In this document: positions 1 through 64,000 of the stretch, one piece after another
Layout: every line of letters starts with the position of its first letter
How positions within the stretch are numbered: the stretch's first letter is position 1
From: Thermanaeromonas sp. C210
Lineage (GTDB): Bacteria; Bacillota; DSM-521; Neomoorellales; Neomoorellaceae
Direction of reading: 5' to 3'
Assembly (NCBI RefSeq): GCF_013167955.1
Contig: NZ_BLWF01000001.1
Coordinates: 1-64,000 of the forward strand
DNA length: 64,000 bases
Notes under the pieces: generated by a model
The model's input: only the letters and a program-made list of their open reading frames with translations
Told to the model about the DNA's origin: nothing
Database searches by the model: none
Position numbers and translations under genes: made by a program

Positions 1-130
1 GAGGCAGGATGCCGAATTTGCCGGGAAGTCCGCCGGAGCTTGAGGCTGAGTGATAGTTTGGCCTGCGAGGGTTTCCGGAGCGAGCTGAAGCCAAGCAGGC
101 CTAGAAGCCAAACTGGGGATACGCCAGGAC
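1..130 (+). repeat. REP/MITE-like repeat, right half (copy 1)
   Basis: This stretch closely resembles 57300-57430. Shared blocks include GAATTTGCCGGG, AGTCCGCC, CTGAGTGATAGTTTG, AAGCCAAGCAG and a terminal TGGGGATRCGCCAG. It folds on itself: AGTTTGGC near 54-61 pairs with GCCAAACT near 108-115. Copy 2 has a matching inverted arm on its left; here that arm would lie outside the window. It ends just before the tRNA-Ser promoter. No ORF is supported. Confidence 0.7.
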
Positions 131-139
131 CTCGTGTCG

Positions 140-169
140 TTGACAGGGCGCCGGCAAATATGCTATACT
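140..169 (+). promoter_or_regulatory. sigma-A promoter of the tRNA-Ser pair
   Basis: TTGACA at 140-145 and TATACT at 164-169 are 18 bp apart, with a TGC extended -10 at 161-163. The tRNA starts at 185, so transcription would begin about 10 bases before it. Confidence 0.75.
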
Positions 170-184
170 AACCTTGCCATTACT

Positions 185-275
185 GGAGGGGTGTCCGAGG
201 GGTTTAAGGAGCTGGTCTTGAAAACCAGTGATGCCCGGGAGGGCACCGTGGGTTCGAATCCCACCCCCTCCGCCA
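185..275 (+). tRNA. tRNA-Ser (anticodon UGA)
   Basis: Class II tRNA of 91 nt. The acceptor GGAGGGG pairs with CCCCTCC, the anticodon loop CTTGAAA is closed by CTGGT/ACCAG, there is a long variable arm and GGTTCGAATCC in the T arm, and the 3' CCA is encoded. Read by eye. Confidence 0.95.
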
Positions 276-285
276 AGGAAAGCGT

Positions 286-381
286 GGAGAGATGGCCGAG
301 TAGGTCGAAGGCGGTCGCCTGCTAAGCGATTGTACAGGTGTTAAGCCTGTACCGTGGGTTCGAATCCCACTCTCTCCGCCA
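286..381 (+). tRNA. tRNA-Ser (anticodon GCU)
   Basis: Class II tRNA of 96 nt with acceptor GGAGAGA, anticodon loop CTGCTAA, a long variable arm and encoded CCA. It reads AGC/AGU. It follows the first tRNA-Ser by 10 bases and probably shares its promoter. Confidence 0.95.
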
Positions 382-395
382 TTTTTAAAACCGGG

Positions 396-427
396 AAACC
401 TCCTGCCCTTCGGGGTAGGAGGTTTCT
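396..427 (+). terminator. terminator after tRNA-Ser(GCU)
   Basis: Inverted repeat AAACCTCCT/AGGAGGTTT around a CCC-TTCG-GGG tetraloop stem, followed by a short TTTCTAAA tract. It ends the two-tRNA transcript. Confidence 0.6.
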
Positions 428-495
428 AAATGATGTCCTAGAGAATATCCGCGGGGGGGACAAAAGGGAGGGGAAGCAGAGCAGTCCCCTCATCC

Positions 496-524
496 TTGAC
501 TTATGCGTCCATATCTGCTACAAT
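496..524 (+). promoter_or_regulatory. sigma-A promoter of the tRNA-Arg pair
   Basis: TTGACT at 496-501 and TACAAT at 519-524 with a 17 bp spacer, 35 bases before tRNA-Arg(ACG). It may also serve tRNA-Arg(CCU) and tadA downstream. Confidence 0.65.
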
Positions 525-558
525 AAACACTGCCGGTTATACCGGCGGATAAAGACAC

Positions 559-635
559 GCGCCCGTAGCTCAACAGGATAGAGTAACTGGCTACGAACCA
601 GGTGGCTGGGGGTTCGAGTCCCTCCGGGCGCGCCA
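559..635 (+). tRNA. tRNA-Arg (anticodon ACG)
   Basis: 77 nt tRNA with acceptor GCGCCCG/CGGGCGC, anticodon loop CTACGAA, T arm GGTTCGAGTCC and encoded CCA. Its A34 is the known substrate of TadA, whose gene lies 160 bases downstream. Confidence 0.95.
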
Positions 636-656
636 TTTTTTATATGAAGGCCAGGT

Positions 657-733
657 GCGTCCGTAGCTCAGGCGGATAGAGCAGCGGTTTCCTAAACCGC
701 GTGTCGGGGGTTCGAGTCCCTCCGGGCGCACCA
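657..733 (+). tRNA. tRNA-Arg (anticodon CCU)
   Basis: 77 nt tRNA with acceptor GCGTCCG/CGGGCGC, anticodon loop TTCCTAA closed by GCGGT/ACCGC, and encoded CCA. It reads AGG. Confidence 0.95.
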
Positions 734-798
734 GCTTTTTTAAGGCCTTGCCCGCGGGCGAGGTGGCAACCGGGCGGAGAGGAGCAGTTTAAGAGCCG

Positions 799-1281
799 TT
801 GGACCACCGCACTTACATGCAGATGGCCCTGGAGGAAGCCAGGAAGGCCCTCCGGGAAGGGGAAGTGCCGGTGGGCGCCGTGGTGGTACAGGATGGAGAA
901 GTCATCGCCCGCGCCTATAACCGGCGGGAAACGACCCAGGATCCTACCGCCCATGCCGAGATACTGGCCCTGCGCCAGGCAGCTCAGAGGTTAAGAAGCT
1001 GGCGCTTGGAGGGTGCCACCTTGTATGTGACTCTGGAGCCCTGTCCCATGTGCGCCGGGGCGGCCGTCCAGGCAAGGCTCAAGCGCCTGGTCTACGGTGC
1101 TCCCGATATCAGGGCCGGGGCGGTAGATTCAGTACTCAACCTGGTAGAGCACCCCCATTTCAATCACCGGGTAGAGGTTGTATCTGGTATCTGCGAGGAA
1201 GAATGCCGCCTCATCTTACAGGAGTTCTTTGCCAAGTTGAGGCGAGAAGGCATGACGCGGAGAGATGGCCGAGTTGGTTGA
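799..1281 (+). CDS. tadA: tRNA-specific adenosine deaminase TadA
   Basis: Converts A34 of tRNA-Arg(ACG) to inosine in the cytoplasm. 160 aa, the usual length. The zinc/catalytic residues are His52 and Glu54 (HAE) and Cys82/Cys85 (PCPMC). I chose the TTG start at 799 because MDHRTYMQMALEEA matches the usual N-terminal helix; an ATG at 817 would trim six residues. The last 23 bases, including the TGA stop, overlap the start of tRNA-Ser(CGA). The substrate tRNA gene is just upstream. The order tadA-SRP RNA-dnaX is that of Bacillus (yaaJ-scr-dnaX). Confidence 0.93.
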   Translation: MDHRTYMQMALEEARKALREGEVPVGAVVVQDGEVIARAYNRRETTQDPTAHAEILALRQAAQRLRSWRLEGATLYVTLEPCPMCAGAAVQARLKRLVYGAPDIRAGAVDSVLNLVEHPHFNHRVEVVSGICEEECRLILQEFFAKLRREGMTRRDGRVG

Positions 1282-1354
1282 AGGCGCTCGACTCGAAATC
1301 GAGTAGGCGGCTGATGAGGTCGCCTCGTGGGTTCGAATCCCACTCTCTCCGCCA
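1259..1354 (+). tRNA. tRNA-Ser (anticodon CGA)
   Basis: 96 nt class II tRNA with acceptor GGAGAGA, anticodon loop CTCGAAA closed by CTCGA/TCGAG, and encoded CCA. Its 5' 23 bases are also the end of tadA, so the tRNA must be cut out of, or transcribed through, the tadA message. Confidence 0.95.
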
Positions 1355-1430
1355 CCAGTGTTCAAAGTGAATACCTGTATTTCAGGAGCAGCCTGCGGGA
1401 TTTGAAGCTTGGCTAGGAATGTTGCCCTGC

Positions 1431-1526
1431 GGAGAGATGGCTGAGCTGGCTGAAGGCACTCGCCTGGAAAGCGAGTAGACGGGTGAAAAACCTGTCTCGT
1501 GGGTTCGAATCCCACTCTCTCCGCCA
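1431..1526 (+). tRNA. tRNA-Ser (anticodon GGA)
   Basis: 96 nt class II tRNA with anticodon loop CTGGAAA closed by CTCGC/GCGAG, a long variable arm and encoded CCA. It completes the serine set (UGA, GCU, CGA, GGA) within 1.4 kb. Confidence 0.95.
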
Positions 1527-1546
1527 TTTTTTATTTTAGCCAGATG

Positions 1547-1816
1547 GACCGTGCTAGACGGGGAGGTAGCGGTGCCCTGTAACCCGCAATCCGCTATAGC
1601 GGGGTCGAAGTCCCACTGGCGGGCCCGGTCTGTGGGGACTGCCCGGTGTAAGGGACGAGGAGAGCCGGGTCCTGCGCGGCGAGAACTCATGAACCCCGTC
1701 AGGTCCGGAAGGAAGCAGCGGTAAGTGAGCCCTCTCGGGTGCCGCAGGAGTGCCTGGCTGGAGTTACCTGCTCCGGTAACGCCCGGAGGCCGCGGTTCAA
1801 CAGTGGGTGCACGGTC
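1547..1816 (+). ncRNA. ffs: large signal recognition particle RNA (with Alu domain)
   Basis: RNA scaffold of SRP, which binds Ffh. The domain IV core is unmistakable: GTCAGGTCCGGAAGGAAGCAG with GGTAAG near 1698-1725. The 5' Alu-like part contains CTGTAACCCGC and GGGGTCGAAGT. The ends pair (GACCGTGC at 1547 with GCACGGTC ending at 1816), giving about 270 nt, the size of Bacillus scRNA rather than the short Gram-negative form. It lies between tRNA-Ser(GGA) and dnaX. Exact ends are inferred from this pairing. Confidence 0.93.
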
Positions 1817-1829
1817 ATCTGATAAATAC

Positions 1830-1859
1830 TTGACGGCCAGGGAAGTGAGAGATTATTCT
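1830..1859 (+). promoter_or_regulatory. possible dnaX promoter embedded in the SRP terminator
   Basis: TTGACG at 1830-1835 and TATTCT at 1854-1859 with an 18 bp spacer. The -10 lies in the 5' arm of the terminator hairpin, so a transcript from here would begin in the loop and would not form the terminator. Confidence 0.4.
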
Positions 1860-1887
1860 TTGCACGAGAGAATAATCTCTTTTTTAG
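1847..1887 (+). terminator. terminator after SRP RNA
   Basis: A strong hairpin (AGAGATTATTCT / AGAATAATCTCT, 7-9 nt loop) followed by six T. It ends about 20 bases before the dnaX start codon and overlaps the only visible promoter for dnaX. Confidence 0.85.
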
Positions 1888-1908
1888 TATTTAATGGTGG
1901 TGGATAGG

Positions 1909-3621
1909 ATGCCCCAGTACCAGGCCCTTTATCGGCAGTGGCGACCCCAGACCTTTGGAGAAGTAGTGGGGCAGGACCATATCACCGTTACTTTGCGCAA
2001 CGCCGTGCGGACCGGGAGGTTGGTGCACGCCTATTTATTTTGCGGTCCCCGGGGAACGGGAAAGACCAGCACGGCTAAAATACTGGCTAAAGCCGTCAAC
2101 TGCCTCGAGCCCAAGGATGGCGAACCATGCAACCTGTGCCCCAACTGCCGGCGGATATCCCAGGGCCTCTCCCTGGATGTGCTGGAAATCGATGCTGCCT
2201 CCAACCGCGGCATCGACGAAATCCGGCAGTTAAAGGAGAGGGTGCAGTTTGGCCCCGTAGAAGGCAATTATAAAGTGTACATCATTGACGAAGTGCACAT
2301 GCTCACTACCGAGGCCTTTAATGCCTTGCTGAAAACCCTGGAAGAACCGCCCCGCCATGTCATCTTTATCCTGGCTACCACCGAACCCCGCAAAGTATTG
2401 CCCACCATCATATCCCGCTGCCAGCGCTTCGATTTTCAGCCCTTAAGAGGGCATATCATCGCCCGGCGCCTGCAGGAAGTGGCCGCCGCCAACGGCGTCA
2501 GTGTAGAACCTGCGGCTTTAACCCTGCTGGCCCGCAAGGCGGCTGGCGGCCTACGTGATGCCCTGGGCTTCCTGGACCAGATCCTGGCTGGCGGCCGGGA
2601 GCGGGTGACGGCCGATGAGGCCGCAGCCCTTTTGGGTGTTCCCCGTCAAGACCTGCTGCAGGAAATGGTCGCCTCTCTCTTGGCTGGCGACGCCGGCCAG
2701 ATCCTGCGTCTGGTGGATGTTGCCTTAAGGGAAGGGGTGGAGCCCCGGCTGGTACTGGAGGATTTGCTGGACTGGTGCCGTAATCTCCTGCTGTTAAACT
2801 TGGACCCCCAGGCGGCGGAGCTGACCGGGCTACCAGAGGATGCCCTGGAGAATATGCGGGCGTCGGCCGGCAGCGTCGACGGAGCCAGGCTTTTCAGGAT
2901 CATGGAAAGGCTGCAGGGAGCGACGGCCGAATTGCGCTCCAGCACCCAACCCCGCATAGCCCTGGAAATGGCCCTGGTGGGAGTGGTGCTGGAGGAGGAA
3001 GGGGTGGATGCCCGCCTGAGGCAACTGGAGGAGCGGGTTAAGGAGCTGGAGGAGCGTTTGGCCTGCGTCGAACACCCACCGAAGGCGGTCCCCGGAGAAC
3101 GCCCACCGGGGCGGGAAAGAGTGGAGCGCCCGCCCGGGGCCCGGCAGGAGGGCGCGGCCGGACCTGAAGCCTCGGAGGGAAGTAAACCGGCGGCCCGCCG
3201 GGAGAGGCAAGGGGCAGCAGCAAGCGCCGTTGCCCGGAGGGAGGTGGAGGCGGCCAGGGCCGAGACGGCGGCTGCCGGGGCCCTCACCCTGGAAGAGGTA
3301 CAGCGCCTGTGGCCCGAGGTATTGCAGGCAGCGCGAAGAAAAAGCATCCAGCTGCAGGCCTACCTGAAGGGCGGCAGGCCGACCGGTCTGTATAACGGCC
3401 GCCTGGTCCTCGCCTTTAAGTCGGCCTTCCATAAGAATATGGTGGAGCAGCCCGCCCACAAAAAAGCCACGGAAGAGGCTTTGCAGGCCGTCCTCGGTCA
3501 ACCCGTGGAGGTTGTCCTGGTAGACGAAGCCCCATCCCGGCCGGAAGGCAAGATTACCGACGAGATGATCCAGAAGCTGGTGGATTACTTTGGCCCCGAT
3601 AAAGTCGAGATAAAGGATTGA
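1909..3621 (+). CDS. dnaX: DNA polymerase III subunits gamma/tau
   Basis: ATPase of the replicative clamp loader; the tau part couples it to the polymerase. 570 aa from ATG 1909; an in-frame ATG at 1894 lacks a good Shine-Dalgarno. Walker A GPRGTGKTS at about 46-54, the four-cysteine zinc module near 65-80 (CNLCPNC), DEVH Walker B near 124, then a variable region rich in Glu/Arg/Pro/Ala (about 370-460) and a tau-like C-terminal domain. I see no programmed frameshift signal and did not test for one. First gene of the dnaX-ybaB-recR-yaaL-bofA run. Confidence 0.96.
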   Translation: MPQYQALYRQWRPQTFGEVVGQDHITVTLRNAVRTGRLVHAYLFCGPRGTGKTSTAKILAKAVNCLEPKDGEPCNLCPNCRRISQGLSLDVLEIDAASNRGIDEIRQLKERVQFGPVEGNYKVYIIDEVHMLTTEAFNALLKTLEEPPRHVIFILATTEPRKVLPTIISRCQRFDFQPLRGHIIARRLQEVAAANGVSVEPAALTLLARKAAGGLRDALGFLDQILAGGRERVTADEAAALLGVPRQDLLQEMVASLLAGDAGQILRLVDVALREGVEPRLVLEDLLDWCRNLLLLNLDPQAAELTGLPEDALENMRASAGSVDGARLFRIMERLQGATAELRSSTQPRIALEMALVGVVLEEEGVDARLRQLEERVKELEERLACVEHPPKAVPGERPPGRERVERPPGARQEGAAGPEASEGSKPAARRERQGAAASAVARREVEAARAETAAAGALTLEEVQRLWPEVLQAARRKSIQLQAYLKGGRPTGLYNGRLVLAFKSAFHKNMVEQPAHKKATEEALQAVLGQPVEVVLVDEAPSRPEGKITDEMIQKLVDYFGPDKVEIKD

Positions 3622-3682
3622 AGGACGGCAGGCGGGCCCTTAGCTCGCTGTTGCGGTGGTCAATGAATCAAGGAGGGGGAAA

Positions 3683-4000
3683 ATGAACCTGGGTAACATG
3701 AACAAAATGATGAAGCAGATGCAGAAAATGCAGAGCCAGCTGGCCAAGGTCCAGGAAGAACTGGCCGAACGCACGGTGGAGGCAACGGCCGGTGGGGGTG
3801 CGGTCCGCGTGGTGGTGAACGGCCGCCAGGAGATCGTGAGCCTCGCTATCAGCCCCGAGGCGGTGGACCCGGAAGACGTGGAAATGCTGCAGGACCTCAT
3901 CGTGGCCGCAGTCAACGAAGGGCTCCGTCGTTCCCAGGAAATGGTAGCGGGGGAGATGGCCAAGATTACGGGCCAGTTTAAACTGCCGGGTCTTTTCTGA
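3683..4000 (+). CDS. ybaB: YbaB/EbfC family nucleoid-associated protein
   Basis: Small dimeric DNA-binding protein of the YbaB family, nearly always between dnaX and recR. 105 aa from ATG 3683, preceded by AAGGAGG; an upstream start at 3656 lacks a ribosome site. The N-terminus is Met/Gln/Lys-rich ([14 protein letters not shown]), and the conserved block around [19 protein letters not shown] is present. Confidence 0.95.
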
Positions 4001-4022
4001 GGATGGCGGGAGAGGGTAGATC

Positions 4023-4625
4023 ATGCTGTACTATGCAGAGCCGGTAGCCCGGCTCATTGCCGAATTAAACAAGCTCCCGGGAGTAGGGCCTAAGACCGCC
4101 CAGCGCCTGGCCTTCCATATTCTGTACAGCCCTCCGGAGGAGGTTCGGGCTCTGGCCGAAGCCATCCTGGCTGCCAAGGAGAGGACGCGGTACTGTTCCC
4201 TGTGTGGCAACCTTACGGAGGAAGATCCCTGCTTCCTGTGCCGCGACGACAGCCGGGACCCTTCGGTGATCTGTGTGGTGGAGGAGCCCCGGGACCTGGT
4301 GGCCCTGGAGAGGACGAGGCAATTTCGCGGACGCTATCACGTGCTCCACGGAGCCATTTCTCCCATGGAGGGCATCGGGCCGGAGAAGCTCCGCATCAAA
4401 GAACTCCTGGACCGCCTCAAGGACGGTACGGTTAAAGAAGTGGTGTTGGCCACCAACGCCGACGTGGAAGGGGAAGCCACGGCCCTTTACCTGGCCAAAA
4501 TCCTAAAGCCCCTGGGATTAAAGGTTACCCGGCTGGCCTACGGTATTCCGGTGGGCGGGGACCTGGAGTATGCCGATGAAGTAACCTTGGCCCGGGCCTT
4601 TGCCGGCCGGCGGGAAATGGACTAG
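4023..4625 (+). CDS. recR: recombination mediator RecR
   Basis: Works with RecF/RecO to load RecA at gaps. 200 aa, standard length. The helix-hairpin-helix [13 protein letters not shown] is at 18-30, the zinc finger uses Cys58, Cys61, Cys70 and Cys73, and the Toprim domain begins near [10 protein letters not shown]. It ends in the usual GG(D)LEYADE region. ATG start with GGGAGAGGG upstream. Confidence 0.97.
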
Positions 4626-4691
4626 ATCAGGCAAGAATTGGCCACCCCCTGCATATGCTATTTCCAGGAGTATGCAAGGGAGGTGGCTTTT

Positions 4692-4907
4692 ATGCCCTCT
4701 TCCTCCAAAGAACTGCCGGCAGACGTAGAAGTCTTGGTGGTCGCCTTAAAGGAGGCCCAGCAGGAGTGGATGGAGGCCCAGAACCTTTTTTCCGAAGTAA
4801 CCGAACCGGATCTCGTAGACCAAGCCATTTATCGATTGCAGGCGGCCGAACGCAAGTTTATGTACCTCTACAAGGAGGTACAGCAGAAATGGATGGGTGG
4901 TGGCTGA
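4692..4907 (+). CDS. yaaL: YaaL-like DUF2508 protein
   Basis: Small soluble protein of unknown function that follows recR in Bacillus and many Clostridia. 71 aa from ATG 4692 (GGGAGGTGG eight bases upstream). It is acidic and helical, with the pattern VALKEAQQEWMEAQNLFSEV and YRLQAAERKFMYLYKEV typical of the family. It overlaps the next frame by about 10 bases, suggesting coupling to bofA. Confidence 0.75.
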   Translation: MPSSSKELPADVEVLVVALKEAQQEWMEAQNLFSEVTEPDLVDQAIYRLQAAERKFMYLYKEVQQKWMGGG

Positions 4908-5184
4908 AAACATGGGAGCGGCGGATGGCGTCCAATTAATTCTGGCCTTACTTTTCCTGGCTTTCCTGATATATCTGGTAGGGCGGTTGCTCCTCACCCC
5001 CTTAAGGTTGATGGCGAAAATCGCCATTAATTCCCTCTTTGGCCTTCTCCTTTTATGGGCTTTTAACTTTGCGGGCAGCTATTTCAGCTTTACTATCCCC
5101 TTGAACTGGGTGACCGTCCTGGTAGCCGGGTTTCTGGGAATACCCGGGCTGCTAATGCTCATTTTTTTTCGCCTGGTCCTCTAA
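4897..5184 (+). CDS. bofA: BofA-like inhibitor of pro-sigma-K processing
   Basis: Membrane protein that in Bacillus holds SpoIVFB protease inactive in the mother cell during sporulation. 95 aa from GTG 4897, or 90 aa from ATG 4912; the choice is open. Two to three hydrophobic segments (about 12-33, 42-60, 70-93) and the family motif KIAINSLFGLLLLWAFN are visible. Its place after recR-yaaL matches Bacillus. Confidence 0.85.
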   Translation: MVAENMGAADGVQLILALLFLAFLIYLVGRLLLTPLRLMAKIAINSLFGLLLLWAFNFAGSYFSFTIPLNWVTVLVAGFLGIPGLLMLIFFRLVL

Positions 5185-5223
5185 TCCCGGTCCTCTAAGT
5201 TATATTTAACGCTGTAAGAGACA

Positions 5224-5248
5224 AGCCGGCCTGGGGCCGGTTCTTTTT
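5224..5248 (+). terminator. terminator after bofA
   Basis: The GC-rich hairpin around GCCGGCCTGGGGCCGG is followed by TTCTTTTT. It closes the dnaX-bofA run, after which gene order departs from Bacillus. Confidence 0.6.
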
Positions 5249-5345
5249 GTTCCCTTTTCCAGGAGGTTCCTCCGGGGCTAAGAGTAAAGAAGACCACCTG
5301 CGCCTATACTAAATTTTGAAAGTGGAAAGGCGAGGAGGCAAGGAC

Positions 5346-6455
5346 TTGGCGACGAAGCCCGTGCAAGGAGAACAGCGCGCCTTTATGACCGGCAACGAAG
5401 TTATAGCCTGGGCTGCCCTGGCCGCCGGGGCCGAGGTGATGTACGGCTATCCCATCACCCCCCAGAGCGAGATTATGCATTACTGGGCGCGTCTGGCCCC
5501 CAGGTACGGGCGCCGGTTCTTGCAGACGGAAGATGAGCTGGCGGCCGGTTTCACCACCCTGGGGGCGGTTTTGGCCGGCAAGGTGGCCTTCACCGCCACC
5601 GCCGGACCCGGCAACGTCCTCATGCAGGAACCCTTGTCCATGGCCGAGATGATGCGGCTGCCGGTGGTGGTAATCATAGCCCAGCGCGGCGGGCCCTCCA
5701 CGGGGACGGTGATCTATTCCCAGCAGGAGTTCAACCTGACCTGTTTCGGGGGAAACGGCGAGGGCCTGCGGATCGTTTACTCCCCTTCCCACCACCAGGA
5801 ACTCTTCGATTATACCCTCAAAGCCTTCCATACCGCCTGGAAATACCGCTTCCCCACCTTCATCCTGGGAGACGGTTACCAATCTAAAATGCGCGAGGCG
5901 GTGACCCTTTACGATCCGGCCGGGCGAGGCCTGGAAGTGGCGCCATCCCGGCCCCTGGTGGGCGTGCCGGGCACTCCGGGCCGGGACCGGCCTCCAGTCC
6001 ATCTCCGCAACACATATAATCTGGAAGAAGAGCTCTATGAGGCTTTACAGGAAACCATTGAGGCCTATGACCGGGCAGCGCCGGAAATAGTGGAGTGGGA
6101 GGCCTATAGGGCAGAGGACGCCCAATACCTGGTGGTGGCCCACGGCGTGGTGGCCCGGGCCGTCCGCGAGGGAGTGAGGCGCCTCCGGGAAGCCGGCGTG
6201 AAGGCCGGTGCCTTTCGTCCCATTACCCTGCGTCCCTTCCCCCAAAGGGAATTAAGGGAGATGGCTTCGCAGGCTAAACTCGTCCTGGTCATGGAGTCTT
6301 CTTACGGTCAACTGGAACGGGAGGTCAGGGCCCAGCTTTACGGACTTACCGTGCCCTTAAGGGGCTACCGCCGTCCGGGGCTGGGCATTACTCCTGAAGA
6401 AGTAGTTAGGGAGGTGCAAAGGTATGCTTCCCGCTCGGCTGCCCCAGATGCCTGA
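5346..6455 (+). CDS. korA: 2-oxoacid:ferredoxin oxidoreductase, alpha subunit (Kor/Vor type)
   Basis: Oxidatively decarboxylates a 2-oxoacid to the acyl-CoA, reducing ferredoxin. 369 aa from TTG 5346, chosen because GAGGAGG sits 8-9 bases upstream; another TTG at 5316 has no ribosome site. The N-terminal pyrimidine-binding domain shows MYGYPITPQSEIMH and QTEDELAAGFTTLGAVLAGKVAFTATAGPGN, and the C-terminal domain II is present. This split alpha/beta layout is that of 2-oxoglutarate or branched-chain enzymes. The substrate cannot be read from sequence. Gene order is A-B-(C+D fused). Confidence 0.85.
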   Translation: MATKPVQGEQRAFMTGNEVIAWAALAAGAEVMYGYPITPQSEIMHYWARLAPRYGRRFLQTEDELAAGFTTLGAVLAGKVAFTATAGPGNVLMQEPLSMAEMMRLPVVVIIAQRGGPSTGTVIYSQQEFNLTCFGGNGEGLRIVYSPSHHQELFDYTLKAFHTAWKYRFPTFILGDGYQSKMREAVTLYDPAGRGLEVAPSRPLVGVPGTPGRDRPPVHLRNTYNLEEELYEALQETIEAYDRAAPEIVEWEAYRAEDAQYLVVAHGVVARAVREGVRRLREAGVKAGAFRPITLRPFPQRELREMASQAKLVLVMESSYGQLEREVRAQLYGLTVPLRGYRRPGLGITPEEVVREVQRYASRSAAPDA

Positions 6456-7212
6456 GGTCTGGCGCTTAGAAAGCAAACCCCACAAGTTCTGCCCGGGCTG
6501 CGGCCACGGGATAGTACTTAAATGCCTGGGGGAAGCCGTAGGGGAACTGAGGCTGGCAGATAGAACGGTCTTCGCGTGCGACATAGGCTGTTCCCTGTTG
6601 GCCTGGGATTTCTTCAACCTGGATACGGTCCAAACCCACCACGGCCGCACCCTCCCAGTGCTGGCCGGCCTGAAGAGGGTACGGCCCGAACTGGTGGTCG
6701 TGGCTTATATGGGCGACGGCGGCGCTTATGCCATCGGGGCCCAGCACCTCGTGGCTTCGGCCGGCCGCGACGACCCCGTGACCGTCATCGTGGTCAATAA
6801 CACCGTCTATGCCATGACCGGCGGCCAGATGGCCCCCACTACCCTGCCGGAAGAAAAAACGGAAACGAGCCCTTACGGCCGGAGGGTGGAGGAAAGCGGG
6901 CCTTCCCTCCGCGGCCCGGAGCTAGTGGCCAGTATAGCCTCCCCGGGGGCCTATGTGGCCCGCGGGAGCGTGGCACGGGTGAGGCAGTTGAAGGACTTCA
7001 TCAAGAAGGGTCTCCGGGCCCAGGTGGAGGGAGGGCACCTCGCCTTCATTGAAGCCCTCTCCACCTGCCCCACCAACTGGCGTACCAATGCGCGGGAAAC
7101 CTGGCGATTTTTGGAAGAAAAGATGCATAAGCATTTTCCCCTGGGCGAGTATTCCCCGGCCCAGACGGCGAGGGAGGAAGGTGCCGGTGCTCAACCCGCG
7201 AGGAAATCTTAA
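6424..7212 (+). CDS. korB: 2-oxoacid:ferredoxin oxidoreductase, beta subunit (TPP-binding)
   Basis: Carries thiamine pyrophosphate and a 4Fe-4S cluster. 262 aa. The motif CPGCGHG near residue 23 and the TPP/Mg motif GDGGAYAIG...NNTVYAMTGGQ are present. ATG 6424 lies inside the end of korA (32-base overlap) with GGAGG upstream, so the two are translationally coupled. The C-terminal tail (about 240-262) is Ala/Glu-rich and poorly conserved. It overlaps the next gene as well. Confidence 0.87.
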   Translation: MLPARLPQMPEVWRLESKPHKFCPGCGHGIVLKCLGEAVGELRLADRTVFACDIGCSLLAWDFFNLDTVQTHHGRTLPVLAGLKRVRPELVVVAYMGDGGAYAIGAQHLVASAGRDDPVTVIVVNNTVYAMTGGQMAPTTLPEEKTETSPYGRRVEESGPSLRGPELVASIASPGAYVARGSVARVRQLKDFIKKGLRAQVEGGHLAFIEALSTCPTNWRTNARETWRFLEEKMHKHFPLGEYSPAQTAREEGAGAQPARKS

Positions 7213-8119
7213 AATCGTTCTGGCCGGCGAAGGGGGTCAGGGTGTGCAGACGGTAGCCGAGATCATGGCCGAGGCCGCCTACCACAGCGGCTACCAGGCC
7301 CTCTACATTCCCAGCTTCGGGGTGGAACAGAGGGGCGGTGTTTCCCTGGCCTTTGTCCAGATCGGCCAGCACCCCATTGGAGCTCCCGTTTTTTACACGG
7401 CGGACCTGGCCGGGGCCTTCAGCCTCCGGGCCGTAAGGAAGGTCGGTCGCTACCTGGGGGAGGAAACCTGGCTGTTTTATGATGCCCACCTGGAGGAAGA
7501 AGTGAAGGAGCTGTATCCTTCCTTAGAACGCCGGGTAGCCATACCAGCCCTGGAAGTAGCCCGGGTAGAAATGCACCCCCGAGTGTTCAATGTCATTATT
7601 CTCGGTGCCCTCGGGGAGGTCACGGGACTCTTACCCCGGGAGGCGGTGGCGGAGGCCATGGAAAAGCAGCTGGGCCATAAATTCGCTCAGGACCCAAGTC
7701 TCAGGGAGATGAACTGCAGGGCCCTGGAGAGGGGGCGGGAGCTGTGTCGCCAAGCGCTGGCGGGTGAAGGGGCAGCCGGCGGCAGCCCGGCGGAAGACCG
7801 GCAAGGTGTGGCCGGGGAAAGGGGGGCGGAAAAACCGGCCGGCAGGCGGGACGGTTTGGTGCCTGGCTCCCTGGAAGCCATCATTACCGAAGATGGCCAG
7901 GGCCGCTTCTATCTCTACCCCGCCCTGTGCAAGGGGTGCGGCCTATGCATTGAAAAATGCCCGGTCCGGACCATCGGCTGGGCCCGGCAGCTGGGGGCCC
8001 TGGGCACACCCGTAGTGGAGCCGGGCCACGGCGAGCCCTGCATAGCATGCAGGCAATGCCAGCTGGTCTGCCCCGACTGCGCCATATGGATCGAGGGGAG
8101 GGATACGCGTAAGCTGTAG
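7181..8119 (+). CDS. 2-oxoacid:ferredoxin oxidoreductase, gamma subunit fused to a 2[4Fe-4S] ferredoxin domain
   Basis: 312 aa from GTG 7181 (GTG 7187 is an alternative, with better spacing to GGGAGG). Residues about 1-185 are the gamma domain (GEGGQGVQTVAEIMAEAA, FGVEQRGG). A low-complexity Gly/Ala/Glu/Arg linker follows (about 190-230). The C-terminus is a dicluster ferredoxin with CKGCGLCIEKCP and CIACRQCQLVCP. In most Kor enzymes the delta ferredoxin is a separate gene; here it is tethered. It is the last gene of the kor operon, with no terminator seen in the first 100 bases after it. Confidence 0.85.
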   Translation: MPVLNPRGNLKIVLAGEGGQGVQTVAEIMAEAAYHSGYQALYIPSFGVEQRGGVSLAFVQIGQHPIGAPVFYTADLAGAFSLRAVRKVGRYLGEETWLFYDAHLEEEVKELYPSLERRVAIPALEVARVEMHPRVFNVIILGALGEVTGLLPREAVAEAMEKQLGHKFAQDPSLREMNCRALERGRELCRQALAGEGAAGGSPAEDRQGVAGERGAEKPAGRRDGLVPGSLEAIITEDGQGRFYLYPALCKGCGLCIEKCPVRTIGWARQLGALGTPVVEPGHGEPCIACRQCQLVCPDCAIWIEGRDTRKL

Positions 8120-8427
8120 GACGGGGCGACCCGCAGCTTACACAAAAACCTGGAAAAAGGACTAACTTTGGCCTAGTATTGCGATTATTGTAAGTTTATC
8201 CTAAGGCAACTAGAACTTAGCAAAAGGAATCTATTGCAACTTTAGATAAACAGTGCTATGATAACATATGGCAGAATAAGTGATAAGTAATAAGTACTAC
8301 TGCAGTCGCCGAACGGGGGAGCTCAAATGGGGGAAAGGGGAAAAGCCTAATTCCTGATACCGAGAAATTCATTCCTAAAATCGATAATGAAGAGCTGTCC
8401 CTTAAGGTTCACCGGGCATTACTGAAA
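8120..8427 (+). promoter_or_regulatory. AT-rich control region before the GntR gene
   Basis: About 300 bases, clearly more AT-rich than the flanks. A promoter is visible: TTGCAA at 8234-8239, a 17 bp spacer, and TATGAT at 8257-8262 with a TGC extended -10. Downstream is GGGGGAG and an ATG at 8327 that opens only a 7-codon frame (see the GntR entry). The reading frame of the regulator is open from 8287. Confidence 0.6.
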
Positions 8428-9111
8428 ATGCTGCGGGAAGGTCCTTTCGGGAAAAGAGGCAAGTTGCCGGCGGAAGATATCTTGGCCCGTCAACTGGGGG
8501 TCAGTAGAAACGTTTTAAGGGACGTCCTGGCCAGCCTGGAGGCCGAAGGATTTATTACCCGGCGGCGCGGCATCGGAACGATGATCAACCAATATGTTTT
8601 GGACGCGCCTTCGAGGCTGGATCTGGAGAAAGATTTTGAGGAAATGATAGAGGAGGCGGGATACCGGGCTTCCCTGGGGTTGGTGACCGGTGGCGTAATC
8701 CCTGCAGAGGAAGAGGTGGCTAAAGACCTCCACTTAGAAGTAGGGGAAAAGGTTCTGAAGGTAGAGAAGCTTTTACTAGCCGATGATCGGCCGGCCATTT
8801 ACGTGTTAGACTACATACCCTACCGGTTGATCGAAGGGAACCCGTATACCCCGGAGGAGCTAAAAATACCGATATTTCGTTTCTTGAAAAGAAAGAGTCA
8901 AGTTAAAGTGGAAATCGTACTCATGGACGTAGAACCGCGGTTACCGGACGGTATAATCGCCGGGATGCTCGGGGTTGAACCTTCGGAACCCATAATGTAC
9001 GTTCATGAGATAGGTTATAGTTGTACGCAGACTCCGGTCCTCTTATCCCAGGCTTACTATCGTAACGGCGTTTTCCGGCTAAGCATTCTAAGGAGAAACT
9101 ACTTGGGATGA
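8428..9111 (+). CDS. GntR-family regulator with UTRA domain, start unclear (possible frameshift)
   Basis: Ligand-responsive repressor of the HutC subfamily: N-terminal winged helix, then a UTRA ligand domain (about residues 70-220). From ATG 8428 the protein lacks the first helix of the DNA-binding domain. The open frame upstream supplies it (ELSLKVHRALLKMLREG), but holds no ATG, GTG or TTG. ATG 8327, with GGGGGAG upstream, is one base out of frame; one extra G in the G5 run at 8329-8333 would join it. Either a real frameshift, a sequence error or a rare start explains this. It overlaps the deaminase gene by 4 bases, so purines are a plausible signal. Confidence 0.7.
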   Translation: MLREGPFGKRGKLPAEDILARQLGVSRNVLRDVLASLEAEGFITRRRGIGTMINQYVLDAPSRLDLEKDFEEMIEEAGYRASLGLVTGGVIPAEEEVAKDLHLEVGEKVLKVEKLLLADDRPAIYVLDYIPYRLIEGNPYTPEELKIPIFRFLKRKSQVKVEIVLMDVEPRLPDGIIAGMLGVEPSEPIMYVHEIGYSCTQTPVLLSQAYYRNGVFRLSILRRNYLG

Positions 9112-9623
9112 TTACAGTGGACGTACGGCGGCGGAACACCTTTGACTGGGACAAGGAAAGGGAATATGCTTTAAAGGCTATCGCCATATCCCAGCGAGCC
9201 AGGGAACACGGTAATACTCCCTTCGGATGTCTGTTAGTCGATGCCCAGGGGAATATTCTCCTGGAGCAGGAAAATGTCGAGATTACAGAAAGGGATTGCA
9301 CAGGTCACGCGGAGGCCGCCCTTATGCGTAAAGCCTCCCACCTGTATAGTAAAGATTTCCTCTGGGGATGCACCCTCTATTCTTCCGCGGAACCGTGTGC
9401 CATGTGCGCCGGAGCCATTTATTGGGGCAACGTGGGCAGAGTGGTGTATATCATCAGCGAAAAGCGCCTGCGGGAGCTTACCGGCAACCATCCTCAAAAT
9501 CCCACCCTGGATCTACCTTGCCGCGAGGTCTTCGCTAGGGGGCAGAAGGATATTGTGGTAGTCGGGCCCCTTCCGGAGCTAGAGGAAGAAGCCATAAAAG
9601 TACATGAGGGGTACTGGAAGTGA
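9108..9623 (+). CDS. guanine-deaminase-like nucleobase/nucleoside deaminase (CDA fold)
   Basis: 171 aa zinc deaminase with His67-Ala-Glu69 and Cys97/Cys100 (EPCAMCAGA), the pattern of Bacillus guanine deaminase. The tail (EVFARGQKDIVVVGPLPELEEEAIKVHEGYW) also fits that family. It would turn guanine into xanthine. The start overlaps the GntR stop (ATGA), so it is co-translated with the regulator. A BMP-type ABC transporter follows, which supports a purine role. Substrate is inferred, not shown. Confidence 0.75.
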   Translation: MITVDVRRRNTFDWDKEREYALKAIAISQRAREHGNTPFGCLLVDAQGNILLEQENVEITERDCTGHAEAALMRKASHLYSKDFLWGCTLYSSAEPCAMCAGAIYWGNVGRVVYIISEKRLRELTGNHPQNPTLDLPCREVFARGQKDIVVVGPLPELEEEAIKVHEGYWK

Positions 9624-9797
9624 AGGAACTTTTTTCAGCCTTGAGGGGGCGTGCTGGTAGACCCCATAAGAAGATTCAAAAATAAGTATCTTGCTTAGCA
9701 GGATTTAAAAAATTTGCGTCGAATAAATAAATATTAAACTTCGACCTTATCATAAAGGGAGTGGTGGGAGATCGACCAGTCAGTCAGGAGTTGGATA

Positions 9798-10886
9798 ATG
9801 CAGGTGATCATTCTTTTGGGCGCCCTAGTGGGCGCTCTATTAGCTGGAGCGGTGCTCCTCCTCGCTGCCGGGGCGGACCCTTTTAAAGCCTACGGGGTCA
9901 TGCTAAGCGGTCCTGTAAGCAGCGAATTCGGGATCACCGAAACCCTCGTTCGCGCTACTCCCTTACTCTTAGTCGGCCTGGGGATCGTCATTTCCTTCCG
10001 CGCCGGCATCCTTAACATCGGCGGTGAGGGACAGATACTTATGGGCGCCGTGGCTTCTTCTGCTGTGGCCCTGGCGCTGCCCCACTGGCCGGCAGTGGTG
10101 CTGCTACCCCTGGTTTTACTCGTCGGGTGCGTAGCGGGTGGCATTTGGGGAGGAATAGCAGGATGGCTTAAAGCGCGCCTTTCGGTCAACGAGATCCTGA
10201 GCACCGTCATGCTCAATTCCATTGCCTTACAGTTGTACACTTATCTCATCCGCGGTCCCCTAATCGATCCTCAAGAGGTGGCTTATGGTACGGGCGTACC
10301 CCAGACGGCGGTGTTGCCCGAACACATTTGGCTGGCTCGCCTGATACCGGGAACGCGGTTGCATACCGGCTTTATCCTGGCCATCCTTCTGGCGGTACTG
10401 GTGTATATCTTTCTCTGGCGTACGACCATAGGCTACCGTATGCGGGCCGTGGGAGCCGGCCCGGAGGCCGCACGCTACGGCGGAATTAGAGTCGAGTTCT
10501 ACCTGGTACTCGCCATGGTCCTCTCTGGCGCCTTTGCCGGCCTGGCCGGGACGGTAGAGGTGCTGGGAGTGCATCACCGCTCCCTGGAAGCCCTGTCGGC
10601 GGGTTACGGCTTTAGCGGAATAGTCGCCGCACTCTTTGGCCGGTTGCACCCCTTAGGCACCATACCGGCATCCATTCTCATGGGGGCCCTTATACTTGGC
10701 GCGGACATGATGCAGCGGGCCGTCAGCGTACCGGCAGCCATCGTTATGGCCGTCCAGGGCCTGGTCATACTTTTCGTGGTATCCAGTGACCTCTTAATGC
10801 GTAAGCCGGAGTTGCTGGCGCGCCTTTGGCGCCGGAACGGTGCCCTCCGTTCCAAATCTACAGGGGAGGCAGGGACGAGCGCGTAA
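9798..10886 (+). CDS. BMP-family (nucleoside/purine) ABC transporter permease 1
   Basis: Inner-membrane permease of the NupP/YufP type. 362 aa with about eight to nine hydrophobic segments and the hallmark FRAGILNIGGEGQILMGA near 72-90 and GFSGIVAALFGRLHPLG in the C-terminal half. CAGGAG precedes ATG 9798. It appears intact. It overlaps the second permease gene at 10886 by one base or so. Confidence 0.88.
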   Translation: MQVIILLGALVGALLAGAVLLLAAGADPFKAYGVMLSGPVSSEFGITETLVRATPLLLVGLGIVISFRAGILNIGGEGQILMGAVASSAVALALPHWPAVVLLPLVLLVGCVAGGIWGGIAGWLKARLSVNEILSTVMLNSIALQLYTYLIRGPLIDPQEVAYGTGVPQTAVLPEHIWLARLIPGTRLHTGFILAILLAVLVYIFLWRTTIGYRMRAVGAGPEAARYGGIRVEFYLVLAMVLSGAFAGLAGTVEVLGVHHRSLEALSAGYGFSGIVAALFGRLHPLGTIPASILMGALILGADMMQRAVSVPAAIVMAVQGLVILFVVSSDLLMRKPELLARLWRRNGALRSKSTGEAGTSA

Positions 10887-11212
10887 TGGAGGATGTGGTC
10901 GTAAGTCAAGGACTACTCGTCGGGGTTCTAGCTACGGGGATCCGCCTGGCTACACCCTTTCTCCTGGCTGCCCTGGGCGAGATGTTCGTCCAGCGGTCGG
11001 GGGTGTTTAACCTGGGTGTAGAGGGTATTATGCTCATGGGGGCCTTCATGGGTTTTTTCCTGACCTTGCAGACGGGGAATGCCTACTGGGGCATCCTAAT
11101 CAGCCTGCTGGTCGGCGCCTTGATGGGAGCGCTTATGGGTTTGGTCAGCGTAACCTTCAAGGCCGAACAGGGTATCAGCGGCATCGGACTGTATATGTTC
11201 GGGTGGGGGTGA
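10886..11212 (+). pseudogene. BMP-family ABC transporter permease 2, truncated
   Basis: Only 108 aa of a protein normally near 300 aa. The start (LATPFLLAALGEMFVQRSGVFNLGVEGIML) is the conserved N-terminal half. It breaks off after GISGIGLYMFGWG, where normal members continue with LSGF or similar, and meets a stop at once. The next bases encode the linker of the binding protein in another frame, so a deletion of about 0.7 kb probably removed the C-terminal half and the start of the next gene. The junction lies in a G-rich stretch near 11198-11212. Confidence 0.8.
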
Positions 11213-11237
11213 AGGTCAGGATCAGCAGTCGGACAAG

Positions 11238-12170
11238 GTGCGCATTGCTATGGTATGTGCCAGTACAGTGGACGACATGGCTTGGAGCCAGTCCATGTAT
11301 GAGGCTCTCAAAGCGGTACAACAAAGGATGGGTGAGGATAAAGTAGAGATAGCGGTGAGTGAAAGACTGGGTGATGCCGTGAATGCCGGCGCGGCCATAA
11401 GGCAGTATGCGAGCCAGGGTTTCGATATAGTAATTGCCCACGGTGCCCAGTACCAGAGTGTATTAAGGGAGATCGCGGCTGATTTTCCCAAGACAACCTT
11501 CGCCTACGGAACCGGATTCCAGACGGCACCCAATATTTTCGCCTATGATCCCCAGGCCCAGGAGGGCGGCTACTTACTAGGCATCCTGGCGGGGCATATG
11601 ACTAAATCGGGTATCGTGGGCGTGGTAGGTCCTGTGGAATCCGGAGACGCCATTAAGTACAATTACGGGTTCCAGCAGGGTGTGCTGGCCGCCAACCCCA
11701 AGGCGCAGGTACGCATTGCTTATACAGGCTCCTTCAACGATATAGTGGGAGCGGGAGAACTGGCTAAGGTGCATATGGATGCCGGAGCCGATATTCTTAC
11801 GGGATCTTCCCAGCAGTCGGTAGGTGCCATCAAGGCGGTGGCCGAGCGCAGCGGGAGGTACTGGCTGTCTACCGACATGGATCAGAGCAGCCTTGCGCCT
11901 GACACCGTCCTGGCGGCCCAGGTTTACAATTGGGAGAAGGTTGTCACTAAAATAATCGAACTGAGAAAACAAGGTGTCCTCGGCGGTGAGCATCTCATGC
12001 TGTCCTTTGCCGACGGGACCTTGGAACTTAAATACAACAGCAAGTTAGCCGATAAAATACCGCAAGAGGCTAAGGATGCGGTGGAAAAGGCAAAACAGGA
12101 AATTATCAACGGCAGCCTGAAAATAGAACTTCCGAAAGAGCAACCTGGGCAGGCACAGCAAAAGAAGTAA
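11238..12170 (+). pseudogene. BMP-family substrate-binding protein lacking its signal peptide
   Basis: 310 aa from GTG 11238. The whole periplasmic-binding fold is here (MVCASTVDDMAWSQSMYEAL at the very start, then FAYGTGFQTAPNIF, GVVGPVESGDAI). Its lipoprotein signal and Cys are missing. Upstream, in frame, lies the linker GEGQDQQSDK that normally follows the lipobox Cys, running directly into the truncated permease. Without export it could not serve the transporter. The gene may still be translated from GTG. The ATPase gene follows 13 bases later and is intact. Confidence 0.75.
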
Positions 12171-12183
12171 AGGGGAAGCCGGA

Positions 12184-13710
12184 ATGGCACAAGAAATTAA
12201 ACACCTGGAAATGCGGGGAATTACCAAGAGATTTCCCGGTGTGCTGGCTAACGACCATGTGGATTTGGAGATACGGGCAGGGGAGGTTTTAACCCTCCTG
12301 GGCGAGAACGGGGCCGGTAAAACAACTTTGATGAGCATTCTATACGGACTTTACCAGCCCGATGAAGGGGAAATTTTGGTGAACGGGAACCCCGTCAAGA
12401 TAACCTCTCCCCGGGCGGCAATGGAATTGGGCATTGGGATGGTGCACCAGCATTTTATGCTGGTGCCCACCCTTACGGTGGCTGAAAATGTGGCCCTGGG
12501 CTCTCCCCCGCGCAAAGGCGCCTTTGTGGACCTCCAGAAGGTCAGCAGGGAAATTGAGGAAATTTCTAGGACCTATGGTTTAGGTATACAGCCGGATGCA
12601 TATGTGTGGCAACTTAGCGTAGGGGAACAGCAGAGGGTGGAGATCGTCAAAGCCCTTTATCTGGGCGCCAGCCTTCTCATCCTTGACGAACCTACCGCCG
12701 TGCTAACCCCCCAGGAAGCCGGGGAACTTATAGCTCTGTTAAAAAACATGGCCCAGCAAGGCCGCCCTATCGTATTTATCAGTCATAAGCTCAACGAGGT
12801 TATGGCAGTGAGTGATAGGGTGGCCGTCCTGCGAGACGGCAGGGTGGTTGCTACCCTGCGTACGGCGGAGACCTCTGCCCAGGAGCTGGCCCGCCTGATG
12901 GTGGGGAGGGAGCTGACCTTTAGGCCTACCAAAAGCCAGTCGGCTCCCGGTGAGACGGTGTTAAGCCTGAAGGAAGTGTGGGCCTCCGGTGATAAGGGAA
13001 CCCCCGCTCTAAGGGGATTGTCGTTGGACCTGAGACGGGGAGAGATAATGGGTATAGCGGGTGTCTCCGGCAACGGACAGAAGGAGTTGGCCGAGGTTAT
13101 AAGCGGGTTAAGAAGAGTGGTTAAGGGGCAGATCCTGCTAAACGGTAGAGAGGTCACCAACTTTTCGCCGGAAAAAATGATTAAGGAAGGTCTGGGCTTC
13201 ATACCCGAGGACCGGCTGCACGTGGGGACCATTCCCTCCTTTGCCGTGTGGGAAAACCTCATCCTGAAGGACCACGACCAGCCGCCCTATGCTCGGGGTA
13301 TTTTCCTCCAGAAGCAAAGCATAAGGTCGCAGGCAGCGTCCTTAGTAGAGAGTTACGGGGTTAAAACACCTACCCTGGATACTCCAACCGGCCGCCTGTC
13401 CGGCGGTAACATCCAGCGGTTGATATTGGCCCGGGAGATTACCCGCCAACCTTCCGTCTTAGTGGCCGCCTACCCGACCCGCGGGCTGGATGTCGGGGCT
13501 ACGGAATACGTCCACATGAAGCTCATGGAGGCCCGGGATAACGGTATGGGCGTGCTGCTGATCTCGGAAGACCTGGAGGAGATAATGAACCTCTCGGACC
13601 GAATTGCTGTGATTTACGAGGGCCGGATTATGCGGGTGATGACCGCAGAAGAGGCCGACGAACGCACCTTAGGCCTGCTCATGGCGGGCGTTGCCCAGGA
13701 GGCTTCCTAA
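12184..13710 (+). CDS. BMP-family ABC transporter ATP-binding protein (two NBDs)
   Basis: 508 aa, the double-domain form used by nucleoside and simple-sugar importers. The first domain has Walker A GENGAGKTT at 40-48, signature LSVGEQQRVEI and Walker B LLILDEPTAVL. The second has the usual weak Walker A (GVSGNGQKE) and signature LSGGNIQR. It belongs to the damaged transporter locus but is itself full length. SD GGGGAAG and ATG 12184. Confidence 0.9.
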   Translation: MAQEIKHLEMRGITKRFPGVLANDHVDLEIRAGEVLTLLGENGAGKTTLMSILYGLYQPDEGEILVNGNPVKITSPRAAMELGIGMVHQHFMLVPTLTVAENVALGSPPRKGAFVDLQKVSREIEEISRTYGLGIQPDAYVWQLSVGEQQRVEIVKALYLGASLLILDEPTAVLTPQEAGELIALLKNMAQQGRPIVFISHKLNEVMAVSDRVAVLRDGRVVATLRTAETSAQELARLMVGRELTFRPTKSQSAPGETVLSLKEVWASGDKGTPALRGLSLDLRRGEIMGIAGVSGNGQKELAEVISGLRRVVKGQILLNGREVTNFSPEKMIKEGLGFIPEDRLHVGTIPSFAVWENLILKDHDQPPYARGIFLQKQSIRSQAASLVESYGVKTPTLDTPTGRLSGGNIQRLILAREITRQPSVLVAAYPTRGLDVGATEYVHMKLMEARDNGMGVLLISEDLEEIMNLSDRIAVIYEGRIMRVMTAEEADERTLGLLMAGVAQEAS

Positions 13711-13814
13711 AGGCCGGGCGCAGCGATAAAGGGTCTTACCCCGCGGCGGGACCGCTTCCGGCGGGGCCGGGCCCTAGGAAGAACAGGTATAAGAGGAAAA
13801 AGCTTGAGGTAAAA

Positions 13815-13849
13815 AGGCTGTCGACCGGGAAGGTCGGCGGCCTTTTTTA
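13815..13849 (+). terminator. terminator after the ABC transporter locus
   Basis: GGCTGTCGACC / GGTCGGCGGCC hairpin (loop GGGAA) followed by six T. It separates the purine-type locus from the sigma-54 activator gene. Confidence 0.8.
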
Positions 13850-13907
13850 TCGAATTCCTTATTCAAGGCAAGGTGAGCAATTTAGGACCCTGAAGAGGGG
13901 GTGGCTT

Positions 13908-15809
13908 ATGTCTGCTCGTTTGGGCCTCGTGGCTCCCTACGGGGGGCTGGCTGAGCTCGCCCACGAAGTTTGCCGGGAGCTGGGCCTGCAGGCCACGGTG
14001 GCGGTCGGTGACCTGGCGGAAGGGGTCAGGGTGGCCCGCGATCTGGTGGCTCGAGGCATTGAGGTCATCGTCAGCCGGGGCGGTACTGCCACAGCCATCG
14101 GCCGGGAGCTTGACGTGCCCGTGGTAGAGATCGCCGTCAGCGCCTTCGACCTAGTGCGGGCCCTGGGCGCTGCACGCACTTACGGCAGCCGTATAGGGGT
14201 AGTGGGTTTCCGGAATGTTATTTACGGCTGCAAGAGCCTGGAAGAGATTTTGGGGGTGCGCATTCAGGAGATCGAGATTAAGACCGAGGAAGAGGCGCCG
14301 GCGGCCATTTCTGCGGCCCGCGAAGCAGGTATCCAGGTCATAGTGGGGGATGCGGTTTCGGTACGGTTAAGTAAAGAGCTGGGCCTCCACGCCATTCTAG
14401 TGACCTCGGGTAAGGAAGCCATAGGCCTGGCCCTGCGTGAAGCCGAAGAGCTGGCGGAAGTACGCCGGAAGGAGCGGGCCCGGGCGGAGCAGTTCAAGGT
14501 AATTCTGGACTTTACCTACGAGGGCATTATAGCTACCGACCCGGAAGGCCGGATTTCCCTGGTAAACCCGGCGGCGGAAAAGATCTTAGGCGTGGCGGAG
14601 GGCCATCTGGTGGGCCGTCCGGCCGGGGAGGTTTTGCCGGGGCTGGCCCTTCAGCAGGTGCAGAGCACGGGTAAGCCGCGGTTGGGCGAACTGCACCGGG
14701 CGGGCAGCTCGCTGGTAGTACAAAACGTGGTCCCGGTAATCGCCGACGGGGAGATTGTAGGAGCGGTGGCCACCTTTCAGGATGCGAGTCACCTCCAGGC
14801 GGTGGAAGCCAAAGTGCGCCAGGAACTGTATCTTAAGGGGCACGTAGCCCAATTTACCTTTGCCGACATGGTGACCGGGAGCCCGGCCATGCAGCGGGTG
14901 ATTGCCCAGGCTCGGGAGTTCGCCGCCGTTGAAGGTACTATACTCATCACCGGGGAAACGGGGACCGGGAAGGAAATGCTCGCCCAGAGCATCCACAACG
15001 CCAGCCGGCGGAGGAACGGCCCTTTTGTAGCAGTGAATTGCGCCGCCGTGCCCGAGAGCTTGCTGGAAAGTGAACTGTTCGGCTACGAAGAAGGAGCCTT
15101 CACAGGGGCGCGCAAAGGAGGCAAGAAAGGCTACTTCGAGCTGGCCCACCGCGGCACCCTCTTTTTGGACGAAATAGGGGAACTGCCGCTTAATTTGCAA
15201 GCCCGGCTCCTGCGCGTGCTGCAGCAGAGGGCCGTAATGCGGGTGGGGGGCGACCGGGTCATACCGGTGGACGTGCGCATTATCGCCGCCACCCATCGGG
15301 ACCTGGAAAAAGCCGTCCGGGAGGGAAGTTTCCGGCAGGACCTATATTACCGTTTGAATGTTTTGCGCCTGTCCCTGCCTCCCCTGCGGCAGAGGGGCGA
15401 GGATATCCCCCACCTGGTAGGGCGGCTGGTGGACAAAATCTGCCGGCGCACGGGCCGCCTTCCGCCGCGGATGGGGCCCGAGATCCTGCGGGTCTTTCAG
15501 CACTACCCCTGGCCGGGTAACGTTCGGGAGCTGGAGAATGTCCTTGAGCGGCTAGTGGTCCTGCGGAGCGGCCTGGAAGTAACCCCGGAAGATCTGGAAG
15601 ATCTGTTGGATGCCCGTGGGGTTGTGGAGCAAGTAGATACAGAGGGCCTGAAATTGGAGGTGAGGGGAACCCTGAACGATATGGAGAAGGCCATTATATG
15701 TGCTGTCCTGGAGGAAACCGGGTACAACCGCCAAGCAACGTGCCGCCGGCTGGGCATTAGCCCGGCCACCCTTTGGCGCCGCATGAAGGCCTGGGGTATT
15801 GCAAAATGA
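13908..15809 (+). CDS. sigma-54-dependent activator with PrpR_N and PAS domains
   Basis: Enhancer-binding protein that hydrolyses ATP to open sigma-54 RNA polymerase complexes. 633 aa: PrpR_N-type sensor (about 1-185, SRGGTATAIGRELDVPVVEI), PAS (about 195-300), AAA+ core with Walker A GETGTGKE near 350 and GAFTGA near 396, and a Fis-type HTH at the end (RQATCRRLGISPATLWRRMKAWG). GAFTGA, which contacts sigma-54, is intact. PrpR_N domains bind small carboxylates or sugar phosphates. It sits directly upstream of a -24/-12 promoter and the operon starting at 16005. Confidence 0.93.
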   Translation: MSARLGLVAPYGGLAELAHEVCRELGLQATVAVGDLAEGVRVARDLVARGIEVIVSRGGTATAIGRELDVPVVEIAVSAFDLVRALGAARTYGSRIGVVGFRNVIYGCKSLEEILGVRIQEIEIKTEEEAPAAISAAREAGIQVIVGDAVSVRLSKELGLHAILVTSGKEAIGLALREAEELAEVRRKERARAEQFKVILDFTYEGIIATDPEGRISLVNPAAEKILGVAEGHLVGRPAGEVLPGLALQQVQSTGKPRLGELHRAGSSLVVQNVVPVIADGEIVGAVATFQDASHLQAVEAKVRQELYLKGHVAQFTFADMVTGSPAMQRVIAQAREFAAVEGTILITGETGTGKEMLAQSIHNASRRRNGPFVAVNCAAVPESLLESELFGYEEGAFTGARKGGKKGYFELAHRGTLFLDEIGELPLNLQARLLRVLQQRAVMRVGGDRVIPVDVRIIAATHRDLEKAVREGSFRQDLYYRLNVLRLSLPPLRQRGEDIPHLVGRLVDKICRRTGRLPPRMGPEILRVFQHYPWPGNVRELENVLERLVVLRSGLEVTPEDLEDLLDARGVVEQVDTEGLKLEVRGTLNDMEKAIICAVLEETGYNRQATCRRLGISPATLWRRMKAWGIAK

Positions 15810-15837
15810 AATATTACATTGCAATATGAAATATAAG
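15798..15837 (+). promoter_or_regulatory. tandem 20-bp direct repeats, likely activator binding sites (UAS)
   Basis: ATTGCAAAATGAAATATTAC at 15798-15817 is followed directly by ATTGCAATATGAAATATAAG at 15818-15837, 17 of 20 identical. They start in the last codons of the activator gene and lie about 110-150 bp before the -24/-12 promoter, the classic enhancer distance. That they bind this activator is inferred. Confidence 0.6.
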
Positions 15838-15877
15838 GCCCGGATCCAAGAATTTTAAGGAACCGGGCCTTATATTT
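15829..15877 (+). terminator. terminator of the activator gene
   Basis: Long inverted repeat AAATATAAGGCCCGG / CCGGGCCTTATATTT with a 19-base loop and a short T-rich tail. Its 5' arm overlaps the second direct repeat. Confidence 0.7.
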
Positions 15878-15947
15878 TATCCCTTAATTATTCAACTTGA
15901 AATTCCGCGCAGCCCGGATATTCCTGGGGCCACGGAAAAACGGGGTC

Positions 15948-15963
15948 TGGCACGCATCTTGCA
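15948..15963 (+). promoter_or_regulatory. sigma-54 (-24/-12) promoter
   Basis: TGGCACGCATCTTGCA matches the consensus TGGCACGN4TTGCA at every fixed position; GG of -24 is at 15949-15950 and GC of -12 at 15961-15962. Transcription would start near 15973, about 30 bases before ATG 16005. Confidence 0.92.
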
Positions 15964-16004
15964 TCGGATAAGCCCGGACTGTGGTACCAGGAGCGAGGGC
16001 TTGT

Positions 16005-17342
16005 ATGGAGCGTATTGCTATCATTGCCGACGATCTGACCGGAGCCAGCGACACGGGCATCCAATTTCGCAAATACGGTCTGGAAACCCTGGTCATTGTG
16101 GACTACCAGAATATTGACGGTGGGGATACAGGAAAACAAGTATGGTCCGTCAATGCCGACACCCGCTCTCTGTCGGCCGCAGAAGCCTACGGGCGGGTGT
16201 ACTCCGTGGCTAAAAAATTAAAGGCCCTGGGCTTTAAACGGATTTATAAAAAGCTCGATTCCACCCTGCGGGGGCACCCGGGAACCGAACTGGAAGCGGT
16301 TATGGATGCCCTGGTGGCCGACGTGGCGGTAGTAGTACCCGCTTTTCCGGCCAACGGCAGGGTAATGGTCAAGGGCCGCCTTCGTTGGGGTTCCGCCGCC
16401 GCACCGGGGATAGCTGGAACTAAGGAGAGCGATGACCCGCAGCAGGGAAGTACCTGTGATGTGCCCGGCCTCCTGCAAGGGAGCATGGGGCGGCAAGTGG
16501 GGAGCATCCACCTGGAAACGGTACGGAGGGGAGAAGAAGAACTGGCCCGGGCCATGGAGGCCCTGCGGCAGGAAGGGAAGGAGGTACTGGTGCTGGATGC
16601 GGCTGAGGAGGAGGATCTGGCGGCGATTGCCCGGGCTTGCAGTACGTTAAAGGGCGAAATAGTGATAGCCGGGGCAGCGGGACTGGCCGCTCACCTGCCT
16701 GCCGCTTGGGGCTTGATACCTCCTGCCTCCCCGGCCGTCCTTCCCGGCGGCCTTACCCTCCTCGTGGCCGGGTCGCGGAACCCCGTTACGGCCGGGCAGG
16801 TCCAGCAGGTATTGGGAGGTTGCCGGGCCACCCTGGTGAAGGTGGCAACGGCAGCCGTGGCCGCGGGCCGAGGGGCCGAAGAGGTGGAGAAGGCGGTGGC
16901 GGCGGTCCAAACCCTCTTGTCGTCGGAGGGGCCTGCTCTCCTGGTCGTAGCGGTGGACAGCCTGTGGGAGGCCGGCGGCGCGGATAACGTGGAAACCGAG
17001 GGGGCCTCACCCCAGAGTAAGGCCGTTGCTGGGGTCCTGGCAGAAATTGCCCGCCGGGTGGTGGCAGGAGGGCGGGTGCGCAGTCTCGTAGTTACCGGGG
17101 GGGACACGGCCGTACATATCTGCCGGGCCTTGGGAGCCAGGGGCATTGACCTCGACACTGAACTGCTGCCGGGTATTCCCCTGGGGCGGCTCTTGGGGGG
17201 AATGGCCGACGACCTCCCCGTAGTGACTAAGGCGGGGGGCTTTGGTCCGCCGGACGCCTTTGTAAGGGTGGTGGAGTACCTACAGGATCCCGGTCTGGCG
17301 GTAATAAGCGGTAATAAAAGGACGAACCTCGAAAGGAGATGA
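16005..17342 (+). CDS. DUF1537 four-carbon acid sugar kinase (OtnK/DtnK-like)
   Basis: Kinase that phosphorylates threonate- or erythronate-type acids at C4. 445 aa from ATG 16005; a GTG at 15981 lies almost at the transcription start and is unlikely. The N-terminal motif ADDLTGASDTG, then KKLDSTLRGHPG, and in the C-terminal half VAGSRNPVTAGQ and VTGGDTA with TKAGGFG are those of the family. The PdxA2-like partner follows after 6 bases. Together they convert a C4 acid to its 4-phosphate and then by oxidation and decarboxylation to dihydroxyacetone phosphate. The exact acid is not known. Confidence 0.87.
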   Translation: MERIAIIADDLTGASDTGIQFRKYGLETLVIVDYQNIDGGDTGKQVWSVNADTRSLSAAEAYGRVYSVAKKLKALGFKRIYKKLDSTLRGHPGTELEAVMDALVADVAVVVPAFPANGRVMVKGRLRWGSAAAPGIAGTKESDDPQQGSTCDVPGLLQGSMGRQVGSIHLETVRRGEEELARAMEALRQEGKEVLVLDAAEEEDLAAIARACSTLKGEIVIAGAAGLAAHLPAAWGLIPPASPAVLPGGLTLLVAGSRNPVTAGQVQQVLGGCRATLVKVATAAVAAGRGAEEVEKAVAAVQTLLSSEGPALLVVAVDSLWEAGGADNVETEGASPQSKAVAGVLAEIARRVVAGGRVRSLVVTGGDTAVHICRALGARGIDLDTELLPGIPLGRLLGGMADDLPVVTKAGGFGPPDAFVRVVEYLQDPGLAVISGNKRTNLERR

Positions 17343-17348
17343 TGCTGA

Positions 17349-18386
17349 GTGACCAGGCCTATTATTGCTATCACCGTGGGAGATCCCTGCGGTATCGGCC
17401 CGGAAATAACCGCCAAGGCCCTGGCCTTGGCGGAAATATATGAGCGCTGCCGCCCCCTGGTAGTAGGCGATGCGGGCTTGATGTGCGAGGCAGCCAGGAT
17501 TGCCGGTGTAAAACTGGAAGTCAGGCCCGTAGAGCATCCGGCCCAGGGGCGCTATGAGTACGGCGTTATGGATGTTCTAGACCTGCAAAATGTAGATTTA
17601 AGCCGCCTGGAATACGGCAAGGTTACTTCATTGGGAGGGGAGGCCAGCTTTCAATATATAGCCAAGGCCATCGAGCTGGCCCTGGCCGGGGAGGTGGATG
17701 CCGTCACCACCGGCCCCATCCATAAGGAAGCTATAAACCTGGCGGGCCACCACTACGCGGGGCATACAGAAATTTTTGCCGACCTCACCAAGACTAAGGA
17801 TTACTGCATGATGCTAATCGACAAAAATTTCCGGGTTTCCCACGTGACCACCCATGTGGCCCTCAGCCAGGTGCCTTCCCTGGTAACCAAGGAACGGGTC
17901 CTCAAAGTAATCGAACTCACCCATGAAGCCCTCCTCAGAATGGGTATAGCCCAACCCCGCATAGCCGTGTCCGGCCTGAACCCCCATGCCGGCGATGGGG
18001 GCCTCTTCGGCCGGGAAGAGATCGAGGAGATCGGTCCCGCCGTGGAAGAGGCCTGCCGCAAGGGTATGGCTGTGGACGGGCCCCTCTCCCCGGATACGGT
18101 CTTCGTCAAGCTCCAGGGCGGCCAGTATGACGCCGTAGTGGCCATGTACCACGATCAGGGGCATATTCCCACTAAAATTGTGGGATTTCGCTACGACAAT
18201 GCTACCGGCACCTGGGGGTCCGTGGCCGGGATAAACGTTACCCTGGGCCTGCCCATTATCCGGACCTCGGTGGACCACGGTACGGCCTTTGGCAAGGCAG
18301 GCAAGGGAACGGCTAATCCCGAAAGCATGGTCGACGCCATAAAGCTGGCCGCCGACCTGGCCTGCGGAGGAAGGCCGGCCGACTAA
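17349..18386 (+). CDS. pdxA2: PdxA2-like 4-phospho-acid dehydrogenase
   Basis: PdxA-family NAD-dependent, metal-dependent dehydrogenase/decarboxylase. 345 aa. The metal-binding histidines appear in YAGHTEIFADL, MYHDQGHIPTKI and RTSVDHGTAFGKAG; the N-terminus is ITVGDPCGIGPEI. Next to a DUF1537 kinase it is expected to act on a threonate- or erythronate-4-phosphate rather than in pyridoxal synthesis, and no other B6 gene is near. GTG start, AAAGGAG upstream. Confidence 0.87.
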   Translation: MTRPIIAITVGDPCGIGPEITAKALALAEIYERCRPLVVGDAGLMCEAARIAGVKLEVRPVEHPAQGRYEYGVMDVLDLQNVDLSRLEYGKVTSLGGEASFQYIAKAIELALAGEVDAVTTGPIHKEAINLAGHHYAGHTEIFADLTKTKDYCMMLIDKNFRVSHVTTHVALSQVPSLVTKERVLKVIELTHEALLRMGIAQPRIAVSGLNPHAGDGGLFGREEIEEIGPAVEEACRKGMAVDGPLSPDTVFVKLQGGQYDAVVAMYHDQGHIPTKIVGFRYDNATGTWGSVAGINVTLGLPIIRTSVDHGTAFGKAGKGTANPESMVDAIKLAADLACGGRPAD

Positions 18387-18411
18387 ATAACAGCCGACGG
18401 GAGGTATAAAA

Positions 18412-19434
18412 ATGAAGGCCGCCGTTGTAACCGAACCTTATAAAGTAGTCCTCCAGGACATTGATGACCCCGTGGTGGGTCAGCGGGACGTGCTAATCCG
18501 GGTTAAGGCCACCGGCATCTGCGGTTCCGACCTTCACCTCTATAAGGGAGCCCACGCTTTCCGCAAGTTGCCTGCCATTTTAGGCCACGAAGTAGCCGGT
18601 GAAGTGGTAGAGGTAGGCTCCAAGGTAACCCGCTTTAAGCCGGGCATGGCCGTCACCGTGTTGCCCCAGATCAGCTGCGGGAACTGTACGGCCTGCCGCA
18701 GGGGATACTTCAACATTTGTCCCCAGAAGACGGTGCCCGGGACCCCTGCCTGGCAGGGCACCTTTGCCGAATATTTTATAGCCCCGGAGGATGCAGTATA
18801 TCCCCTGCCCGCCGGGGTGGACTACCTTGCCGGATCCCTGGCCGAGCCCCTGGCCGTGGCCGTCCATGCAGCCGGGAGGGCCGAGCTGAAGGGGAGGAAA
18901 AGGGTGGCCATTTTGGGTTCGGGCACCATCGGCCTCCTCGTCCTGGCCGTGGCCAAGCATTACGGGGTAAAGGAAATAATAGCCACCGACGCCTATGATT
19001 ATAATTTAGGCGTGGCGCGGAAAATGGGCGCCACGGTTACCATTAACGCCCTCCGCGAAGACGTGGCGGCTAAAATCGACGAACTTACCTCAGGGGAAGG
19101 GGTGGAAGCCGTAATCGTAGCGGCCAGCGCACCCGGCATAATCGACCAGGCCGCTGCCATTGCTGCCCGGAGGGGCACCATCGCCTTAGTGGCTATGATT
19201 TCTCAAGCCATTCCGGTAATGACCTACACTTTTGTGTACAAAGAGCTGGAGTTGAAGGGTTCCCAGACGTACACGGCCAGCGATTTCGAGGCGGCCCTCG
19301 ACCTTCTGGCAGCAGGTGCCGTTCCGGTGGCCGAAGTAGTAACCAAGACCGTTGACTTTAAGGATACGGCCAGGGCTTTAGAGATACTGGACAAGCGCCT
19401 GGAAGAAGCCGTCAAAATCGTCGTTACCCTTTAA
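18412..19434 (+). CDS. zinc-dependent alcohol/polyol dehydrogenase 1 (MDR family)
   Basis: 340 aa medium-chain dehydrogenase. Catalytic zinc ligands Cys37 and His59-Glu60; structural zinc Cys89, Cys92, Cys95, Cys103 (CGNCTACRRGYFNIC). NAD-binding GSGTIGLL near 165-172. It is closest in pattern to the sorbitol/threonine dehydrogenase group. It likely oxidises a polyol or hydroxyacid to feed the kinase/PdxA2 pair. Substrate unknown. GGGAGG precedes ATG 18412. Confidence 0.85.
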   Translation: MKAAVVTEPYKVVLQDIDDPVVGQRDVLIRVKATGICGSDLHLYKGAHAFRKLPAILGHEVAGEVVEVGSKVTRFKPGMAVTVLPQISCGNCTACRRGYFNICPQKTVPGTPAWQGTFAEYFIAPEDAVYPLPAGVDYLAGSLAEPLAVAVHAAGRAELKGRKRVAILGSGTIGLLVLAVAKHYGVKEIIATDAYDYNLGVARKMGATVTINALREDVAAKIDELTSGEGVEAVIVAASAPGIIDQAAAIAARRGTIALVAMISQAIPVMTYTFVYKELELKGSQTYTASDFEAALDLLAAGAVPVAEVVTKTVDFKDTARALEILDKRLEEAVKIVVTL

Positions 19435-19473
19435 GCGGTATGGAAAATAAAGACTCTGGAGGAGGCGAGCGGC

Positions 19474-20514
19474 ATGGAAAAGATGAAGGGGCTGGTAAAG
19501 GTCAAACCGGAACCGGGGGCTGAACTTCTGCACGACTTGCCGGTGCCCGAAGTCAAGGGGGACGAGATCCTGGTCAAGGTAAAGTGCGCGGCTATCTGCG
19601 GCACCGACCTGCACATCTATGACTGGACACCCTACGCCCAGCAGCGGGTCAAGCCCCCCATGGTTTTCGGGCATGAATTCAGTGGGGAAGTAGTGGAAGT
19701 AGGTCCGGAAGTAAAAAAATTTAGAGTAGGGGACCGGGTGGCCGGAGAGACTCACATCGCCTGCGGCATGTGCTTCCAGTGCGAAACGGGGAACGCCCAT
19801 ATTTGCGAGAGCATGAAAATCATAGGCGTTCACACTGAGGGGTGCTTTGCCGACTATATTAAAATCCCGGCCGGCTGCGGCTGGAAGCTGGCGGATTCCG
19901 TTTCCTATGAAGTCGGGGCCCTCCTGGAACCCCTGGGCGTGGCCGTGCACAGCGTGCTGGCCGACGCCGTAAACGGCATGTCGGTGGTAATTTACGGCTG
20001 CGGGCCCATCGGGCTAATGGCCGTCAATGTGGCCAGTGCCTGCGGCGCCACCCGGGTCATTGCCGTGGAGCCGGTGGCCGAGAAGTTGGCCATCGCCAAA
20101 AAAATGGGCGCCACCCACACTCTGCAGCCGGGTAAGGATGATGTCATCGCAGGGATCTTAGACCTAACGGGAGGGAGGGGTGCAGATGTAATCGTAGAGT
20201 TATCCGGCAACGTACAGGCCATTAGCGAGTGCTTCCGGGGACTGCGCAAGGGAGGTCGGGTGACCCTGGCCGGCCTGCCCAACGGTCCGGTTACCCTGGA
20301 TTTAGTCGACGGCGTGATTTATAAAGAAGCCAAAATCCTCGGGGTAACCGGCCGGAGGATGTACGACACGTGGTGGCAAATCGAAGCATTGCTGGGGGCC
20401 GGCAAGCTGAATTTGGAGCCCGTTATCGGGGGTATCTTCCCCTTGGAGCGGTACCAGGAGGCCTTTGCGGCCCTCCACGCAGGCAGGCCCGGCAAGATGC
20501 TTCTCACGATTTAA
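19474..20514 (+). CDS. zinc-dependent dehydrogenase 2, threonine 3-dehydrogenase-like
   Basis: 346 aa MDR dehydrogenase resembling L-threonine 3-dehydrogenase over its full length (AICGTDLHIYDW, VFGHEFSGEVVEVG, GRRMYDTWWQ). Catalytic zinc ligands Cys42, His67, Glu68; structural zinc Cys97, Cys100, Cys103, Cys111. NAD motif GCGPIGLMA. In this operon it more likely oxidises a C4 substrate than threonine, but that is inference. It differs markedly from dehydrogenase 1, so the two are not a recent tandem copy. Confidence 0.83.
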   Translation: MEKMKGLVKVKPEPGAELLHDLPVPEVKGDEILVKVKCAAICGTDLHIYDWTPYAQQRVKPPMVFGHEFSGEVVEVGPEVKKFRVGDRVAGETHIACGMCFQCETGNAHICESMKIIGVHTEGCFADYIKIPAGCGWKLADSVSYEVGALLEPLGVAVHSVLADAVNGMSVVIYGCGPIGLMAVNVASACGATRVIAVEPVAEKLAIAKKMGATHTLQPGKDDVIAGILDLTGGRGADVIVELSGNVQAISECFRGLRKGGRVTLAGLPNGPVTLDLVDGVIYKEAKILGVTGRRMYDTWWQIEALLGAGKLNLEPVIGGIFPLERYQEAFAALHAGRPGKMLLTI

Positions 20515-20576
20515 AGGCTTTAACAAGAAGGCAGTGGCCCGGCAAGGGCTAAACTAGAGGGAGGAGGTTGCAGTTC

Positions 20577-21587
20577 ATGAAGAAGTACCTGAGCTGGATA
20601 CTAGTTGCCCTGGTGCTCGGCCTTCTGGTGAGCGGCTGCGGCGGCGGCCAGGATACCCAACAGAGCGGGAACGGGGAGGGCGAGCCCATTGTATTAAAAC
20701 TAGGCCATATCCAGACCCAGGAAGATTTGTGGCAGCTCGGGGCCGAGCGGTTCGCCCAATTGGTGGCCCAAAAAACCGGCGGGCAGGTCAAGATAGAGAT
20801 TTATCCCAATTCCACCCTCGGTGGGGACCGGGACATGGCCGAGGGAATGCAGATGGGATCCGTAGATTTCGCCCTTATTGCCGGGGTATTGGGCAATTTC
20901 GAAAAGTCATTCCAAATATTGGAACTACCGTATCTCTTTGAAAACGAGGAGCACCTGCGCAAGGTCATCTACGGCCCGATAGGCCAGGAGCTTTTGGAAA
21001 GGTTGCGTACCAACGCCAACATCCGGGGCCTGGCCTTCTGGGAAAGGGGTTCCCGCCAGCTTACTTCCAACAAGCCCATCAACTCCATAGAGGACATTAA
21101 AGGGCTAAAAATCCGGGTGCCGGAAATACCCGCCATGGTAGAGGCCTGGAAGGCCATGGGGGCCAATCCGACTCCGATGGCCTGGTCCGAGGTGTACAGC
21201 GCCCTGGAGCAAAACGTAATAGAGGCCCAGGAAAATCCGATACCGTATATTTACGCCGGGAATATCCATGAGGTCCAAAAGTATCTGGCCATAACCAACC
21301 ACAAGTACGAGTACGTTGTCTTGTGTATGAGCGAGCTGACCTACAACAAACTAACGCCGGAGCAGCGCCAGGCCATTGAGGAGGCGGCGGCTGAGGCCAC
21401 CGAGTACGAAAACCAGCTGGTGAAGGAGAAGACCGAGGAATACCTGGAGGTCATGAAGTCCAAGGGCATGCAGGTAACCTATCCGGACATCGGGCCCTTT
21501 AAGGAGAAGGCCCAGACCGTCCACCGGAGCTATGCCGAGCAATTGGGCCTCGTGGACCTGTATGAAAGGATAGTCAATGCCAAGTAA
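20577..21587 (+). CDS. dctP: TRAP transporter substrate-binding protein DctP
   Basis: Extracytoplasmic lipoprotein that binds an organic acid for the TRAP carrier. About 336 aa from ATG 20577; an in-frame TTG at 20568 is too close to GAGGAGG. Signal peptide with lipobox LLVSGCGGG, then the DctP fold (LKLGHIQTQEDLW, GLKIRVPEIPAMVEAWKAMGA, ALEQNVIEAQENP). The arginine in IRVPE is the usual carboxylate anchor. It fits uptake of the C4 acid handled by the upstream enzymes. Confidence 0.92.
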   Translation: MKKYLSWILVALVLGLLVSGCGGGQDTQQSGNGEGEPIVLKLGHIQTQEDLWQLGAERFAQLVAQKTGGQVKIEIYPNSTLGGDRDMAEGMQMGSVDFALIAGVLGNFEKSFQILELPYLFENEEHLRKVIYGPIGQELLERLRTNANIRGLAFWERGSRQLTSNKPINSIEDIKGLKIRVPEIPAMVEAWKAMGANPTPMAWSEVYSALEQNVIEAQENPIPYIYAGNIHEVQKYLAITNHKYEYVVLCMSELTYNKLTPEQRQAIEEAAAEATEYENQLVKEKTEEYLEVMKSKGMQVTYPDIGPFKEKAQTVHRSYAEQLGLVDLYERIVNAK

Positions 21588-21659
21588 CCCCTGCCAAGTC
21601 TTAGCGCCGGGGTCCCCGGGAGGGGCCCCGGCTAAAATTAAGAAGGGTGAGCATGAGCT

Positions 21660-22163
21660 ATGGGTGTCCCGCAATCCAGAGGGCCTTTAGCCGTCCTGGA
21701 GACGGCAGCCCGGGGGTTATCCCTCCTCCTGGGGGTCCTGATGCTGTTGATGGTCGTGGTAATCTTCGCCCAGGTTATAGCCAGATACGTGTTGCACAAT
21801 TCCCTTTCCTGGTCGGAGGAGATCGGCCGCTATCTCTTCATCTGGATAACCTTTTTGGGTGCGGTGATAGGGGTCAAGGAAAGGCTGCACGTGGGGGTGG
21901 ACGTAGTTGTAAATGCCGTGCCCCCCGGGGTCCGGAGAATCCCGGTACTGGTGGGCAATTTGCTCATGATTGTTTTCGTCGCCTATATGTTGCAGGGCAG
22001 CTTTAAGCTGCTGGAGCTCGGTCGGCACCAGGTCAGCCCGGCCACGAGCATTCCCATGCTGTACCCCTACCTGATCTTGCCCCTGGCGAGCATCCTCATG
22101 CTGGTTTATCTTCTCGTAAATGCGGTCCTCGACTGGATAAACGTGGGGGGCGGTAAGTCTTGA
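21660..22163 (+). CDS. dctQ: TRAP transporter small permease DctQ
   Basis: 167 aa with four hydrophobic segments and the family motif LSWSEEIGRYLFIWITFLGA near 50-70. It forms the small membrane subunit of the TRAP carrier. Its last bases overlap the start of dctM. Confidence 0.9.
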   Translation: MGVPQSRGPLAVLETAARGLSLLLGVLMLLMVVVIFAQVIARYVLHNSLSWSEEIGRYLFIWITFLGAVIGVKERLHVGVDVVVNAVPPGVRRIPVLVGNLLMIVFVAYMLQGSFKLLELGRHQVSPATSIPMLYPYLILPLASILMLVYLLVNAVLDWINVGGGKS

Positions 22164-23434
22164 CGGCCATTCTCTTTGGAGCCTTTATTGTGCTCATACT
22201 CCTGGGGGTTCCCATCTCCTTTGTCCTGGGTATTGCCGCCACCCTGGGATTGGTAGCGGCAGGGAATTACCCTATGCAGGTGGTTATCCAGCGCATGTTC
22301 GCCGCCGTAAATTCATTTCCCTTTATGGCCATTCCCTTTTTTATGGTGGCCGGGGAAGTGATGAGCCGCGGAGGCATTACCAAGAGGATCATAGATTTCG
22401 CCCTGGCTTTAGTCGGCAGATTTAAGGGCAGCCTGGCCCATGTCACCGCCGTGACGGGGGTAATCATGGGGGGGATATCGGGCTCGGGAGTGGCCGATAC
22501 GGCGGCCATCGGCTCCCTCATGGTCCCGGAAATGGCGCGCAGGGGATATGACAAGGCCTTTTCGGCGGCACTGACGGCCGTGGCGGGAAGTATCGGGCTT
22601 ATAATTCCTCCCAGCATTGCCCTTATCCTGTATGGGGTGACCGCCCAGGTTTCCATAGGGGATCTCTTCTTAACAGGCATAATACCCGGGGTGTTAATCG
22701 GACTGGGGCTTATGCTTGTTTCCTATATTGTTGCCAATCGCGAAAATTATCCTGTGGAAGAAGCCGTTTCGTGGAAAGAAAAGCTGGTCCGGTTTAAGGA
22801 CGCCATATGGGCCCTCATGATGCCCGTTATTATCATCGGCGGTATAAGGGGCGGCATATTTACGGCTACGGAAGGCGGGGCAGTGGCGGCTGTTTACGCC
22901 ATTGTAGTGAGCCTTTTTGTCTACCGGGAGATGACTTTGAAGGACCTGTTCGCCGCCCTGGTGGAGGCGGGGAAAAAGACGGCCATTATCGGCTTCCTCA
23001 TCGCCACCTCTTCCTTGTTCAGCTGGATCCTGGCCAGCGAGCGCATTCCGGAGCAAATAACGTCCTTCATCGTTTCCCTGACGGACAACAAATACATGAT
23101 TTTACTTTTAATCAATATTTTGCTGCTCCTGGTGGGAACGGTTTTGGACAGCGGGCCGGCCATCATCCTGCTGGTGCCCATCCTCGTCCCGGTGGCCAAG
23201 TCTTTGGGCATCGATCTGGTGCAGTTCGGGCTTATTATGGTAATCAACCTGACCATCGGCCTCCTGACGCCGCCGGTGGGGACTGCCCTGTATGTGGCCT
23301 GCAATATCAGCGGCCTGCCGCTGTTAACCTTAAGCCGGGCAGTGCTAAAATTCCTGGCGGTAATGCTGGTCGTCCTTTTCCTCATGACCTACGTACCGGC
23401 CCTCGCCCTCTTGCCCCTCCAGTTGGGTCAATAA
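22160..23434 (+). CDS. dctM: TRAP transporter large permease DctM
   Basis: 424 aa, about twelve membrane segments, sodium-coupled carrier subunit. Conserved stretches include FPFMAIPFFMVAGEVM, GGISGSGVADTAAIGSLMVPEM and NLTIGLLTPPVGTALYV. TTG start at 22160 overlapping the dctQ stop (TTGA). Last gene of the sigma-54 operon; a terminator follows. Confidence 0.93.
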   Translation: MTAILFGAFIVLILLGVPISFVLGIAATLGLVAAGNYPMQVVIQRMFAAVNSFPFMAIPFFMVAGEVMSRGGITKRIIDFALALVGRFKGSLAHVTAVTGVIMGGISGSGVADTAAIGSLMVPEMARRGYDKAFSAALTAVAGSIGLIIPPSIALILYGVTAQVSIGDLFLTGIIPGVLIGLGLMLVSYIVANRENYPVEEAVSWKEKLVRFKDAIWALMMPVIIIGGIRGGIFTATEGGAVAAVYAIVVSLFVYREMTLKDLFAALVEAGKKTAIIGFLIATSSLFSWILASERIPEQITSFIVSLTDNKYMILLLINILLLLVGTVLDSGPAIILLVPILVPVAKSLGIDLVQFGLIMVINLTIGLLTPPVGTALYVACNISGLPLLTLSRAVLKFLAVMLVVLFLMTYVPALALLPLQLGQ

Positions 23435-23486
23435 AGGGAAGGGGCGGCCCTTAGCCTGGGGAAAAGTTGTAAAGCAAGGGAAAAAG

Positions 23487-23520
23487 AAACCCCACAGCCT
23501 CGAGGCAGCTGTGGGGTTTT
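23487..23520 (+). terminator. terminator after dctM
   Basis: AAACCCCACAGC / GCTGTGGGGTTTT hairpin. Its stem is nearly the same as that of the terminator at 24434-24470 on the other side of the HEPN/MNT pair. Confidence 0.88.
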
Positions 23521-23688
23521 GTCGTGTGCCCGGCATGGGCGTTAACCCGGTGGTGAAGGCAGGTGCAGGGGAGGCGACGGCCCAAGTGTAAGCATAGCTT
23601 CCGGACCATTCAAGCAGTAGGAAGGGAAAAACAATTGTGATATAATGAAAACAGTTACTGCGGCCGAGGGCTAAAGGAGTGACCGGTT

Positions 23689-24090
23689 TTGCCTCCTAGG
23701 TATCAGGATTGGCTTAAACAAGCAGAGCGCGATCTTAAGGCTGCCCAAGACAGCCTCCGGGCGGAGAACTATGAATGGGCTGTATTCCAAGCCATCCAAG
23801 CTGCAGAGAAGTCCCTAAAGGCTGTCCTTCTTTTTTGTGGTAGAGTGGTGCGGGGCCATTCCTTAAAACACCTTTACCACCAGCTAAAATCCGCCGCCGA
23901 TCTTGGTATCCCGGAGGAGACGTTGGCTGAGCTGGACAGGCACTACATCACTACGAGATACCCGAACGGGTTTGCTGAGGGCTACCCGGGAGAATATTAT
24001 AGCGAGGCGAAGGCCAGGGAGTGCATAAACTATGCCCGAGCGGTGGTGGAGAAGGCCGTATCGTTCCTATCGGAAACACCCCAACTATAA
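23689..24090 (+). CDS. HEPN-domain protein (toxin partner of an MNT pair)
   Basis: 133 aa HEPN protein. Family pattern WLKQAERDLKAAQDSL, QAIQAAEKSLKAVLLF and RGHSLKHLYHQL, the last containing an R-x5-H of the kind found in active HEPN ribonucleases; whether it is catalytic here is unclear. TTG start with AAAGGAG and a TATAAT at 23641 upstream. It overlaps the MNT gene. Such two-gene units are often toxin-antitoxin or abortive systems in thermophiles. Confidence 0.82.
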   Translation: MPPRYQDWLKQAERDLKAAQDSLRAENYEWAVFQAIQAAEKSLKAVLLFCGRVVRGHSLKHLYHQLKSAADLGIPEETLAELDRHYITTRYPNGFAEGYPGEYYSEAKARECINYARAVVEKAVSFLSETPQL

Positions 24091-24427
24091 AGAGCTGGAC
24101 ACCTTTGTACAACAGCTTTGTGCGGAGCATAAACCTGAGCTGATACTGCTCTTTGGTTCAGGAGCGCGAGGAGACTATACCGAGGAAAGCGACCTCGATG
24201 TGTTAGTGGTTCTTGACAAATTGAAAGAAAATACTTGGCAGGAGGTATACAAGCATTCTCGGGGGACCGTACTGCCGGTGGTATGGCCGAAAGAGCGCCT
24301 ACTACAAGAACTGAAGAACAACAATGATTTTTTGAGAACTGTGATAGAGGAAGGCATTTTTTTGGCCGGGGATAGAGATTGGTGGGACGGACTAAGGAAG
24401 GAATTTAAGAGTGAATACAGCGGATAA
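24032..24427 (+). CDS. MNT-type minimal nucleotidyltransferase (antitoxin partner)
   Basis: 131 aa. The polymerase-beta-like active site is clear: GSGARGDYTEESDLDVLVV (GS-x-...-DxD) near residues 41-59. ATG 24032 is the only in-frame start before it, giving a 59-base overlap with the HEPN gene, longer than usual. MNT proteins can AMPylate their HEPN partner. Codon use is less GC-rich than in neighbours, which suggests transfer. Confidence 0.82.
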   Translation: MPERWWRRPYRSYRKHPNYKELDTFVQQLCAEHKPELILLFGSGARGDYTEESDLDVLVVLDKLKENTWQEVYKHSRGTVLPVVWPKERLLQELKNNNDFLRTVIEEGIFLAGDRDWWDGLRKEFKSEYSG

Positions 24428-24433
24428 GGCGAA

Positions 24434-24470
24434 AAACCCCCCACAGCTTGCTTAAGGCTGTGGGGGGTTT
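24434..24470. terminator. bidirectional terminator between MNT and PFOR
   Basis: AAACCCCCCACAGC / GCTGTGGGGGGTTT hairpin with A and T runs on both sides, serving the convergent genes. Compare the stem at 23487-23520. Confidence 0.85.
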
Positions 24471-24524
24471 ACGCTTCTACCAGTAGCTATAACCTATGGC
24501 CCTCCATGGGGAGCTCGACAATAC

Positions 24525-28076
<3,552 letters not shown>

Positions 28077-28110
28077 TTAACTTAATAGAGAGTCCTCCTT
28101 ACCCGCTCTT

Positions 28111-28139
28111 ACTTTAACACTACCCTCCAGGATAGTCAA
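28111..28139 (-). promoter_or_regulatory. PFOR promoter
   Basis: On the minus strand TTGACT (28139-28134) and TAAAGT (28116-28111) are 17 bp apart. The leader to ATG 28055 is about 50 bases. Confidence 0.6.
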
Positions 28140-28180
28140 CTCTCCGGTATACAACATACACGACCCCTATAACCTCAAAA

Positions 28181-28417
28181 TTACCCGTCGGGCAGTTGCC
28201 GGTTTTTGCCGGGCATCCTTGGGCGGACTTCATCCGGCAGCCTCGCGGAGCAAGGCCCCTCCTCCAGTTGCGGCCCCGGCGTACCCGGTGCCCCCCTTTC
28301 TCCTTTCTGCGGCCCGGCCACCGGGCCCTGCTTCTTGCCCCTCCGGCGGGCCTCGGCCCGCTGTTCCGTTTTAGTGAACCCGCTCCCCAGGCCGGAAGCC
28401 CCCTGCTTGCGAGGCAT
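28181..28417 (-). CDS. possible small basic Gly/Pro-rich protein
   Basis: 78 aa: MPRKQGASGLGSGFTKTEQ at the start, rich in Arg, Lys, Gly and Pro, no membrane segment. I do not recognise it. In favour: codons with GC-rich third positions like real genes here, and a sharp GC rise exactly over this stretch between AT-rich flanks. Against: no Shine-Dalgarno before the ATG. It lies upstream of PFOR on the same strand. Could be noise from GC-rich DNA. Confidence 0.3.
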   Translation of the reverse strand: MPRKQGASGLGSGFTKTEQRAEARRRGKKQGPVAGPQKGERGAPGTPGPQLEEGPCSARLPDEVRPRMPGKNRQLPDG

Positions 28418-28536
28418 ACTATCTTAATTACAAACGGAGTACCTCGGCGTCGGCTGGTTGAGGCGTCTGCGGAAGGTTTGCGGCGTCCGGGGAAGAAAAC
28501 CCACTGGTCTGACAACCAGATGGGCACACCTAATTA

Positions 28537-28565
28537 TTGACAGGTTCCGGCTTCAATGGTATACT
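28537..28565 (+). promoter_or_regulatory. sigma-A promoter of the formyltransferase-like gene
   Basis: TTGACA at 28537-28542, 17 bp spacer, TATACT at 28560-28565. The rest of 28056-28708 holds the PFOR promoter and the doubtful small ORF on the minus strand. The leader to 28709 is about 135 bases with no structure I can name. Confidence 0.8.
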
Positions 28566-28708
28566 CAATTTAAAAATTACAAACCTTAAGGGGAGAACCG
28601 TTCCCCGGGCCGCCGCGGCAGCCTTCACGGTAAACACCTGGTGGAAGAAGGCCGGGGAAGGGGAAGGTGCGCACAAAGCCGATATACTACATAGGGGGAG
28701 GGGAAGAA

Positions 28709-29656
28709 TTGCGCATTGTTTTTATAGGGCAGGCCCCCTTCGGGCGAGACTGCCTGCAAGCCCTTATTGACCAAGGCGAAAAAATTGTCGGAGTATTAAC
28801 AATACCCGATAAACCCGACCAGAAAACCCCCAATCCGGTTAAGGAATTGGCCCTGGAGCGGGGGATACCTTTACTTCAGCCCCCCAGGCTTAAGGATCAG
28901 GAAGCCATCGCCTGGGTGGCGGATCTCCAGCCCGACCTTCTGGTGCTGGCCTATGTTACCCAATTTGTCCCCAAGGCCATGATCGACCTGGCGACCCACG
29001 GAGGAATAAACTTCCATCCTTCTCTGCTTCCCAAGTACCGGGGCGGGAGCGCCATGAACTGGGCCGTTATAGCCGGAGAAAAGGAAACCGGCGTGACCAT
29101 CCACCAGATTGACGAAGGTGTGGATACCGGCCCCGTCATTCTGCAGGAGAGAGTCCCCATCGATCCCGACGACAGCGTGAAAACCCTTTACTTTGGCAAG
29201 ATCTACCCCCTGGGCGTAAAACTGGTGGCGGAGGCCGTCCGCCTCATCCGGGAGGGCAAAGCCCGGCCGGTACCCCAGGACGAAAGCCAGGCCTCTTTCC
29301 AGCCGGTCATTAAGGAGGAGCACGTGGGCCTGGACTGGTCCCAGCCCACGCCAAAGCTTTATAATTTGATCCGCGGCTCCGACCCCACACCGGGCGCCTG
29401 GGCCGTGTTCCGGGGTGAAAAGCTAAAGATCTGGGAGGCCATGCCCTGGGAAGGCGGGGGCACGCCGGGCGAAGTCCTGGACGTCCGGGACGACGGCTTC
29501 GTAGTGGCCACCGGTGACGGCGCCCTACTGGTAAAGAGGGTGCAGTTTACAGGCACCGGCAAAATACCGGCCGCCGAATGGGCCAGGTCCCAGGGCCTAC
29601 GGGCGGGCGATAAATTGGAGCCGGGGCGGGCTGAACTCCCGTTTAATTTGCCTTAA
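28709..29656 (+). CDS. formyl-THF hydrolase/formyltransferase-family protein (like the N-terminal domain of 10-formyl-THF dehydrogenase)
   Basis: 315 aa from TTG 28709, chosen because the family begins MRIVFIGQAPFG and GGGGAGGGG lies upstream; a GTG at 28667 would add 14 residues. Active-site Asn101, His103 and Asp139 (GINFHPSLLPKYRGG, IDEGVDTG) are in place. Blocks such as GVLTIPDKPD, SAMNWAVIAGEKE, IRGSDPTPGAW and LLVKRVQFTGTGKIPA fit the hydrolase domain of formyl-THF dehydrogenase better than methionyl-tRNA formyltransferase, judged from memory. It could release formate from 10-formyl-THF. Its own promoter precedes it; the por operon follows. Confidence 0.75.
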   Translation: MRIVFIGQAPFGRDCLQALIDQGEKIVGVLTIPDKPDQKTPNPVKELALERGIPLLQPPRLKDQEAIAWVADLQPDLLVLAYVTQFVPKAMIDLATHGGINFHPSLLPKYRGGSAMNWAVIAGEKETGVTIHQIDEGVDTGPVILQERVPIDPDDSVKTLYFGKIYPLGVKLVAEAVRLIREGKARPVPQDESQASFQPVIKEEHVGLDWSQPTPKLYNLIRGSDPTPGAWAVFRGEKLKIWEAMPWEGGGTPGEVLDVRDDGFVVATGDGALLVKRVQFTGTGKIPAAEWARSQGLRAGDKLEPGRAELPFNLP

Positions 29657-29727
29657 TCTTAAGGCAGGACAATTAAATTAAAATACATAGAAGGGGTGGG
29701 GTTAGCGAATTAAGTACATTTTAACTG

Positions 29728-29745
29728 TTGTGAAACACTGCACAA
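29728..29745 (+). promoter_or_regulatory. near-consensus Rex operator before porC
   Basis: TTGTGAAACACTGCACAA differs from the Rex consensus TTGTGAA-N4-TTCACAA at one base. It lies 22 bases before the porC start codon. Rex is the NADH/NAD-sensing repressor of fermentative genes in Firmicutes. No rex gene is in the window. Confidence 0.7.
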
Positions 29746-29767
29746 ATACGGGAGAGGAGGAACTGAT

Positions 29768-30343
29768 ATGGCTAAAATGGTTGAGATCCGCTGGCATGCC
29801 CGCGGCGGCCAGGGCGCAGTCTTGGCCTCCCGTTACCTGGCAGCCTCGGCCATACGGGAGAACCTGTATTTCCAGGCCTTCCCCCAGTTCGGTACCGAGA
29901 GAATGGGAGCTCCCATTGTAGCCTATACCCGCATAAGCGATGCTCCCATTAATTTACGCTGTGCCATCGAGCAGCCCGACATGGTGGTGGTACTGGACCC
30001 CACTTTGCTGAAGGCCGTGAAGGTGACCGCCAACCTCAAAGAAGGCGGGGCGGTTATTGCCAATTATCCGGGCACGGCCGCGGACCTGGCCCGGGAACTG
30101 GGAGTAGACGGCCAGTTCAAAGTCTACGCGGTGGATGCCTATAAGATTTCCAGCGAAGAGCTGGGCCGCCCCATTCCCAACACTCCGATGGTAGGGGCCC
30201 TGGCACGGGTCATGGGGCTCATTAAGCTGGAAAACATCCTGGCGGAGTTTGAAGAGCAATTCAGCCACCGCTTCAAACCCGAAATCGTGCAAAAAAATCT
30301 CAATGCCGTGCGCCGGGCTTATGAGGAGGTGCGGGGTTTATAA
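29768..30343 (+). CDS. porC: 2-oxoacid (pyruvate):ferredoxin oxidoreductase, gamma subunit
   Basis: 191 aa gamma subunit, CoA-binding. Motifs ARGGQGAVLASRYLA and FGTERMGAPIVAYTRI. First of four genes porC-porD-porA-porB with overlaps or short gaps. GAGAGGAGG precedes ATG 29768. The four-subunit arrangement is that of archaeal and Thermotoga pyruvate or 2-ketoisovalerate enzymes; the substrate is not certain. Confidence 0.9.
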   Translation: MAKMVEIRWHARGGQGAVLASRYLAASAIRENLYFQAFPQFGTERMGAPIVAYTRISDAPINLRCAIEQPDMVVVLDPTLLKAVKVTANLKEGGAVIANYPGTAADLARELGVDGQFKVYAVDAYKISSEELGRPIPNTPMVGALARVMGLIKLENILAEFEEQFSHRFKPEIVQKNLNAVRRAYEEVRGL

Positions 30344-30666
30344 TGGTCCAGATCAACAACGCCATCCGCAGGCTGGACAAAACGGCCTTTCCCGCGTGGT
30401 ATGAGATTCCCCTGGGAGGAACCCTGGTTTCCGAGGGCTCCACGGAATACAAGACGGGGGGCTGGCGGACCAAGAGGCCCATCTGGGATCCCGAAGACTG
30501 CTCCCATTGCCTCATCTGCTGGATTTACTGCCCGGAAATGGCCATTCAAGTTAAGGACGGGAAAATCACCGGCATCGATACCACCCTTTGCAAGGGCTGC
30601 GGTATCTGTGCCCAGGAATGTCCCAGGGAAAAGGCCATGACCATGGCCGAAGGTGGGGATTACTAG
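30343..30666 (+). CDS. porD: 2-oxoacid (pyruvate):ferredoxin oxidoreductase, delta (ferredoxin) subunit
   Basis: 107 aa with two 4Fe-4S motifs, CSHCLICWIYCPEMA and CKGCGICAQECPREKA, carrying electrons to external ferredoxin. Starts in the porC stop (TAATG). Confidence 0.92.
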   Translation: MVQINNAIRRLDKTAFPAWYEIPLGGTLVSEGSTEYKTGGWRTKRPIWDPEDCSHCLICWIYCPEMAIQVKDGKITGIDTTLCKGCGICAQECPREKAMTMAEGGDY

Positions 30667-30718
30667 GCCCTTGCCCCGGGGGACAACAAGCCGGGATAAT
30701 CGGGAAGGAGGAACAAGG

Positions 30719-31906
30719 ATGCGGAAAACCATCGGGTTGACCGGGGACGGCGCGGCCGCCGAGGCCATGCGCCAGATCGACCCGGATGTGGTGGCGGCCT
30801 ATCCTATCACACCCCAGACCGAGATTGTAGAACGCTTTGCCGAGTTCGTGGCCGACGGTTCGGTGAAAACGGAGCTGGTGGCCGTGGAGAGCGAGCACAG
30901 CGCCATGAGCGCCTGCTGCGGCTCCTCGGCGGCTGGGGCCCGTACCATCACCTGTACATCCTCCCAGGGCCTGGCCCTCATGCACGAGGTCCTGTATATT
31001 GCCGCCGGCAATCGGCATCCCATAGTCTTGATCAATGTTAACCGCACCCTGTCGGCCCCCATTAACATCCACAACGACCAGAGCGACAGCCTGGGCTCCC
31101 GGGACTGCGGCTGGATCCAGCTCTACTGCGAGGGCGCCCAGGAAGTATACGATACCGTGATCCAGGCGGTACGGATCGCGGAGAATCCTTCGGTTCTGCT
31201 GCCCGTAATGGTTTGCCTGGACGGGTTTGTGGTCAGCCACAACGTGGAACCCATTAACGTCCTCGATGACCAGGAAGTCAAGGATTTTGTGGGCGAGTTC
31301 CGGCCGGCCTACAGCCTGTTGGATACGGAAAACCCCGTCTGCCTGGGCAACCTGACCTTGCCTGAGTATTTCTTCGAACATAAGTACTCCCAGGCTTACG
31401 CCTTAGAGCAGTCTAAGGGAGTCATAGAGGCCGTGGACAAAGAATTCGGCGCGAAGTTCGGCCGCAGTTACGGGATTGTGGAGGGCTACCGCCTGGAAGA
31501 TGCGGAAATCGCCATCGTGACCCTGGGTTCCATGGTGGGCACGGCCCGCGCGGTGACCGATGAACTCCGCGGCCAGGGCGTGAAGGCCGGGGTCCTCAAG
31601 ATCCGCTGTTACCGGCCCTTCCCCATAGAGGAGGTGGCTGCGGCCCTCAAGGGCGTCAAGGCGGCGGCGGTTATGGAGAAGGCCCTCTCTCCCGGCGCTC
31701 CGGGACCGGCCGTCTTCAGCGATGTGTTGGGCGCCCTTTATCATAAAGGAGTACAGGTCAACCTGATAAGTTACGTAGCCGGCCTCGGCGGGCGGGATGT
31801 ACCGGCCCGGAGCATACGCAGGGTATACGAGCACCTGCAGAGGATCGCTTCGTCCGGCCAAGTAGACCGTATCCTCAACTACCTGGACCTGAGGGGGTGG
31901 CAATAA
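30719..31906 (+). CDS. porA: 2-oxoacid (pyruvate):ferredoxin oxidoreductase, alpha subunit
   Basis: 395 aa from ATG 30719, with GGAAGGAGG just upstream; a start at 30653 would overlap porD without a ribosome site. Shows VVAAYPITPQTEIVE, the GARTITCTSSQGLALMHE block and the NVNRTLSAPINIHNDQSD stretch typical of pyruvate-type enzymes. The last of these favours pyruvate over other 2-oxoacids. Coupled to porB through TAATG. Confidence 0.92.
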   Translation: MRKTIGLTGDGAAAEAMRQIDPDVVAAYPITPQTEIVERFAEFVADGSVKTELVAVESEHSAMSACCGSSAAGARTITCTSSQGLALMHEVLYIAAGNRHPIVLINVNRTLSAPINIHNDQSDSLGSRDCGWIQLYCEGAQEVYDTVIQAVRIAENPSVLLPVMVCLDGFVVSHNVEPINVLDDQEVKDFVGEFRPAYSLLDTENPVCLGNLTLPEYFFEHKYSQAYALEQSKGVIEAVDKEFGAKFGRSYGIVEGYRLEDAEIAIVTLGSMVGTARAVTDELRGQGVKAGVLKIRCYRPFPIEEVAAALKGVKAAAVMEKALSPGAPGPAVFSDVLGALYHKGVQVNLISYVAGLGGRDVPARSIRRVYEHLQRIASSGQVDRILNYLDLRGWQ

Positions 31907-32844
31907 TGGCGAGCCTTAGGGAACTCAGCCAGAAGGAAGTACTCTTCACCGGCGGCCACCGCCTGTGCGCCGGCTGCCCCGCGCCCATCGTAGTAAAGCA
32001 GGCCCTGCTGGCCGCGTCCCAGGCGCCCATTGTAGTCCAGCCCACCTGCTGCCTGGAGATTTCTTCGGCCGTCTTCCCCTATACGGCCTGGAAGACCCCC
32101 TATTATCACAATGCCTTCGAGAACGCGGCGGCGGTAGCCTCTGGCATCGAGGCGGCCGTCAAGGCCCTTAAGAAACGGGGCAAACTGGACCAGCAAAAAG
32201 AGTTCGCCATTATCGCCATCGGCGGCGACGGCGGCACCTACGATATCGGCTTCCAGGCCCTCTCGGGCATGCTGGAGCGGGGGCACCGGGTTCTCTACAT
32301 CTGCTACGACAACGGAGCCTACATGAACACCGGTATCCAGCGTTCCGGCGCCACCCCCTACGGCGCCTGGACCACCACCAGCCACGTTGGGGAAGCCCAG
32401 AAGGGTAAACAACAGCACCGCAAGGACCTGGCCTGGATTGCCGCCGCCCACGGGGCCTACGTGGCCAATGCCTCCCTGCACAACTGGCGGGATTTTATGC
32501 GCAAAGTAGAGAAGGCCCTGAACTACGAGGGCTCCTCCTTTATTAACATCCAGGCTCCCTGCCCGCGCGGCTGGCGCTTCCCCGAAAACATGACCGTGGA
32601 AATCGCCCGCCTGGGTACCGAAACCTGCTTCTACCCCCTCTTTGAAGTGGAGGACCGTGGCCAGAAGTGGGTCATCAACTACACTCCCAAGAATAAGCTG
32701 CCCGTAACGGAGTACCTGAAGCCCCAGGGCCGCTTCGCCCACTTCTTCCAGAAGGGCAACGAATACCTTATCGAAGAATTCCAGGCGGAAGTGGACCGGC
32801 GCTGGGAGCACCTGCAGCGCCTGGCCAAGGTGAGCGCCGAGTAA
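31906..32844 (+). CDS. porB: 2-oxoacid (pyruvate):ferredoxin oxidoreductase, beta subunit
   Basis: 312 aa TPP-binding subunit. CAGCPAPIVVKQAL near residue 23, GGDGGTYDIGFQALSG for TPP/Mg, and DNGAYMNTGIQRSGATPYGAWTTT are characteristic of PorB. ATG 31906 shares a base with the porA stop; an in-frame GTG at 31897 is less likely. Confidence 0.93.
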   Translation: MASLRELSQKEVLFTGGHRLCAGCPAPIVVKQALLAASQAPIVVQPTCCLEISSAVFPYTAWKTPYYHNAFENAAAVASGIEAAVKALKKRGKLDQQKEFAIIAIGGDGGTYDIGFQALSGMLERGHRVLYICYDNGAYMNTGIQRSGATPYGAWTTTSHVGEAQKGKQQHRKDLAWIAAAHGAYVANASLHNWRDFMRKVEKALNYEGSSFINIQAPCPRGWRFPENMTVEIARLGTETCFYPLFEVEDRGQKWVINYTPKNKLPVTEYLKPQGRFAHFFQKGNEYLIEEFQAEVDRRWEHLQRLAKVSAE

Positions 32845-32852
32845 CGCCCGAA

Positions 32853-32895
32853 GGGGGAGGCTGCTGCCGCCCGCGGTGGCCTCCCCATCCTTTCT
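32853..32895 (+). terminator. terminator after porB
   Basis: GGGGGAGGC / GCCTCCCC hairpin with a GC-rich loop, then ATCCTTTCTT. Confidence 0.6.
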
Positions 32896-32904
32896 TGGTC
32901 TATT

Positions 32905-33157
32905 GGCTTGACCATAGGATAGGCGGATAGGGCGGCCGAGGCCCGAAGGGGCCCGGGGCTGAGGGAACCCCGGCTATGGGGACCCCCGTGACGCGGCCTT
33001 CCCGGAGGTCCGTAAGGGTCTTCCGGGCCAGGCCGGCAAGGACCGGCGAGTTTTAGTAAACTTATTAATCTTTTGAAGGGGTATGTAGTCAGGAGCGGGG
33101 ACCTTTAGAAGACCCCGCCGGATTGGAGCGGGTGAATTCCCAGGAAGGAGGTCTGGC
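32905..33157 (+). other. structured intergenic region before glcD-like gene
   Basis: Several short GC-rich inverted repeats follow each other (for example GGGGCTGAGGGAACCCC, CCCGGAGG...CTTCCGGG, CCGGCAAGGACCGG), then an AT-rich stretch near 33050-33075. I cannot match it to a known riboswitch. A promoter is not obvious. GGAAGGAGG precedes ATG 33158. Confidence 0.35.
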
Positions 33158-34540
33158 ATGCTGGATCGCGACACCCTGTCTCAACTGGTGCGTATCGTGG
33201 GCGAGGGGAACGTACTGACCTCCGAAGTATCCTTGGCCACCTACATGTATGACGCAACCCTCCTTTACGGCAGGCCCGATGCTGTGGTCTTTGTCCAGAA
33301 GGCCGAAGAGATAGCGGCCATCCTGAAACTGGCCAACGCCAAAAAGATTCCCGTAACCCCCCGGGGGGCCGGCATGGGATTGAGCGGCGGCACCGTGCCC
33401 CACCGCGGGGGTATAGTTGTGGTCATGACCCGTATGAACCGCATCCTGGAAATCGACCCGGCTAACCGGGTGGCGGTGGTGGAGCCCGGGGTTACCAACA
33501 TGGAGCTCCAGAAGGCCGTGGCCCCCTACGGGATGGTTTATATGCCCGACCCGGCCAGCCAGAAGGTCTCCACCATGGGAGGCAATTTCGGTGAAAACGC
33601 CGGCGGCATGCGGGGGATCAAGTACGGGGTTACCAAGGACCATATCCTGGGCGTGGAGCTCGTCTTGCCCACGGGCGACATCGTACAGATAGGAGGCAAA
33701 TGGGAGCCCATTGCCCCGGAACTGAACCTGCTTTCCCTCCTCATCGGGTCCGAAGGTACTCTGGGCATAGCTACTAAGATAATCGTCCGCCTTACTCCCC
33801 AACCCCCGGCCATTAAGACCATGCTGGCCGTCTACAACACCCTGGAGGAAGCGGGGAATTCGGTATCCCAGATCATAGCCCACGGCATCATCCCGGCCAC
33901 CCTGGAACTCATGGACAATAAGGTCATCCAGGCCGTGGAGGACTGGCTGCATATAGGCCTGCCCCTGGAGGCCGGCGCCGTGCTGCTGATTGAAGTGGAT
34001 GGGTGGGAGGCCGGCCTGGACCGGCAGGCGGAAAAGATCATCGAGCTCTGCCGGGCCAACGGGGCTATTGAGGTGCAGCTGGCGAGAAATGCCGCCGAGC
34101 GGGATAATCTGTGGCTGGCCCGCAGGACGGCCATCGGGGCCATTGCGCGCCTGCGGCCCTCCTACGACCTGGAGGATGCCACCGTTCCCCGCACCAAACT
34201 GCCGGAGATGCTACGCCGGGTGGCGGCCGTGGCCGAAGAATATAACGTCCCCATCGGGATGCTGGCCCATGCCGGGGACGGGAACCTCCACCCCCTTGTG
34301 CTCTTTGATGAGAGGGACCGAGAGGAAATGGAGCGGGTCCACAAGACGAGGGGAGAGATCTTTAAGGCCGCCCTGGACCTGGGCGGGACCCTCTCCGGGG
34401 AGCACGGCATCGGCCTGGCCAAACTGGACTTTATGCCCCTGGCCTTTACGGAGGCCGATCTGGATTTCATGCGGCGGGAACGCCGGGCCTTTGACCCCAA
34501 TGGCATCCTTAACGCCGGAAAATTCATACCCGAGGCTTAA
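33158..34540 (+). CDS. glcD: FAD-binding oxidase, GlcD/D-lactate dehydrogenase-like
   Basis: Oxidises a 2-hydroxyacid such as glycolate or D-lactate. 460 aa. FAD (PCMH-type) domain with PVTPRGAGMGLSGGTVPHRGGIVV and STMGGNFGENAGGMRGIKYGVTKDH; C-terminal cap with HAGDGNLHPLVLFD and SGEHGIGLAKL. The His-rich GDGNLHP motif is the usual substrate/FAD region. First of three genes D-E-F. No partner transporter is adjacent. Confidence 0.87.
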   Translation: MLDRDTLSQLVRIVGEGNVLTSEVSLATYMYDATLLYGRPDAVVFVQKAEEIAAILKLANAKKIPVTPRGAGMGLSGGTVPHRGGIVVVMTRMNRILEIDPANRVAVVEPGVTNMELQKAVAPYGMVYMPDPASQKVSTMGGNFGENAGGMRGIKYGVTKDHILGVELVLPTGDIVQIGGKWEPIAPELNLLSLLIGSEGTLGIATKIIVRLTPQPPAIKTMLAVYNTLEEAGNSVSQIIAHGIIPATLELMDNKVIQAVEDWLHIGLPLEAGAVLLIEVDGWEAGLDRQAEKIIELCRANGAIEVQLARNAAERDNLWLARRTAIGAIARLRPSYDLEDATVPRTKLPEMLRRVAAVAEEYNVPIGMLAHAGDGNLHPLVLFDERDREEMERVHKTRGEIFKAALDLGGTLSGEHGIGLAKLDFMPLAFTEADLDFMRRERRAFDPNGILNAGKFIPEA

Positions 34541-34567
34541 GTTTGGCAAGACCGGGGGGTTAAAAGC

Positions 34568-35947
34568 ATGGAGGCCAAACTCATTAAGGAACTGGCAAAC
34601 TTTCTGGGACAAGAGCACGTCATAGAGGACCCGGCCGTGCGCCGGCAGGCCTCCCTGGGAGGGGATTATTTACCCGACGTGGTGGTCTACCCGGGCAACA
34701 ACGAGGAGGTAGCCCGGGTGGTGCGCCTGGCCAACGAGGAGGGCGTGGCCGTCATTCCCTGGGGAGCCGGATTGCAGGCCTGGCGCGGGCTCCTTCCTTA
34801 CAGGGGCGGCATAGCATTGAGGCTCACCCGGCTGCAGAAGATTATCGAATTCGACCAGGATAATCAAACGGCATGGGTAGAGACGGGGCTGTCCCTGGCG
34901 TCTTTAAACGAGGCCTTCCAGAAAGGAGGCCTCTTTTTACCCCTTGATCCCCTGGAGGGCGAAGCCTGCACCCTGGGCGGGTGTATTGCCGCCAATGCTT
35001 CGGGCCCCCGCAAATTGGCCTACGGCACCACCAAGGACTATCTCCTGGGGCTGGAAATTGTTTCCCCTACCGGGGAAATCGTCCACACCGGGGGGAAGAC
35101 GGTCAAGAATGTCCAGGATTACGACAACACCCGTTTCCTGGCCGGCTCCTGGGGTTCCCTGGGAGTGGTTACCAAGGCCATACTTAAGCTGAAGCCTTTA
35201 CCGGAAAAGGAAGTCTCCCTTTGCCTGGGCTTTCCTCGCCTGGAAGAAGCCTGCGAGGCGGCCTTCAACCTGCGCCAGGACCTGGGTCCCGTAGCCCTGG
35301 AACTAATGGACGCCGCTATTATGGAAGCCCTGCAGGGAAGCGGCCATCCCCTGCCGGTACGGGGCGAGGCCTGCCTCCTGGTGGCCTTTGCCGGTTTTAC
35401 GGAGGCGGTGGATTGGCAGGTAGGAGAAGTGCGGACTAAGTACGGGGCAAGGGCCGAACTGGCGGTGGCCGGAGAGGATGATGCCGCGGCCCTCTGGGAA
35501 GCCAGGCGCCAAGCATGGAGGGTCATGGCCGGCGGGGAGGGGGCCATCTTGGGCAGCGCTTCCCTGCCCTTTACCGCTACCGGGAAATTTATCCGGGAAG
35601 CCCGTTCTCTGCTCGACTCGGGGCAGCAGAAGGTCGCCCTGGTGGCCCACTTCGGTAACGGCCATGTCCACGTTTTTCTCAAGCACTCGCCGGCCGACTA
35701 CGGAGCAGTTCGGGAGGTACTCGGCCGGCTGCAGGATTTGGCGGCGGGAGCCGGAGGCCTTTTCCTCGTGGAAAACATTAATGATTTGACCATGGTCCGC
35801 CGGTGGGTGGAGGCCCGCGGTCCGGCCCTCATCCCCCTCCTCCGGAGGATTAAAGAAGCCTTGGACCCCCGCCGGGTCTTAACACCCAATAGCAAAGTGC
35901 TGGCCTATGTGCTGGACGCTGCCGAGGCTACTGAAACTGCGGGGTAG
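34568..35947 (+). CDS. glcE: FAD-binding oxidase subunit, GlcE/GlcD-like
   Basis: 459 aa, a second and more divergent PCMH-type FAD protein. VIPWGAGLQAWRGLLPYRGGIAL and CTLGGCIAANASGPRKLAYGTTKDYLLG mark the FAD domain, and HFGNGHVHVFL replaces the HAGDGNLHP motif of its neighbour. It is longer than Escherichia GlcE (about 350 aa), so it may be a second catalytic-type subunit. Overlaps the following ORF frame but the glcF start lies 16 bases after its stop. Confidence 0.8.
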   Translation: MEAKLIKELANFLGQEHVIEDPAVRRQASLGGDYLPDVVVYPGNNEEVARVVRLANEEGVAVIPWGAGLQAWRGLLPYRGGIALRLTRLQKIIEFDQDNQTAWVETGLSLASLNEAFQKGGLFLPLDPLEGEACTLGGCIAANASGPRKLAYGTTKDYLLGLEIVSPTGEIVHTGGKTVKNVQDYDNTRFLAGSWGSLGVVTKAILKLKPLPEKEVSLCLGFPRLEEACEAAFNLRQDLGPVALELMDAAIMEALQGSGHPLPVRGEACLLVAFAGFTEAVDWQVGEVRTKYGARAELAVAGEDDAAALWEARRQAWRVMAGGEGAILGSASLPFTATGKFIREARSLLDSGQQKVALVAHFGNGHVHVFLKHSPADYGAVREVLGRLQDLAAGAGGLFLVENINDLTMVRRWVEARGPALIPLLRRIKEALDPRRVLTPNSKVLAYVLDAAEATETAG

Positions 35948-35963
35948 GAAAGGAGAGGCGAGG

Positions 35964-37232
35964 ATGGTTAGAGCTCTGCGCGACATGAGGGAAGAAGTGG
36001 TGCGCTGCAACAAGTGCGGGTTTTGCCAGGAGGTTTGCCCCACTTATAAGGCTACTGGGGAAGAATTCTCCGTGGCCCGCGGCCGTAACCGCCTAATCCG
36101 CCTGTCCCTGGAAGGCACCTTTGATCTTACCCGTAGCCCCGAGATTAACCACCACATCTATTCCTGCCTCCTCTGCGGGGCCTGCGTCAATGCCTGCCCC
36201 TCTTCCGTCCTTACGGATACCCTCGTAAAAGCGGCCCGGGCGGAAATCACCAGGGCCAAGGGGCAGCCCTTCCCCCTGCGCCTGGCCTTAAGGGGCGTCC
36301 TGGCCGACCAGCGCCGTTTAAGCCTGGGGGCCAAGGCCCTCCGCTTCTACCAGCGGAGCGGCGCCCGCTGGCTGGCCCGCCAGATAGGTTTCCTCAAGTT
36401 GCTGGGCGCCCTGGGCAAGGCCGAGGGGCTCCTGCCGGACGTGCCCGCCTATACCCTGCGGCAGCGCCTGCCCCAGCTCCTCAAGCCGCCGGCTCGTCCC
36501 CGGCACACGGTGGCCTACTTCATCGGGTGCGTAATCAACAATTTTTTCCCCGCTATAGGCGAGGCTACCCTCCGGGTGCTGCAGCACAACGGTTGCGAAG
36601 TGGTAGTACCCCCCACCGGTTGCTGCGGGATACCCCACGAGGCTTACGGTGACACGGAGACTCTTTTACGCCTGGCCAGGCAGAACTTGGAGGTATTCAG
36701 GCGATATCAGGTGGAAGCCATCCTAACCGACTGCGCTTCCTGTGCCCACGGGCTCCAAAATTACGCCGAGCTGTTGGGAGAAGATCCCCACTACGGTCCC
36801 CTGGCCCGGGAGATGGCCGCTAAAGTAAGGGATGCCTTGGCGTACCTGACGGAAATAGGCATAAGAAAGGAAATGGGCAGCCTGGATATTACGGTTACCT
36901 ATCACGATCCCTGCCACGCAATACGCGGGCTCAAGATCAAGCAGCAGCCTCGGGAAATCCTAAGGAGCATTCCGGGCGTCCGCTTCGTAGAAATGAACGA
37001 AGCCGACTGGTGCTGCGGCGGGGCGGGCTCCTACAACGTTACCCATTATGACCTGTCCCGCCGGATACTGGAGCGCAAAATGAACAATTTCCGCAGTACC
37101 GGTGCCCAGTACCTGGCCACCGCCTGCCCGGCCTGCCTCCTCCAACTGGCCCACGGCCTAAGGGTCCAGGGCCTGCCGGGCAAAGCCGTTCACGTTATCC
37201 AGCTGCTGGACCAGGCCTACCAGAAAGCTTAA
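35964..37232 (+). CDS. glcF: Fe-S electron-transfer subunit, GlcF/LutA-like
   Basis: 422 aa from ATG 35964 (GGAGAGGCGAGG upstream). Two 4Fe-4S motifs: Cys15/18/21/25 (CNKCGFCQEVCP) and Cys68/71/74/78 (CLLCGACVNACP). Two CCG domains follow, each with its paired cysteines (PTGCCGIPHEA and ADWCCGGAGSYN). It passes electrons from the FAD subunits, probably to a quinone or a soluble carrier. The whole D-E-F set would let the cell grow on glycolate or D-lactate. Confidence 0.88.
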   Translation: MVRALRDMREEVVRCNKCGFCQEVCPTYKATGEEFSVARGRNRLIRLSLEGTFDLTRSPEINHHIYSCLLCGACVNACPSSVLTDTLVKAARAEITRAKGQPFPLRLALRGVLADQRRLSLGAKALRFYQRSGARWLARQIGFLKLLGALGKAEGLLPDVPAYTLRQRLPQLLKPPARPRHTVAYFIGCVINNFFPAIGEATLRVLQHNGCEVVVPPTGCCGIPHEAYGDTETLLRLARQNLEVFRRYQVEAILTDCASCAHGLQNYAELLGEDPHYGPLAREMAAKVRDALAYLTEIGIRKEMGSLDITVTYHDPCHAIRGLKIKQQPREILRSIPGVRFVEMNEADWCCGGAGSYNVTHYDLSRRILERKMNNFRSTGAQYLATACPACLLQLAHGLRVQGLPGKAVHVIQLLDQAYQKA

Positions 37233-37294
37233 AACCTTAAACAAAGACATATCCCATCCCCCGGCCGAATAGGATTATCCAGGAGGTGCGGGGG

Positions 37295-38071
37295 ATGTTT
37301 ATTCTTTTGCGGCGAAGGGCCTTCCGGCAGGTACTTGCCGGTCTTTTGCTCTTTTTTGCGGGCATGTTGGCCGGAGGGTATCTGGCCGACCGGCCGCCCC
37401 TGGCCGTATTGGTGGGCCGGGCCAGGAGGTTGCTGCCCATCTACAGCGTGGCGACTACGGAGAAAAAAGTGGCCCTTTCCTTTGATGCCACCTGGGGAGC
37501 CGAGTACACGCCCAGGATCCTGGAAATCCTGCGGCAGCACAACGTAAAGACCACCTTTTTCCTCACCAACATCTGGCTTAACAAATACCCCGACGTAGCC
37601 AAGAAAATTGCCGCCGAGGGCCATGAAATCGGCCTCCACTCGGCCACCCATCCCCACTTTACTTCCCTATCGGAAGAGGAGATGGAGCAGGAGCTCCGGG
37701 AAAACCACCGCATGGTAGAGGAAATTACCGGCTACAAACCGGAGCTCTTCCGGCCGCCCTTTGGCGACTACAACGACACTGTCATCCGCGTGGTCCAGCG
37801 CCTCGGGTATAAGGCCATCCAGTGGGATGTGGACTCCCTGGACTGGCAGGAACACTTGTCGGCCGACGACATTTACCGGCGGGTAGTGGAGGGCATTAAA
37901 CCCGGCTCCATCGTTCTTTTCCATAACAACGGGAGGTACACGGCGGACGTCCTGGGCCCCCTCCTGGAGAAGCTCAAAGCCGACGGTTATCAGGTGGTGC
38001 CGGTGTCCCAAATGTTAATTAAGGGCGACTACTACGTGGACCATGCCGGCGTGCAGCGGCCGGCACAATAA
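37295..38071 (+). CDS. polysaccharide deacetylase, PdaB-like
   Basis: 258 aa from ATG 37295; a GTG at 37286 overlaps the ribosome site CAGGAGG. One N-terminal membrane anchor (about 8-30), then a NodB domain: SFDATWGAEYTPRIL, the HxxxH metal pair in GLHSATHPHFTSL, RPPFGDYND, and VLFHNNG at the end. It removes N-acetyl groups from cell-wall glycans. Similar to sporulation deacetylase PdaB. Stands alone between the glc operon and the tmk block. Confidence 0.87.
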   Translation: MFILLRRRAFRQVLAGLLLFFAGMLAGGYLADRPPLAVLVGRARRLLPIYSVATTEKKVALSFDATWGAEYTPRILEILRQHNVKTTFFLTNIWLNKYPDVAKKIAAEGHEIGLHSATHPHFTSLSEEEMEQELRENHRMVEEITGYKPELFRPPFGDYNDTVIRVVQRLGYKAIQWDVDSLDWQEHLSADDIYRRVVEGIKPGSIVLFHNNGRYTADVLGPLLEKLKADGYQVVPVSQMLIKGDYYVDHAGVQRPAQ

Positions 38072-38110
38072 GCGCAGCATCCCGGCCAAGGCCGGTCCTG
38101 CGGGGCTCAC

Positions 38111-38160
38111 AGAGCGAGCGGAGCTAAATCGCTCCCGGGCGAAAAGTGGGGACACGCTAA
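38111..38160 (+). repeat. degenerate relative of the REP/MITE-like repeat (copy 3)
   Basis: GAGCGAGCGGAGC followed about 20 bases later by GAAAAGTGGGGACACGCTAA resembles the right end of copy 2 (GCGAGCGCAAGCC ... GAAAGTGGGGATGCGCCAGA). GAGCGA/TCGCTC forms a small hairpin. Only the outer end is recognisable. Confidence 0.45.
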
Positions 38161-38172
38161 GGGAAAATTGCC

Positions 38173-38201
38173 TTGGAGGCCCTATTTTATCGTGCTATAA
38201 T
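38173..38201 (+). promoter_or_regulatory. promoter of the yaaO-tmk unit
   Basis: TTGGAG at 38173-38178, 17 bp spacer, TATAAT at 38196-38201. It lies inside a possible upstream extension of the decarboxylase frame, which argues for the GTG start at 38239. Confidence 0.65.
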
Positions 38202-38238
38202 AAGCACCAAAGGACCAAAGAGACGGGAGTTTAACAAA

Positions 38239-39678
38239 GTGGGACTTAAAGGTCGCCGCCGGGCGCCCCTGTGGGAGGCCATGAAAGCATATCTGGAGCA
38301 AGGATTGGCTTCCTGGCACACGCCGGGACACGGGGGCGGCCGGGCAACCTGGCGGGACTTTTACCGCCGCCTGGGGCCGGAGGTCTTCCAGATGGATTTG
38401 ACCGAGGTTCCCGGCCTGGACAACCTCCAGGAGCCCCGGGGCGTCATCAGGGAAGCTCAGGAGCGGGCGGCAGCCTTCTTCGGGGCGGGCTCCACCTTTT
38501 TCCTGGTCAACGGTGCGAGCGCCGGGATCGCGGCCGTCTTCCTGGCCACCTGCCGTCCGGGGGACGTGGTCCTCATGCCCCGGTATGCCCACCGCTCCGC
38601 CTTTGCCGGCCTGATTTTAAGCGGTGCGCGGCCTGTCTACCTGGAAACCGCCTGGCTCCCCGGCCTGGGCATGGTTTTAGGGGTCGAGGCGGCGGCGGTA
38701 AAGAAAGCCCTGGAGGATAATCCCCGGGCCAAACTCCTTTTGCTGGTACACCCCACTTACGAGGGATTGGTGCCGCCAACCTGGAGCCTGGTGGAGCTGG
38801 CCCACGGGCGGGGGGTAAGGGTGCTGGTGGATGCCGCCCACGGAGCCCACTTCGGCCTTGACCCCCGGCTGCCCCCTTCGCCCCTGGCCTTGGGGGCCGA
38901 CTATGTGGTCCACGGCACCCACAAGACCCTGGGGGCCTTTACCCAGGCGGCCATGCTCCACCTGCGGCCGGGGATGGAGGGCCGCGAAGTTGAGCAGGCC
39001 CTCGGCCTTCTGCAGACCACCAGCCCTTCCTACCTGCTCCTGGCTTCCCTGGATGCGGCGCGCTTCTGGGCGGAAGCGAGGGGAAGGAGAGATTGGGCCT
39101 GGGCCGTGGATAGGGCCCTGGAGTTGCGCCAAGGATTGAAGAACCTCGGCCTCCCGTGTCTGGAACTGGAGGATGTGCCGTCCGCGGCCGTGGCCGGCCT
39201 GGATGTCACCAGGCTGGTCGTTGCCGCGGCGCCCCTGGGCATGACGGGACCGGAGTTGGACCGGGCCCTCCGGGAGCGGGGCCAGGAGATGGAGTTGGCG
39301 GCCGATAAATATATCGTCGGGATCCTTACGCCGGCCCAGGGGCAGGCCGCCGTAAAGGGGCTCATCCGCGCCCTGGAACAGATCAAGAAGGATGCCCGCC
39401 GGGCGTCCGGCCGCCCGGCCGGGGCCACGCCCGCGGTGCCGAAGGCAGGGCCCTGGCCCCTACCGCCGGTGGCCCTAACGCCCCGAGAGGCCTTTCAGGC
39501 CGCCCACCGCAGCCTGCCCCTTGAGGAGGCGGTGGGGCGGGTGGCGGCCGAGCTGGTAGCACCCTGCCCGCCGGGGGTGGCTCTGGTGGTGCCGGGGGAA
39601 GTGCTGACGCCGGAAACCATCGAAAGGCTGGCCCTCCTGAGGGGGCCGAGAACCGAGATACGGGTAGTGGACGCATGA
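38239..39678 (+). CDS. yaaO: Orn/Lys/Arg decarboxylase-family protein (YaaO-like)
   Basis: PLP enzyme of the fold-I decarboxylase group. 479 aa from GTG 38239 (GGGAG upstream, promoter just before). N-terminal HTPGHGGG, GASAGIAAVFLA, DAAHGAHFG, and the PLP lysine Lys229 in HGTHKTLGAF. The substrate is an amino acid such as lysine or arginine but cannot be fixed. In Bacillus yaaO is also next to tmk. The tmk start overlaps its stop. Confidence 0.85.
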   Translation: MGLKGRRRAPLWEAMKAYLEQGLASWHTPGHGGGRATWRDFYRRLGPEVFQMDLTEVPGLDNLQEPRGVIREAQERAAAFFGAGSTFFLVNGASAGIAAVFLATCRPGDVVLMPRYAHRSAFAGLILSGARPVYLETAWLPGLGMVLGVEAAAVKKALEDNPRAKLLLLVHPTYEGLVPPTWSLVELAHGRGVRVLVDAAHGAHFGLDPRLPPSPLALGADYVVHGTHKTLGAFTQAAMLHLRPGMEGREVEQALGLLQTTSPSYLLLASLDAARFWAEARGRRDWAWAVDRALELRQGLKNLGLPCLELEDVPSAAVAGLDVTRLVVAAAPLGMTGPELDRALRERGQEMELAADKYIVGILTPAQGQAAVKGLIRALEQIKKDARRASGRPAGATPAVPKAGPWPLPPVALTPREAFQAAHRSLPLEEAVGRVAAELVAPCPPGVALVVPGEVLTPETIERLALLRGPRTEIRVVDA

Positions 39679-40301
39679 AGGGCATTTTCATCACCTTTGA
39701 AGGGCCGGACGGCTCCGGGAAGACCACCCAGATGGGGCTCCTGGCCAGGCATCTTGGGCTTAGAGGCCTGAGGGTACTGTGTACGAGGGAGCCGGGGGGT
39801 ACCCCCATGGCCGAAGCCATACGCCAGCTTTTGTTATCGTCGTGGCCGGAGCAAGTGCTGGGAATTACCGAGGTCTTTCTGTACGCCGCCAGCCGGGCCC
39901 AGCATGTCCGGGGCAAGATACTGCCGGCCCTGGAGGCCGGACGGGTAGTGCTTTCTGACCGCTTTGTGGATTCCTCCCTGGCTTACCAGGGGTTCGGACG
40001 GGGACTGGACCCCGAACTCGTGCGCCAGGTCAACGACCTGGCTACCGGAGGATTAACCCCCCACCTCACCCTCCTTCTGGACCTGCCGCCGGAAGAGGGT
40101 TTGCGGCGGAGCAGGGGCGAGGGAAGGCATGGCGACCCGGACCGCTTTGAACAGGAAGACCTGGACTTTCACCGGCGGGTGAGGGAGGGCTACCTGGAAC
40201 TCGCCCGCCGGGAGCCCGGACGCTTCAAAATTATTGATGCTACGGGCCCTCAGGATGAGGTGTTCCGGCAGGTCTGGGAGGCGGTGGAGCCCCTCCTCTG
40301 A
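39675..40301 (+). CDS. tmk: thymidylate kinase
   Basis: Phosphorylates dTMP to dTDP. 208 aa. P-loop GPDGSGKTT at 10-18, DR-motif LSDRFVDSSLAYQG near 93-106, and LID region RSRGEGRHGDPDRFE. ATGA overlap with the decarboxylase gene. Confidence 0.97.
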   Translation: MKGIFITFEGPDGSGKTTQMGLLARHLGLRGLRVLCTREPGGTPMAEAIRQLLLSSWPEQVLGITEVFLYAASRAQHVRGKILPALEAGRVVLSDRFVDSSLAYQGFGRGLDPELVRQVNDLATGGLTPHLTLLLDLPPEEGLRRSRGEGRHGDPDRFEQEDLDFHRRVREGYLELARREPGRFKIIDATGPQDEVFRQVWEAVEPLL

Positions 40302-40413
40302 GGGCCCTTAAAGGGTCGGGAAAACCGGCCGGACTCGGGGACGGCAGGGGGCGGCCAGCAGGCCTCCTCGGGCCTTCCGAGGGTTAAAAGCGTTTTTTAG
40401 GAGCTGAAGCCCG

Positions 40414-41250
40414 GTGACAGTGCAGGAACGGCTGGAGCGGGCCCTGGCAGCCGGACGCCTGAGCCATGCCTACCTTCTGGTGGGCGGCGAGGCAGAAGAA
40501 AAATTAAGAACGGTGCGGCAGATTGCGGCGGCTTTAAACTGCGCCCACCGGGAGGGGGGGAGGGCCTGCGGCCGCTGTCTTTCCTGCCGCCAGCTGGAGG
40601 CCGGCTGTCACCCCGACTACCACTTTATAGAACCCCGCGGTGCCAGTATTAAAATCGACCAGGTGCGGAAACTAGAAGGAGAGCTCCGCCTCAAGGCCTT
40701 CCAGGGAGGAGCCCAGGTGGTGGTGTTCCACCCGGCGGAAAGCCTCACCCTGGAAGCGGCCAACTGTCTGCTCAAAATCCTGGAGGAGCCGCCGGGGGGC
40801 GTTTATTTCTTCCTCCTGGCCGCCCAACCAGCCCTCCTCCTCCCCACCATTGTGTCCCGCTGCCAGGTTTTATCTTGCGGCGGGGAACAGAGGGGGGAGG
40901 CCGGGGTCCGAACCCTGTGGGAGGAAGTGCTGGCCTCCGATCTGGGCCGGCTGATGACGTCCGTCCTCCCGCGGCTGGAAAAGGAAGAAGACGTGCTGTC
41001 CGCGGTGGATGGACTCATGGTGGCCTGCCGGGAGCAGCTGGTGTGGCAGCTCACCGGGGAAGAGGGGCTGCTCCTGGAGGCAGGCCGGATTCCCGCCCAC
41101 CTGGTGGGGATTTCCCTGCCCCCGGCCGCCCTCTGGAGGTGCTACCGCCACCTCCGGCGGACCCGTACCTTTTTGGAACAGAACGCCAACCGCCACCTGG
41201 CCCTGGAGGTGCTCCTCCTCAACCTCCACCGCGAGGTGCATTCTCTGTAG
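40414..41250 (+). CDS. holB: DNA polymerase III delta prime subunit
   Basis: Clamp-loader subunit without ATPase activity. 278 aa, GTG start. The fold of DnaX is kept (LSHAYLLVGG, LLKILEEPPGGVYFFLL, TIVSRCQV), but the Walker A is replaced by GGEAEEKLRT, as expected. Zinc cysteines near 44-66 (CAHREGGRACGRCLSC). The order tmk-holB-ricT-yabA matches Bacillus without yaaQ and yaaR. Confidence 0.9.
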   Translation: MTVQERLERALAAGRLSHAYLLVGGEAEEKLRTVRQIAAALNCAHREGGRACGRCLSCRQLEAGCHPDYHFIEPRGASIKIDQVRKLEGELRLKAFQGGAQVVVFHPAESLTLEAANCLLKILEEPPGGVYFFLLAAQPALLLPTIVSRCQVLSCGGEQRGEAGVRTLWEEVLASDLGRLMTSVLPRLEKEEDVLSAVDGLMVACREQLVWQLTGEEGLLLEAGRIPAHLVGISLPPAALWRCYRHLRRTRTFLEQNANRHLALEVLLLNLHREVHSL

Positions 41251-41366
41251 GGCCGCCGAAAGGTTTCCCAAAGACCCGGTTCTTGCCGGGTGCGTGGCCG
41301 GAAAAGGGCCGGGGCGATACCGCCCCCGGGGGGTTATCTTAGGGTGAGAAAGAAGGGAAAGCAAGA

Positions 41367-42167
41367 TTGTCCACGGTTGTGGGAGTACGCTTCAAGAAGG
41401 CGGGGAAAATCTATTACTTTGATCCCAACAACTTGGAGCTTAAAATAGGGGACAAGGTTATTGTGGAAACAGCCCGGGGACTGGAATACGGCGAAGTAGT
41501 GGTCGGTCCCCGGGAAGTGCCGGAGGAAACGGTGGTCCAACCCTTAAAACCGGTAATCCGGAAGGCCACCCCGGCCGACGAGGCCCAGGTGGACTTCAAC
41601 CGCCGGCGGGAGAAAGAGGCCTTTGCCATCTGCCAGCAGAAAATCGCCGAGCACGGTCTGCCCATGAAATTAATCGATGTGGAATTTACCTTCGACGTGA
41701 GCAAGATCATCTTCTACTTCACAGCCGAAGGGAGGGTGGATTTTCGCGAGCTGGTGCGGGATCTGGCTTCCGTCTTTCGCACCCGCATCGAGTTGCGCCA
41801 GATAGGGGTGAGGGACGAGGCCAAAATGCTGGGGGGCCTCGGCTGCTGCGGGAGGGAGATCTGCTGCGCCTCCTTTTTGGGGGAATTCGAGCCGGTTTCC
41901 ATCCGCATGGCCAAAGACCAGTGTCTCTCCCTAAACCCCGCCAAGATCTCCGGAGTGTGCGGGCGCCTCATGTGCTGCCTGCGCTTCGAAAACAATATTT
42001 ATGAAGAGGCCAAGCCCCTCTTCCCCGAAGTGGGCGACCGGGTGAGGACGCCCGCAGGGGAGGGCAAAGTAACGGGCCTCAACATCTTGAGGGGCAAGGT
42101 GGCCGTGGAACTGCCCGAACGGGGGGTTATGGAATTCCGGCGGGAGGAAGTGGAGAACCTTGAATGA
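41367..42167 (+). CDS. ricT: PSP1-domain protein RicT (YaaT)
   Basis: 266 aa, TTG start. The PSP1 domain (LGGLGCCGREICCASFLGEF and CGRLMCCLRFE) carries the cysteines that bind Fe-S in the RicAFT complex of Bacillus, which assists RNase Y and sporulation. RicA and RicF genes are not in the window. Overlaps yabA by 8 bases. Confidence 0.92.
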   Translation: MSTVVGVRFKKAGKIYYFDPNNLELKIGDKVIVETARGLEYGEVVVGPREVPEETVVQPLKPVIRKATPADEAQVDFNRRREKEAFAICQQKIAEHGLPMKLIDVEFTFDVSKIIFYFTAEGRVDFRELVRDLASVFRTRIELRQIGVRDEAKMLGGLGCCGREICCASFLGEFEPVSIRMAKDQCLSLNPAKISGVCGRLMCCLRFENNIYEEAKPLFPEVGDRVRTPAGEGKVTGLNILRGKVAVELPERGVMEFRREEVENLE

Positions 42168-42477
42168 AGAACGGGAAATCCGGGTGGCGGAAGACCAGGG
42201 GGGCGAAAGCCTGGTCGCGGCCCTGGCGGCCTTGGAGCTCAAAGTGATGGAGGTCCAGCGGGAGATAAGGCGGCTCCGGAACTACGCCCGGGGCCTGGAA
42301 GAAGAAAACCAGCGCCTGCGGACCATGATGGCCGAAACCGTCTTCGGCGGGCAAGGGCAAGAAAGGCTGCGCCTTTTCTACGACCAGGGATATCACGTTT
42401 GCCCGGCCCAGTTCGGCCGGGTGCGGGGGAGCCAGGGCTGCCTTTTTTGTCTCAGCTTTCTGGAAAAGAGGGGTTGA
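42160..42477 (+). CDS. yabA: replication initiation control protein YabA
   Basis: 105 aa. N-terminal coiled coil (about 15-60) and the C-terminal zinc motif YHVCPAQFGRVRGSQGCLFC found in YabA, which tethers DnaA and DnaN. ATG lies inside the end of ricT. Confidence 0.85.
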   Translation: MNEEREIRVAEDQGGESLVAALAALELKVMEVQREIRRLRNYARGLEEENQRLRTMMAETVFGGQGQERLRLFYDQGYHVCPAQFGRVRGSQGCLFCLSFLEKRG

Positions 42478-42481
42478 AAAG

Positions 42482-43315
42482 GTGGCGGGCTGTCTTTTCC
42501 TGGTGGGAACTCCCCTGGGGAATCTCGAGGACGTCACCCTGAGGGCCCTCAGGATTCTAAAGGAAGTGGACCTGATAGCCGCTGAGGATACCCGCCATAC
42601 CCGGAAGCTGCTGAACCATTACGGCATCGCCACTCCCCTGACCAGCTATCATCAGCACAACCAAGGGCCCAAGGGCGAGGCCCTTCTGCGCCTCCTCCGG
42701 GAGGGTAAGAAAATAGCCCTGGTGACGGATGCCGGTATGCCGGGTATCGCCGATCCCGGGGAAGAACTGGTCCGGCAGGCTGCGGAGGCCGGAGTGGAGA
42801 TAGCCGTTGTCCCCGGGCCCAGTGCCGTCATTGCGGCCCTGGCCGTATCTGGCCTTTCTACCCGGCGTTTCCTTTTCGAAGGCTTCCTACCACGGAGAAG
42901 AGGGGAAAGGAGAGAGAGGCTGGAGGAGCTGGCCCACGAAGAAAGAACCCTGGTCTTCTTCGAGGCGCCCCACCGGTTGGTGGAGACCCTGGAGGATATG
43001 GTCGAGGTTCTCGGACGGCAACGCAAAGTGGCCGTGGGGAGGGAACTGACCAAGAAATTTGAAACGGTCCTGCGCAGCAGCCTGGAGGGTGCCCTGGAGC
43101 ATTTTCAACAAGAGCCGCCCAGGGGCGAGCTAACCCTGGTGGTGGAAGGCGCGCCGCCCCACCGGCCGGTCTTCGTACCCCGGGAAGCGGCCCTCCTGGT
43201 GGAGGCTCTGGAAAAAGCAGGGCGACCGCGCAGGCAAGCCCTGGCCGAAGTAGCCAGGTTCTACGGTCGCCCTCGCCGGGAGATTTACCAAGCCTCTCTG
43301 GCCGACGAGCCCTAA
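42482..43315 (+). CDS. rsmI: 16S rRNA (cytidine1402-2'-O)-methyltransferase
   Basis: 277 aa SAM-dependent methyltransferase of the tetrapyrrole methylase fold. VGTPLGNLEDVTLRAL, AAEDTRHTRKLLNHYGI, TDAGMPGIADPG and VPGPSAVIAALAVSGL are all present. GTG start. Its last four bases overlap abrB on the other strand. Confidence 0.96.
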   Translation: MAGCLFLVGTPLGNLEDVTLRALRILKEVDLIAAEDTRHTRKLLNHYGIATPLTSYHQHNQGPKGEALLRLLREGKKIALVTDAGMPGIADPGEELVRQAAEAGVEIAVVPGPSAVIAALAVSGLSTRRFLFEGFLPRRRGERRERLEELAHEERTLVFFEAPHRLVETLEDMVEVLGRQRKVAVGRELTKKFETVLRSSLEGALEHFQQEPPRGELTLVVEGAPPHRPVFVPREAALLVEALEKAGRPRRQALAEVARFYGRPRREIYQASLADEP

Positions 43316-43563
43316 ACGGCAATAGAACTCATAGCCATGGCGCAGTCGCGGCACACGTTCTTGCCCCGGAAATTGGTCACATTTTCCGCATTGCCGCAGA
43401 AAACGCAGGCGGGCTCATACTTCTTCAGGATGATCTTTTCCTGATCCACATAGATTTCCAGGGCATCCTTTTCTTCAATACCCAGGGTGCGCCGCAACTC
43501 AATGGGAATAACAATGCGGCCGAGCTCGTCCACTTTGCGGACAACGCCGGTGGATTTTAACAA
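43312..43563 (-). CDS. abrB: AbrB-type transition-state regulator with C-terminal zinc-ribbon
   Basis: 83 aa DNA-binding swapped-hairpin protein (VRKVDELGRIVIPIELRRTL), which in Bacillus represses stationary-phase genes. The C-terminus has CVFCGNAENV and CRDC, a likely zinc site. TTG start with GGGGGAGG upstream. Minus strand, divergent from metG and convergent with rsmI, as in Bacillus. Confidence 0.92.
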   Translation of the reverse strand: MLKSTGVVRKVDELGRIVIPIELRRTLGIEEKDALEIYVDQEKIILKKYEPACVFCGNAENVTNFRGKNVCRDCAMAMSSIAV

Positions 43564-43684
43564 GACTTTCCTCCCCCTTTTCTACACGTTTCGACAGGCT
43601 AGCTATATGGTACCACCTTTTCCAGTTCTAGTAAAATCTAAGAATCCGGGAAAAACGGTTATTTTGCCCCTTTTTAGGCAAAAC

Positions 43685-43714
43685 TTGACATATTGCTTGC
43701 TTTTTTAATATAAT
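43685..43714 (+). promoter_or_regulatory. metG promoter
   Basis: TTGACA at 43685-43690 and TATAAT at 43709-43714, 18 bp spacer. Leader about 25 bases, so no T-box or SAM riboswitch fits. Confidence 0.85.
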
Positions 43715-43747
43715 ACTCCTGAATTTGCAGAAAGGGGACGGCCTTTA

Positions 43748-45700
43748 ATGGGGGATAAGGTTTTTTATGTAACTACCCCGATCTACTATCCCAGCGACAA
43801 ACTCCATATTGGCCATGCCCTTACCACCACCATGGCCGATACCCTGGCCCGCTACAAGCGGATGCGGGGTTATGATGTTTTTTTCCTGACCGGTTCAGAC
43901 GAACACGGCCAGAAGATCCAGCGCAAGGCCCGGGAGGTCGGCCTCGAGCCCCTGGAATACGTGGACCGCATTGTGGCCACCTTCCGCGAGCTGTGGCGGC
44001 GGCTGGATATTTCCTATAACGACTTTATCCGCACCACCGAAGAGCGCCACAAGAAGGTGGTGCAGGATCTCTTCCGGCGGATTTACGAAAAAGGGGATAT
44101 ATATAAAGCGGAGTACGAGGGCTGGTACTGCACACCCTGCGAAACCTTCTGGACGGAGCGCCAGCTCCAGGACGGGAAGTGCCCTGACTGTGGCCGGCCG
44201 GTGGAGCTTCTGCGGGAGGAGAGCTATTTCTTCCGCATGAGCAAATATGCCGACCGGCTTCTAAAGTACATCGAAGAGCATCCCGAGTTTATCCAGCCGC
44301 CCTCGCGGCGCAACGAAATGATTAATTTCATTAAGGGCGGCCTGGAGGACCTGTGCGTGTCCCGCACCACCTTCGACTGGGGCATACCCGTGCCCATAGA
44401 CCCCAAACATGTGATCTATGTGTGGTTCGACGCCCTGACCAACTACATCTCGGCCCTGGGCTTCGGCACCGAAAACGACGAGCTCTTCCACAAGTACTGG
44501 CCGGCGGCTGTGCACCTGGTGGGCAAGGACATTGTGCGCTTTCATACCGTCATCTGGCCGACCATCCTCATGGCCGCAGGCATTGAGCTCCCGCGGCAGG
44601 TTTTCGGCCACGGCTGGCTGCTGGTGGACGGGGGTAAGATGTCCAAATCCAAGGGCAACGTAGTGGATCCCATGGTCCTCATAGACCGCTACGGTTCCGA
44701 CGCCATCCGCTACTTCCTGCTGCGGGAAATGCCTTACGGCGCCGACGGGTATTATTCCGAGGAAGCCCTGGTGAACCGTTTAAACAGCGACCTGGCCAAC
44801 GACTACGGCAACCTCCTGAGCCGGACCGTGTCCATGATAGAGAAGTTCTGCGGCGGCCTGATCCCTGCCCCGGCCGGGGAGGAGCCCCTAGACCGGGAGC
44901 TTAAAGAGCTGGCCGCCCGCCTCCCGGATGAGGTAGATGAAGCCCTGGAGCGCTTTGAGTTCGCTCGGGCCCTAACCGCCATCTGGCAGCTCATCAACCG
45001 GGCCAACAAGTATATCGAAGAAACGGCTCCCTGGGCCCTGGCCCGGGACCCGGAGAAGAGGCCCCGGCTGCAGACCGTCCTCTATAACCTCGCCGAGGCC
45101 CTCCGCCAGGCGACGGTCATGTGTTCTCCCTTCATGCCGGGGCTACCGGCCCGGGTGTGGGAACAGCTGGGAATGCAGGATGCCTTCCACGCCCAGACCT
45201 GGGACAGCTTGAAGGAATGGGGAGGGGTGCCGGCCGGCAGCCGGGTGAAGCGGGGTGCACCCCTCTTCCCTAGGGTAGAATGGAAGGCAGAGGAGGAAGG
45301 GGAGATAGCGGTGAGGAAGGAAGAGCGGATCCCGGGGCCGGGTCAGGAAGCTCCGCCGGACGGGGCAACCGCCGAACCCGAGATTAGCCTGGAAGAATTT
45401 TCCCGACTGAGGCTGAGGGTGGCCCAGGTGGTAAAGGCCGAAAGGGTACCCCAGACCGATAAACTCCTCAAGCTGGAGGTAGACCTGGGGGGAGAGACGA
45501 GGACGGTGGTGGCGGGCATCGCCCGTTACTATCAGCCCCAGGACCTCATAGGCAAGAAGGTAGTGCTGGTGGCCAACTTAAAGCCGGCCAAATTGCGCGG
45601 GATCTGGTCGCAGGGCATGGTGCTGGCGGCGGTGGAGGGAGAAAATCTAAGCCTTATCACCCCGGAGCGGGATATTCCTCCCGGAGCCCAGGTGCGCTAA
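43748..45700 (+). CDS. metG: methionyl-tRNA synthetase
   Basis: Charges tRNA-Met. 650 aa. HIGH at 20-23, one zinc knuckle (CTPCETFW ... CPDCGRP, about 126-148), KMSKS near 297. A C-terminal OB-fold tRNA-binding domain begins near 550 (FSRLRLRVAQVVKAERV) after a Glu/Pro-rich linker. Single-knuckle type as in Bacillus. Confidence 0.97.
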   Translation: MGDKVFYVTTPIYYPSDKLHIGHALTTTMADTLARYKRMRGYDVFFLTGSDEHGQKIQRKAREVGLEPLEYVDRIVATFRELWRRLDISYNDFIRTTEERHKKVVQDLFRRIYEKGDIYKAEYEGWYCTPCETFWTERQLQDGKCPDCGRPVELLREESYFFRMSKYADRLLKYIEEHPEFIQPPSRRNEMINFIKGGLEDLCVSRTTFDWGIPVPIDPKHVIYVWFDALTNYISALGFGTENDELFHKYWPAAVHLVGKDIVRFHTVIWPTILMAAGIELPRQVFGHGWLLVDGGKMSKSKGNVVDPMVLIDRYGSDAIRYFLLREMPYGADGYYSEEALVNRLNSDLANDYGNLLSRTVSMIEKFCGGLIPAPAGEEPLDRELKELAARLPDEVDEALERFEFARALTAIWQLINRANKYIEETAPWALARDPEKRPRLQTVLYNLAEALRQATVMCSPFMPGLPARVWEQLGMQDAFHAQTWDSLKEWGGVPAGSRVKRGAPLFPRVEWKAEEEGEIAVRKEERIPGPGQEAPPDGATAEPEISLEEFSRLRLRVAQVVKAERVPQTDKLLKLEVDLGGETRTVVAGIARYYQPQDLIGKKVVLVANLKPAKLRGIWSQGMVLAAVEGENLSLITPERDIPPGAQVR

Positions 45701-45715
45701 TAAGGGGGACCGGGG

Positions 45716-46492
45716 ATGAGCTCCCAGATCATCGATTCCCATGCCCATTTGAACGATCCCGCCTTCAGCCGCGACCTCCCGGAGGTCATCGCCCGGTTGC
45801 AGGACGCCGGGGTGGCGGCGGTCATTAACGTAGGCTATGACGTCCGGTCTTCCCGGGAAGCGGTCGCCCAGGCCCACAGCTGGCCCTTCCTTAGGGCGGC
45901 GGTGGCCGTCCATCCCCACGATGCCGCGACCTTTGATGAGGAGAGCGCCCGCATCATACGGGGCCTGGCCCTGGACCGCCGGGTAGTGGCCATCGGCGAG
46001 ACGGGGCTGGACTATTACCGCAACCTGTCACCCCGGCGGCAGCAGGAAGAGGTATTCCGGTGGCACCTGCGGCTGGCCAAGCAGCTAAACCTCCCGGTTA
46101 TCATCCACGACCGCGACGCCCACCAGGATGTGCTGCGCATCTTACGGGAAGAGGGCCGGGATCTGCCGGGGGCGGTTATGCACTGCTTTTCGGGGAGCTG
46201 GGAAATGGCCCGGCAGTGCCTGGACATGGGCTTCTACATCTCCCTGGCCGGGCCCATCACCTTTAAGAACGCCGTGAAGGTGCGGGAGATCGCTGCCCGA
46301 GTGCCCCTGGACCGGCTCCTGATCGAAACCGATGCCCCTTACTTAACCCCCGAGCCCCACCGGGGCCAGCGGAACGAGCCGGCCAACGTGCGCCTGGTGG
46401 CCGAAGGGGTGGCGGCGGCCAGGGGGGTGCCGGTGGCGGAGATTGTAGAGGCTACCTTCAACAATGCCCGACAACTGTTCCGCCTGAGTTGA
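45716..46492 (+). CDS. tatD: TatD-family metal-dependent DNase
   Basis: 258 aa. Metal ligands in DSHAHLND, GETGLDYY, VIIHDRDAHQD, MHCFSG and IETDAPYLTPEPHRG. Cytoplasmic 3'-5' DNase or deacylase-related hydrolase (YabD in Bacillus). Starts 15 bases after metG and is probably co-transcribed. Confidence 0.95.
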   Translation: MSSQIIDSHAHLNDPAFSRDLPEVIARLQDAGVAAVINVGYDVRSSREAVAQAHSWPFLRAAVAVHPHDAATFDEESARIIRGLALDRRVVAIGETGLDYYRNLSPRRQQEEVFRWHLRLAKQLNLPVIIHDRDAHQDVLRILREEGRDLPGAVMHCFSGSWEMARQCLDMGFYISLAGPITFKNAVKVREIAARVPLDRLLIETDAPYLTPEPHRGQRNEPANVRLVAEGVAAARGVPVAEIVEATFNNARQLFRLS

Positions 46493-46508
46493 ATCCGCGC
46501 CTTCGTCC

Positions 46509-46555
46509 GGGGCCCGGGCCCACCGTAAAGGGGGGCCGGGCCCCTCCATTTTTGC
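46509..46555 (+). terminator. terminator after tatD
   Basis: GGGGCCCGGGCCC / GGGGCCGGGCCCC hairpin followed by TCCATTTTT. Confidence 0.75.
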
Positions 46556-46869
46556 ACCGGCCACGCCCCGCTATGGTTGGCCGCTCCGGTCTAAGGGGGA
46601 CGGTATTATGCCGGGGCGCTTCCATGGAGCAGCTGCGAAGGGGGAGCTGTTTACCGGCTGGCGGGGGATGCCGCAGGAAGTACCTGGAGGTCGGCGCGGG
46701 TTTCCGGCAAAATGGGGCCATCCCTACCGCCCTTCCGGGGGCGGCGAGGATGGCCCGAACGCCTTTCAGCTCCCGAAGCCCTGGGGACGGGTTTAAAGTG
46801 AGAATAATATGGCAACAATTATCGCCAGGAGTAAAATCGTGTCCTCAAGGCAAAAGGGAGTGAAAGCAA
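46556..46869 (+). promoter_or_regulatory. long structured leader before the yabE-like genes, unassigned riboswitch candidate
   Basis: About 310 bases with nested inverted repeats. GGGAGCTG near 46642 pairs with CAGCTCCC near 46767. Inside is the hairpin GGCCATCC-CTA-CCGCCC / GGGCGG-CGA-GGATGGCC (46717-46754), followed by CCCGAACGCC. c-di-AMP (ydaO) riboswitches are known to precede cell-wall hydrolase genes, but the conserved ydaO core cannot be aligned here with confidence. The 3' end (46795-46850) is AT-rich. Confidence 0.4.
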
Positions 46870-47826
46870 TTGGTACCGGATCTTCGATACCGGGCCTTAA
46901 GGGCCAGCTTCTTGCTGGTCCTGACCCTCTGGTCCCTGGTGTCGATAGGATGGGCAGAGCGAGAAATACAGATACATGTTGACGGGCGGGTCATGGAGAT
47001 GGCCACCCGCAGTTGGACGGTGGCTGGCGCCCTGGAGGAAGCCGGAATACGCCTCGGGCCGGAGGACCTGGTTATCCCCGAGCCTTCCAGCCCCGTCACT
47101 CCGGGTTTAGTGGTCAGGGTTGAGCGGGCGGTACCGGTGCGCGTTCAGGTCGACGGCCGGGAACAGCAGGTATGGGTAGCGGTACCCACCGTGGCCCAGG
47201 TGCTGGCCGCGGCGGGAATTACCCTGGGTCCCCTGGACCGGGTGGAGGCCGACCTCGCCGGCACGGAAGGAGAGGCCTCCTTGCGGGTTTTCCGGGTCCG
47301 GCAGGAAATCGAAGTAGAGCGGGAGGCCATTCCCTACAAAGTGGAGCGCCAGGCCGATTTCCGGCTGGAGCGCGGCGAGCAAAAAGTGGTGCGCGAAGGG
47401 CGGGAAGGGATACGCTGCTATAAGTACCGGGTGACCAAAGAAGACGGCCGGGTGGTAAAGCGGGAATTGCTGGACACCTGGGTGGAAGCCCAGCCCCGGT
47501 CCAAAGTCATCGCCTACGGTACCCGGACTCCCGAAGCCGTGGCTGCCATGGCGGGGACGGGCAAAATCCTGGAGGTAGAGGCTACTGCTTACACCCATAC
47601 CGGCAACCCCACGGCCACAGGCATTTACCCCTACCGGGGAATCGTAGCCGTGGATCCCAGGGTTATCCCCTTGGGGACCCGGTTGTACGTTGAGGGTTAC
47701 GGGTATGCCTGGGCCCAGGATACGGGAGGGCTCATCAAGGGCCACCGCATCGACGTCTTTATGGAAACCGAAAAGGAAGCCCTCCAGTGGGGACGGCGCC
47801 GCGTGAGGGTGCATATCTTAGAGTAG
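46870..47826 (+). CDS. yabE: YabE-like cell-wall protein 1 (DUF348, G5, 3D domains)
   Basis: 318 aa, TTG start with GGGAG upstream. Signal peptide/anchor (about 8-30), two DUF348 repeats (about 30-130), a G5 domain (about 140-215) and a C-terminal 3D domain (EATAYTHTGNPTATGIYP ... DPRVIPLGTRLYVEGYG ... KGHRIDVF), named for its three aspartates. Similar to Bacillus YabE and Rpf-type muralytic proteins. In Bacillus rnmV follows yabE; here a second copy follows. Confidence 0.85.
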   Translation: MVPDLRYRALRASFLLVLTLWSLVSIGWAEREIQIHVDGRVMEMATRSWTVAGALEEAGIRLGPEDLVIPEPSSPVTPGLVVRVERAVPVRVQVDGREQQVWVAVPTVAQVLAAAGITLGPLDRVEADLAGTEGEASLRVFRVRQEIEVEREAIPYKVERQADFRLERGEQKVVREGREGIRCYKYRVTKEDGRVVKRELLDTWVEAQPRSKVIAYGTRTPEAVAAMAGTGKILEVEATAYTHTGNPTATGIYPYRGIVAVDPRVIPLGTRLYVEGYGYAWAQDTGGLIKGHRIDVFMETEKEALQWGRRRVRVHILE

Positions 47827-47931
47827 GGGATGTTTTTCTTCCAGAAATTTACCAGAAGCGGCGGCAGGAAAATATTGCTCCGGTGTCGAAGTTATTATGG
47901 CCACTCTTTTTGGTAGCAAGGAGGTGGCCCC

Positions 47932-48936
47932 TTGGACGGGTGGATCACCACCTGGAGACAGAAAAAACAGGCGAGGTCACGCCGCCGCTTCTTTTTTTTG
48001 TTTTTGCTGGTCTTTCTTCTCCTGGTGGCCGGCACCGCCTGGGGAGTGACCAATTTCGGGTGGAGAAAAATAGCCCTTAAAGTCGATGGAGAAGAAAGGG
48101 TGCTGCGGACGTGGGCCCGGGATATCCGGCAGCTGCTGGAGGAGCAGGGGATAACCCTTTACCCGGGGGATGAGGTCGTCCCTTCCCTGCAGACCCCCTT
48201 GGCCGGGGGCATGGCCGTGGAGATCAGGCGGGCAGTAGAGATTACTATTCTGGCTGACGGGAGGGAGAAAAGGCTGCGTCTGGTGCCCACCACCGTGGAG
48301 GCGGCCCTGGCCCGGGCCGGCATTGCCTTAGGCCCCGAAGATAGGGTCGAACCCGGCCGGGAAAGGATCATCGGCCAGGGAGACACCATAAGGGTGGTGC
48401 GAGTAGCCACCAAGACCGAGACGGTGGAAGAAGAGCTGGCCTATCGGGTGGTCCGCCGGCCGGATCCGCAGCTCGAGAAGGGCATCACCCGCCTGGTCCA
48501 GCGGGGCCAGAAGGGGATACAGCGGACGGAGTACCGGGTTACCTACGAAGACGGGCGGGAAGTTAAGCGAGAGCTGGTGAGCCAGACGGTCCTCAAGGAG
48601 CCGGTGGCCGAAGTAGTGGCGGTGGGAACCCTGAGCAAGGTTTCCCGCGGCGGCCGTGTTTTTGGTTTTAGGCGCGTACTGTGGGCTACGGCCACGGCCT
48701 ACACCCATACCGGCCGCCGGACGGCGACGGGGACGGTTCCCCGGGTCGGTACGGTGGCCGTGGATCCCTCCGTCATCCCCCTGGGCAGCAGGCTCTACAT
48801 CGAAGGTTACGGCTACGGCCGGGCCGAAGATGTGGGTAGCAGCATAAAAGGGGACCGCATTGATGTCTTCCTGGACAGCGAAGAAGCGACGCGGCGGTGG
48901 GGAGTAAGGCGCGTTAAGGTTTATGTCCTGGAGTAA
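47932..48936 (+). CDS. YabE-like cell-wall protein 2 (DUF348, G5, 3D domains)
   Basis: 334 aa, same domain order as the preceding gene: membrane anchor (about 18-38), two DUF348, G5, 3D (ATAYTHTGRRTATGTVP ... DPSVIPLGSRLYIEGYG ... KGDRIDVF). The two differ at many positions, so the duplication is not recent. TTG start, GGAGGTGG upstream. Probably one transcript with gene 1. Confidence 0.85.
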   Translation: MDGWITTWRQKKQARSRRRFFFLFLLVFLLLVAGTAWGVTNFGWRKIALKVDGEERVLRTWARDIRQLLEEQGITLYPGDEVVPSLQTPLAGGMAVEIRRAVEITILADGREKRLRLVPTTVEAALARAGIALGPEDRVEPGRERIIGQGDTIRVVRVATKTETVEEELAYRVVRRPDPQLEKGITRLVQRGQKGIQRTEYRVTYEDGREVKRELVSQTVLKEPVAEVVAVGTLSKVSRGGRVFGFRRVLWATATAYTHTGRRTATGTVPRVGTVAVDPSVIPLGSRLYIEGYGYGRAEDVGSSIKGDRIDVFLDSEEATRRWGVRRVKVYVLE

Positions 48937-48949
48937 AATAGCCTTTTCC

Positions 48950-48979
48950 TTGGTCTTGCCGGGGCTTTTGTAGTATAAT
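48950..48979 (+). promoter_or_regulatory. rsmA promoter
   Basis: TTGGTC at 48950-48955 and TATAAT at 48974-48979, 18 bp spacer, 23 bases before GTG 49003. Confidence 0.6.
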
Positions 48980-49002
48980 TAAGATCGACGGAGGGAAGAA
49001 GA

Positions 49003-49887
49003 GTGCATCCGGTCGCCAGCCCCGGCAGGCTCATATCTTTCATGCAGGGCAGGGGGCTCAGCCCCCGGAAGTCCCTAGGCCAGAATTTTCTTGTAGACGC
49101 CAATATAGCCCGCAAGATGGCGAAAGAAGCCCGGCTTCGGCCGGAGGACGTGGTGGTAGAGATAGGGCCGGGTTTGGGAGCCCTGACCCTGGAATTGGCC
49201 CGGCGGGCGAGGATGGTCGTGGCCCTGGAGATAGACCGGGGCCTGGTGAGGGCCCTGCAGGAAATATTGGTAGACCGGCCGAACGTGCGCCTCGTGGAGG
49301 GCGACGCCTTAAAGGCCGACTTCGACGGGCTGGTGGCGAAAGCCCTGGGGTTGCAGGATAGGGGGAGGTTGCCCGCTTACAAGGTGGTGGCTAACCTTCC
49401 CTATTATATTACTTCCCCCCTTTTACGCCGCTTATTAGAAAGCGGCTTTCACATCGGGTGTATGTTGCTTATGCTCCAGGCCGAGGTAGCCCGTCGCCTT
49501 GTGGCGCCTCCGGGCGGCAAGGAATACGGGGCCCTGACCGTGCTGGTCCAGTACTATGCGCGGCCTGAAATCGTCATGCAGGTTCCGCGAACGGTCTTTT
49601 TCCCCCGGCCAGAGGTGGATTCGGCGGTGGTGCGCCTTGATCTCCATGCCCGGCCGCCGGTGGAGGTAGGGGATAGGGACTTTTTCTTCCGGGTTGTCAG
49701 GGCGGCCTTTGCCCAGCGGAGGAAAACCCTGGCCAACGCCCTGCGCAGCCTGGTCGGCGCGCGGGGGCCGGTGGAGGAGGCCCTGGCGGCGGCGGGGATC
49801 AACTCCTCCCGCCGGGGAGAGACTTTGTCCCTGGAAGAGTTCGCCTACCTTAGCCGCTGCCTGCAGGCCTGTGTGGGAAGAAGGTGA
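49003..49887 (+). CDS. rsmA: 16S rRNA dimethyladenosine transferase
   Basis: Dimethylates A1518/A1519 of 16S rRNA (KsgA). 294 aa, GTG start. SLGQNFLVD, SAM motif EIGPGLGALT, and the active-site NLPYY near 130. Overlaps the next gene by 4 bases. rnmV, next to it in Bacillus, is missing. Confidence 0.96.
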   Translation: MHPVASPGRLISFMQGRGLSPRKSLGQNFLVDANIARKMAKEARLRPEDVVVEIGPGLGALTLELARRARMVVALEIDRGLVRALQEILVDRPNVRLVEGDALKADFDGLVAKALGLQDRGRLPAYKVVANLPYYITSPLLRRLLESGFHIGCMLLMLQAEVARRLVAPPGGKEYGALTVLVQYYARPEIVMQVPRTVFFPRPEVDSAVVRLDLHARPPVEVGDRDFFFRVVRAAFAQRRKTLANALRSLVGARGPVEEALAAAGINSSRRGETLSLEEFAYLSRCLQACVGRR

Positions 49888-50369
49888 CAAAGGTGTATTT
49901 CATCAGTCCCAGCAAGGGTCGCCTTAGCGTGGAGGAAATGTTCCAGGACATCATGACCTTCATCGAGGCTACTCCTGAGGCCCAGTACAAGGTAATCATC
50001 GGTACGGATTCCCAGGCTAGGCTTAATACGTGTTTTGTAACGGCCATCATAATTCACCAGGTGGGCAAAGGGGCCCGGTATTACTATCGAAAGAAATACC
50101 AGCGGAAGATTACCTCCCTTAGACAAAGGATTTTTTACGAAACGGCCCTCAGCCTGGAAATCGCCAGTTTCCTGGCCCAGAAGCTGGCGGCCAACGGTCA
50201 CCCGGAACTCAACGTAGAGATTCACCTGGATGTAGGGCCCAACGGCGATACTAAGGAGCTCATCCGGGAGGTCGTAGGAATGGTGGTAGGGAGCGGTTTT
50301 GCGGCCAAGATAAAGCCCTATTCCTGCGGCGCCTCCAAGGTGGCGGATAAATATACCAAGAGCAGCTAA
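49884..50369 (+). CDS. YkuK-like RNase H-fold protein (DUF458)
   Basis: 161 aa. IGTDSQAR near 39-46 and IHLDVGPNGDTKELI near 112-126 give the acidic residues of an RNase H-like site. In Bacillus ykuK is a sporulation/stress gene; function unknown. GTG overlaps the rsmA stop. Confidence 0.8.
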   Translation: MTKVYFISPSKGRLSVEEMFQDIMTFIEATPEAQYKVIIGTDSQARLNTCFVTAIIIHQVGKGARYYYRKKYQRKITSLRQRIFYETALSLEIASFLAQKLAANGHPELNVEIHLDVGPNGDTKELIREVVGMVVGSGFAAKIKPYSCGASKVADKYTKSS

Positions 50370-50371
50370 TA

Positions 50372-50408
50372 GAGGACGGGGGCGGCTGGCCCTGCCCCCG
50401 TCTTCTCC
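50372..50408 (+). terminator. GC-rich hairpin after ykuK-like gene
   Basis: GACGGGGGC / GCCCCCGTC with a T/C-rich tail (TTCTCCCG). A second, stronger terminator lies 35 bases on. Confidence 0.55.
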
Positions 50409-50442
50409 CGCCTCTAGAGACCCGATGGGTCCCTGGAGGGCT

Positions 50443-50485
50443 GCGACCAAAAAAGCCGGCTAATTACAGCCGGCTTTTTGGTCGC
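50443..50485. terminator. bidirectional terminator
   Basis: Nearly perfect palindrome GCGACCAAAAA-AGCCGGCT / AGCCGGCTTTTTGGTCGC between the convergent ykuK-like and SleB-like genes. Confidence 0.9.
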
Positions 50486-50540
50486 GGTATTGTTCTCCGA
50501 CTCCCTATTAACCTCCGTTCCTCTGTGCCGCCTTCCCTTT

Positions 50541-51335
50541 TTAGATGGCGAAAACATGGTTGCCTATGACGGTGGTTATCTGCCGGGTCCATACCCAGGG
50601 GCTGGTGGCGGTAGCCGGGTTCCAGAAGAAGAGGGCCCCTCCGCTGGGATCGCTTCCCGCCAAGGCTTCCCTGACAGCCTGGTAGGCGGTGGTATTGGGC
50701 TGGAGCCAAAACTGGCCGTTGGTTACACACTCAAAGGCGTCCGGCTCATAGATTACCCCAGCAATGGTGTTGGGGAAGCGCCCGTCCCGCACGCGGTTGA
50801 GGACCACGGCGGCCACGGCTACCTGGCCGGCATAGGGCTCACCCCGGGCTTCGGCATATACCAGCCGGGCCAGCAGGTCCACGTCCTGGGCCGAATAGGT
50901 TATACCCCCCCGGGAGGCCGTGCTCCCCCTGGAAGCCGGTGATGGGGAGGCCTGGGTTCCGCCGGTGGGGATCCACAGGGCTTGTCCGGGATAAATATAA
51001 GAATCGGACAGGCCGTTAGCCCACATGATATCCTGGTAGGGGACGCCGTACCACTGGCCGATTAGGAAGAGGGTATCGCCAGGGCTCACTACATGTACTC
51101 TACCCTGCCCGTCGGGTATCCAGAGGACCTGGCCGGGATAAATCCACGTATCCGGCAAACCGTTTAGCAGCTGCAGCTCCCACGCCCCGATTTTATAACG
51201 CTGGCCGATCAAATAGAGGGTATCTCCCGGCTGGACGGTGTAAGTAGCTGCCTGGGCGGGGCGGGAAGAGAGAAGTAGGGCGAAAAGGAAGGCAAGCACC
51301 ACACTGGCAAGAAGGCACTTTCTTTCTGTCCTAAT
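50541..51335 (-). CDS. LysM-LysM-SleB-type cell-wall hydrolase, apparent ATT start
   Basis: 264 aa if started at 51335. Signal peptide ending in RPAQA, two LysM domains (YTVQPGDTLYLIGQRY, HVVSPGDTLFLIGQWY), a Ser/Thr/Pro linker, and a Hydrolase_2 (SleB/CwlJ) domain with VYAEARGEPYAGQVAVAAVVLNR. Likely a spore-cortex or peptidoglycan lytic enzyme. The start is odd: AAGGAG lies nine bases before an ATT codon, directly ahead of RTERK and the signal peptide, and no ATG, GTG or TTG is in place. The next upstream ATG (51458) would add a 41-residue tail with no sense. Confidence 0.85.
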   Translation of the reverse strand: MRTERKCLLASVVLAFLFALLLSSRPAQAATYTVQPGDTLYLIGQRYKIGAWELQLLNGLPDTWIYPGQVLWIPDGQGRVHVVSPGDTLFLIGQWYGVPYQDIMWANGLSDSYIYPGQALWIPTGGTQASPSPASRGSTASRGGITYSAQDVDLLARLVYAEARGEPYAGQVAVAAVVLNRVRDGRFPNTIAGVIYEPDAFECVTNGQFWLQPNTTAYQAVREALAGSDPSGGALFFWNPATATSPWVWTRQITTVIGNHVFAI

Positions 51336-51528
51336 GGCTATCCACTCCTTTGCTTTTGGATACCAACTGCCAGCTTGGATATTATTATACAGGTTGACTC
51401 CGGGCCCGTCATTGAAAAATAGTTGCCAGCGCAGGTACTTTATGTAAACCAACTGCACTATATCTTAGAACCTTCCTTTCCTTGAAGCATAAACTAATAA
51501 CAGGCAGGAAAGGGAGGGAGGGGGGAGA

Positions 51529-52479
51529 ATGCCGGACATCAAACCGGGGGATATTGTAGCTCGCAAATCCTACGGCAAGGACATTTTTTTTAAAGTAAAG
51601 GCCATCACCATCACCGACAAGGGGAAGTCCACAGCCCTTCTCCGGGGACTGGACGTCCGCTTGAGCGCCGATGCCCCCCTGGAGGACCTGGAAGTACAGC
51701 CGGCAGAGCAGGTGTTGCGCTACCGCCACCGGGATATCGAGAAATTTCGGTGCTGTTTCCAGCGGGTGCTGGCCCGGCGGGCGGCGCGGCTGGACGTCGG
51801 GCTGGCCCGGGCGGGTAGTGGGGGAGGATACGGCTACTCCCTTGCCGGAGAGGACGGAGGCGAGACAGAAGGAGGCCGAGATTTTTTTGAACTTCCCGGC
51901 AGGGTAGTGCACCTGGACGGTGATGAAGAGTATCTGGAACGCTGCCTCCACGCCTACAAGCAACTACGCCTGCCGGTGGCGGGTTTTTTCGTGGCGGAAG
52001 AGGAGCAGGCCGAAAAAGTACCCCACTTCCTGGCCCAATACACTCCTGACATCCTCGTACTCACCGGGCACGACGGTTTGATCCGGGAGAAAAAAGGCTT
52101 CACCAATTTAGACAACTACCGGCATTCTAAACATTTTGTGGCTGCCGTCCGGGCGGCCCGGAAGTTAAGGCCCAGCCACGATGACCTGGTTATTTTCGCG
52201 GGGGCCTGTCAATCCCACTACGAGGCTCTCCTGGAGGCCGGGGCCACCTTTGCCAGCTCTCCCGGCCGCATTCTGATCCATGCCTTTGATCCTATCCTGG
52301 TAGTGGAGCAGGTGGCCTACACCTCCATCCGGGAAATCGTACGCCCCGATGAAATAATTAAGGATGTCGTTACCGGGGAGGGCAGTATAGGAGGGTTAGA
52401 GATCAGGGGGAAATTTAGGCTAGGCTACCCCTCTTCTTCCTATGAAGAGTTGTCCAACTTGACAGGGAAGGAAGGATAG
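51529..52479 (+). CDS. yabG: sporulation-specific protease YabG
   Basis: 316 aa cysteine/serine-type protease of coat assembly (family U57). N-terminal IKPGDIVARKSYGKDIFFKV, central VVHLDGDEEYLERC, LTGHDG, FAGACQSHYEALLEAGATFASSP, and the C-terminal part. Slightly longer than Bacillus YabG (about 290 aa); residues about 90-120 look like an insertion. AGGGGGGAG precedes ATG. Confidence 0.92.
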   Translation: MPDIKPGDIVARKSYGKDIFFKVKAITITDKGKSTALLRGLDVRLSADAPLEDLEVQPAEQVLRYRHRDIEKFRCCFQRVLARRAARLDVGLARAGSGGGYGYSLAGEDGGETEGGRDFFELPGRVVHLDGDEEYLERCLHAYKQLRLPVAGFFVAEEEQAEKVPHFLAQYTPDILVLTGHDGLIREKKGFTNLDNYRHSKHFVAAVRAARKLRPSHDDLVIFAGACQSHYEALLEAGATFASSPGRILIHAFDPILVVEQVAYTSIREIVRPDEIIKDVVTGEGSIGGLEIRGKFRLGYPSSSYEELSNLTGKEG

Positions 52480-52565
52480 CACTGATAAATATAGAAAAAT
52501 ACCGGTGGGCTTTAAGAAAATCCTAATCAAACCGCAATAAAGCCTTAACATAAGGATGGCTACCC

Positions 52566-52635
52566 TTGACAGACGGGCGTGGGGTTTAGTAAAATAAACG
52601 TTTACCTTGACACCCTGTCCCCGGCATAGTATAAT
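52566..52635 (+). promoter_or_regulatory. tandem sigma-A promoters of veg
   Basis: Upstream: TTGACA 52566-52571, TAAAAT 52590-52595 (18 bp). Downstream: TTGACA 52607-52612, TATAAT 52630-52635 (17 bp), an exact consensus. Bacillus veg is also driven by a very strong promoter. Confidence 0.85.
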
Positions 52636-52665
52636 ATAGTATGTATGCCGGGAAGGGGTGGTTTT

Positions 52666-52941
52666 ATGGCTGGTAAGGAAGTTTTGGCTACTATCAGACA
52701 GGATTTGGAAGCCCGGGTGGGCCAGAAAATTAAACTCCGGGCCAACCGCGGGCGTAAGAAAATTATAGAGAAGGTCGGCATTCTAGAAAAGACCTATCCC
52801 AACATCTTCATCATCCGCCTCGAAGAGCAGAAAATCCCGGAACGCCGCATTTCCTTCAGCTATGCCGACGTCCTCACCGATACCGTGGAACTCATGGTGG
52901 AGGGAGAAGAAGGGGATATCAAAATAGGTGCCAAGTCCTGA
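52666..52941 (+). CDS. veg: Veg protein (biofilm-linked, DUF1021)
   Basis: 91 aa from ATG 52666 (GAAGGGG upstream). Family pattern LEARVGQKIKLRANRGRKKI, EGILEKTYPNIFII-like block and RRISFSYADVLTDTVEL. In Bacillus Veg promotes matrix gene expression. yabG-veg order is conserved. Confidence 0.93.
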   Translation: MAGKEVLATIRQDLEARVGQKIKLRANRGRKKIIEKVGILEKTYPNIFIIRLEEQKIPERRISFSYADVLTDTVELMVEGEEGDIKIGAKS

Positions 52942-53010
52942 GGAGCTTTGGGGAAACCCGGAGCTCCTCTCCTTTACTTTCCAGGGGCCTCCGGGGCCCT
53001 TTATTTTTAT
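52942..53010 (+). terminator. terminator region after veg
   Basis: Two hairpins: AGGAGCT ... GGAGCTCCT, then GGGGCCTCCGGGGCCC followed by TTTATTTTT. The second is the better terminator. Confidence 0.7.
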
Positions 53011-53088
53011 TGCCGGGCCCCGGGGAGGGCGGTCCGCCCCCGCGGGGGGAGCATAAACATGTTATAAGAAGGGTAGAGGCGAGACTCC

Positions 53089-53385
53089 GTGCGCAGGGAA
53101 CAAGAAGTCGCAGACGTGCTGGCCCGGTGGCAACCCGTGCTCCTCGAGAAGGATAATGTGGTGGCCGTGGGCGCAGGCTACAAAACCCGTGGCGGCCGGC
53201 CCACGCCCATCCCGGCCATAGTTGTTTACGTAACGCGCAAAGTTCCACTTCGACACCTGGCGCCCCACCAGCGTATTCCGCCCCAGCTGGAAGGCATACC
53301 TACCGATGTGGTGGAAGCAGGCGAGGTGCGGGCCCTGGAGGCCGGGGCCTCCCGCCCTGGCGGCGAAAGGGTTGACCCGTCCTAG
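53089..53385 (+). CDS. small protein, N-terminal module of a trypsin-like peptidase family standing alone
   Basis: 98 aa, GTG start. VLLEKDNVVAVGAGYKTRGGRPTPIPAIVVYVTRKVP and IPPQLEGIPTDVVEAGEVRAL resemble, from memory, the N-terminal region of larger Firmicute proteins that continue into a serine-protease-like domain. Here the gene stops soon after that point and the following 150 bases have no continuation in any frame, so it is either a natural mini-form or a remnant. Function unknown. Confidence 0.55.
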   Translation: MRREQEVADVLARWQPVLLEKDNVVAVGAGYKTRGGRPTPIPAIVVYVTRKVPLRHLAPHQRIPPQLEGIPTDVVEAGEVRALEAGASRPGGERVDPS

Positions 53386-53581
53386 GGTTGCAGTTGCCAG
53401 GGGCCAAGGGAAAGCCGGCCTCCCTTACCCTCACCCTTACGGATGGCAAGCTGCCGGAGGCCGCCCTGCGGCGCCAAAGGGAAAGGGGAAAGGGAAGGCC
53501 TAACGACGATGGCCTCCGGCCGGCGGCCTTTATACAATGAAAGTGGCCTTCTCCATTAACCGGCGAAAAGGGGTGGGAATC

Positions 53582-54313
53582 ATGACCAAGCGCATCGGCC
53601 TGGATCCCGGCCACGGCGGCTCCGATCCGGGAGCCGTGGGGGTGAACGGTCTCCGGGAAAAGGAAGTAACCCTGGCCGTGGCCCTGCTGGTGGCAGAACT
53701 CCTTTCCAGGGCGGGGATAGAGGTGGTACTGTCCCGCGAGAAGGACGTGGATGTGTCCCTGGCCGAGAGGGCGGCCCTCTTTAACCGGGCCGGCCTAGAC
53801 CTGGTGGTCAGCCTCCACATCAACAGCTCGGAGAATCCCCGCGCCGACTACCTTAGCACTTATATCCTGGGCCCGGGCGGCCAGGCGGAAAGGGTCGCCA
53901 GAACCATCCAGGATGAGCTGGTCCGGGCTCTGGGGTGGCCGGACGGCGGGGTGCGGCAGGCTGGCTTTTACATCCTGCGGGAAACGGAAGCCCCGGCGGT
54001 GCTGGTGGAGATGGGCTTCCTCAGCAATCCCCAGGAAGCCCAGGCCTTAAAGAAGGAGGAAGTGCGCCAGACTCTTAGCCGGGCCCTGGCCCGGGGTATT
54101 GCCCTCCACTTGGGGCTCGATCCCGCAGTATTTTCACCCGGCAGCGATATTGCCGGCCACTGGGCCGAAGCCACCATCAGGCGATGTCTGGAACTGGGCC
54201 TCATGCACGGTTACCCCGACGCCACCTTCCGGCCGGATAATTTCGCCACCCGGGCGGAGCTGGCGGCCAGCCTGGTAAATCTCCTGGACAAAGTAAAGGC
54301 CAACAACCTATAA
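53582..54313 (+). CDS. N-acetylmuramoyl-L-alanine amidase (Amidase_3) with one SLH domain
   Basis: 243 aa from ATG 53582. Zinc/catalytic residues His11 (GLDPGHGGSDPG), Glu26 (LREKEV), His79 (VVSLHINS) and Glu in VLVEMGFLSN. The C-terminus (about 195-240, DIAGHWAEATIRRCLELGLMHGYPD) is one SLH repeat, which attaches to secondary wall polymer. No signal peptide or membrane segment is visible from either possible start (53537 or 53582), odd for a wall enzyme; release by mother-cell lysis would explain it. Confidence 0.85.
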   Translation: MTKRIGLDPGHGGSDPGAVGVNGLREKEVTLAVALLVAELLSRAGIEVVLSREKDVDVSLAERAALFNRAGLDLVVSLHINSSENPRADYLSTYILGPGGQAERVARTIQDELVRALGWPDGGVRQAGFYILRETEAPAVLVEMGFLSNPQEAQALKKEEVRQTLSRALARGIALHLGLDPAVFSPGSDIAGHWAEATIRRCLELGLMHGYPDATFRPDNFATRAELAASLVNLLDKVKANNL

Positions 54314-54354
54314 TTAAGGTTGGAGAATGAACGTCCCGAGGTGATCCAGTCTCC

Positions 54355-54690
54355 TTGCAGGCGCGCTACAAGATATGGCTGGAGGAAGGAGAGCATATTT
54401 TCGGGGAGGGGTTATTTGCCCTTCTCCGGGAAATAGACCGGCGGGGCTCTATCAACCAGGCTGCCCAGCAGATGCACATGTCTTACCGTCAGGCATGGGG
54501 CCGGATAAAAAAGGCCGAAGAGCGGCTGGGTTTTCGCTTGCTGGTAACCCGGATCGGTGGCGAGGCCGGCGGCGGCGCCGAACTGACCCCAGAAGGGCGA
54601 AGGCTAGTGGAAAACTTTCACCGTTTCCTGGAAGAAGTAGACCGGGCCATCGGGGAAGCCTTTGCAAGAAATTTTGGTTATCCCCGGTAG
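54355..54690 (+). CDS. ModE/TupR-like HTH regulator without effector domain
   Basis: 111 aa LysR-type winged helix alone (FALLREIDRRGSINQAAQQMHMSYRQAWGRIKKAEERLG), the N-terminal half of ModE. The molbindin domain is absent, so tungstate or molybdate sensing must use another route. TTG start. It stands directly before tupABC and probably controls it. Confidence 0.8.
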   Translation: MQARYKIWLEEGEHIFGEGLFALLREIDRRGSINQAAQQMHMSYRQAWGRIKKAEERLGFRLLVTRIGGEAGGGAELTPEGRRLVENFHRFLEEVDRAIGEAFARNFGYPR

Positions 54691-54712
54691 GGGGTATTTA
54701 TTTTTAGGGGTT

Positions 54713-54735
54713 CGTTATGTTATTATGAGCATAAA
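54713..54735 (+). promoter_or_regulatory. possible ModE-like operator before tupA
   Basis: CGTTATG and CATAAAG half-sites face each other across about 10 bases, overlapping a -10-like TATTAT. The pattern resembles ModE boxes only loosely. Confidence 0.3.
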
Positions 54736-54762
54736 GGCTATCAAGTACATAGAGGGAAGGGG

Positions 54763-55665
54763 ATGACCGTGTACTTACCTAGCTGGCTAAGAAGGTATTT
54801 AACCCCCTTGGTAGTGGGAATTTTGCTAATAGGTCTACTCGCCGGCTGCGGTCAGAAGGCCGAAGGGGAAGCCCCGCCGGTAGCTTCTGCCAAGAAACCG
54901 GTGATCCTGGCTACTACTACCAGTACCATGGACACCGGCCTGCTGGATGTACTGATCCCCTTGTTTGAAAAAGAAACGGGCTATACGGTGAAGCCCCATG
55001 GCGTAGGTACGGGCCAGGCCCTGGCCATGGGAGAGCAGGGCAATGCCGATGTGCTTCTGGTGCATGCCCCGGAAGACGAGAAAAAGCTGGTGGATAAGGG
55101 CGTAGTGATAAATCGCCAGCTGGTCATGCATAATGATTTCGTTATCGTAGGTCCGCCGGAGGATCCGGCCGGAGTCAAGGAGGCCGGGAGCTCCGCCGAA
55201 GCCTTCCGCAGAATTGCGACCCAGGAGGCCCTCTTTGTTTCCCGGGGAGATGATTCCGGAACCCATAAGAAGGAAAAGGCCATCTGGAGCCAGGCCGGGA
55301 TCCAGCCTTCCGGCCGCTGGTACCAGGAGGCCGGGGCCGGCATGGGCCAGACTCTGAATATCGCTTCGGAGAAGGGGGGCTATACCCTCACCGACCGGGG
55401 GACCTATCTGGCCCTCAGGAAAAACCTGAAGCTGGACATCTTACTGGAGGGAGAGAAGTCACTCCTTAACATATACCATGTCATGCAGGTCAATCCCGAC
55501 AAGTTTCCGGATTTGGAAATCAATAGCGAGGGAGCCAAGGCTTTTATAGACTTCCTTCTGGCGCCGGAAACCCAAAAGATAATCGGGGATTTCGGCAAGG
55601 ATAAGTATGGCCAGCCCCTCTTCTTCCCGGATGCCGGTAAGGACGAAAACAGTCTCGGGATGTGA
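54763..55665 (+). CDS. tupA: tungstate ABC transporter substrate-binding protein TupA
   Basis: 300 aa lipoprotein (lipobox LLAGC, Cys29). The TTTS motif in ILATTTSTMDTG, near residue 50, is the mark of TupA over ModA, with LLVHAPEDEKK and SRGDDSGTHKKEK in the binding region. Brings tungstate for W-enzymes such as the tungsten formate dehydrogenase of Moorella-type acetogens. Starts an operon of three. Confidence 0.93.
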   Translation: MTVYLPSWLRRYLTPLVVGILLIGLLAGCGQKAEGEAPPVASAKKPVILATTTSTMDTGLLDVLIPLFEKETGYTVKPHGVGTGQALAMGEQGNADVLLVHAPEDEKKLVDKGVVINRQLVMHNDFVIVGPPEDPAGVKEAGSSAEAFRRIATQEALFVSRGDDSGTHKKEKAIWSQAGIQPSGRWYQEAGAGMGQTLNIASEKGGYTLTDRGTYLALRKNLKLDILLEGEKSLLNIYHVMQVNPDKFPDLEINSEGAKAFIDFLLAPETQKIIGDFGKDKYGQPLFFPDAGKDENSLGM

Positions 55666-56375
55666 GCGCAGTGGGAACGGCCTGGCAGGGGCTGGTCAGG
55701 GGGGTTGAGCTCCTTGTAGGCCTGGATCCCGGAGTGCTGGAGGTGGTGTGGCTCACCCTGAGGGTCTGCGGCCAAGCCACCGTCTTAAGCGTTCTGGTAG
55801 GCGTGCCCCTGGGTGCCTTCCTGGCCTTTCGCAGATTCCTCGGCCGGGGGCTGGTGGTAAGTGTAGTAAACACTTTGATGGGGATACCGCCTACGGTGGT
55901 CGGCCTGTGGGTGAGCTTCCTCCTGTGGCGCAGCGGTCCCCTGGGACGGCTGGAATTGATCTACACCCCTACGGCCATCGTCATAGCCCAGGCGGTCATC
56001 GCCGCGCCGCTGGTCACGGGCCTGTCCATGGCGGCCTTCCAGCAATTGCCGCAGAAACTGCCGGCCCAGATCCTGGCCCTGGGGGCTTCCCCAGTACAGC
56101 TTTTCTGGACCCTCCTCAAAGAAGCCCGGCTGGGGCTGCTGGCAGCAGTGATAGCCGGGTTCGGCGGCGTAGTCTCCGAAGTGGGAGCGTCCATGATGGT
56201 GGGGGGGAACATCCTCCACCACACGCGGGTGCTGACTACGGCCATCGTTATGGAAGTGAGCCGCGGGAATTTTGCCATGGCCTGGGCTTTGAGCTTTATC
56301 CTCCTGGGTTTGAGTTTTACGGTTACGGCCGTTCTTACCTTGTTGCAGCAGGGGAGGCGCAGGTATGGGGATTAG
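55662..56375 (+). CDS. tupB: tungstate ABC transporter permease TupB
   Basis: 237 aa, about five membrane segments, with the EAA-type loop GASPVQLFWTLLKEARLGLLAAVIAGFGG. Overlaps tupA by 4 bases and tupC by 11. Confidence 0.92.
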   Translation: MSAVGTAWQGLVRGVELLVGLDPGVLEVVWLTLRVCGQATVLSVLVGVPLGAFLAFRRFLGRGLVVSVVNTLMGIPPTVVGLWVSFLLWRSGPLGRLELIYTPTAIVIAQAVIAAPLVTGLSMAAFQQLPQKLPAQILALGASPVQLFWTLLKEARLGLLAAVIAGFGGVVSEVGASMMVGGNILHHTRVLTTAIVMEVSRGNFAMAWALSFILLGLSFTVTAVLTLLQQGRRRYGD

Positions 56376-57129
56376 CCTTAGGGCAGAAGGCATTAAGGTA
56401 GTCAAGGGGCGTTTGCAGGTATTGGCGGTGGATGAATTCGACATTGCCCCGGGTGAGATCTGGGGGATCATCGGCCCCAACGGCGCGGGCAAGAGCACCC
56501 TGCTCCACGTATTGTCCCTACTGGAACGGCCCGACGAGGGCACCGTCTATTTCGACGGCCGGCCGGTAAACTGGCGGCGTCAGGAGATAATGAAGCTGCG
56601 GCGGCAGCTGGCGGTGGTTTTTCAGGAGCCCCTCTTGCTCAATACTACGGTGTATCAGAACGTAGCCCTGGGCCTGCGCTTCCGGGGAGTAAAGGGGCCG
56701 GAAATGGGGCGGCGGGTACAGAAGTGGCTGGAAATCCTGGGCATAGCCCACCTGGCCCTGAGGAAGCCCTGGGAACTCTCGGGCGGTGAGGCCCGGCGGG
56801 TCAGCCTCGCCCGGGCCCTGGTGCTGGAGCCCCAGGTTCTTCTCCTGGATGAGCCCTTTGTGGCCCTGGACGCGCCAACGCGGGCGGCCCTCATGGTGGA
56901 GCTCCGCAGGCTCTTGCAGGCCAGGGGTATTACCGCCCTCTTCGTTACCCACGATTTTACTGAGCTCCCCCTGCTGGCCGACCGGGTGGCGGTCCTCCTG
57001 GAAGGCAGGATAGTACAGACCGGCCGGCCCCGGGATATTCCCTGGCCCTCCTGGGGCCCTCACCCAGGGGAGACCTGGGAAGAGAGCCCCTACCTCGTGG
57101 CCCTGGCCGGGAGCCTGGACAAGAAATGA
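56365..57129 (+). CDS. tupC: tungstate ABC transporter ATP-binding protein TupC
   Basis: 254 aa. Walker A GPNGAGKST near 36-44, signature LSGGEARRVSLARAL, Walker B VLLLDEPFVALD and the switch His in VTHDFTE. The C-terminal tail is short, without a regulatory domain. Confidence 0.93.
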   Translation: MGISLRAEGIKVVKGRLQVLAVDEFDIAPGEIWGIIGPNGAGKSTLLHVLSLLERPDEGTVYFDGRPVNWRRQEIMKLRRQLAVVFQEPLLLNTTVYQNVALGLRFRGVKGPEMGRRVQKWLEILGIAHLALRKPWELSGGEARRVSLARALVLEPQVLLLDEPFVALDAPTRAALMVELRRLLQARGITALFVTHDFTELPLLADRVAVLLEGRIVQTGRPRDIPWPSWGPHPGETWEESPYLVALAGSLDKK

Positions 57130-57165
57130 GGGGGCAAAGTAGAATAGAGGTAGGAACGGGCTGAG

Positions 57166-57430
57166 TTATCTCCACTTCTTGGGGTAGAGGCCTGCCTTGG
57201 CTTGAAAGCGAGCGAACAAGCCTTCGCGGCTGCCAAACTTCACGAAGTCTAAAGCGGAGGCGGACCCGAGGCCTAAAGAGGCCTGCGGCCGGCAACTGAG
57301 CCGTGTGTCGAATTTGCCGGGCAGTCCGCCTTAAGCTCTGAGACTGAGTGATAGTTTGTTCCGCGAGGGAGGCCTTTGCGAGCGCAAGCCAAGCAGACCT
57401 AGGTTCGAAAGTGGGGATGCGCCAGAGAAG
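57166..57430. repeat. palindromic REP/MITE-like element, full copy (copy 2)
   Basis: Two homologous arms in opposite directions: about 57170-57276 (minus) and 57318-57425 (plus). CTCCACTTCTTGG at the left end mirrors CGAAAGTGGGGATGCG at the right end; AAGCCAAGCAG on the right mirrors CTGCCTTGGCTT on the left; GTCCGCC mirrors GGCGGAC. The centre is GC-rich. No transposase lies inside. The form is that of a REPIN or MITE moved in trans. It sits between tupC and the response regulator. Confidence 0.75.
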
Positions 57431-57560
57431 CGGGCGGTTAACGGGACCGCCGCCCTTCCGGCTGCTGGCCGAGGGGGCCTGCCGGTGGCCGGGTGAACCG
57501 GCCCGACGGGAGCGCGGTTCCTTCGCCCTGCCCGGACAGGGAAAAGGCAGGGAGAAGAAA

Positions 57561-58247
57561 ATGACGGCCAAAATTCTGGTAGTGGACGACGAACCGGCCA
57601 TCCTGGAGCTGGTAACCTACAATCTGGAGCAGGCCGGGTTTACCACCATCACCGCGGCCGACGGGGAGACGGCCCTAAAACTGGTAGAAACGGAAAAGCC
57701 CGACCTCGTCATCCTGGACGTCATGCTGCCCCGGATCGACGGCTTCGATGTTTGCCGGATCTTGCGGGCCCGTACGGCCGTTCCCATCCTCATGCTCACC
57801 GCCCGGCGGGAAGAGGTGGACCGGGTGCTGGGACTGGAGCTAGGGGCCGATGATTACCTCACCAAGCCCTTCAGCCCCCGGGAGCTGGTGGCCAGGGTGC
57901 GGGCCATCCTGCGGCGGGTGGCGGAGAGGACCAGGCAGCCCGGGGGCAGGGTGGTGGTCGGCGACCTGGTCATAAACCCCGACAGCCATGAGGTTAAGGT
58001 GAGGGGCAAGCCGGTGGATCTCACCTTGAAGGAATACCAGCTGCTGAAATTCCTCGCGGAAAACCCCGGGCGGGTCTTCACCCGGGAGGCACTGCTGGAC
58101 CGGCTGTGGGAGGGCGACTACTACGGAGATACCCGCACCATCGATGTGCATATCAGACACCTGCGGGAGAAAATCGAGGAGGACCCCGGTAATCCCCGCT
58201 ATATTTTGACGGTGCGGGGCGTGGGCTACAAGTTTCGCGAGGCCTAA
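57561..58247 (+). CDS. OmpR/PhoB-family response regulator, orphan
   Basis: 228 aa from ATG 57561 (GGGAGAAGAAA upstream); the frame is open back to 57348 but that part lies in the repeat. Receiver with acidic pocket DD9-10, phospho-acceptor Asp53, Thr in LTARREE and Lys in YLTKPF; a PhoB-type winged helix follows (VDLTLKEYQLLKFLAENPG, DTRTIDVHIRHLREKI). No histidine kinase gene is next to it. The target is unknown. Confidence 0.92.
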   Translation: MTAKILVVDDEPAILELVTYNLEQAGFTTITAADGETALKLVETEKPDLVILDVMLPRIDGFDVCRILRARTAVPILMLTARREEVDRVLGLELGADDYLTKPFSPRELVARVRAILRRVAERTRQPGGRVVVGDLVINPDSHEVKVRGKPVDLTLKEYQLLKFLAENPGRVFTREALLDRLWEGDYYGDTRTIDVHIRHLREKIEEDPGNPRYILTVRGVGYKFREA

Positions 58248-58477
58248 AGGAAGGAGCCCCAGGGAAGGGCCTGTCGCCTCGCCGCGCAAAGGGTGGAAGG
58301 GAGCGCTTTTGATGCCGTCCACGGCCCCCGCCCACCTTCGGGGCTGCGGTTAAAGCCGGCTAAGGGCCTGGTGCTGGTTGCCGGCGCCCGCGGTCGTGCC
58401 TTGTAGTTCGGACTGCCCTGTGGAACGATCTACAGATGGCATACGCAGGTGCCCGGCCAAGTAAGCAGCGGGTAAGA

Positions 58478-58516
58478 AGCAAACCCGCACCCTCTGTCTA
58501 GTGGCGCGGGTTTGCC
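58478..58516 (-). terminator. hairpin at the comFB stop
   Basis: GCAAACCCGC / GCGGGTTTGC around the comFB stop codon, T-rich on the minus-strand exit side (TTGCTTCTT). Positions 58248-58477 hold no gene I can support. Confidence 0.55.
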
Positions 58517-58773
58517 TTTACCTGCATTAAGGCCTCGGTGAGGGCGGCATAAATATCCGCGCGGTACTGGGCCTCCAGCATGCAAAGCTTGGTGTAGACC
58601 GCGCCCTCGTCCCTCACCACGTAGCGGGGCGGGAGCCGGTTAAGGGCCAGGGCCGCAATATCGTGGCGGCAGATTTCGCATCTGCAGGCGTCGGGGTCCT
58701 TAGCCAGCACCTCGTCCAGGAGTTCCCATACACAATTTTCCATATAGTTTTTGAGGACTATTTGTCGGGCCAT
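58498..58773 (-). CDS. comFB: ComFB-family protein
   Basis: 91 aa. LKNYMENCVWELLDEVLAKD and the cysteine cluster CRCEICRHDIAALALNRLPPRYV define the family. Named after a Bacillus competence operon gene; ComFB-domain proteins in cyanobacteria have been reported to bind cyclic dinucleotides. Divergent from cyanophycinase with an 87-base gap that may hold a shared control region. Confidence 0.88.
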   Translation of the reverse strand: MARQIVLKNYMENCVWELLDEVLAKDPDACRCEICRHDIAALALNRLPPRYVVRDEGAVYTKLCMLEAQYRADIYAALTEALMQVKANPRH

Positions 58774-58860
58774 GGTTTTCCCCCATTTCTACTGGAGATG
58801 ATTCGCCTTCGGCGGGTACCTTTCCTGCCGGAAGGCAAAAATAGTAGGGGAGGAAACTCC

Positions 58861-59652
58861 ATGGCCCTTTATATCATCGGCGGCAATGAGGACAAAGAGG
58901 GGAGCTGCACGGTCCTGCGCCGCTTTGTCGAAGCGGCGGGTGGCGAGGAGGCCGTCCTGGCCGTCATCCCGGCGGCCTCCGGGGACCCGGCCGGGGCCGG
59001 GGAAGAATACCGGCGGGTCTTCACCCGCCTGGGCGCCGCCAGGGTGGAGGTTGTGACCTTCACTTCCCGCCGGGAGGCGGCCGGCGCCGACCTAGTAAAT
59101 ATCCTGGAAAGCAGCACCGGCATCTTTCTAACCGGCGGCGACCAGCTGCGGCTTACGGCCCTCTTAGGGGGGACGGAGCTGGACCGGGCCCTCCACCGGG
59201 CCTATCGCCGGGGCGCCGTGGTCGGGGGTACCAGTGCGGGTGCCGCGGCCATGGGCACCACCATGATAGTGGAGGGGCCCGGGGAGGAGGCTCCCCGGGC
59301 CGAGGTGGTGCGCATGGCTCCGGGGCTGGGGCTCATCCGGGAAGTCATGGTGGACCAGCATTTTGCCCAGCGGGGCCGCCTGGGACGGCTGCTGGCAGCC
59401 GTAGCCCACAACCCCTACATCCTCGGCCTGGGTATAGACGAGGACACGGCGGTGCTGGTGGACGACCGGCAGCGCTTCATGGTCTATGGGTCGGGGGCCG
59501 TGACGGTGGTGGACGGCCGCGAGATTGAACACAGCAGCATCTCCGACGCCGGGACCCGCCCCGTTGCCCTGACGGGTTGCCGGCTCCACGTCCTGGCGGC
59601 CAGCTACGGTTTCGACCTGGCCCTGCGCCGTCCCCTTCTGCCGGAAGTATAA
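58861..59652 (+). CDS. cphB: cyanophycinase
   Basis: Serine exopeptidase that cuts cyanophycin (multi-L-Arg-poly-Asp) to beta-Asp-Arg. 263 aa from ATG 58861 (GGGGAGG upstream); the frame runs further up inside comFB but without sense. Nucleophile Ser125 in GGTSAGAAAMG; ILGLGIDEDTAVLVD near 185-200. No signal peptide, so it acts on intracellular granules. Confidence 0.93.
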   Translation: MALYIIGGNEDKEGSCTVLRRFVEAAGGEEAVLAVIPAASGDPAGAGEEYRRVFTRLGAARVEVVTFTSRREAAGADLVNILESSTGIFLTGGDQLRLTALLGGTELDRALHRAYRRGAVVGGTSAGAAAMGTTMIVEGPGEEAPRAEVVRMAPGLGLIREVMVDQHFAQRGRLGRLLAAVAHNPYILGLGIDEDTAVLVDDRQRFMVYGSGAVTVVDGREIEHSSISDAGTRPVALTGCRLHVLAASYGFDLALRRPLLPEV

Positions 59653-59706
59653 TTTGGTTCCCCATGGTTAAACTAGCAATTGGCAGAAGGGGGAATAAAT
59701 GGATAG

Positions 59707-62319
59707 ATGGAGATTAAGGGCCTGCGGGCCCTCGAAGGGCCCAATATTTTTTGCCTCCGGCCGGTCCTGGTGGCCAGGGTGGACTTAAAGGACGTGGCAG
59801 GAGTGAAGACCAGCAGCCTGCCGGGCTTCGCCGAACGCCTGCTGGCCGCCCTCCCCGGCCTGGGGGAACACTACTGCTCCCGGGGTTATCCCGGCGGCTT
59901 CCGCGAACGCCTCTACGAGGGGACGTACCTGGGCCATGTGGTGGAACACGTGGCCTTAGAATTGTTGTGGCTGGCGGGGGAGGATGTTTCCTACGGCAAA
60001 ACCCGTACCACCTCCCATCCCCGGGAAGTGGAAATTGTTATAGAGTACGAATGCCGGCCGGCGGCCGAAGCAGCCCTGCACCTGGCGGTGGAGCTGGTCT
60101 CCGCCTTCCTGGAGGGACGGGACTACGACCTGGACCTCGCCCGAGAAAAACTGGCCGGTATCCTGGACCAATACCGGCTGGGACCCAGCACTGCGGCCAT
60201 TGTGGCCGCCTGCCGGCGCCGCGGCATTCCGGTCCGGCGCCTCGGAGACGGAAGTCTCCTTCAGCTGGGCTACGGCTGCAAGAGCCGGCGGGTCCAGGCC
60301 ACCGTAACGGAAAACACCGGCTGCCTGGCGGCCGATATTGCCGGCGATAAAGCCCTGACTAAAGAGCTCCTACAGGAATTCGGGCTGCCGGTGCCCCGGG
60401 GCGGCGTGGCGAAAAATGCCCATGAGGCCGCGGCCCTGGCCGAAAAGCTAGGCTTTCCGGTGGTGGTCAAGCCGGTGGCCGGCAACCAGGGGAAGGGGGT
60501 CGTCGCCAACCTCCAGAATGGGGAAGAAGTGAGGCGAGCCTATAGAGTGGCCGCTCCCGGCGGGGGGCCGGTCCTGGTGGAGAAGCACCTGGCCGGCCGG
60601 CAGTACCGCCTCCTGGTGGTCAACGGCCGCGTGGTGGCGGCGGCCGAGCGTTTGCCTGCCCGGGTGATAGGCGACGGCCGCCATACCGTTGAAGAGCTCG
60701 TCCGCCTGGCCAATCAAGACCCCCTGCGGGGCGAGGGACACGGTCGGCCCCTGACCAAACTCCCCTTGGACCCCATCGCCCTCTTCACCATGGAGCGCCA
60801 GGGATGGAGTTTAACGGATATTCCCCCTGCCGGGACGGTAGTGCTCCTGCGCGAGAGCGCCAACCTGAGCACCGGCGGGACGGCCGCCGATGTGACCGAT
60901 CGCGTTCACCCCTACAACGCCTACCTAGCCGTGGAAGCCGCCCGGGTGGTGGGTCTGGACGTAGCCGGGGTGGACGTGATCTGCCCGGACATCGCCCGGC
61001 CTATACACCGGGGTCAGGGGGGCATTCTGGAGGTCAACGCGGCACCCGGTATTCGCATGCACCATTTCCCCGCCGCCGGGCGGCCGCGGGACGTGGCGGG
61101 GGCCATTGTAGCGGGGTTGTTCCCGCCCGGGGATGACGGCCGCATACCCCTGGTGGCCGTCACGGGAACCAACGGTAAGACAACCACCGCCCGCCTCATA
61201 GCTTATATGCTAGGGCTAACCGGCCGCAGGGTTGGCCTCACCACTACGGACGGCATTTACATAGGCGGATGTCTGGTCCAGCCCGGGGATGCCGCGGGTC
61301 CGGCCAGCGCGCGGCGGGTATTGGCGGACAAGAGGGTAGAGGCTGCCGTCCTGGAGACGGCCCGGGGTGGTATCCTCCGCTCCGGCCTGGGGTACGACCG
61401 GGCCGATGTGGGAGTAGTGCTCAACATAGCCGAAGACCACCTGGGCCAGTACGGCGTGGAAACCCTGGCCGACCTGGCCCATGTGAAGTCCCTGGTAGTG
61501 GAGGCCCTTAAGGAAGAAGGCCATGCCGTCCTCAACGCCGACGATCCCCTAACCGTCCGGATGCGGGAGCGGGCTCGGGGGCGCATCATCTTTTTCAGCC
61601 TCAAGGCCCGCAACAAAGTGGTGCAAGAGCACCTGGCCGGCGGGGGACAGGCGGTCTTCGTCAAGAAGGGGAACATCTTTATTGCCTCGGGGAGGGATGA
61701 GAGGCGCCTCCTGGCGGTCCGGTCCGTGGCCTGTGCCTGGAAGGGCCTGGCCCGGCACAATCTCCAGAATTCCCTGGCTGCCGTGGCGGCGGCTGTGGCC
61801 CTGGGCCTGCCGGATGACGTCATCGCCAGAGGTCTCCGGGAATTCGGCCGGGAACCGGCCCACAACCCCGGCCGCCTCATGTACCGGGAGGTGGGCGGAG
61901 TTAAAGTCATCATCGACTACGGCCATAATCCCGCCGGCTATGAGAGCGTCCTCAAGCTGGCCTCGCGCCTTTCACCGGAGGTCATAGGGGTCATCGGGGT
62001 GCCGGGGGACCGGCCGGATGCCTCCATCTGCAAAAGCGGCCGGGTGGCGGGCCGTTTTTGCCGGAAAGTAATTATCAAGGAGGATGCCGACCGGCGCGGA
62101 AGGCAGCCCGGAGAAGTGGCCGGCCTTCTGCGGCAGGGAGTCCTGGAGGCCGGTCTTAAGCCGGACGATGTTTACCTGGAGCTGGACGAGGGCCGGGCGG
62201 TGGCTAAGGCCCTAGCTTTGGCCGTCCCCGGGCAGGTAGTGGTGATCTTCTACGAAAACCTGCCGGCGGTCTTAGAAGTGGTGGATAAATCCCTACAGGT
62301 CACCGCAGGAGCCGGCTAG
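59707..62319 (+). CDS. cphA: cyanophycin synthetase
   Basis: 870 aa. Adds Asp and Arg alternately to build cyanophycin with ATP. N-terminal domain (about 1-160), ATP-grasp domain (about 200-470; VVVKPVAGNQGKGVVANL), and a Mur-ligase-like domain with P-loop GTNGKTTTARLIAY near 487, ARGGILRSGLGYDRADVG, DYGHNPAGYESV. Complete length. It lies 54 bases after cphB, probably one operon, giving both storage and release of N-rich polymer. Confidence 0.95.
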   Translation: MEIKGLRALEGPNIFCLRPVLVARVDLKDVAGVKTSSLPGFAERLLAALPGLGEHYCSRGYPGGFRERLYEGTYLGHVVEHVALELLWLAGEDVSYGKTRTTSHPREVEIVIEYECRPAAEAALHLAVELVSAFLEGRDYDLDLAREKLAGILDQYRLGPSTAAIVAACRRRGIPVRRLGDGSLLQLGYGCKSRRVQATVTENTGCLAADIAGDKALTKELLQEFGLPVPRGGVAKNAHEAAALAEKLGFPVVVKPVAGNQGKGVVANLQNGEEVRRAYRVAAPGGGPVLVEKHLAGRQYRLLVVNGRVVAAAERLPARVIGDGRHTVEELVRLANQDPLRGEGHGRPLTKLPLDPIALFTMERQGWSLTDIPPAGTVVLLRESANLSTGGTAADVTDRVHPYNAYLAVEAARVVGLDVAGVDVICPDIARPIHRGQGGILEVNAAPGIRMHHFPAAGRPRDVAGAIVAGLFPPGDDGRIPLVAVTGTNGKTTTARLIAYMLGLTGRRVGLTTTDGIYIGGCLVQPGDAAGPASARRVLADKRVEAAVLETARGGILRSGLGYDRADVGVVLNIAEDHLGQYGVETLADLAHVKSLVVEALKEEGHAVLNADDPLTVRMRERARGRIIFFSLKARNKVVQEHLAGGGQAVFVKKGNIFIASGRDERRLLAVRSVACAWKGLARHNLQNSLAAVAAAVALGLPDDVIARGLREFGREPAHNPGRLMYREVGGVKVIIDYGHNPAGYESVLKLASRLSPEVIGVIGVPGDRPDASICKSGRVAGRFCRKVIIKEDADRRGRQPGEVAGLLRQGVLEAGLKPDDVYLELDEGRAVAKALALAVPGQVVVIFYENLPAVLEVVDKSLQVTAGAG

Positions 62320-62329
62320 CGGCTTTTTT
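62310..62329 (+). terminator. terminator at the cphA stop
   Basis: AGCCG / CGGCT stem with the TAG stop in its loop, followed by six T. Confidence 0.65.
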
Positions 62330-62416
62330 GCTGCGGAAAGAGGATTTCGGTCGAATATGATGTATAATTAAAGGGCGGGAAGAATACCTTCATCCCCGAC
62401 CCGGGAGCGATTTTCT

Positions 62417-63280
62417 TTGCAGGGGATCAAGATACGGGCCTATGCCAAGGTCAATTTGACTTTGGAGGTTAAAGGTCGCCGCGCCGACGGTTACCACGAG
62501 ATAAGCACCATTTTTCAAAGCATTGACCTTCACGATACGGTTTTTTTGACTCCCGGCCGGGGGATAGAGCTGGAGGTTCGGGGCCGGGCGGCGCCGCGGG
62601 GTGCGGATAACCTGGCCTACCGGGCGGCTTCTTTGCTTCAAGGGAGGTATCCTTTTCCGGGCGTGAAAATAACCCTGGAAAAGAGGATACCCCTGGCCGC
62701 CGGGTTGGCGGGGGGAAGCGCAGACGCGGCGGCGGTCCTGGTGGGTCTCAACTACCTGTGGGATCTGGGCCTGACGGCCGGGGCCTTGGCCGGCATAGGG
62801 GCCGAACTGGGGAGTGATGTGCCCTTTTGCGTTTTAGGGGGGACGGCCCTGGGGAGGGGGCGGGGTGAACGGCTGGCCCTTTTACCTCCCCCGCCCCGTC
62901 TCTGGCTGGTGCTGGTGAAGCCGCCCTTCGGGGTCAGCACCGCCGCCGTCTACCGGGGATGGGATGCCGGCCTGGCGTCGGGATGGGAGGGCGACCGTCC
63001 CCGGGAGGAGGAAGCCGTGGCGGCCCTCTTGGGCGGTAACCGGGAAGGTCTGGTGAGGTCCCTGGGAAACGTCCTGGAGGGAGTAACCTTGCGCCTGTAC
63101 CCGGAAGTAGCAACTATCAAAGGCAGGCTCATGTCCCTGGGTGCGGAGAAGGCCGTTCTGTGCGGCAGTGGGCCCACCGTTTTTGGGGTGGCTCCCACCA
63201 GGGAAGAAGCCGAGAGGATAGCCGCGGCCCTCCGGCGGGAATATCCGGAGACCGTGGTCGCCTGCACCCTCTCCCCTTAA
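62417..63280 (+). CDS. ispE: 4-diphosphocytidyl-2-C-methyl-D-erythritol kinase
   Basis: MEP-pathway kinase for isoprenoid precursors. 287 aa, TTG start. GHMP motifs AYAKVNLTLEV, PLAAGLAGGSADAAAVL and CGSGPTVFG. TATAAT at 62363 upstream. In Bacillus ispE follows veg-sspF; here about 9.5 kb intervenes. Confidence 0.96.
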   Translation: MQGIKIRAYAKVNLTLEVKGRRADGYHEISTIFQSIDLHDTVFLTPGRGIELEVRGRAAPRGADNLAYRAASLLQGRYPFPGVKITLEKRIPLAAGLAGGSADAAAVLVGLNYLWDLGLTAGALAGIGAELGSDVPFCVLGGTALGRGRGERLALLPPPPRLWLVLVKPPFGVSTAAVYRGWDAGLASGWEGDRPREEEAVAALLGGNREGLVRSLGNVLEGVTLRLYPEVATIKGRLMSLGAEKAVLCGSGPTVFGVAPTREEAERIAAALRREYPETVVACTLSP

Positions 63281-63305
63281 GGCCGGCCCGGCCGCCGGCC
63301 TTTTG
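63281..63305 (+). terminator. terminator after ispE
   Basis: GGCCGGC / GCCGGCC stem followed by four T. Confidence 0.6.
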
Positions 63306-63339
63306 GCTCCCAGGGGCCCCCTGGCAGGAGGTGATTAGG

Positions 63340-64000
63340 ATGAAAAATCTGCTGGCAGGTAAGCTGGAAAATTATAAGCCATTGCGGGAGATAGTCTTTG
63401 AGACTCTGCGGGAGGCAATTTTGAGCGGGCAGCTTAAGGCCGGAGAGCGCCTGATGGAGGTCCAGCTAGCCGAGGAAATGGGCGTGAGCCGCACACCGGT
63501 GAGGGAGGCCATTCGCAAGCTGGAACTGGAAGGCCTGGTAGTCATGGTACCCCGCAAGGGTGCTTATGTGGCGGGCATCTCTACCAAGGACATCACCGAA
63601 GTCTTTGAAATCCGCTCCGCCCTGGAATCCCTGGCTGCGGCCCTGGCCTGCGAAAGGATCACCGAAGAAGAACTGGAAGAGCTGGAGCGGCTGCTGGTGC
63701 AGGTGGCCGAATGCGCCGAAAAGAACGATCTGGAAACCCTCATCCAGGTAGATACCCGCTTCCACAATGTATTGTACCGGGCCAGCCGCAACGAGCGTTT
63801 AGCCCAGATCATCAACAACCTGGGCGACCAGATCCAGCGTTTCCGCACCACCTCCCTGGCCACACCGGGGCGCATGAAGGAAGCCCTGGAAGAGCATAAG
63901 GCCCTGGTGGAGGCCATTACGGCGCGGGATGTCGAACTGGCCCAGCGCCTGGCCCAGGAGCATATTGAAAATGCCGAAAACCGCTTGATGGAGGCCATGC
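63340..64000 (+). CDS. GntR/FadR-family regulator (FCD domain), partial at window end
   Basis: 220 codons before the window ends, close to full length. Winged helix near 13-75 (YKPLREIVFETLREAILSGQ, AEEMGVSRTPVREAIRKLE), then an FCD ligand domain with DTRFHNVLYRAS and EEHKALVEAI, whose Asp/His residues usually bind a metal. CAGGAGG precedes ATG 63340. FCD regulators often sense organic acids. In Bacillus purR, not GntR, follows ispE. Confidence 0.92.
   Translation, partial: MKNLLAGKLENYKPLREIVFETLREAILSGQLKAGERLMEVQLAEEMGVSRTPVREAIRKLELEGLVVMVPRKGAYVAGISTKDITEVFEIRSALESLAAALACERITEEELEELERLLVQVAECAEKNDLETLIQVDTRFHNVLYRASRNERLAQIINNLGDQIQRFRTTSLATPGRMKEALEEHKALVEAITARDVELAQRLAQEHIENAENRLMEAM

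Follow-up and report, generated by a model that had tools for sequence, protein, structure and literature searches.

A sigma-54-controlled operon, probably for the catabolism of a small hydroxy acid, possibly a 3S tetronate used through epimerisation at C3

The stretch of DNA analysed here (the window, 64,000 nucleotides of Thermanaeromonas sp. C210) carries a sigma-54-controlled operon which we read as catabolic, serving a small hydroxy acid. This acid is most likely a 3S tetronate and would be converted, via epimerisation at C3, to dihydroxyacetone phosphate. We give this reading a probability of roughly 40%. In the proposed route the DctPQM transporter would import a 3S tetronate (a C4 aldonic acid, either L-threonate or L-erythronate), ADH1 would oxidise the C3 hydroxyl of the imported acid to the 3-oxo acid and ADH2, an enzyme resembling threonine 3-dehydrogenase (TDH) and handling a 3R hydroxyl, would reduce the 3-oxo acid to D-erythronate or D-threonate, the 3R epimer of the imported acid. 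This product would then be converted to its 4-phosphate by the DUF1537 kinase, and the PdxA-like enzyme would yield dihydroxyacetone phosphate by oxidation at C3 and loss of CO2.

Organisation and conservation of the operon

The seven genes from KIN to DctM (Table 1) are intact, closely spaced and collinear open reading frames on the forward strand between positions 16005 and 23434, as judged from the ORF list and Pfam searches. The gene set named in the original prediction, a DUF1537 kinase, PdxA, two zinc dehydrogenases and a TRAP carrier, is thus completely present and undamaged. The regulator gene and the promoter fall outside the interval 16005-23434 to which that prediction had confined itself, and a terminator-like stem–loop is found 3′ of DctM. 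For DctP the ATG at position 20577 is a likelier start than the TTG at 20568.

Table 1. Features of the operon region (positions in the window)
Feature	Position	Strand	Basis
REG, PrpR_N-type sigma-54 dependent activator	13908..15809	+	Pfam PrpR_N, PAS, Sigma54_activat, HTH_8
Sigma-54 -24/-12 promoter TGGCACGCATCTTGCA	15948..15963	+	12/12 consensus match
KIN, DUF1537 four-carbon acid kinase, D-threonate-kinase-like	16005..17342	+	Pfam SBD_N 192 bits, NBD_C 118 bits
PdxA-like 4-phosphate dehydrogenase, insert-bearing subfamily	17349..18386	+	Pfam PdxA 370 bits
ADH1, zinc dehydrogenase, proposed oxidising sugar-acid 3-dehydrogenase	18412..19434	+	Pfam ADH_N/ADH_zinc_N
ADH2, threonine-3-dehydrogenase-like zinc dehydrogenase, proposed 3-oxo acid reductase	19474..20514	+	ADH_N/ADH_zinc_N; NCBIfam NF003808, TIGR00692
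DctP solute-binding protein	20568..21587	+	Pfam DctP 324 bits
DctQ, small TRAP permease subunit	21660..22163	+	Pfam DctQ
DctM, large TRAP permease subunit	22160..23434	+	Pfam DctM, TIGR00786
Stem–loop with 3′ T-run, likely operon terminator	23487..23521	+	Inverted repeat AAACCCCACAGC...GCTGTGGGGTTT, then TT

The promoter element lies 57 bp 5′ of the ATG of the kinase gene; no other site on either strand of the 64 kb agrees with the -24/-12 consensus at 12/12 positions. Since this element stands before the operon together with an activator containing PrpR_N, AAA and Fis-type HTH domains, whose translation carries the GAFTGA motif, the predicted control by sigma-54 is directly supported. REG is kept upstream of the kinase and PdxA genes in the relatives, most of which, as far as checked, also carry a -24/-12 element before the kinase: 11-12/12 positions match in L094-L098, L137, L015, L022, L028, L031, L049 and L139 and 9-10/12 in L016, L018 and L149, and no element is present in the stretch scanned of L099.

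The same eight genes are found in a genome of another family (locus L137, genome G256) in the order regulator-kinase-PdxA-ADH2-ADH1-DctPQM, that is with the two dehydrogenase genes swapped and with protein identities of 33-70% to the window. These two are the only cases of the complete set that we found. Because the set occurs again in L137 and overlapping subsets occur in other genomes, we conclude that the operon is real and not a chance assembly; the gene combination is rare yet recurrent. Among the subsets, L138 (G242) has ADH1-DctPQM, with an importer 60% identical to that of the window, followed by a DUF1537 kinase (413 bits, above the 3-oxo-tetronate kinase cut-off of 350) and an OtnC-like decarboxylase gene (169 bits, under the cut-off of 250). 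L139 (G105) shows regulator-kinase-DctPQM-IlvD/Edd. ADH2 occurs without ADH1 in three loci, namely after regulator-kinase-PdxA in L177 (G309), in the same arrangement plus DctP in L182 (G217), and as regulator-kinase-PdxA-ADH2-BKACE-DctPQM in L149 (G392), and L018 and L022 have regulator-kinase-PdxA-TRAP with neither dehydrogenase. Genomes of the same family as the window keep regulator-kinase-PdxA (PdxA 79-83% identical) with differing partners, which are a GntP permease and a LarA-family gene in L094 and L095, and URO-D-like genes, a TRAP importer, an Fe-ADH and further genes in L096-L098. Racemase families of the LarA type accompany the kinase-PdxA core in L019 and L034 as well as in L094 and L095. 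We also compared 66 loci that carry the kinase and PdxA genes on a single strand and had been chosen for their PdxA similarity or retrieved as neighbours: about 10 of them contain LarA-like genes, 3 contain ADH1-like genes and 3 ADH2-like genes.

The kinase, the PdxA-like enzyme and the importer

The DUF1537 kinase gene is directly adjoined by the gene of a PdxA-family dehydrogenase, as the D-threonate pathway (DtnK and PdxA2) requires. The best curated model for KIN is the NCBIfam D-threonate kinase, and both proteins stay under the D-threonate equivalog cut-offs, with 243 versus 450 bits for the kinase and 329 versus 583 bits for PdxA against the D-threonate 4-phosphate dehydrogenase model. 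Residues ~118-150 of KIN are unusual; as six relatives of 52-53% identity likewise show little conservation there, a frameshift or pseudogene was rejected. The nearest solved structures of PdxA in a comparison with the PDB are 4jqp, 2hi1 and 6e85. After the sequence MYHDQGHIP, and near a conserved histidine in sequence, the window's subfamily has an insert of ~11 residues, which a pattern test detected in 75 of the 85 retrieved homologs and which the aligned solved PdxA and PdxA2 sequences do not have. Members of this insert-bearing subfamily are also found together with DHDPS-family and Fe-ADH genes, i.e., in other pathways. A function of the PdxA-like enzyme in vitamin B6 synthesis was rejected as unlikely, because the genome (99% complete) gives no match to PdxJ (PF03740). 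From the missed cut-offs and the insert it follows that the phosphorylated substrate could differ from that of the D-threonate pathway.

The importer comprises the P, Q and M subunits of a TRAP system, and DctP has the carboxylate-binding arginine, Arg183, which aligns with Arg147 of SiaP. As an arginine of this type makes TRAP binding proteins selective for carboxylates (PMC4646407), an acid is a likelier cargo than a polyol or aldose. The operon had been predicted to break down a C4 sugar acid or polyol; the small sugar acid agrees with our analysis, and the polyol is disfavoured by Arg183. DctP shares 61-69% identity with its counterparts in L137-L139, and the next group at 44-45% identity (L141, L142) lies beside panB/panE-like genes, which are named by sequence only. 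Among solved structures the nearest to DctP are 4pc9/4pcd and proteins that bind sialic acid, which do not indicate a C4 ligand; 4pc9/4pcd presumably hold C6 aldonates. The predicted model of DctP (mean pLDDT 74, less than 50 in part of the binding region) resembles a large number of TRAP binding proteins, the sialic-acid ones best, and therefore does not name the ligand. A scan of viral contigs returned no relatives of DctP.

The two zinc dehydrogenases and the proposed epimerisation

ADH2 is closely similar to threonine 3-dehydrogenases (2d8a/2dfv, E 4e-99), retains the active-site His and Glu in the alignment and scores 395 bits with NF003808 (cut-off 380) and 407 bits with TIGR00692 (cut-off 458). 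In the tree the kinase-linked ADH2s are split from the Kbl-linked TDHs with a branch support of 100/100, a separation which does not show the side of the root. Compared with 15 TDHs, ADH2 has the changes N156V, D120H, S90A and N135C at positions that are invariant or nearly so, the asparagine at position 156 being invariant. Kbl is absent from the genome, the best match reaching 30 bits versus a cut-off of 493. On the strength of the tree, the residue changes and the missing Kbl we rejected the reading of ADH2 as an ordinary threonine dehydrogenase. Since the ADH2 group exceeds one of the curated TDH cut-offs, databases are liable to misname it, and the residue differences can serve to distinguish it from TDHs. 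L137 and L138 each have an ADH1 ortholog next to the same TRAP importer; at the thresholds used no further one was found in the class or in the families of G256 and G242, except for a match of 40% in G006 with an unrelated neighbourhood.

L-threonine and D-threonate, both 2S,3R, are isosteric at C2 and C3, and ADH2 is related to a dehydrogenase whose target is the 3R hydroxyl of (2S,3R)-threonine, which fits an epimerisation. In the known route the DUF1537 kinase makes 4-phospho-D-threonate (or 4-phospho-D-erythronate), and PdxA2 oxidises C3 whereupon CO2 is lost (PMC10079672, PMC10971088); the KEGG entry, as quoted in PMC13185595, lists 4-phospho-D-threonate and 4-phospho-D-erythronate as PdxA2 substrates. 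Both accepted acids are 3R, and therefore it would be the configuration at C3 that keeps L-threonate and L-erythronate out. The pairing of ADH2 in L149 with BKACE, a family cleaving beta-keto acids, fits an action of ADH2 at C3, the association of ADH1 with OtnK/OtnC-type genes in L138 would be expected of an enzyme that yields an oxo-tetronate, and two distant genomes have both dehydrogenases beside the same importer, which suggests that they are used jointly. Tentatively, and with somewhat more doubt than for the catabolic reading of the operon as a whole, we propose that the pair formed by the ADH1 family and the TDH-derived ADH2 family acts as a C3 epimerase which, with neither aldolase nor isomerase, feeds L-threonate or L-erythronate into the kinase-PdxA pathway for D-threonate/D-erythronate. 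While the genes, the promoter, their conservation, the family assignments and the distinctness of ADH2 from true TDHs come directly from the analysis, we infer the substrate and product of the route as well as the carbon position, direction and stereochemistry of both dehydrogenases, which need not act in opposite directions. If the proposal is true, the catabolic route would be a new one and ADH2 would have a new enzymatic function, that of a 3-oxo-tetronate reductase.

The original prediction had placed two oxidations before the kinase. For a tetronic acid this would consume the C3 hydroxyl which PdxA oxidises, so that such an order is possible only for a polyol or aldose, and two opposed dehydrogenases appear to be the better supported reading. 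The outline of carboxylate import, phosphorylation and oxidative decarboxylation, probably to dihydroxyacetone phosphate, is partly supported, and the predicted order of oxidations is not. An epimerisation at C2 as the purpose of the dehydrogenases is less likely, as PdxA2 is listed for both C2 epimers (PMC13185595); the pairing with LarA in relatives leaves some room for it. LarA homologs epimerise 4-deoxy-threonate and 4-deoxy-erythronate (PMC11770544), and LarA beside the kinase-PdxA core would be another way of altering the stereochemistry, at C2.

There is a smaller yet real chance that D-threonate or D-erythronate is imported and directly usable, and that ADH1 and ADH2 are independent accessories for related acids or by-products with no coupled epimerisation. 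That the core works alone is indicated by the two loci lacking both dehydrogenases, and ADH2 can do without ADH1 in L149, L177 and L182; on the other side, two genomes that are distant from each other combine both with the same importer, which suggests joint use. Somewhat less probable is a larger or different hydroxy acid, a C5/C6 aldonate or a branched acid, whose phosphate would be used by the divergent kinase and the insert-bearing PdxA and would give a product other than dihydroxyacetone phosphate. The missed cut-offs, the insert and the occurrence of the same PdxA subfamily with a DHDPS-family aldolase and Fe-ADH allow for a non-C4 substrate, and the nearest solved relatives of DctP point the same way, whereas the characterised DUF1537 kinases act on four-carbon acids (PMC10971088) and an OtnK/OtnC-type pathway lies beside the same ADH1-TRAP genes in L138.

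Genes for a Beta_elim_lyase (threonine-aldolase-like) or an Asp/Glu-racemase-like protein adjoin some ADH2 relatives (L177, L178, L179, L181) and make a beta-hydroxy-alpha-amino acid, e.g., a stereoisomer of 4-hydroxythreonine, a live alternative, which we nevertheless consider unlikely. The dehydrogenases would act at C3, DUF1537 would form 4-phosphohydroxythreonine and PdxA 3-amino-1-hydroxyacetone phosphate. The likeness of ADH2 to threonine dehydrogenase agrees with this, as does the DUF1537 kinase STM0162, which is cited in PMC10971088 as phosphorylating 4-hydroxy-L-threonine, whose phosphate PdxA uses. However, Pfam detects no PLP enzyme in the operons of the window and L137, the importer is a TRAP system and not an amino-acid ABC transporter, and ADH2 differs from TDH at conserved positions. 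Least probable of all seems a C4 polyol or aldose (threitol or threose) that is oxidised twice to D-threonate before kinase and PdxA act. The chemistry is consistent for a polyol, and some zinc dehydrogenases turn aldoses into lactones, with weak Glu_dehyd_C matches (Pfam) being present here; on the other hand DctP keeps the arginine of carboxylate-selective binding proteins (PMC4646407), ADH2 stands in sequence next to the threonine 3-dehydrogenases, which oxidise a secondary alcohol, and neither an aldehyde dehydrogenase nor a lactonase was found in the operon by ORF list and Pfam. If the C3 epimerisation of a 3S tetronate is right, the locus would exemplify a modular scheme of one kinase/PdxA core with interchangeable stereochemical adaptors, LarA or the dehydrogenase pair. 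To our knowledge the anaerobic use of acids such as L-threonate is little described. In plants the breakdown of vitamin C has L-threonate as a major product, as stated in PMC12540250.

Comparison with known systems

The operon shares a DUF1537 kinase followed by PdxA, the lack of an aldolase and the expected product dihydroxyacetone phosphate with the pathway for D-threonate and D-erythronate. It differs by scores under the equivalog cut-offs, the 11-residue insert of PdxA and the addition of two zinc dehydrogenases and a TRAP importer. The known pathway, from Zhang et al. in 2016 (cited in PMC10971088 and PMC10079672), reportedly consists of the kinase DtnK or DenK and PdxA2. Among the operon ORFs (ORF list, Pfam) we found no aldolase-type or isomerase gene, OtnC or OtnI, which is consistent with a PdxA2-type route as predicted.

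A C4 sugar acid, an initial dehydrogenase and a DUF1537 kinase are also the elements of the L-threonate/D-erythronate pathway (LtnD/DenD, OtnI, OtnK, OtnC), of which an OtnI-free bypass exists (PMC12540250, PMC10580937). L138 resembles a version of this pathway with ADH1 as the dehydrogenase. The window operon, in contrast, lacks both OtnI and OtnC; a PdxA-like enzyme takes the place of the decarboxylase, and the dehydrogenases are of the zinc type. With the L-threonine 3-dehydrogenase/Kbl pathway it shares the fold, high similarity and active-site His and Glu of ADH2, and it is set apart by a genome without Kbl, the separate kinase-linked group of ADH2 and Val156 in place of Asn. The 2-hydroxy acid racemases and epimerases of the LarA superfamily (PMC11770544) are paired with the kinase-PdxA core in relatives and are absent from the window operon.

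In Haemophilus influenzae L-gulonate is converted via D-fructuronate to D-mannonate after TRAP import (GulPQM, GulD, UxuB), an experimentally established epimerisation by two dehydrogenases (PMC5788505). The likeness lies in TRAP import and, as we propose for the window, in two opposed dehydrogenases by which one carbon is inverted so that the product can enter a known pathway; the L-gulonate pathway differs in having a C6 substrate, inversion at C5 and a dehydratase/KDG route downstream, so that the analogy is one of logic only. The predicted "new route" is too strong a term, as kinase and PdxA are of known types, though under the D-threonate equivalog cut-offs. A search of open-licence papers yielded no description of this gene combination, in agreement with the original prediction. 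The parts are mostly familiar and the combination seems undescribed, and we regard the operon as a variant of the DUF1537/PdxA2 sugar-acid pathways.

Kinase–PdxA pairs with other partners

The genome carrying the operon holds another DUF1537–PdxA pair (L102, G000:C2:172000-190000), which is accompanied by an OtnC-like gene. This locus also encodes several zinc dehydrogenases as well as a LarA-N-like protein, and its PdxA, unlike that of the operon, is without the insert.

In several bacteria, including gut bacteria, the kinase and an insert-type PdxA are clustered with an Fe-dependent alcohol dehydrogenase (Fe-ADH) and a DHDPS-family aldolase (L047, L048, L081, L093 and similar loci, together with L060 and L082); both partners were confirmed in two of these loci, L047 and L060. 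This grouping would represent another pathway using the same PdxA subfamily as the operon. In L096, L097 and L098 the regulator–kinase–PdxA core is as in the window and is followed by URO-D-like genes, another TRAP importer and an Fe-ADH; genes similar to acetoin dehydrogenase subunits also lie 3′ of this core.

ADH2 relatives

Relatives of ADH2 are accompanied by Asp/Glu-racemase family genes in L178, L179 and L181, and in L178 and L181 also by threonine-aldolase-like genes. These three loci possibly serve beta-hydroxy amino acid catabolism.

Flanks of the operon

Genes flanking the operon and its regulator
Feature	Window position	Strand
ABC importer ATPase, two ABC_tran stretches; adjoins regulator upstream	12184-13710	+
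Nucleotidyltransferase and HEPN-domain genes, overlapping; immediately 3′ of operon	23689-24427	+
1176 aa ORF, convergent with operon	24525-28055	-

Judged by its sequence alone, the 1176 aa ORF reads like a pyruvate:ferredoxin oxidoreductase. The ATPase resembles those of sugar or nucleoside importers, and the overlapping genes resemble a HEPN/MNT toxin–antitoxin pair.

Follow-up and report, generated by a model that had tools for sequence, protein, structure and literature searches.

The por operon and its upstream region

The window analysed here, a 64,000-nucleotide stretch of the Thermanaeromonas sp. C210 genome, encodes, as porCDAB, the four subunits of a pyruvate-type 2-oxoacid:ferredoxin oxidoreductase, assigned from NCBIfam profiles (Table 1). 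The gamma and delta subunits score above their equivalog cut-offs; the alpha and beta subunits fall below theirs, with PorA and PorB as the top matches. Two further enzymes of the 2-oxoacid:ferredoxin oxidoreductase type, a single-chain pyruvate:ferredoxin oxidoreductase (PFOR) and a Kor/Vor-type enzyme, are encoded in the same window.

Table 1. Coordinates of the por region and of the other 2-oxoacid oxidoreductase genes in the window
Feature	Position	Strand	Basis
Kor/Vor-type 2-oxoacid oxidoreductase subunits, without Rex-like site upstream	5316..8119	+	upstream scan
Single-chain PFOR, without Rex-like site upstream	24525..28055	-	TIGR02176; divergent to formyltransferase
Strong sigma-A promoter candidate TTGACA-N17-TATACT before formyltransferase	28537..28565	+	promoter scan
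fmt-like formyltransferase, immediately 5' of por	28667..29656	+	TIGR00460 above cut-off
Weak promoter candidate TTAAGT-N18-AACACT, extended TG, -10 within operator	29710..29739	+	top score
Candidate Rex operator TTGTGAAACACTGCACAA	29728..29745	.	consensus match, shuffles
Ribosome-binding site gagaggagg, 7 bp 5' of porC start	29752..29760	+	direct reading
porC (gamma subunit)	29768..30343	+	TIGR02175 above cut-off
porD (delta, ferredoxin-type subunit)	30343..30666	+	TIGR02179 above cut-off
porA (alpha subunit)	30653..31906	+	top match NF040682, 522 bits against a cut-off of 550
porB (beta subunit)	31897..32844	+	top match NF008819, 350 bits against a cut-off of 405

The sequence TTGTGAAACACTGCACAA is an 18-bp inverted repeat whose 3' edge lies 22 bp from the porC ATG. 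Of the 14 fixed positions in the Rex consensus TTGTGAAN4TTCACAA, in the form given in the parts of PMC6391272 and PMC13077300 considered here, it agrees at 13, and its one odd base is a G for T in the right half. The original prediction had placed a Rex operator one base from the consensus at exactly these coordinates, and both the position and the single mismatch in 14 bases hold, with the runner-up for the full consensus in the window showing four mismatches.

How rare is such a sequence? The core pattern TTGTG-N8-CACAA occurs intact only once in the window, at TTGTGAAACACTGCACAA; allowing up to two mismatches gives nine matches, eight of them with two mismatches, a total that is not above that of shuffled windows (mean 14.3). 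When the 111-bp gap before porC was shuffled with its dinucleotides preserved, 1 of 20,000 shuffles equalled TTGTGAAACACTGCACAA. Genome-wide, where scans counted mismatches against the consensus and used the reversed pattern as the control, two places have at most one mismatch compared with none for the control, and base composition predicts 0.1–0.75 such places. At up to three mismatches, the genome holds 53 places and the control 43, near background, so that a weaker site carries weight only if something else supports it; the individual places discussed below are those listed among these 53. On the basis of its sequence and rarity, we consider TTGTGAAACACTGCACAA probably a real Rex operator rather than a product of chance.

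The position of the repeat relative to the putative por promoter is compatible with repression. Under our own scoring scheme, which awards a bonus for an extended TG, the top-scoring promoter candidate places its extended -10 element within the site in all three orthologous upstream regions compared (the window, G018 and L028). This candidate is strong in L028 (TTGGCA-N17-AATAAT) and weak in the window, and a stricter promoter scan returned no promoter at the por site. A -10 candidate lying within the operator would suit a repressor. The formyltransferase gene and por could also be co-transcribed, in which case the sigma-A promoter candidate before the formyltransferase could drive por from beyond the operator, and because of this possible read-through Rex control of por may be partial. 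Among relatives tested, an fmt-like formyltransferase gene lies within reach of porC in five of eight (L021, L028, L030, L031 and L032).

A GGAGGTG-like or GGGGTG stretch, found by eye 60–80 nt before porC in four loci (29690–29707 in the window, and L021, L028 and L030), resembles a ribosome-binding site serving a short leader frame. Together with the ability of UUGUG and CACAA to pair in the transcript, this recurring stretch could be taken to indicate an RNA element, a hairpin or a leader, acting on the por message; the predicted fold of positions 29690–29775, in contrast, does not stand clearly above those of shuffled sequences (z -1.12, 29 of 200 equal), and we regard an element of this kind as extremely improbable.

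The Rex protein and the distribution of the site

The original prediction presupposed a rex gene, and one canonical copy is present: the PF06971 profile detects a single rex gene in the genome (G000 C2 near 110148), whose product combines this winged-helix domain with an NAD-binding domain (PF02629). The protein matches eight distinct solved Rex sequences, 5zz5 being the best, and over its DNA-binding region it is almost the same as the main Rex of its relatives. Our comparison set comprised 22 genomes of the order (the family being Neomoorellaceae in the NCBI taxonomy), 20 of which have a Rex match. The 300 bp upstream of the organism's own rex contain no autoregulatory site, the best place having six mismatches. 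A second, divergent Rex-like protein (VDPSVIRKDLAWFGELG; L176–L185) occurs in 9 of the 11 genomes of genus g5 and in G004; the genome studied here has none. We infer that g5 (G005–G015) is Moorella.

Relatives of PorC at a threshold of 1e-40 are found in 8 of the 22 genomes. The closest por operon, that of G018, carries TTGTGAAATGTTGCACAT at the same place with two mismatches, equalled by 18 of 20,000 shuffles. In L028 (Thermanaeromonas sp. bin 19, with match coordinates equal to those of G017), the left half TTGTGAAA is retained and the right half is degraded, leaving four mismatches that 2,422 of 20,000 shuffles equal. The por upstream region of L029, whose match coordinates equal those of G004, has only a four-mismatch place, and those of L030–L032 have none. 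A wider scan of 53 of 54 PorC-homologue loci (L060, with a short upstream region, was omitted) yielded no convincing site outside the close relatives, the best being three-mismatch places in L055 and L066. Judged from these upstream regions, the por operator would at most be a feature of the near lineage. Separately, a half-site-like TACACAA follows the por site by 10–11 bases in the two relatives G018 (L021) and L028, its spacing differing by one base between them, and is not seen in the window.

This patchy conservation raises the question of whether the inverted repeat arose by chance, with its left half TTGTGAAA serving merely as an extended -10 element. The start of the -10 candidate within the left half in three orthologues, the degraded right half in L028 and the near-background number of weak matches in the genome would all fit such an explanation. 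Against it stand the rarity of equal shuffles for the window gap and for G018, and the recurrence of the right half GCACAA, which the por site has in common with the organism's own acs site (read on the reverse strand) and with the hydrogenase site at C3:15808. Moreover, across the 22 genomes, 18 places lie within one mismatch of the consensus compared with 6 for the reversed pattern. We therefore judge a chance repeat to be quite unlikely and retain the reading of TTGTGAAACACTGCACAA as a probable Rex operator.

No comparable site precedes the other 2-oxoacid:ferredoxin oxidoreductases of the window. Upstream of the single-chain PFOR, the best place has eight mismatches within 245 bp and seven within about 300 bp; among 18 PFOR loci, each from a different one of the 22 order genomes, no upstream place comes closer than four mismatches, a level reached in 2 of the 18. 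In the 250 bp before each of the Kor-type frames at 4655, 5316, 6424 and 7049, the best places have seven, six, six and five mismatches, respectively. These counts (seven to eight mismatches for PFOR, five to seven for the Kor-type frames) agree with the original prediction that neither enzyme has a Rex site. Its corollary, that the NADH/NAD ratio controls Por alone, stands among the 2-oxoacid:ferredoxin oxidoreductases of the window and is too restrictive genome-wide, where the operon for carbon monoxide dehydrogenase/acetyl-CoA synthase (CODH/ACS) and two [FeFe]-hydrogenase clusters have related candidate sites. We propose to replace it with a small redox regulon that would include CODH/ACS and, less surely, the hydrogenases.

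Related sites at CODH/ACS, fhs and hydrogenase genes

The site at C3:454015 (TTGTGCAGAATTTCACTA) has two mismatches, with 53 of 20,000 shuffles equal, and heads an operon of a cooC-like gene followed by genes for CODH, ACS, the gamma subunit and AcsV. On the reverse strand it reads TAGTGAA-N4-TGCACAA, its right half being the same as that of the por site. To place it in context, we considered 22 cooC loci in 17 genomes, of which 16 are followed by a gene of 65–100% identity to the organism's own CODH at this locus and 5 by a distant CODH (41–51%), with neither in reach at the remaining one. The acs site, with two mismatches, is found at 12 of the 16 acs-linked loci and at none of the five cooC loci before another CODH. 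Among the other four acs-linked loci, L145 has a three-mismatch place further upstream and L148–L150 have none.

In an alignment of the 12 acs sites, the columns GCAGGA, TTGTG, GAA and TTCACTA are invariant; since the rows were picked with the pattern TTGTG-N8-CACTA, the constancy of its letters is in part an effect of that choice, which does not apply to GCAGGA and GAA. The combination GCAGGA...GAA before the CODH/ACS operon has what we take to be the shape of a sigma-H promoter. In this arrangement, seen in L101 at 8016–8033 (C3:454015) and in 11 further loci (12 genomes in all), the inverted repeat TTGTG-N8-CACTA lies over the -10 element of the sigma-H-like promoter, and the same layout is found before fhs, the gene for formate-THF ligase, in genus g5. 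The idea that the acs and fhs repeats are a mere part of a sigma-H-like promoter was set aside, as neither TTGTG nor TTCACTA occurs in the other promoters of like shape at the loci compared; the acs repeat would thus be an addition covering the -10 element.

At fhs, 10 of the 11 g5 loci carry a site with one to three mismatches close to the start. Outside g5, three of 11 fhs loci have a three-mismatch place and eight, the organism's own included, have at least four mismatches; its own fhs has no site, the best place showing six. The G015 fhs site, TTATG..CATAA, keeps its symmetry through changes on both sides.

Two sites, C3:15611 (two mismatches) and C3:15808 (TCGTGAAGGCAAGCACAA, three mismatches), precede genes of the hydC, hydB and hydA type. 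The latter reads TCGTGAA-N4-AGCACAA and directly follows a TATAAT box, and 19 of 20,000 shuffles of the gap before these genes equal its best site. A further place, C2:203212 (three mismatches), lies ~180 bp before the first gene, 2Fe-2S thioredoxin-like, of a second [FeFe]-hydrogenase cluster. Taken alone, these three hydrogenase sites are at background strength, and we treat them as weaker candidates. Across the order, 8 of the 18 places within one mismatch, in 8 of the 11 g5 genomes, lie directly before one hydrogenase-cluster gene, whose products are 65.9–100% identical to that of L086; it is the first gene of its cluster, which also encodes an ATPase of histidine-kinase type and a protein whose C-terminal domain is that of an [FeFe]-hydrogenase (L084, L086). 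The rest comprise two at fhs, one at por, one at a Sulf_transp gene and six at other or no clear targets, the six being an acyl-CoA dehydrogenase (L082), an Fe-S/cytochrome b pair (L091), a LUD-domain protein (L094), an acetyltransferase (L093), the start of a frame called mfd-like from its likeness, by eye, to L010 (L083), and a place without a clear target (L095).

Could the por repeat belong to a regulator other than Rex? The genome encodes one CRP-family protein, with cNMP-binding and Crp helix-turn-helix domains and the recognition helix SRETVARIL; a CRP type with this helix presumably recognizes TGTGA-N6-TCACA, which is the core of the Rex repeat as well. The por site, TGTGA-N6-GCACA, matches 9 of the 10 bases of this core, and a CRP-type regulator of the TGTGA-N6-TCACA class is accordingly the main rival to Rex. 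However, a site 22 bp before the start codon that overlaps or follows the promoter candidates is unlike the usual position of an activator site, the por site retains the outer TT and AA that the Rex consensus requires, the related sites lie over the -10 elements of acs promoters, and the targets are of the kind expected for Rex. A CRP-type regulator at the por site appears unlikely to us.

Interpretation and further candidate sites

Taken together, we favor, with a probability of roughly 0.7, the reading that the 18-bp repeat is the operator of the single Rex protein, which would repress porCDAB when NADH is scarce as part of a wider regulon. At low NADH, Rex would cover the extended -10 element of porCDAB and keep its promoter silent. 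A rise in NADH, as may occur on H2, CO or another reduced substrate, would release Rex, and Por would be produced along with CODH/ACS and the [FeFe]-hydrogenases, whose genes bear related sites. Por would then function mainly as a pyruvate synthase, downstream of the acetyl-CoA of the Wood-Ljungdahl pathway, and the single-chain PFOR would be expressed from a promoter outside Rex control.

More tentatively, and with less than even confidence, one may consider that in this family of acetogen relatives the entire reductive route answers to the NADH/NAD ratio through Rex: CODH/ACS and, in g5 (probably Moorella), formate-THF ligase, both from a sigma-H-like promoter with the Rex repeat over its -10 element, [FeFe]-hydrogenases and this lineage's dedicated four-subunit pyruvate synthase, with PFOR left free. 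Por in assimilation and PFOR in pyruvate oxidation would then form a redox-switched pair.

How does this proposal relate to known systems? The por site resembles known Rex operators in being an 18-bp repeat near a start codon, in a genome with a rex gene and with hydrogenase and pyruvate enzymes as putative targets; it differs in the G for T of the right half, which recurs in the organism's own acs and hydrogenase sites. In Caldicellulosiruptor bescii, Rex represses a four-gene pyruvate/ketoisovalerate:ferredoxin oxidoreductase operon, with support from gel shifts, and its targets also list the Hyd hydrogenase operon (PMC6391272, in the passages considered). Control of a multi-subunit Por by Rex would be common to both organisms; here, a single-chain PFOR that has no site exists beside the putatively regulated Por.

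For Calderihabitans maritimus, the relevant passages of PMC7306483 report Rex-like TTGTGA-N6-TCACAA motifs before cooS2-ech1, hyd-3b, kor, fdh and nap. The type of motif, the thermophilic, CO-using lifestyle and the choice of ferredoxin enzymes as targets are alike, whereas the motif is found at Kor there and at Por here, and the acs operon is absent from the targets named in those passages. The same passages cite Zhang 2014 for regulation of Wood-Ljungdahl enzymes by Rex in Clostridium. In Parageobacillus, a Rex-like motif lies some 36 bp before cooCSF, according to the part of PMC13077300 considered; this is likewise a motif before a CODH operon, serving, in contrast to CODH/ACS, a hydrogen-forming CODH/ECH system. 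A different promoter motif is described for the Wood-Ljungdahl genes of C. autoethanogenum, and the passages of PMC6873888 considered here do not name Rex.

The pairings of Rex with Por and of Rex with the Wood-Ljungdahl pathway are thus already known elsewhere. Our search, which covered part of the literature, found none that describes Rex sites upstream of por, acs or fhs in relatives of Moorella, and the putative wider Wood-Ljungdahl regulon is a more interesting by-product of this analysis than the por site. Little is known of how acetogens and their relatives control carbon fixation and pyruvate synthesis. With a probable Rex site at one of two co-existing pyruvate:ferredoxin enzymes, in conjunction with the related sites over CODH/ACS promoters, it becomes directly testable whether the reductive route is governed by NADH and whether NADH sets the two enzymes apart.

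Among the places listed in the genome with at most two mismatches, three of seven are the por, acs and hydrogenase sites and four are without a clear redox target. Several candidates were rejected on account of their position within open frames, namely C4:430095, a second exact TTGTG-N8-CACAA place that falls within a 155-aa open frame, and C1:455873, C1:639490, C1:709595, C1:709883 and C1:70006, the last in an mfd-like gene. The clostridial form of the Rex motif, TTGTTAA-N4-TTAACAA, was likewise set aside, with six genome places at up to two mismatches against six for the control. The places at C2:360893 and C2:363797/363886 lie near DUF4418, cytochrome-like and FtsX/MacB-type genes. At C1:357247 (L104, 7248), TAGTGAAGGCCTTCACAA, with one mismatch, directly precedes a Sulf_transp gene next to a divergent LysR gene, and this gene is a possible further Rex target. 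Finally, TTGTAAGATTCTTAACAA at C4:89084 (L217, 3085), with three mismatches, lies 17 bp before a molybdopterin oxidoreductase frame.
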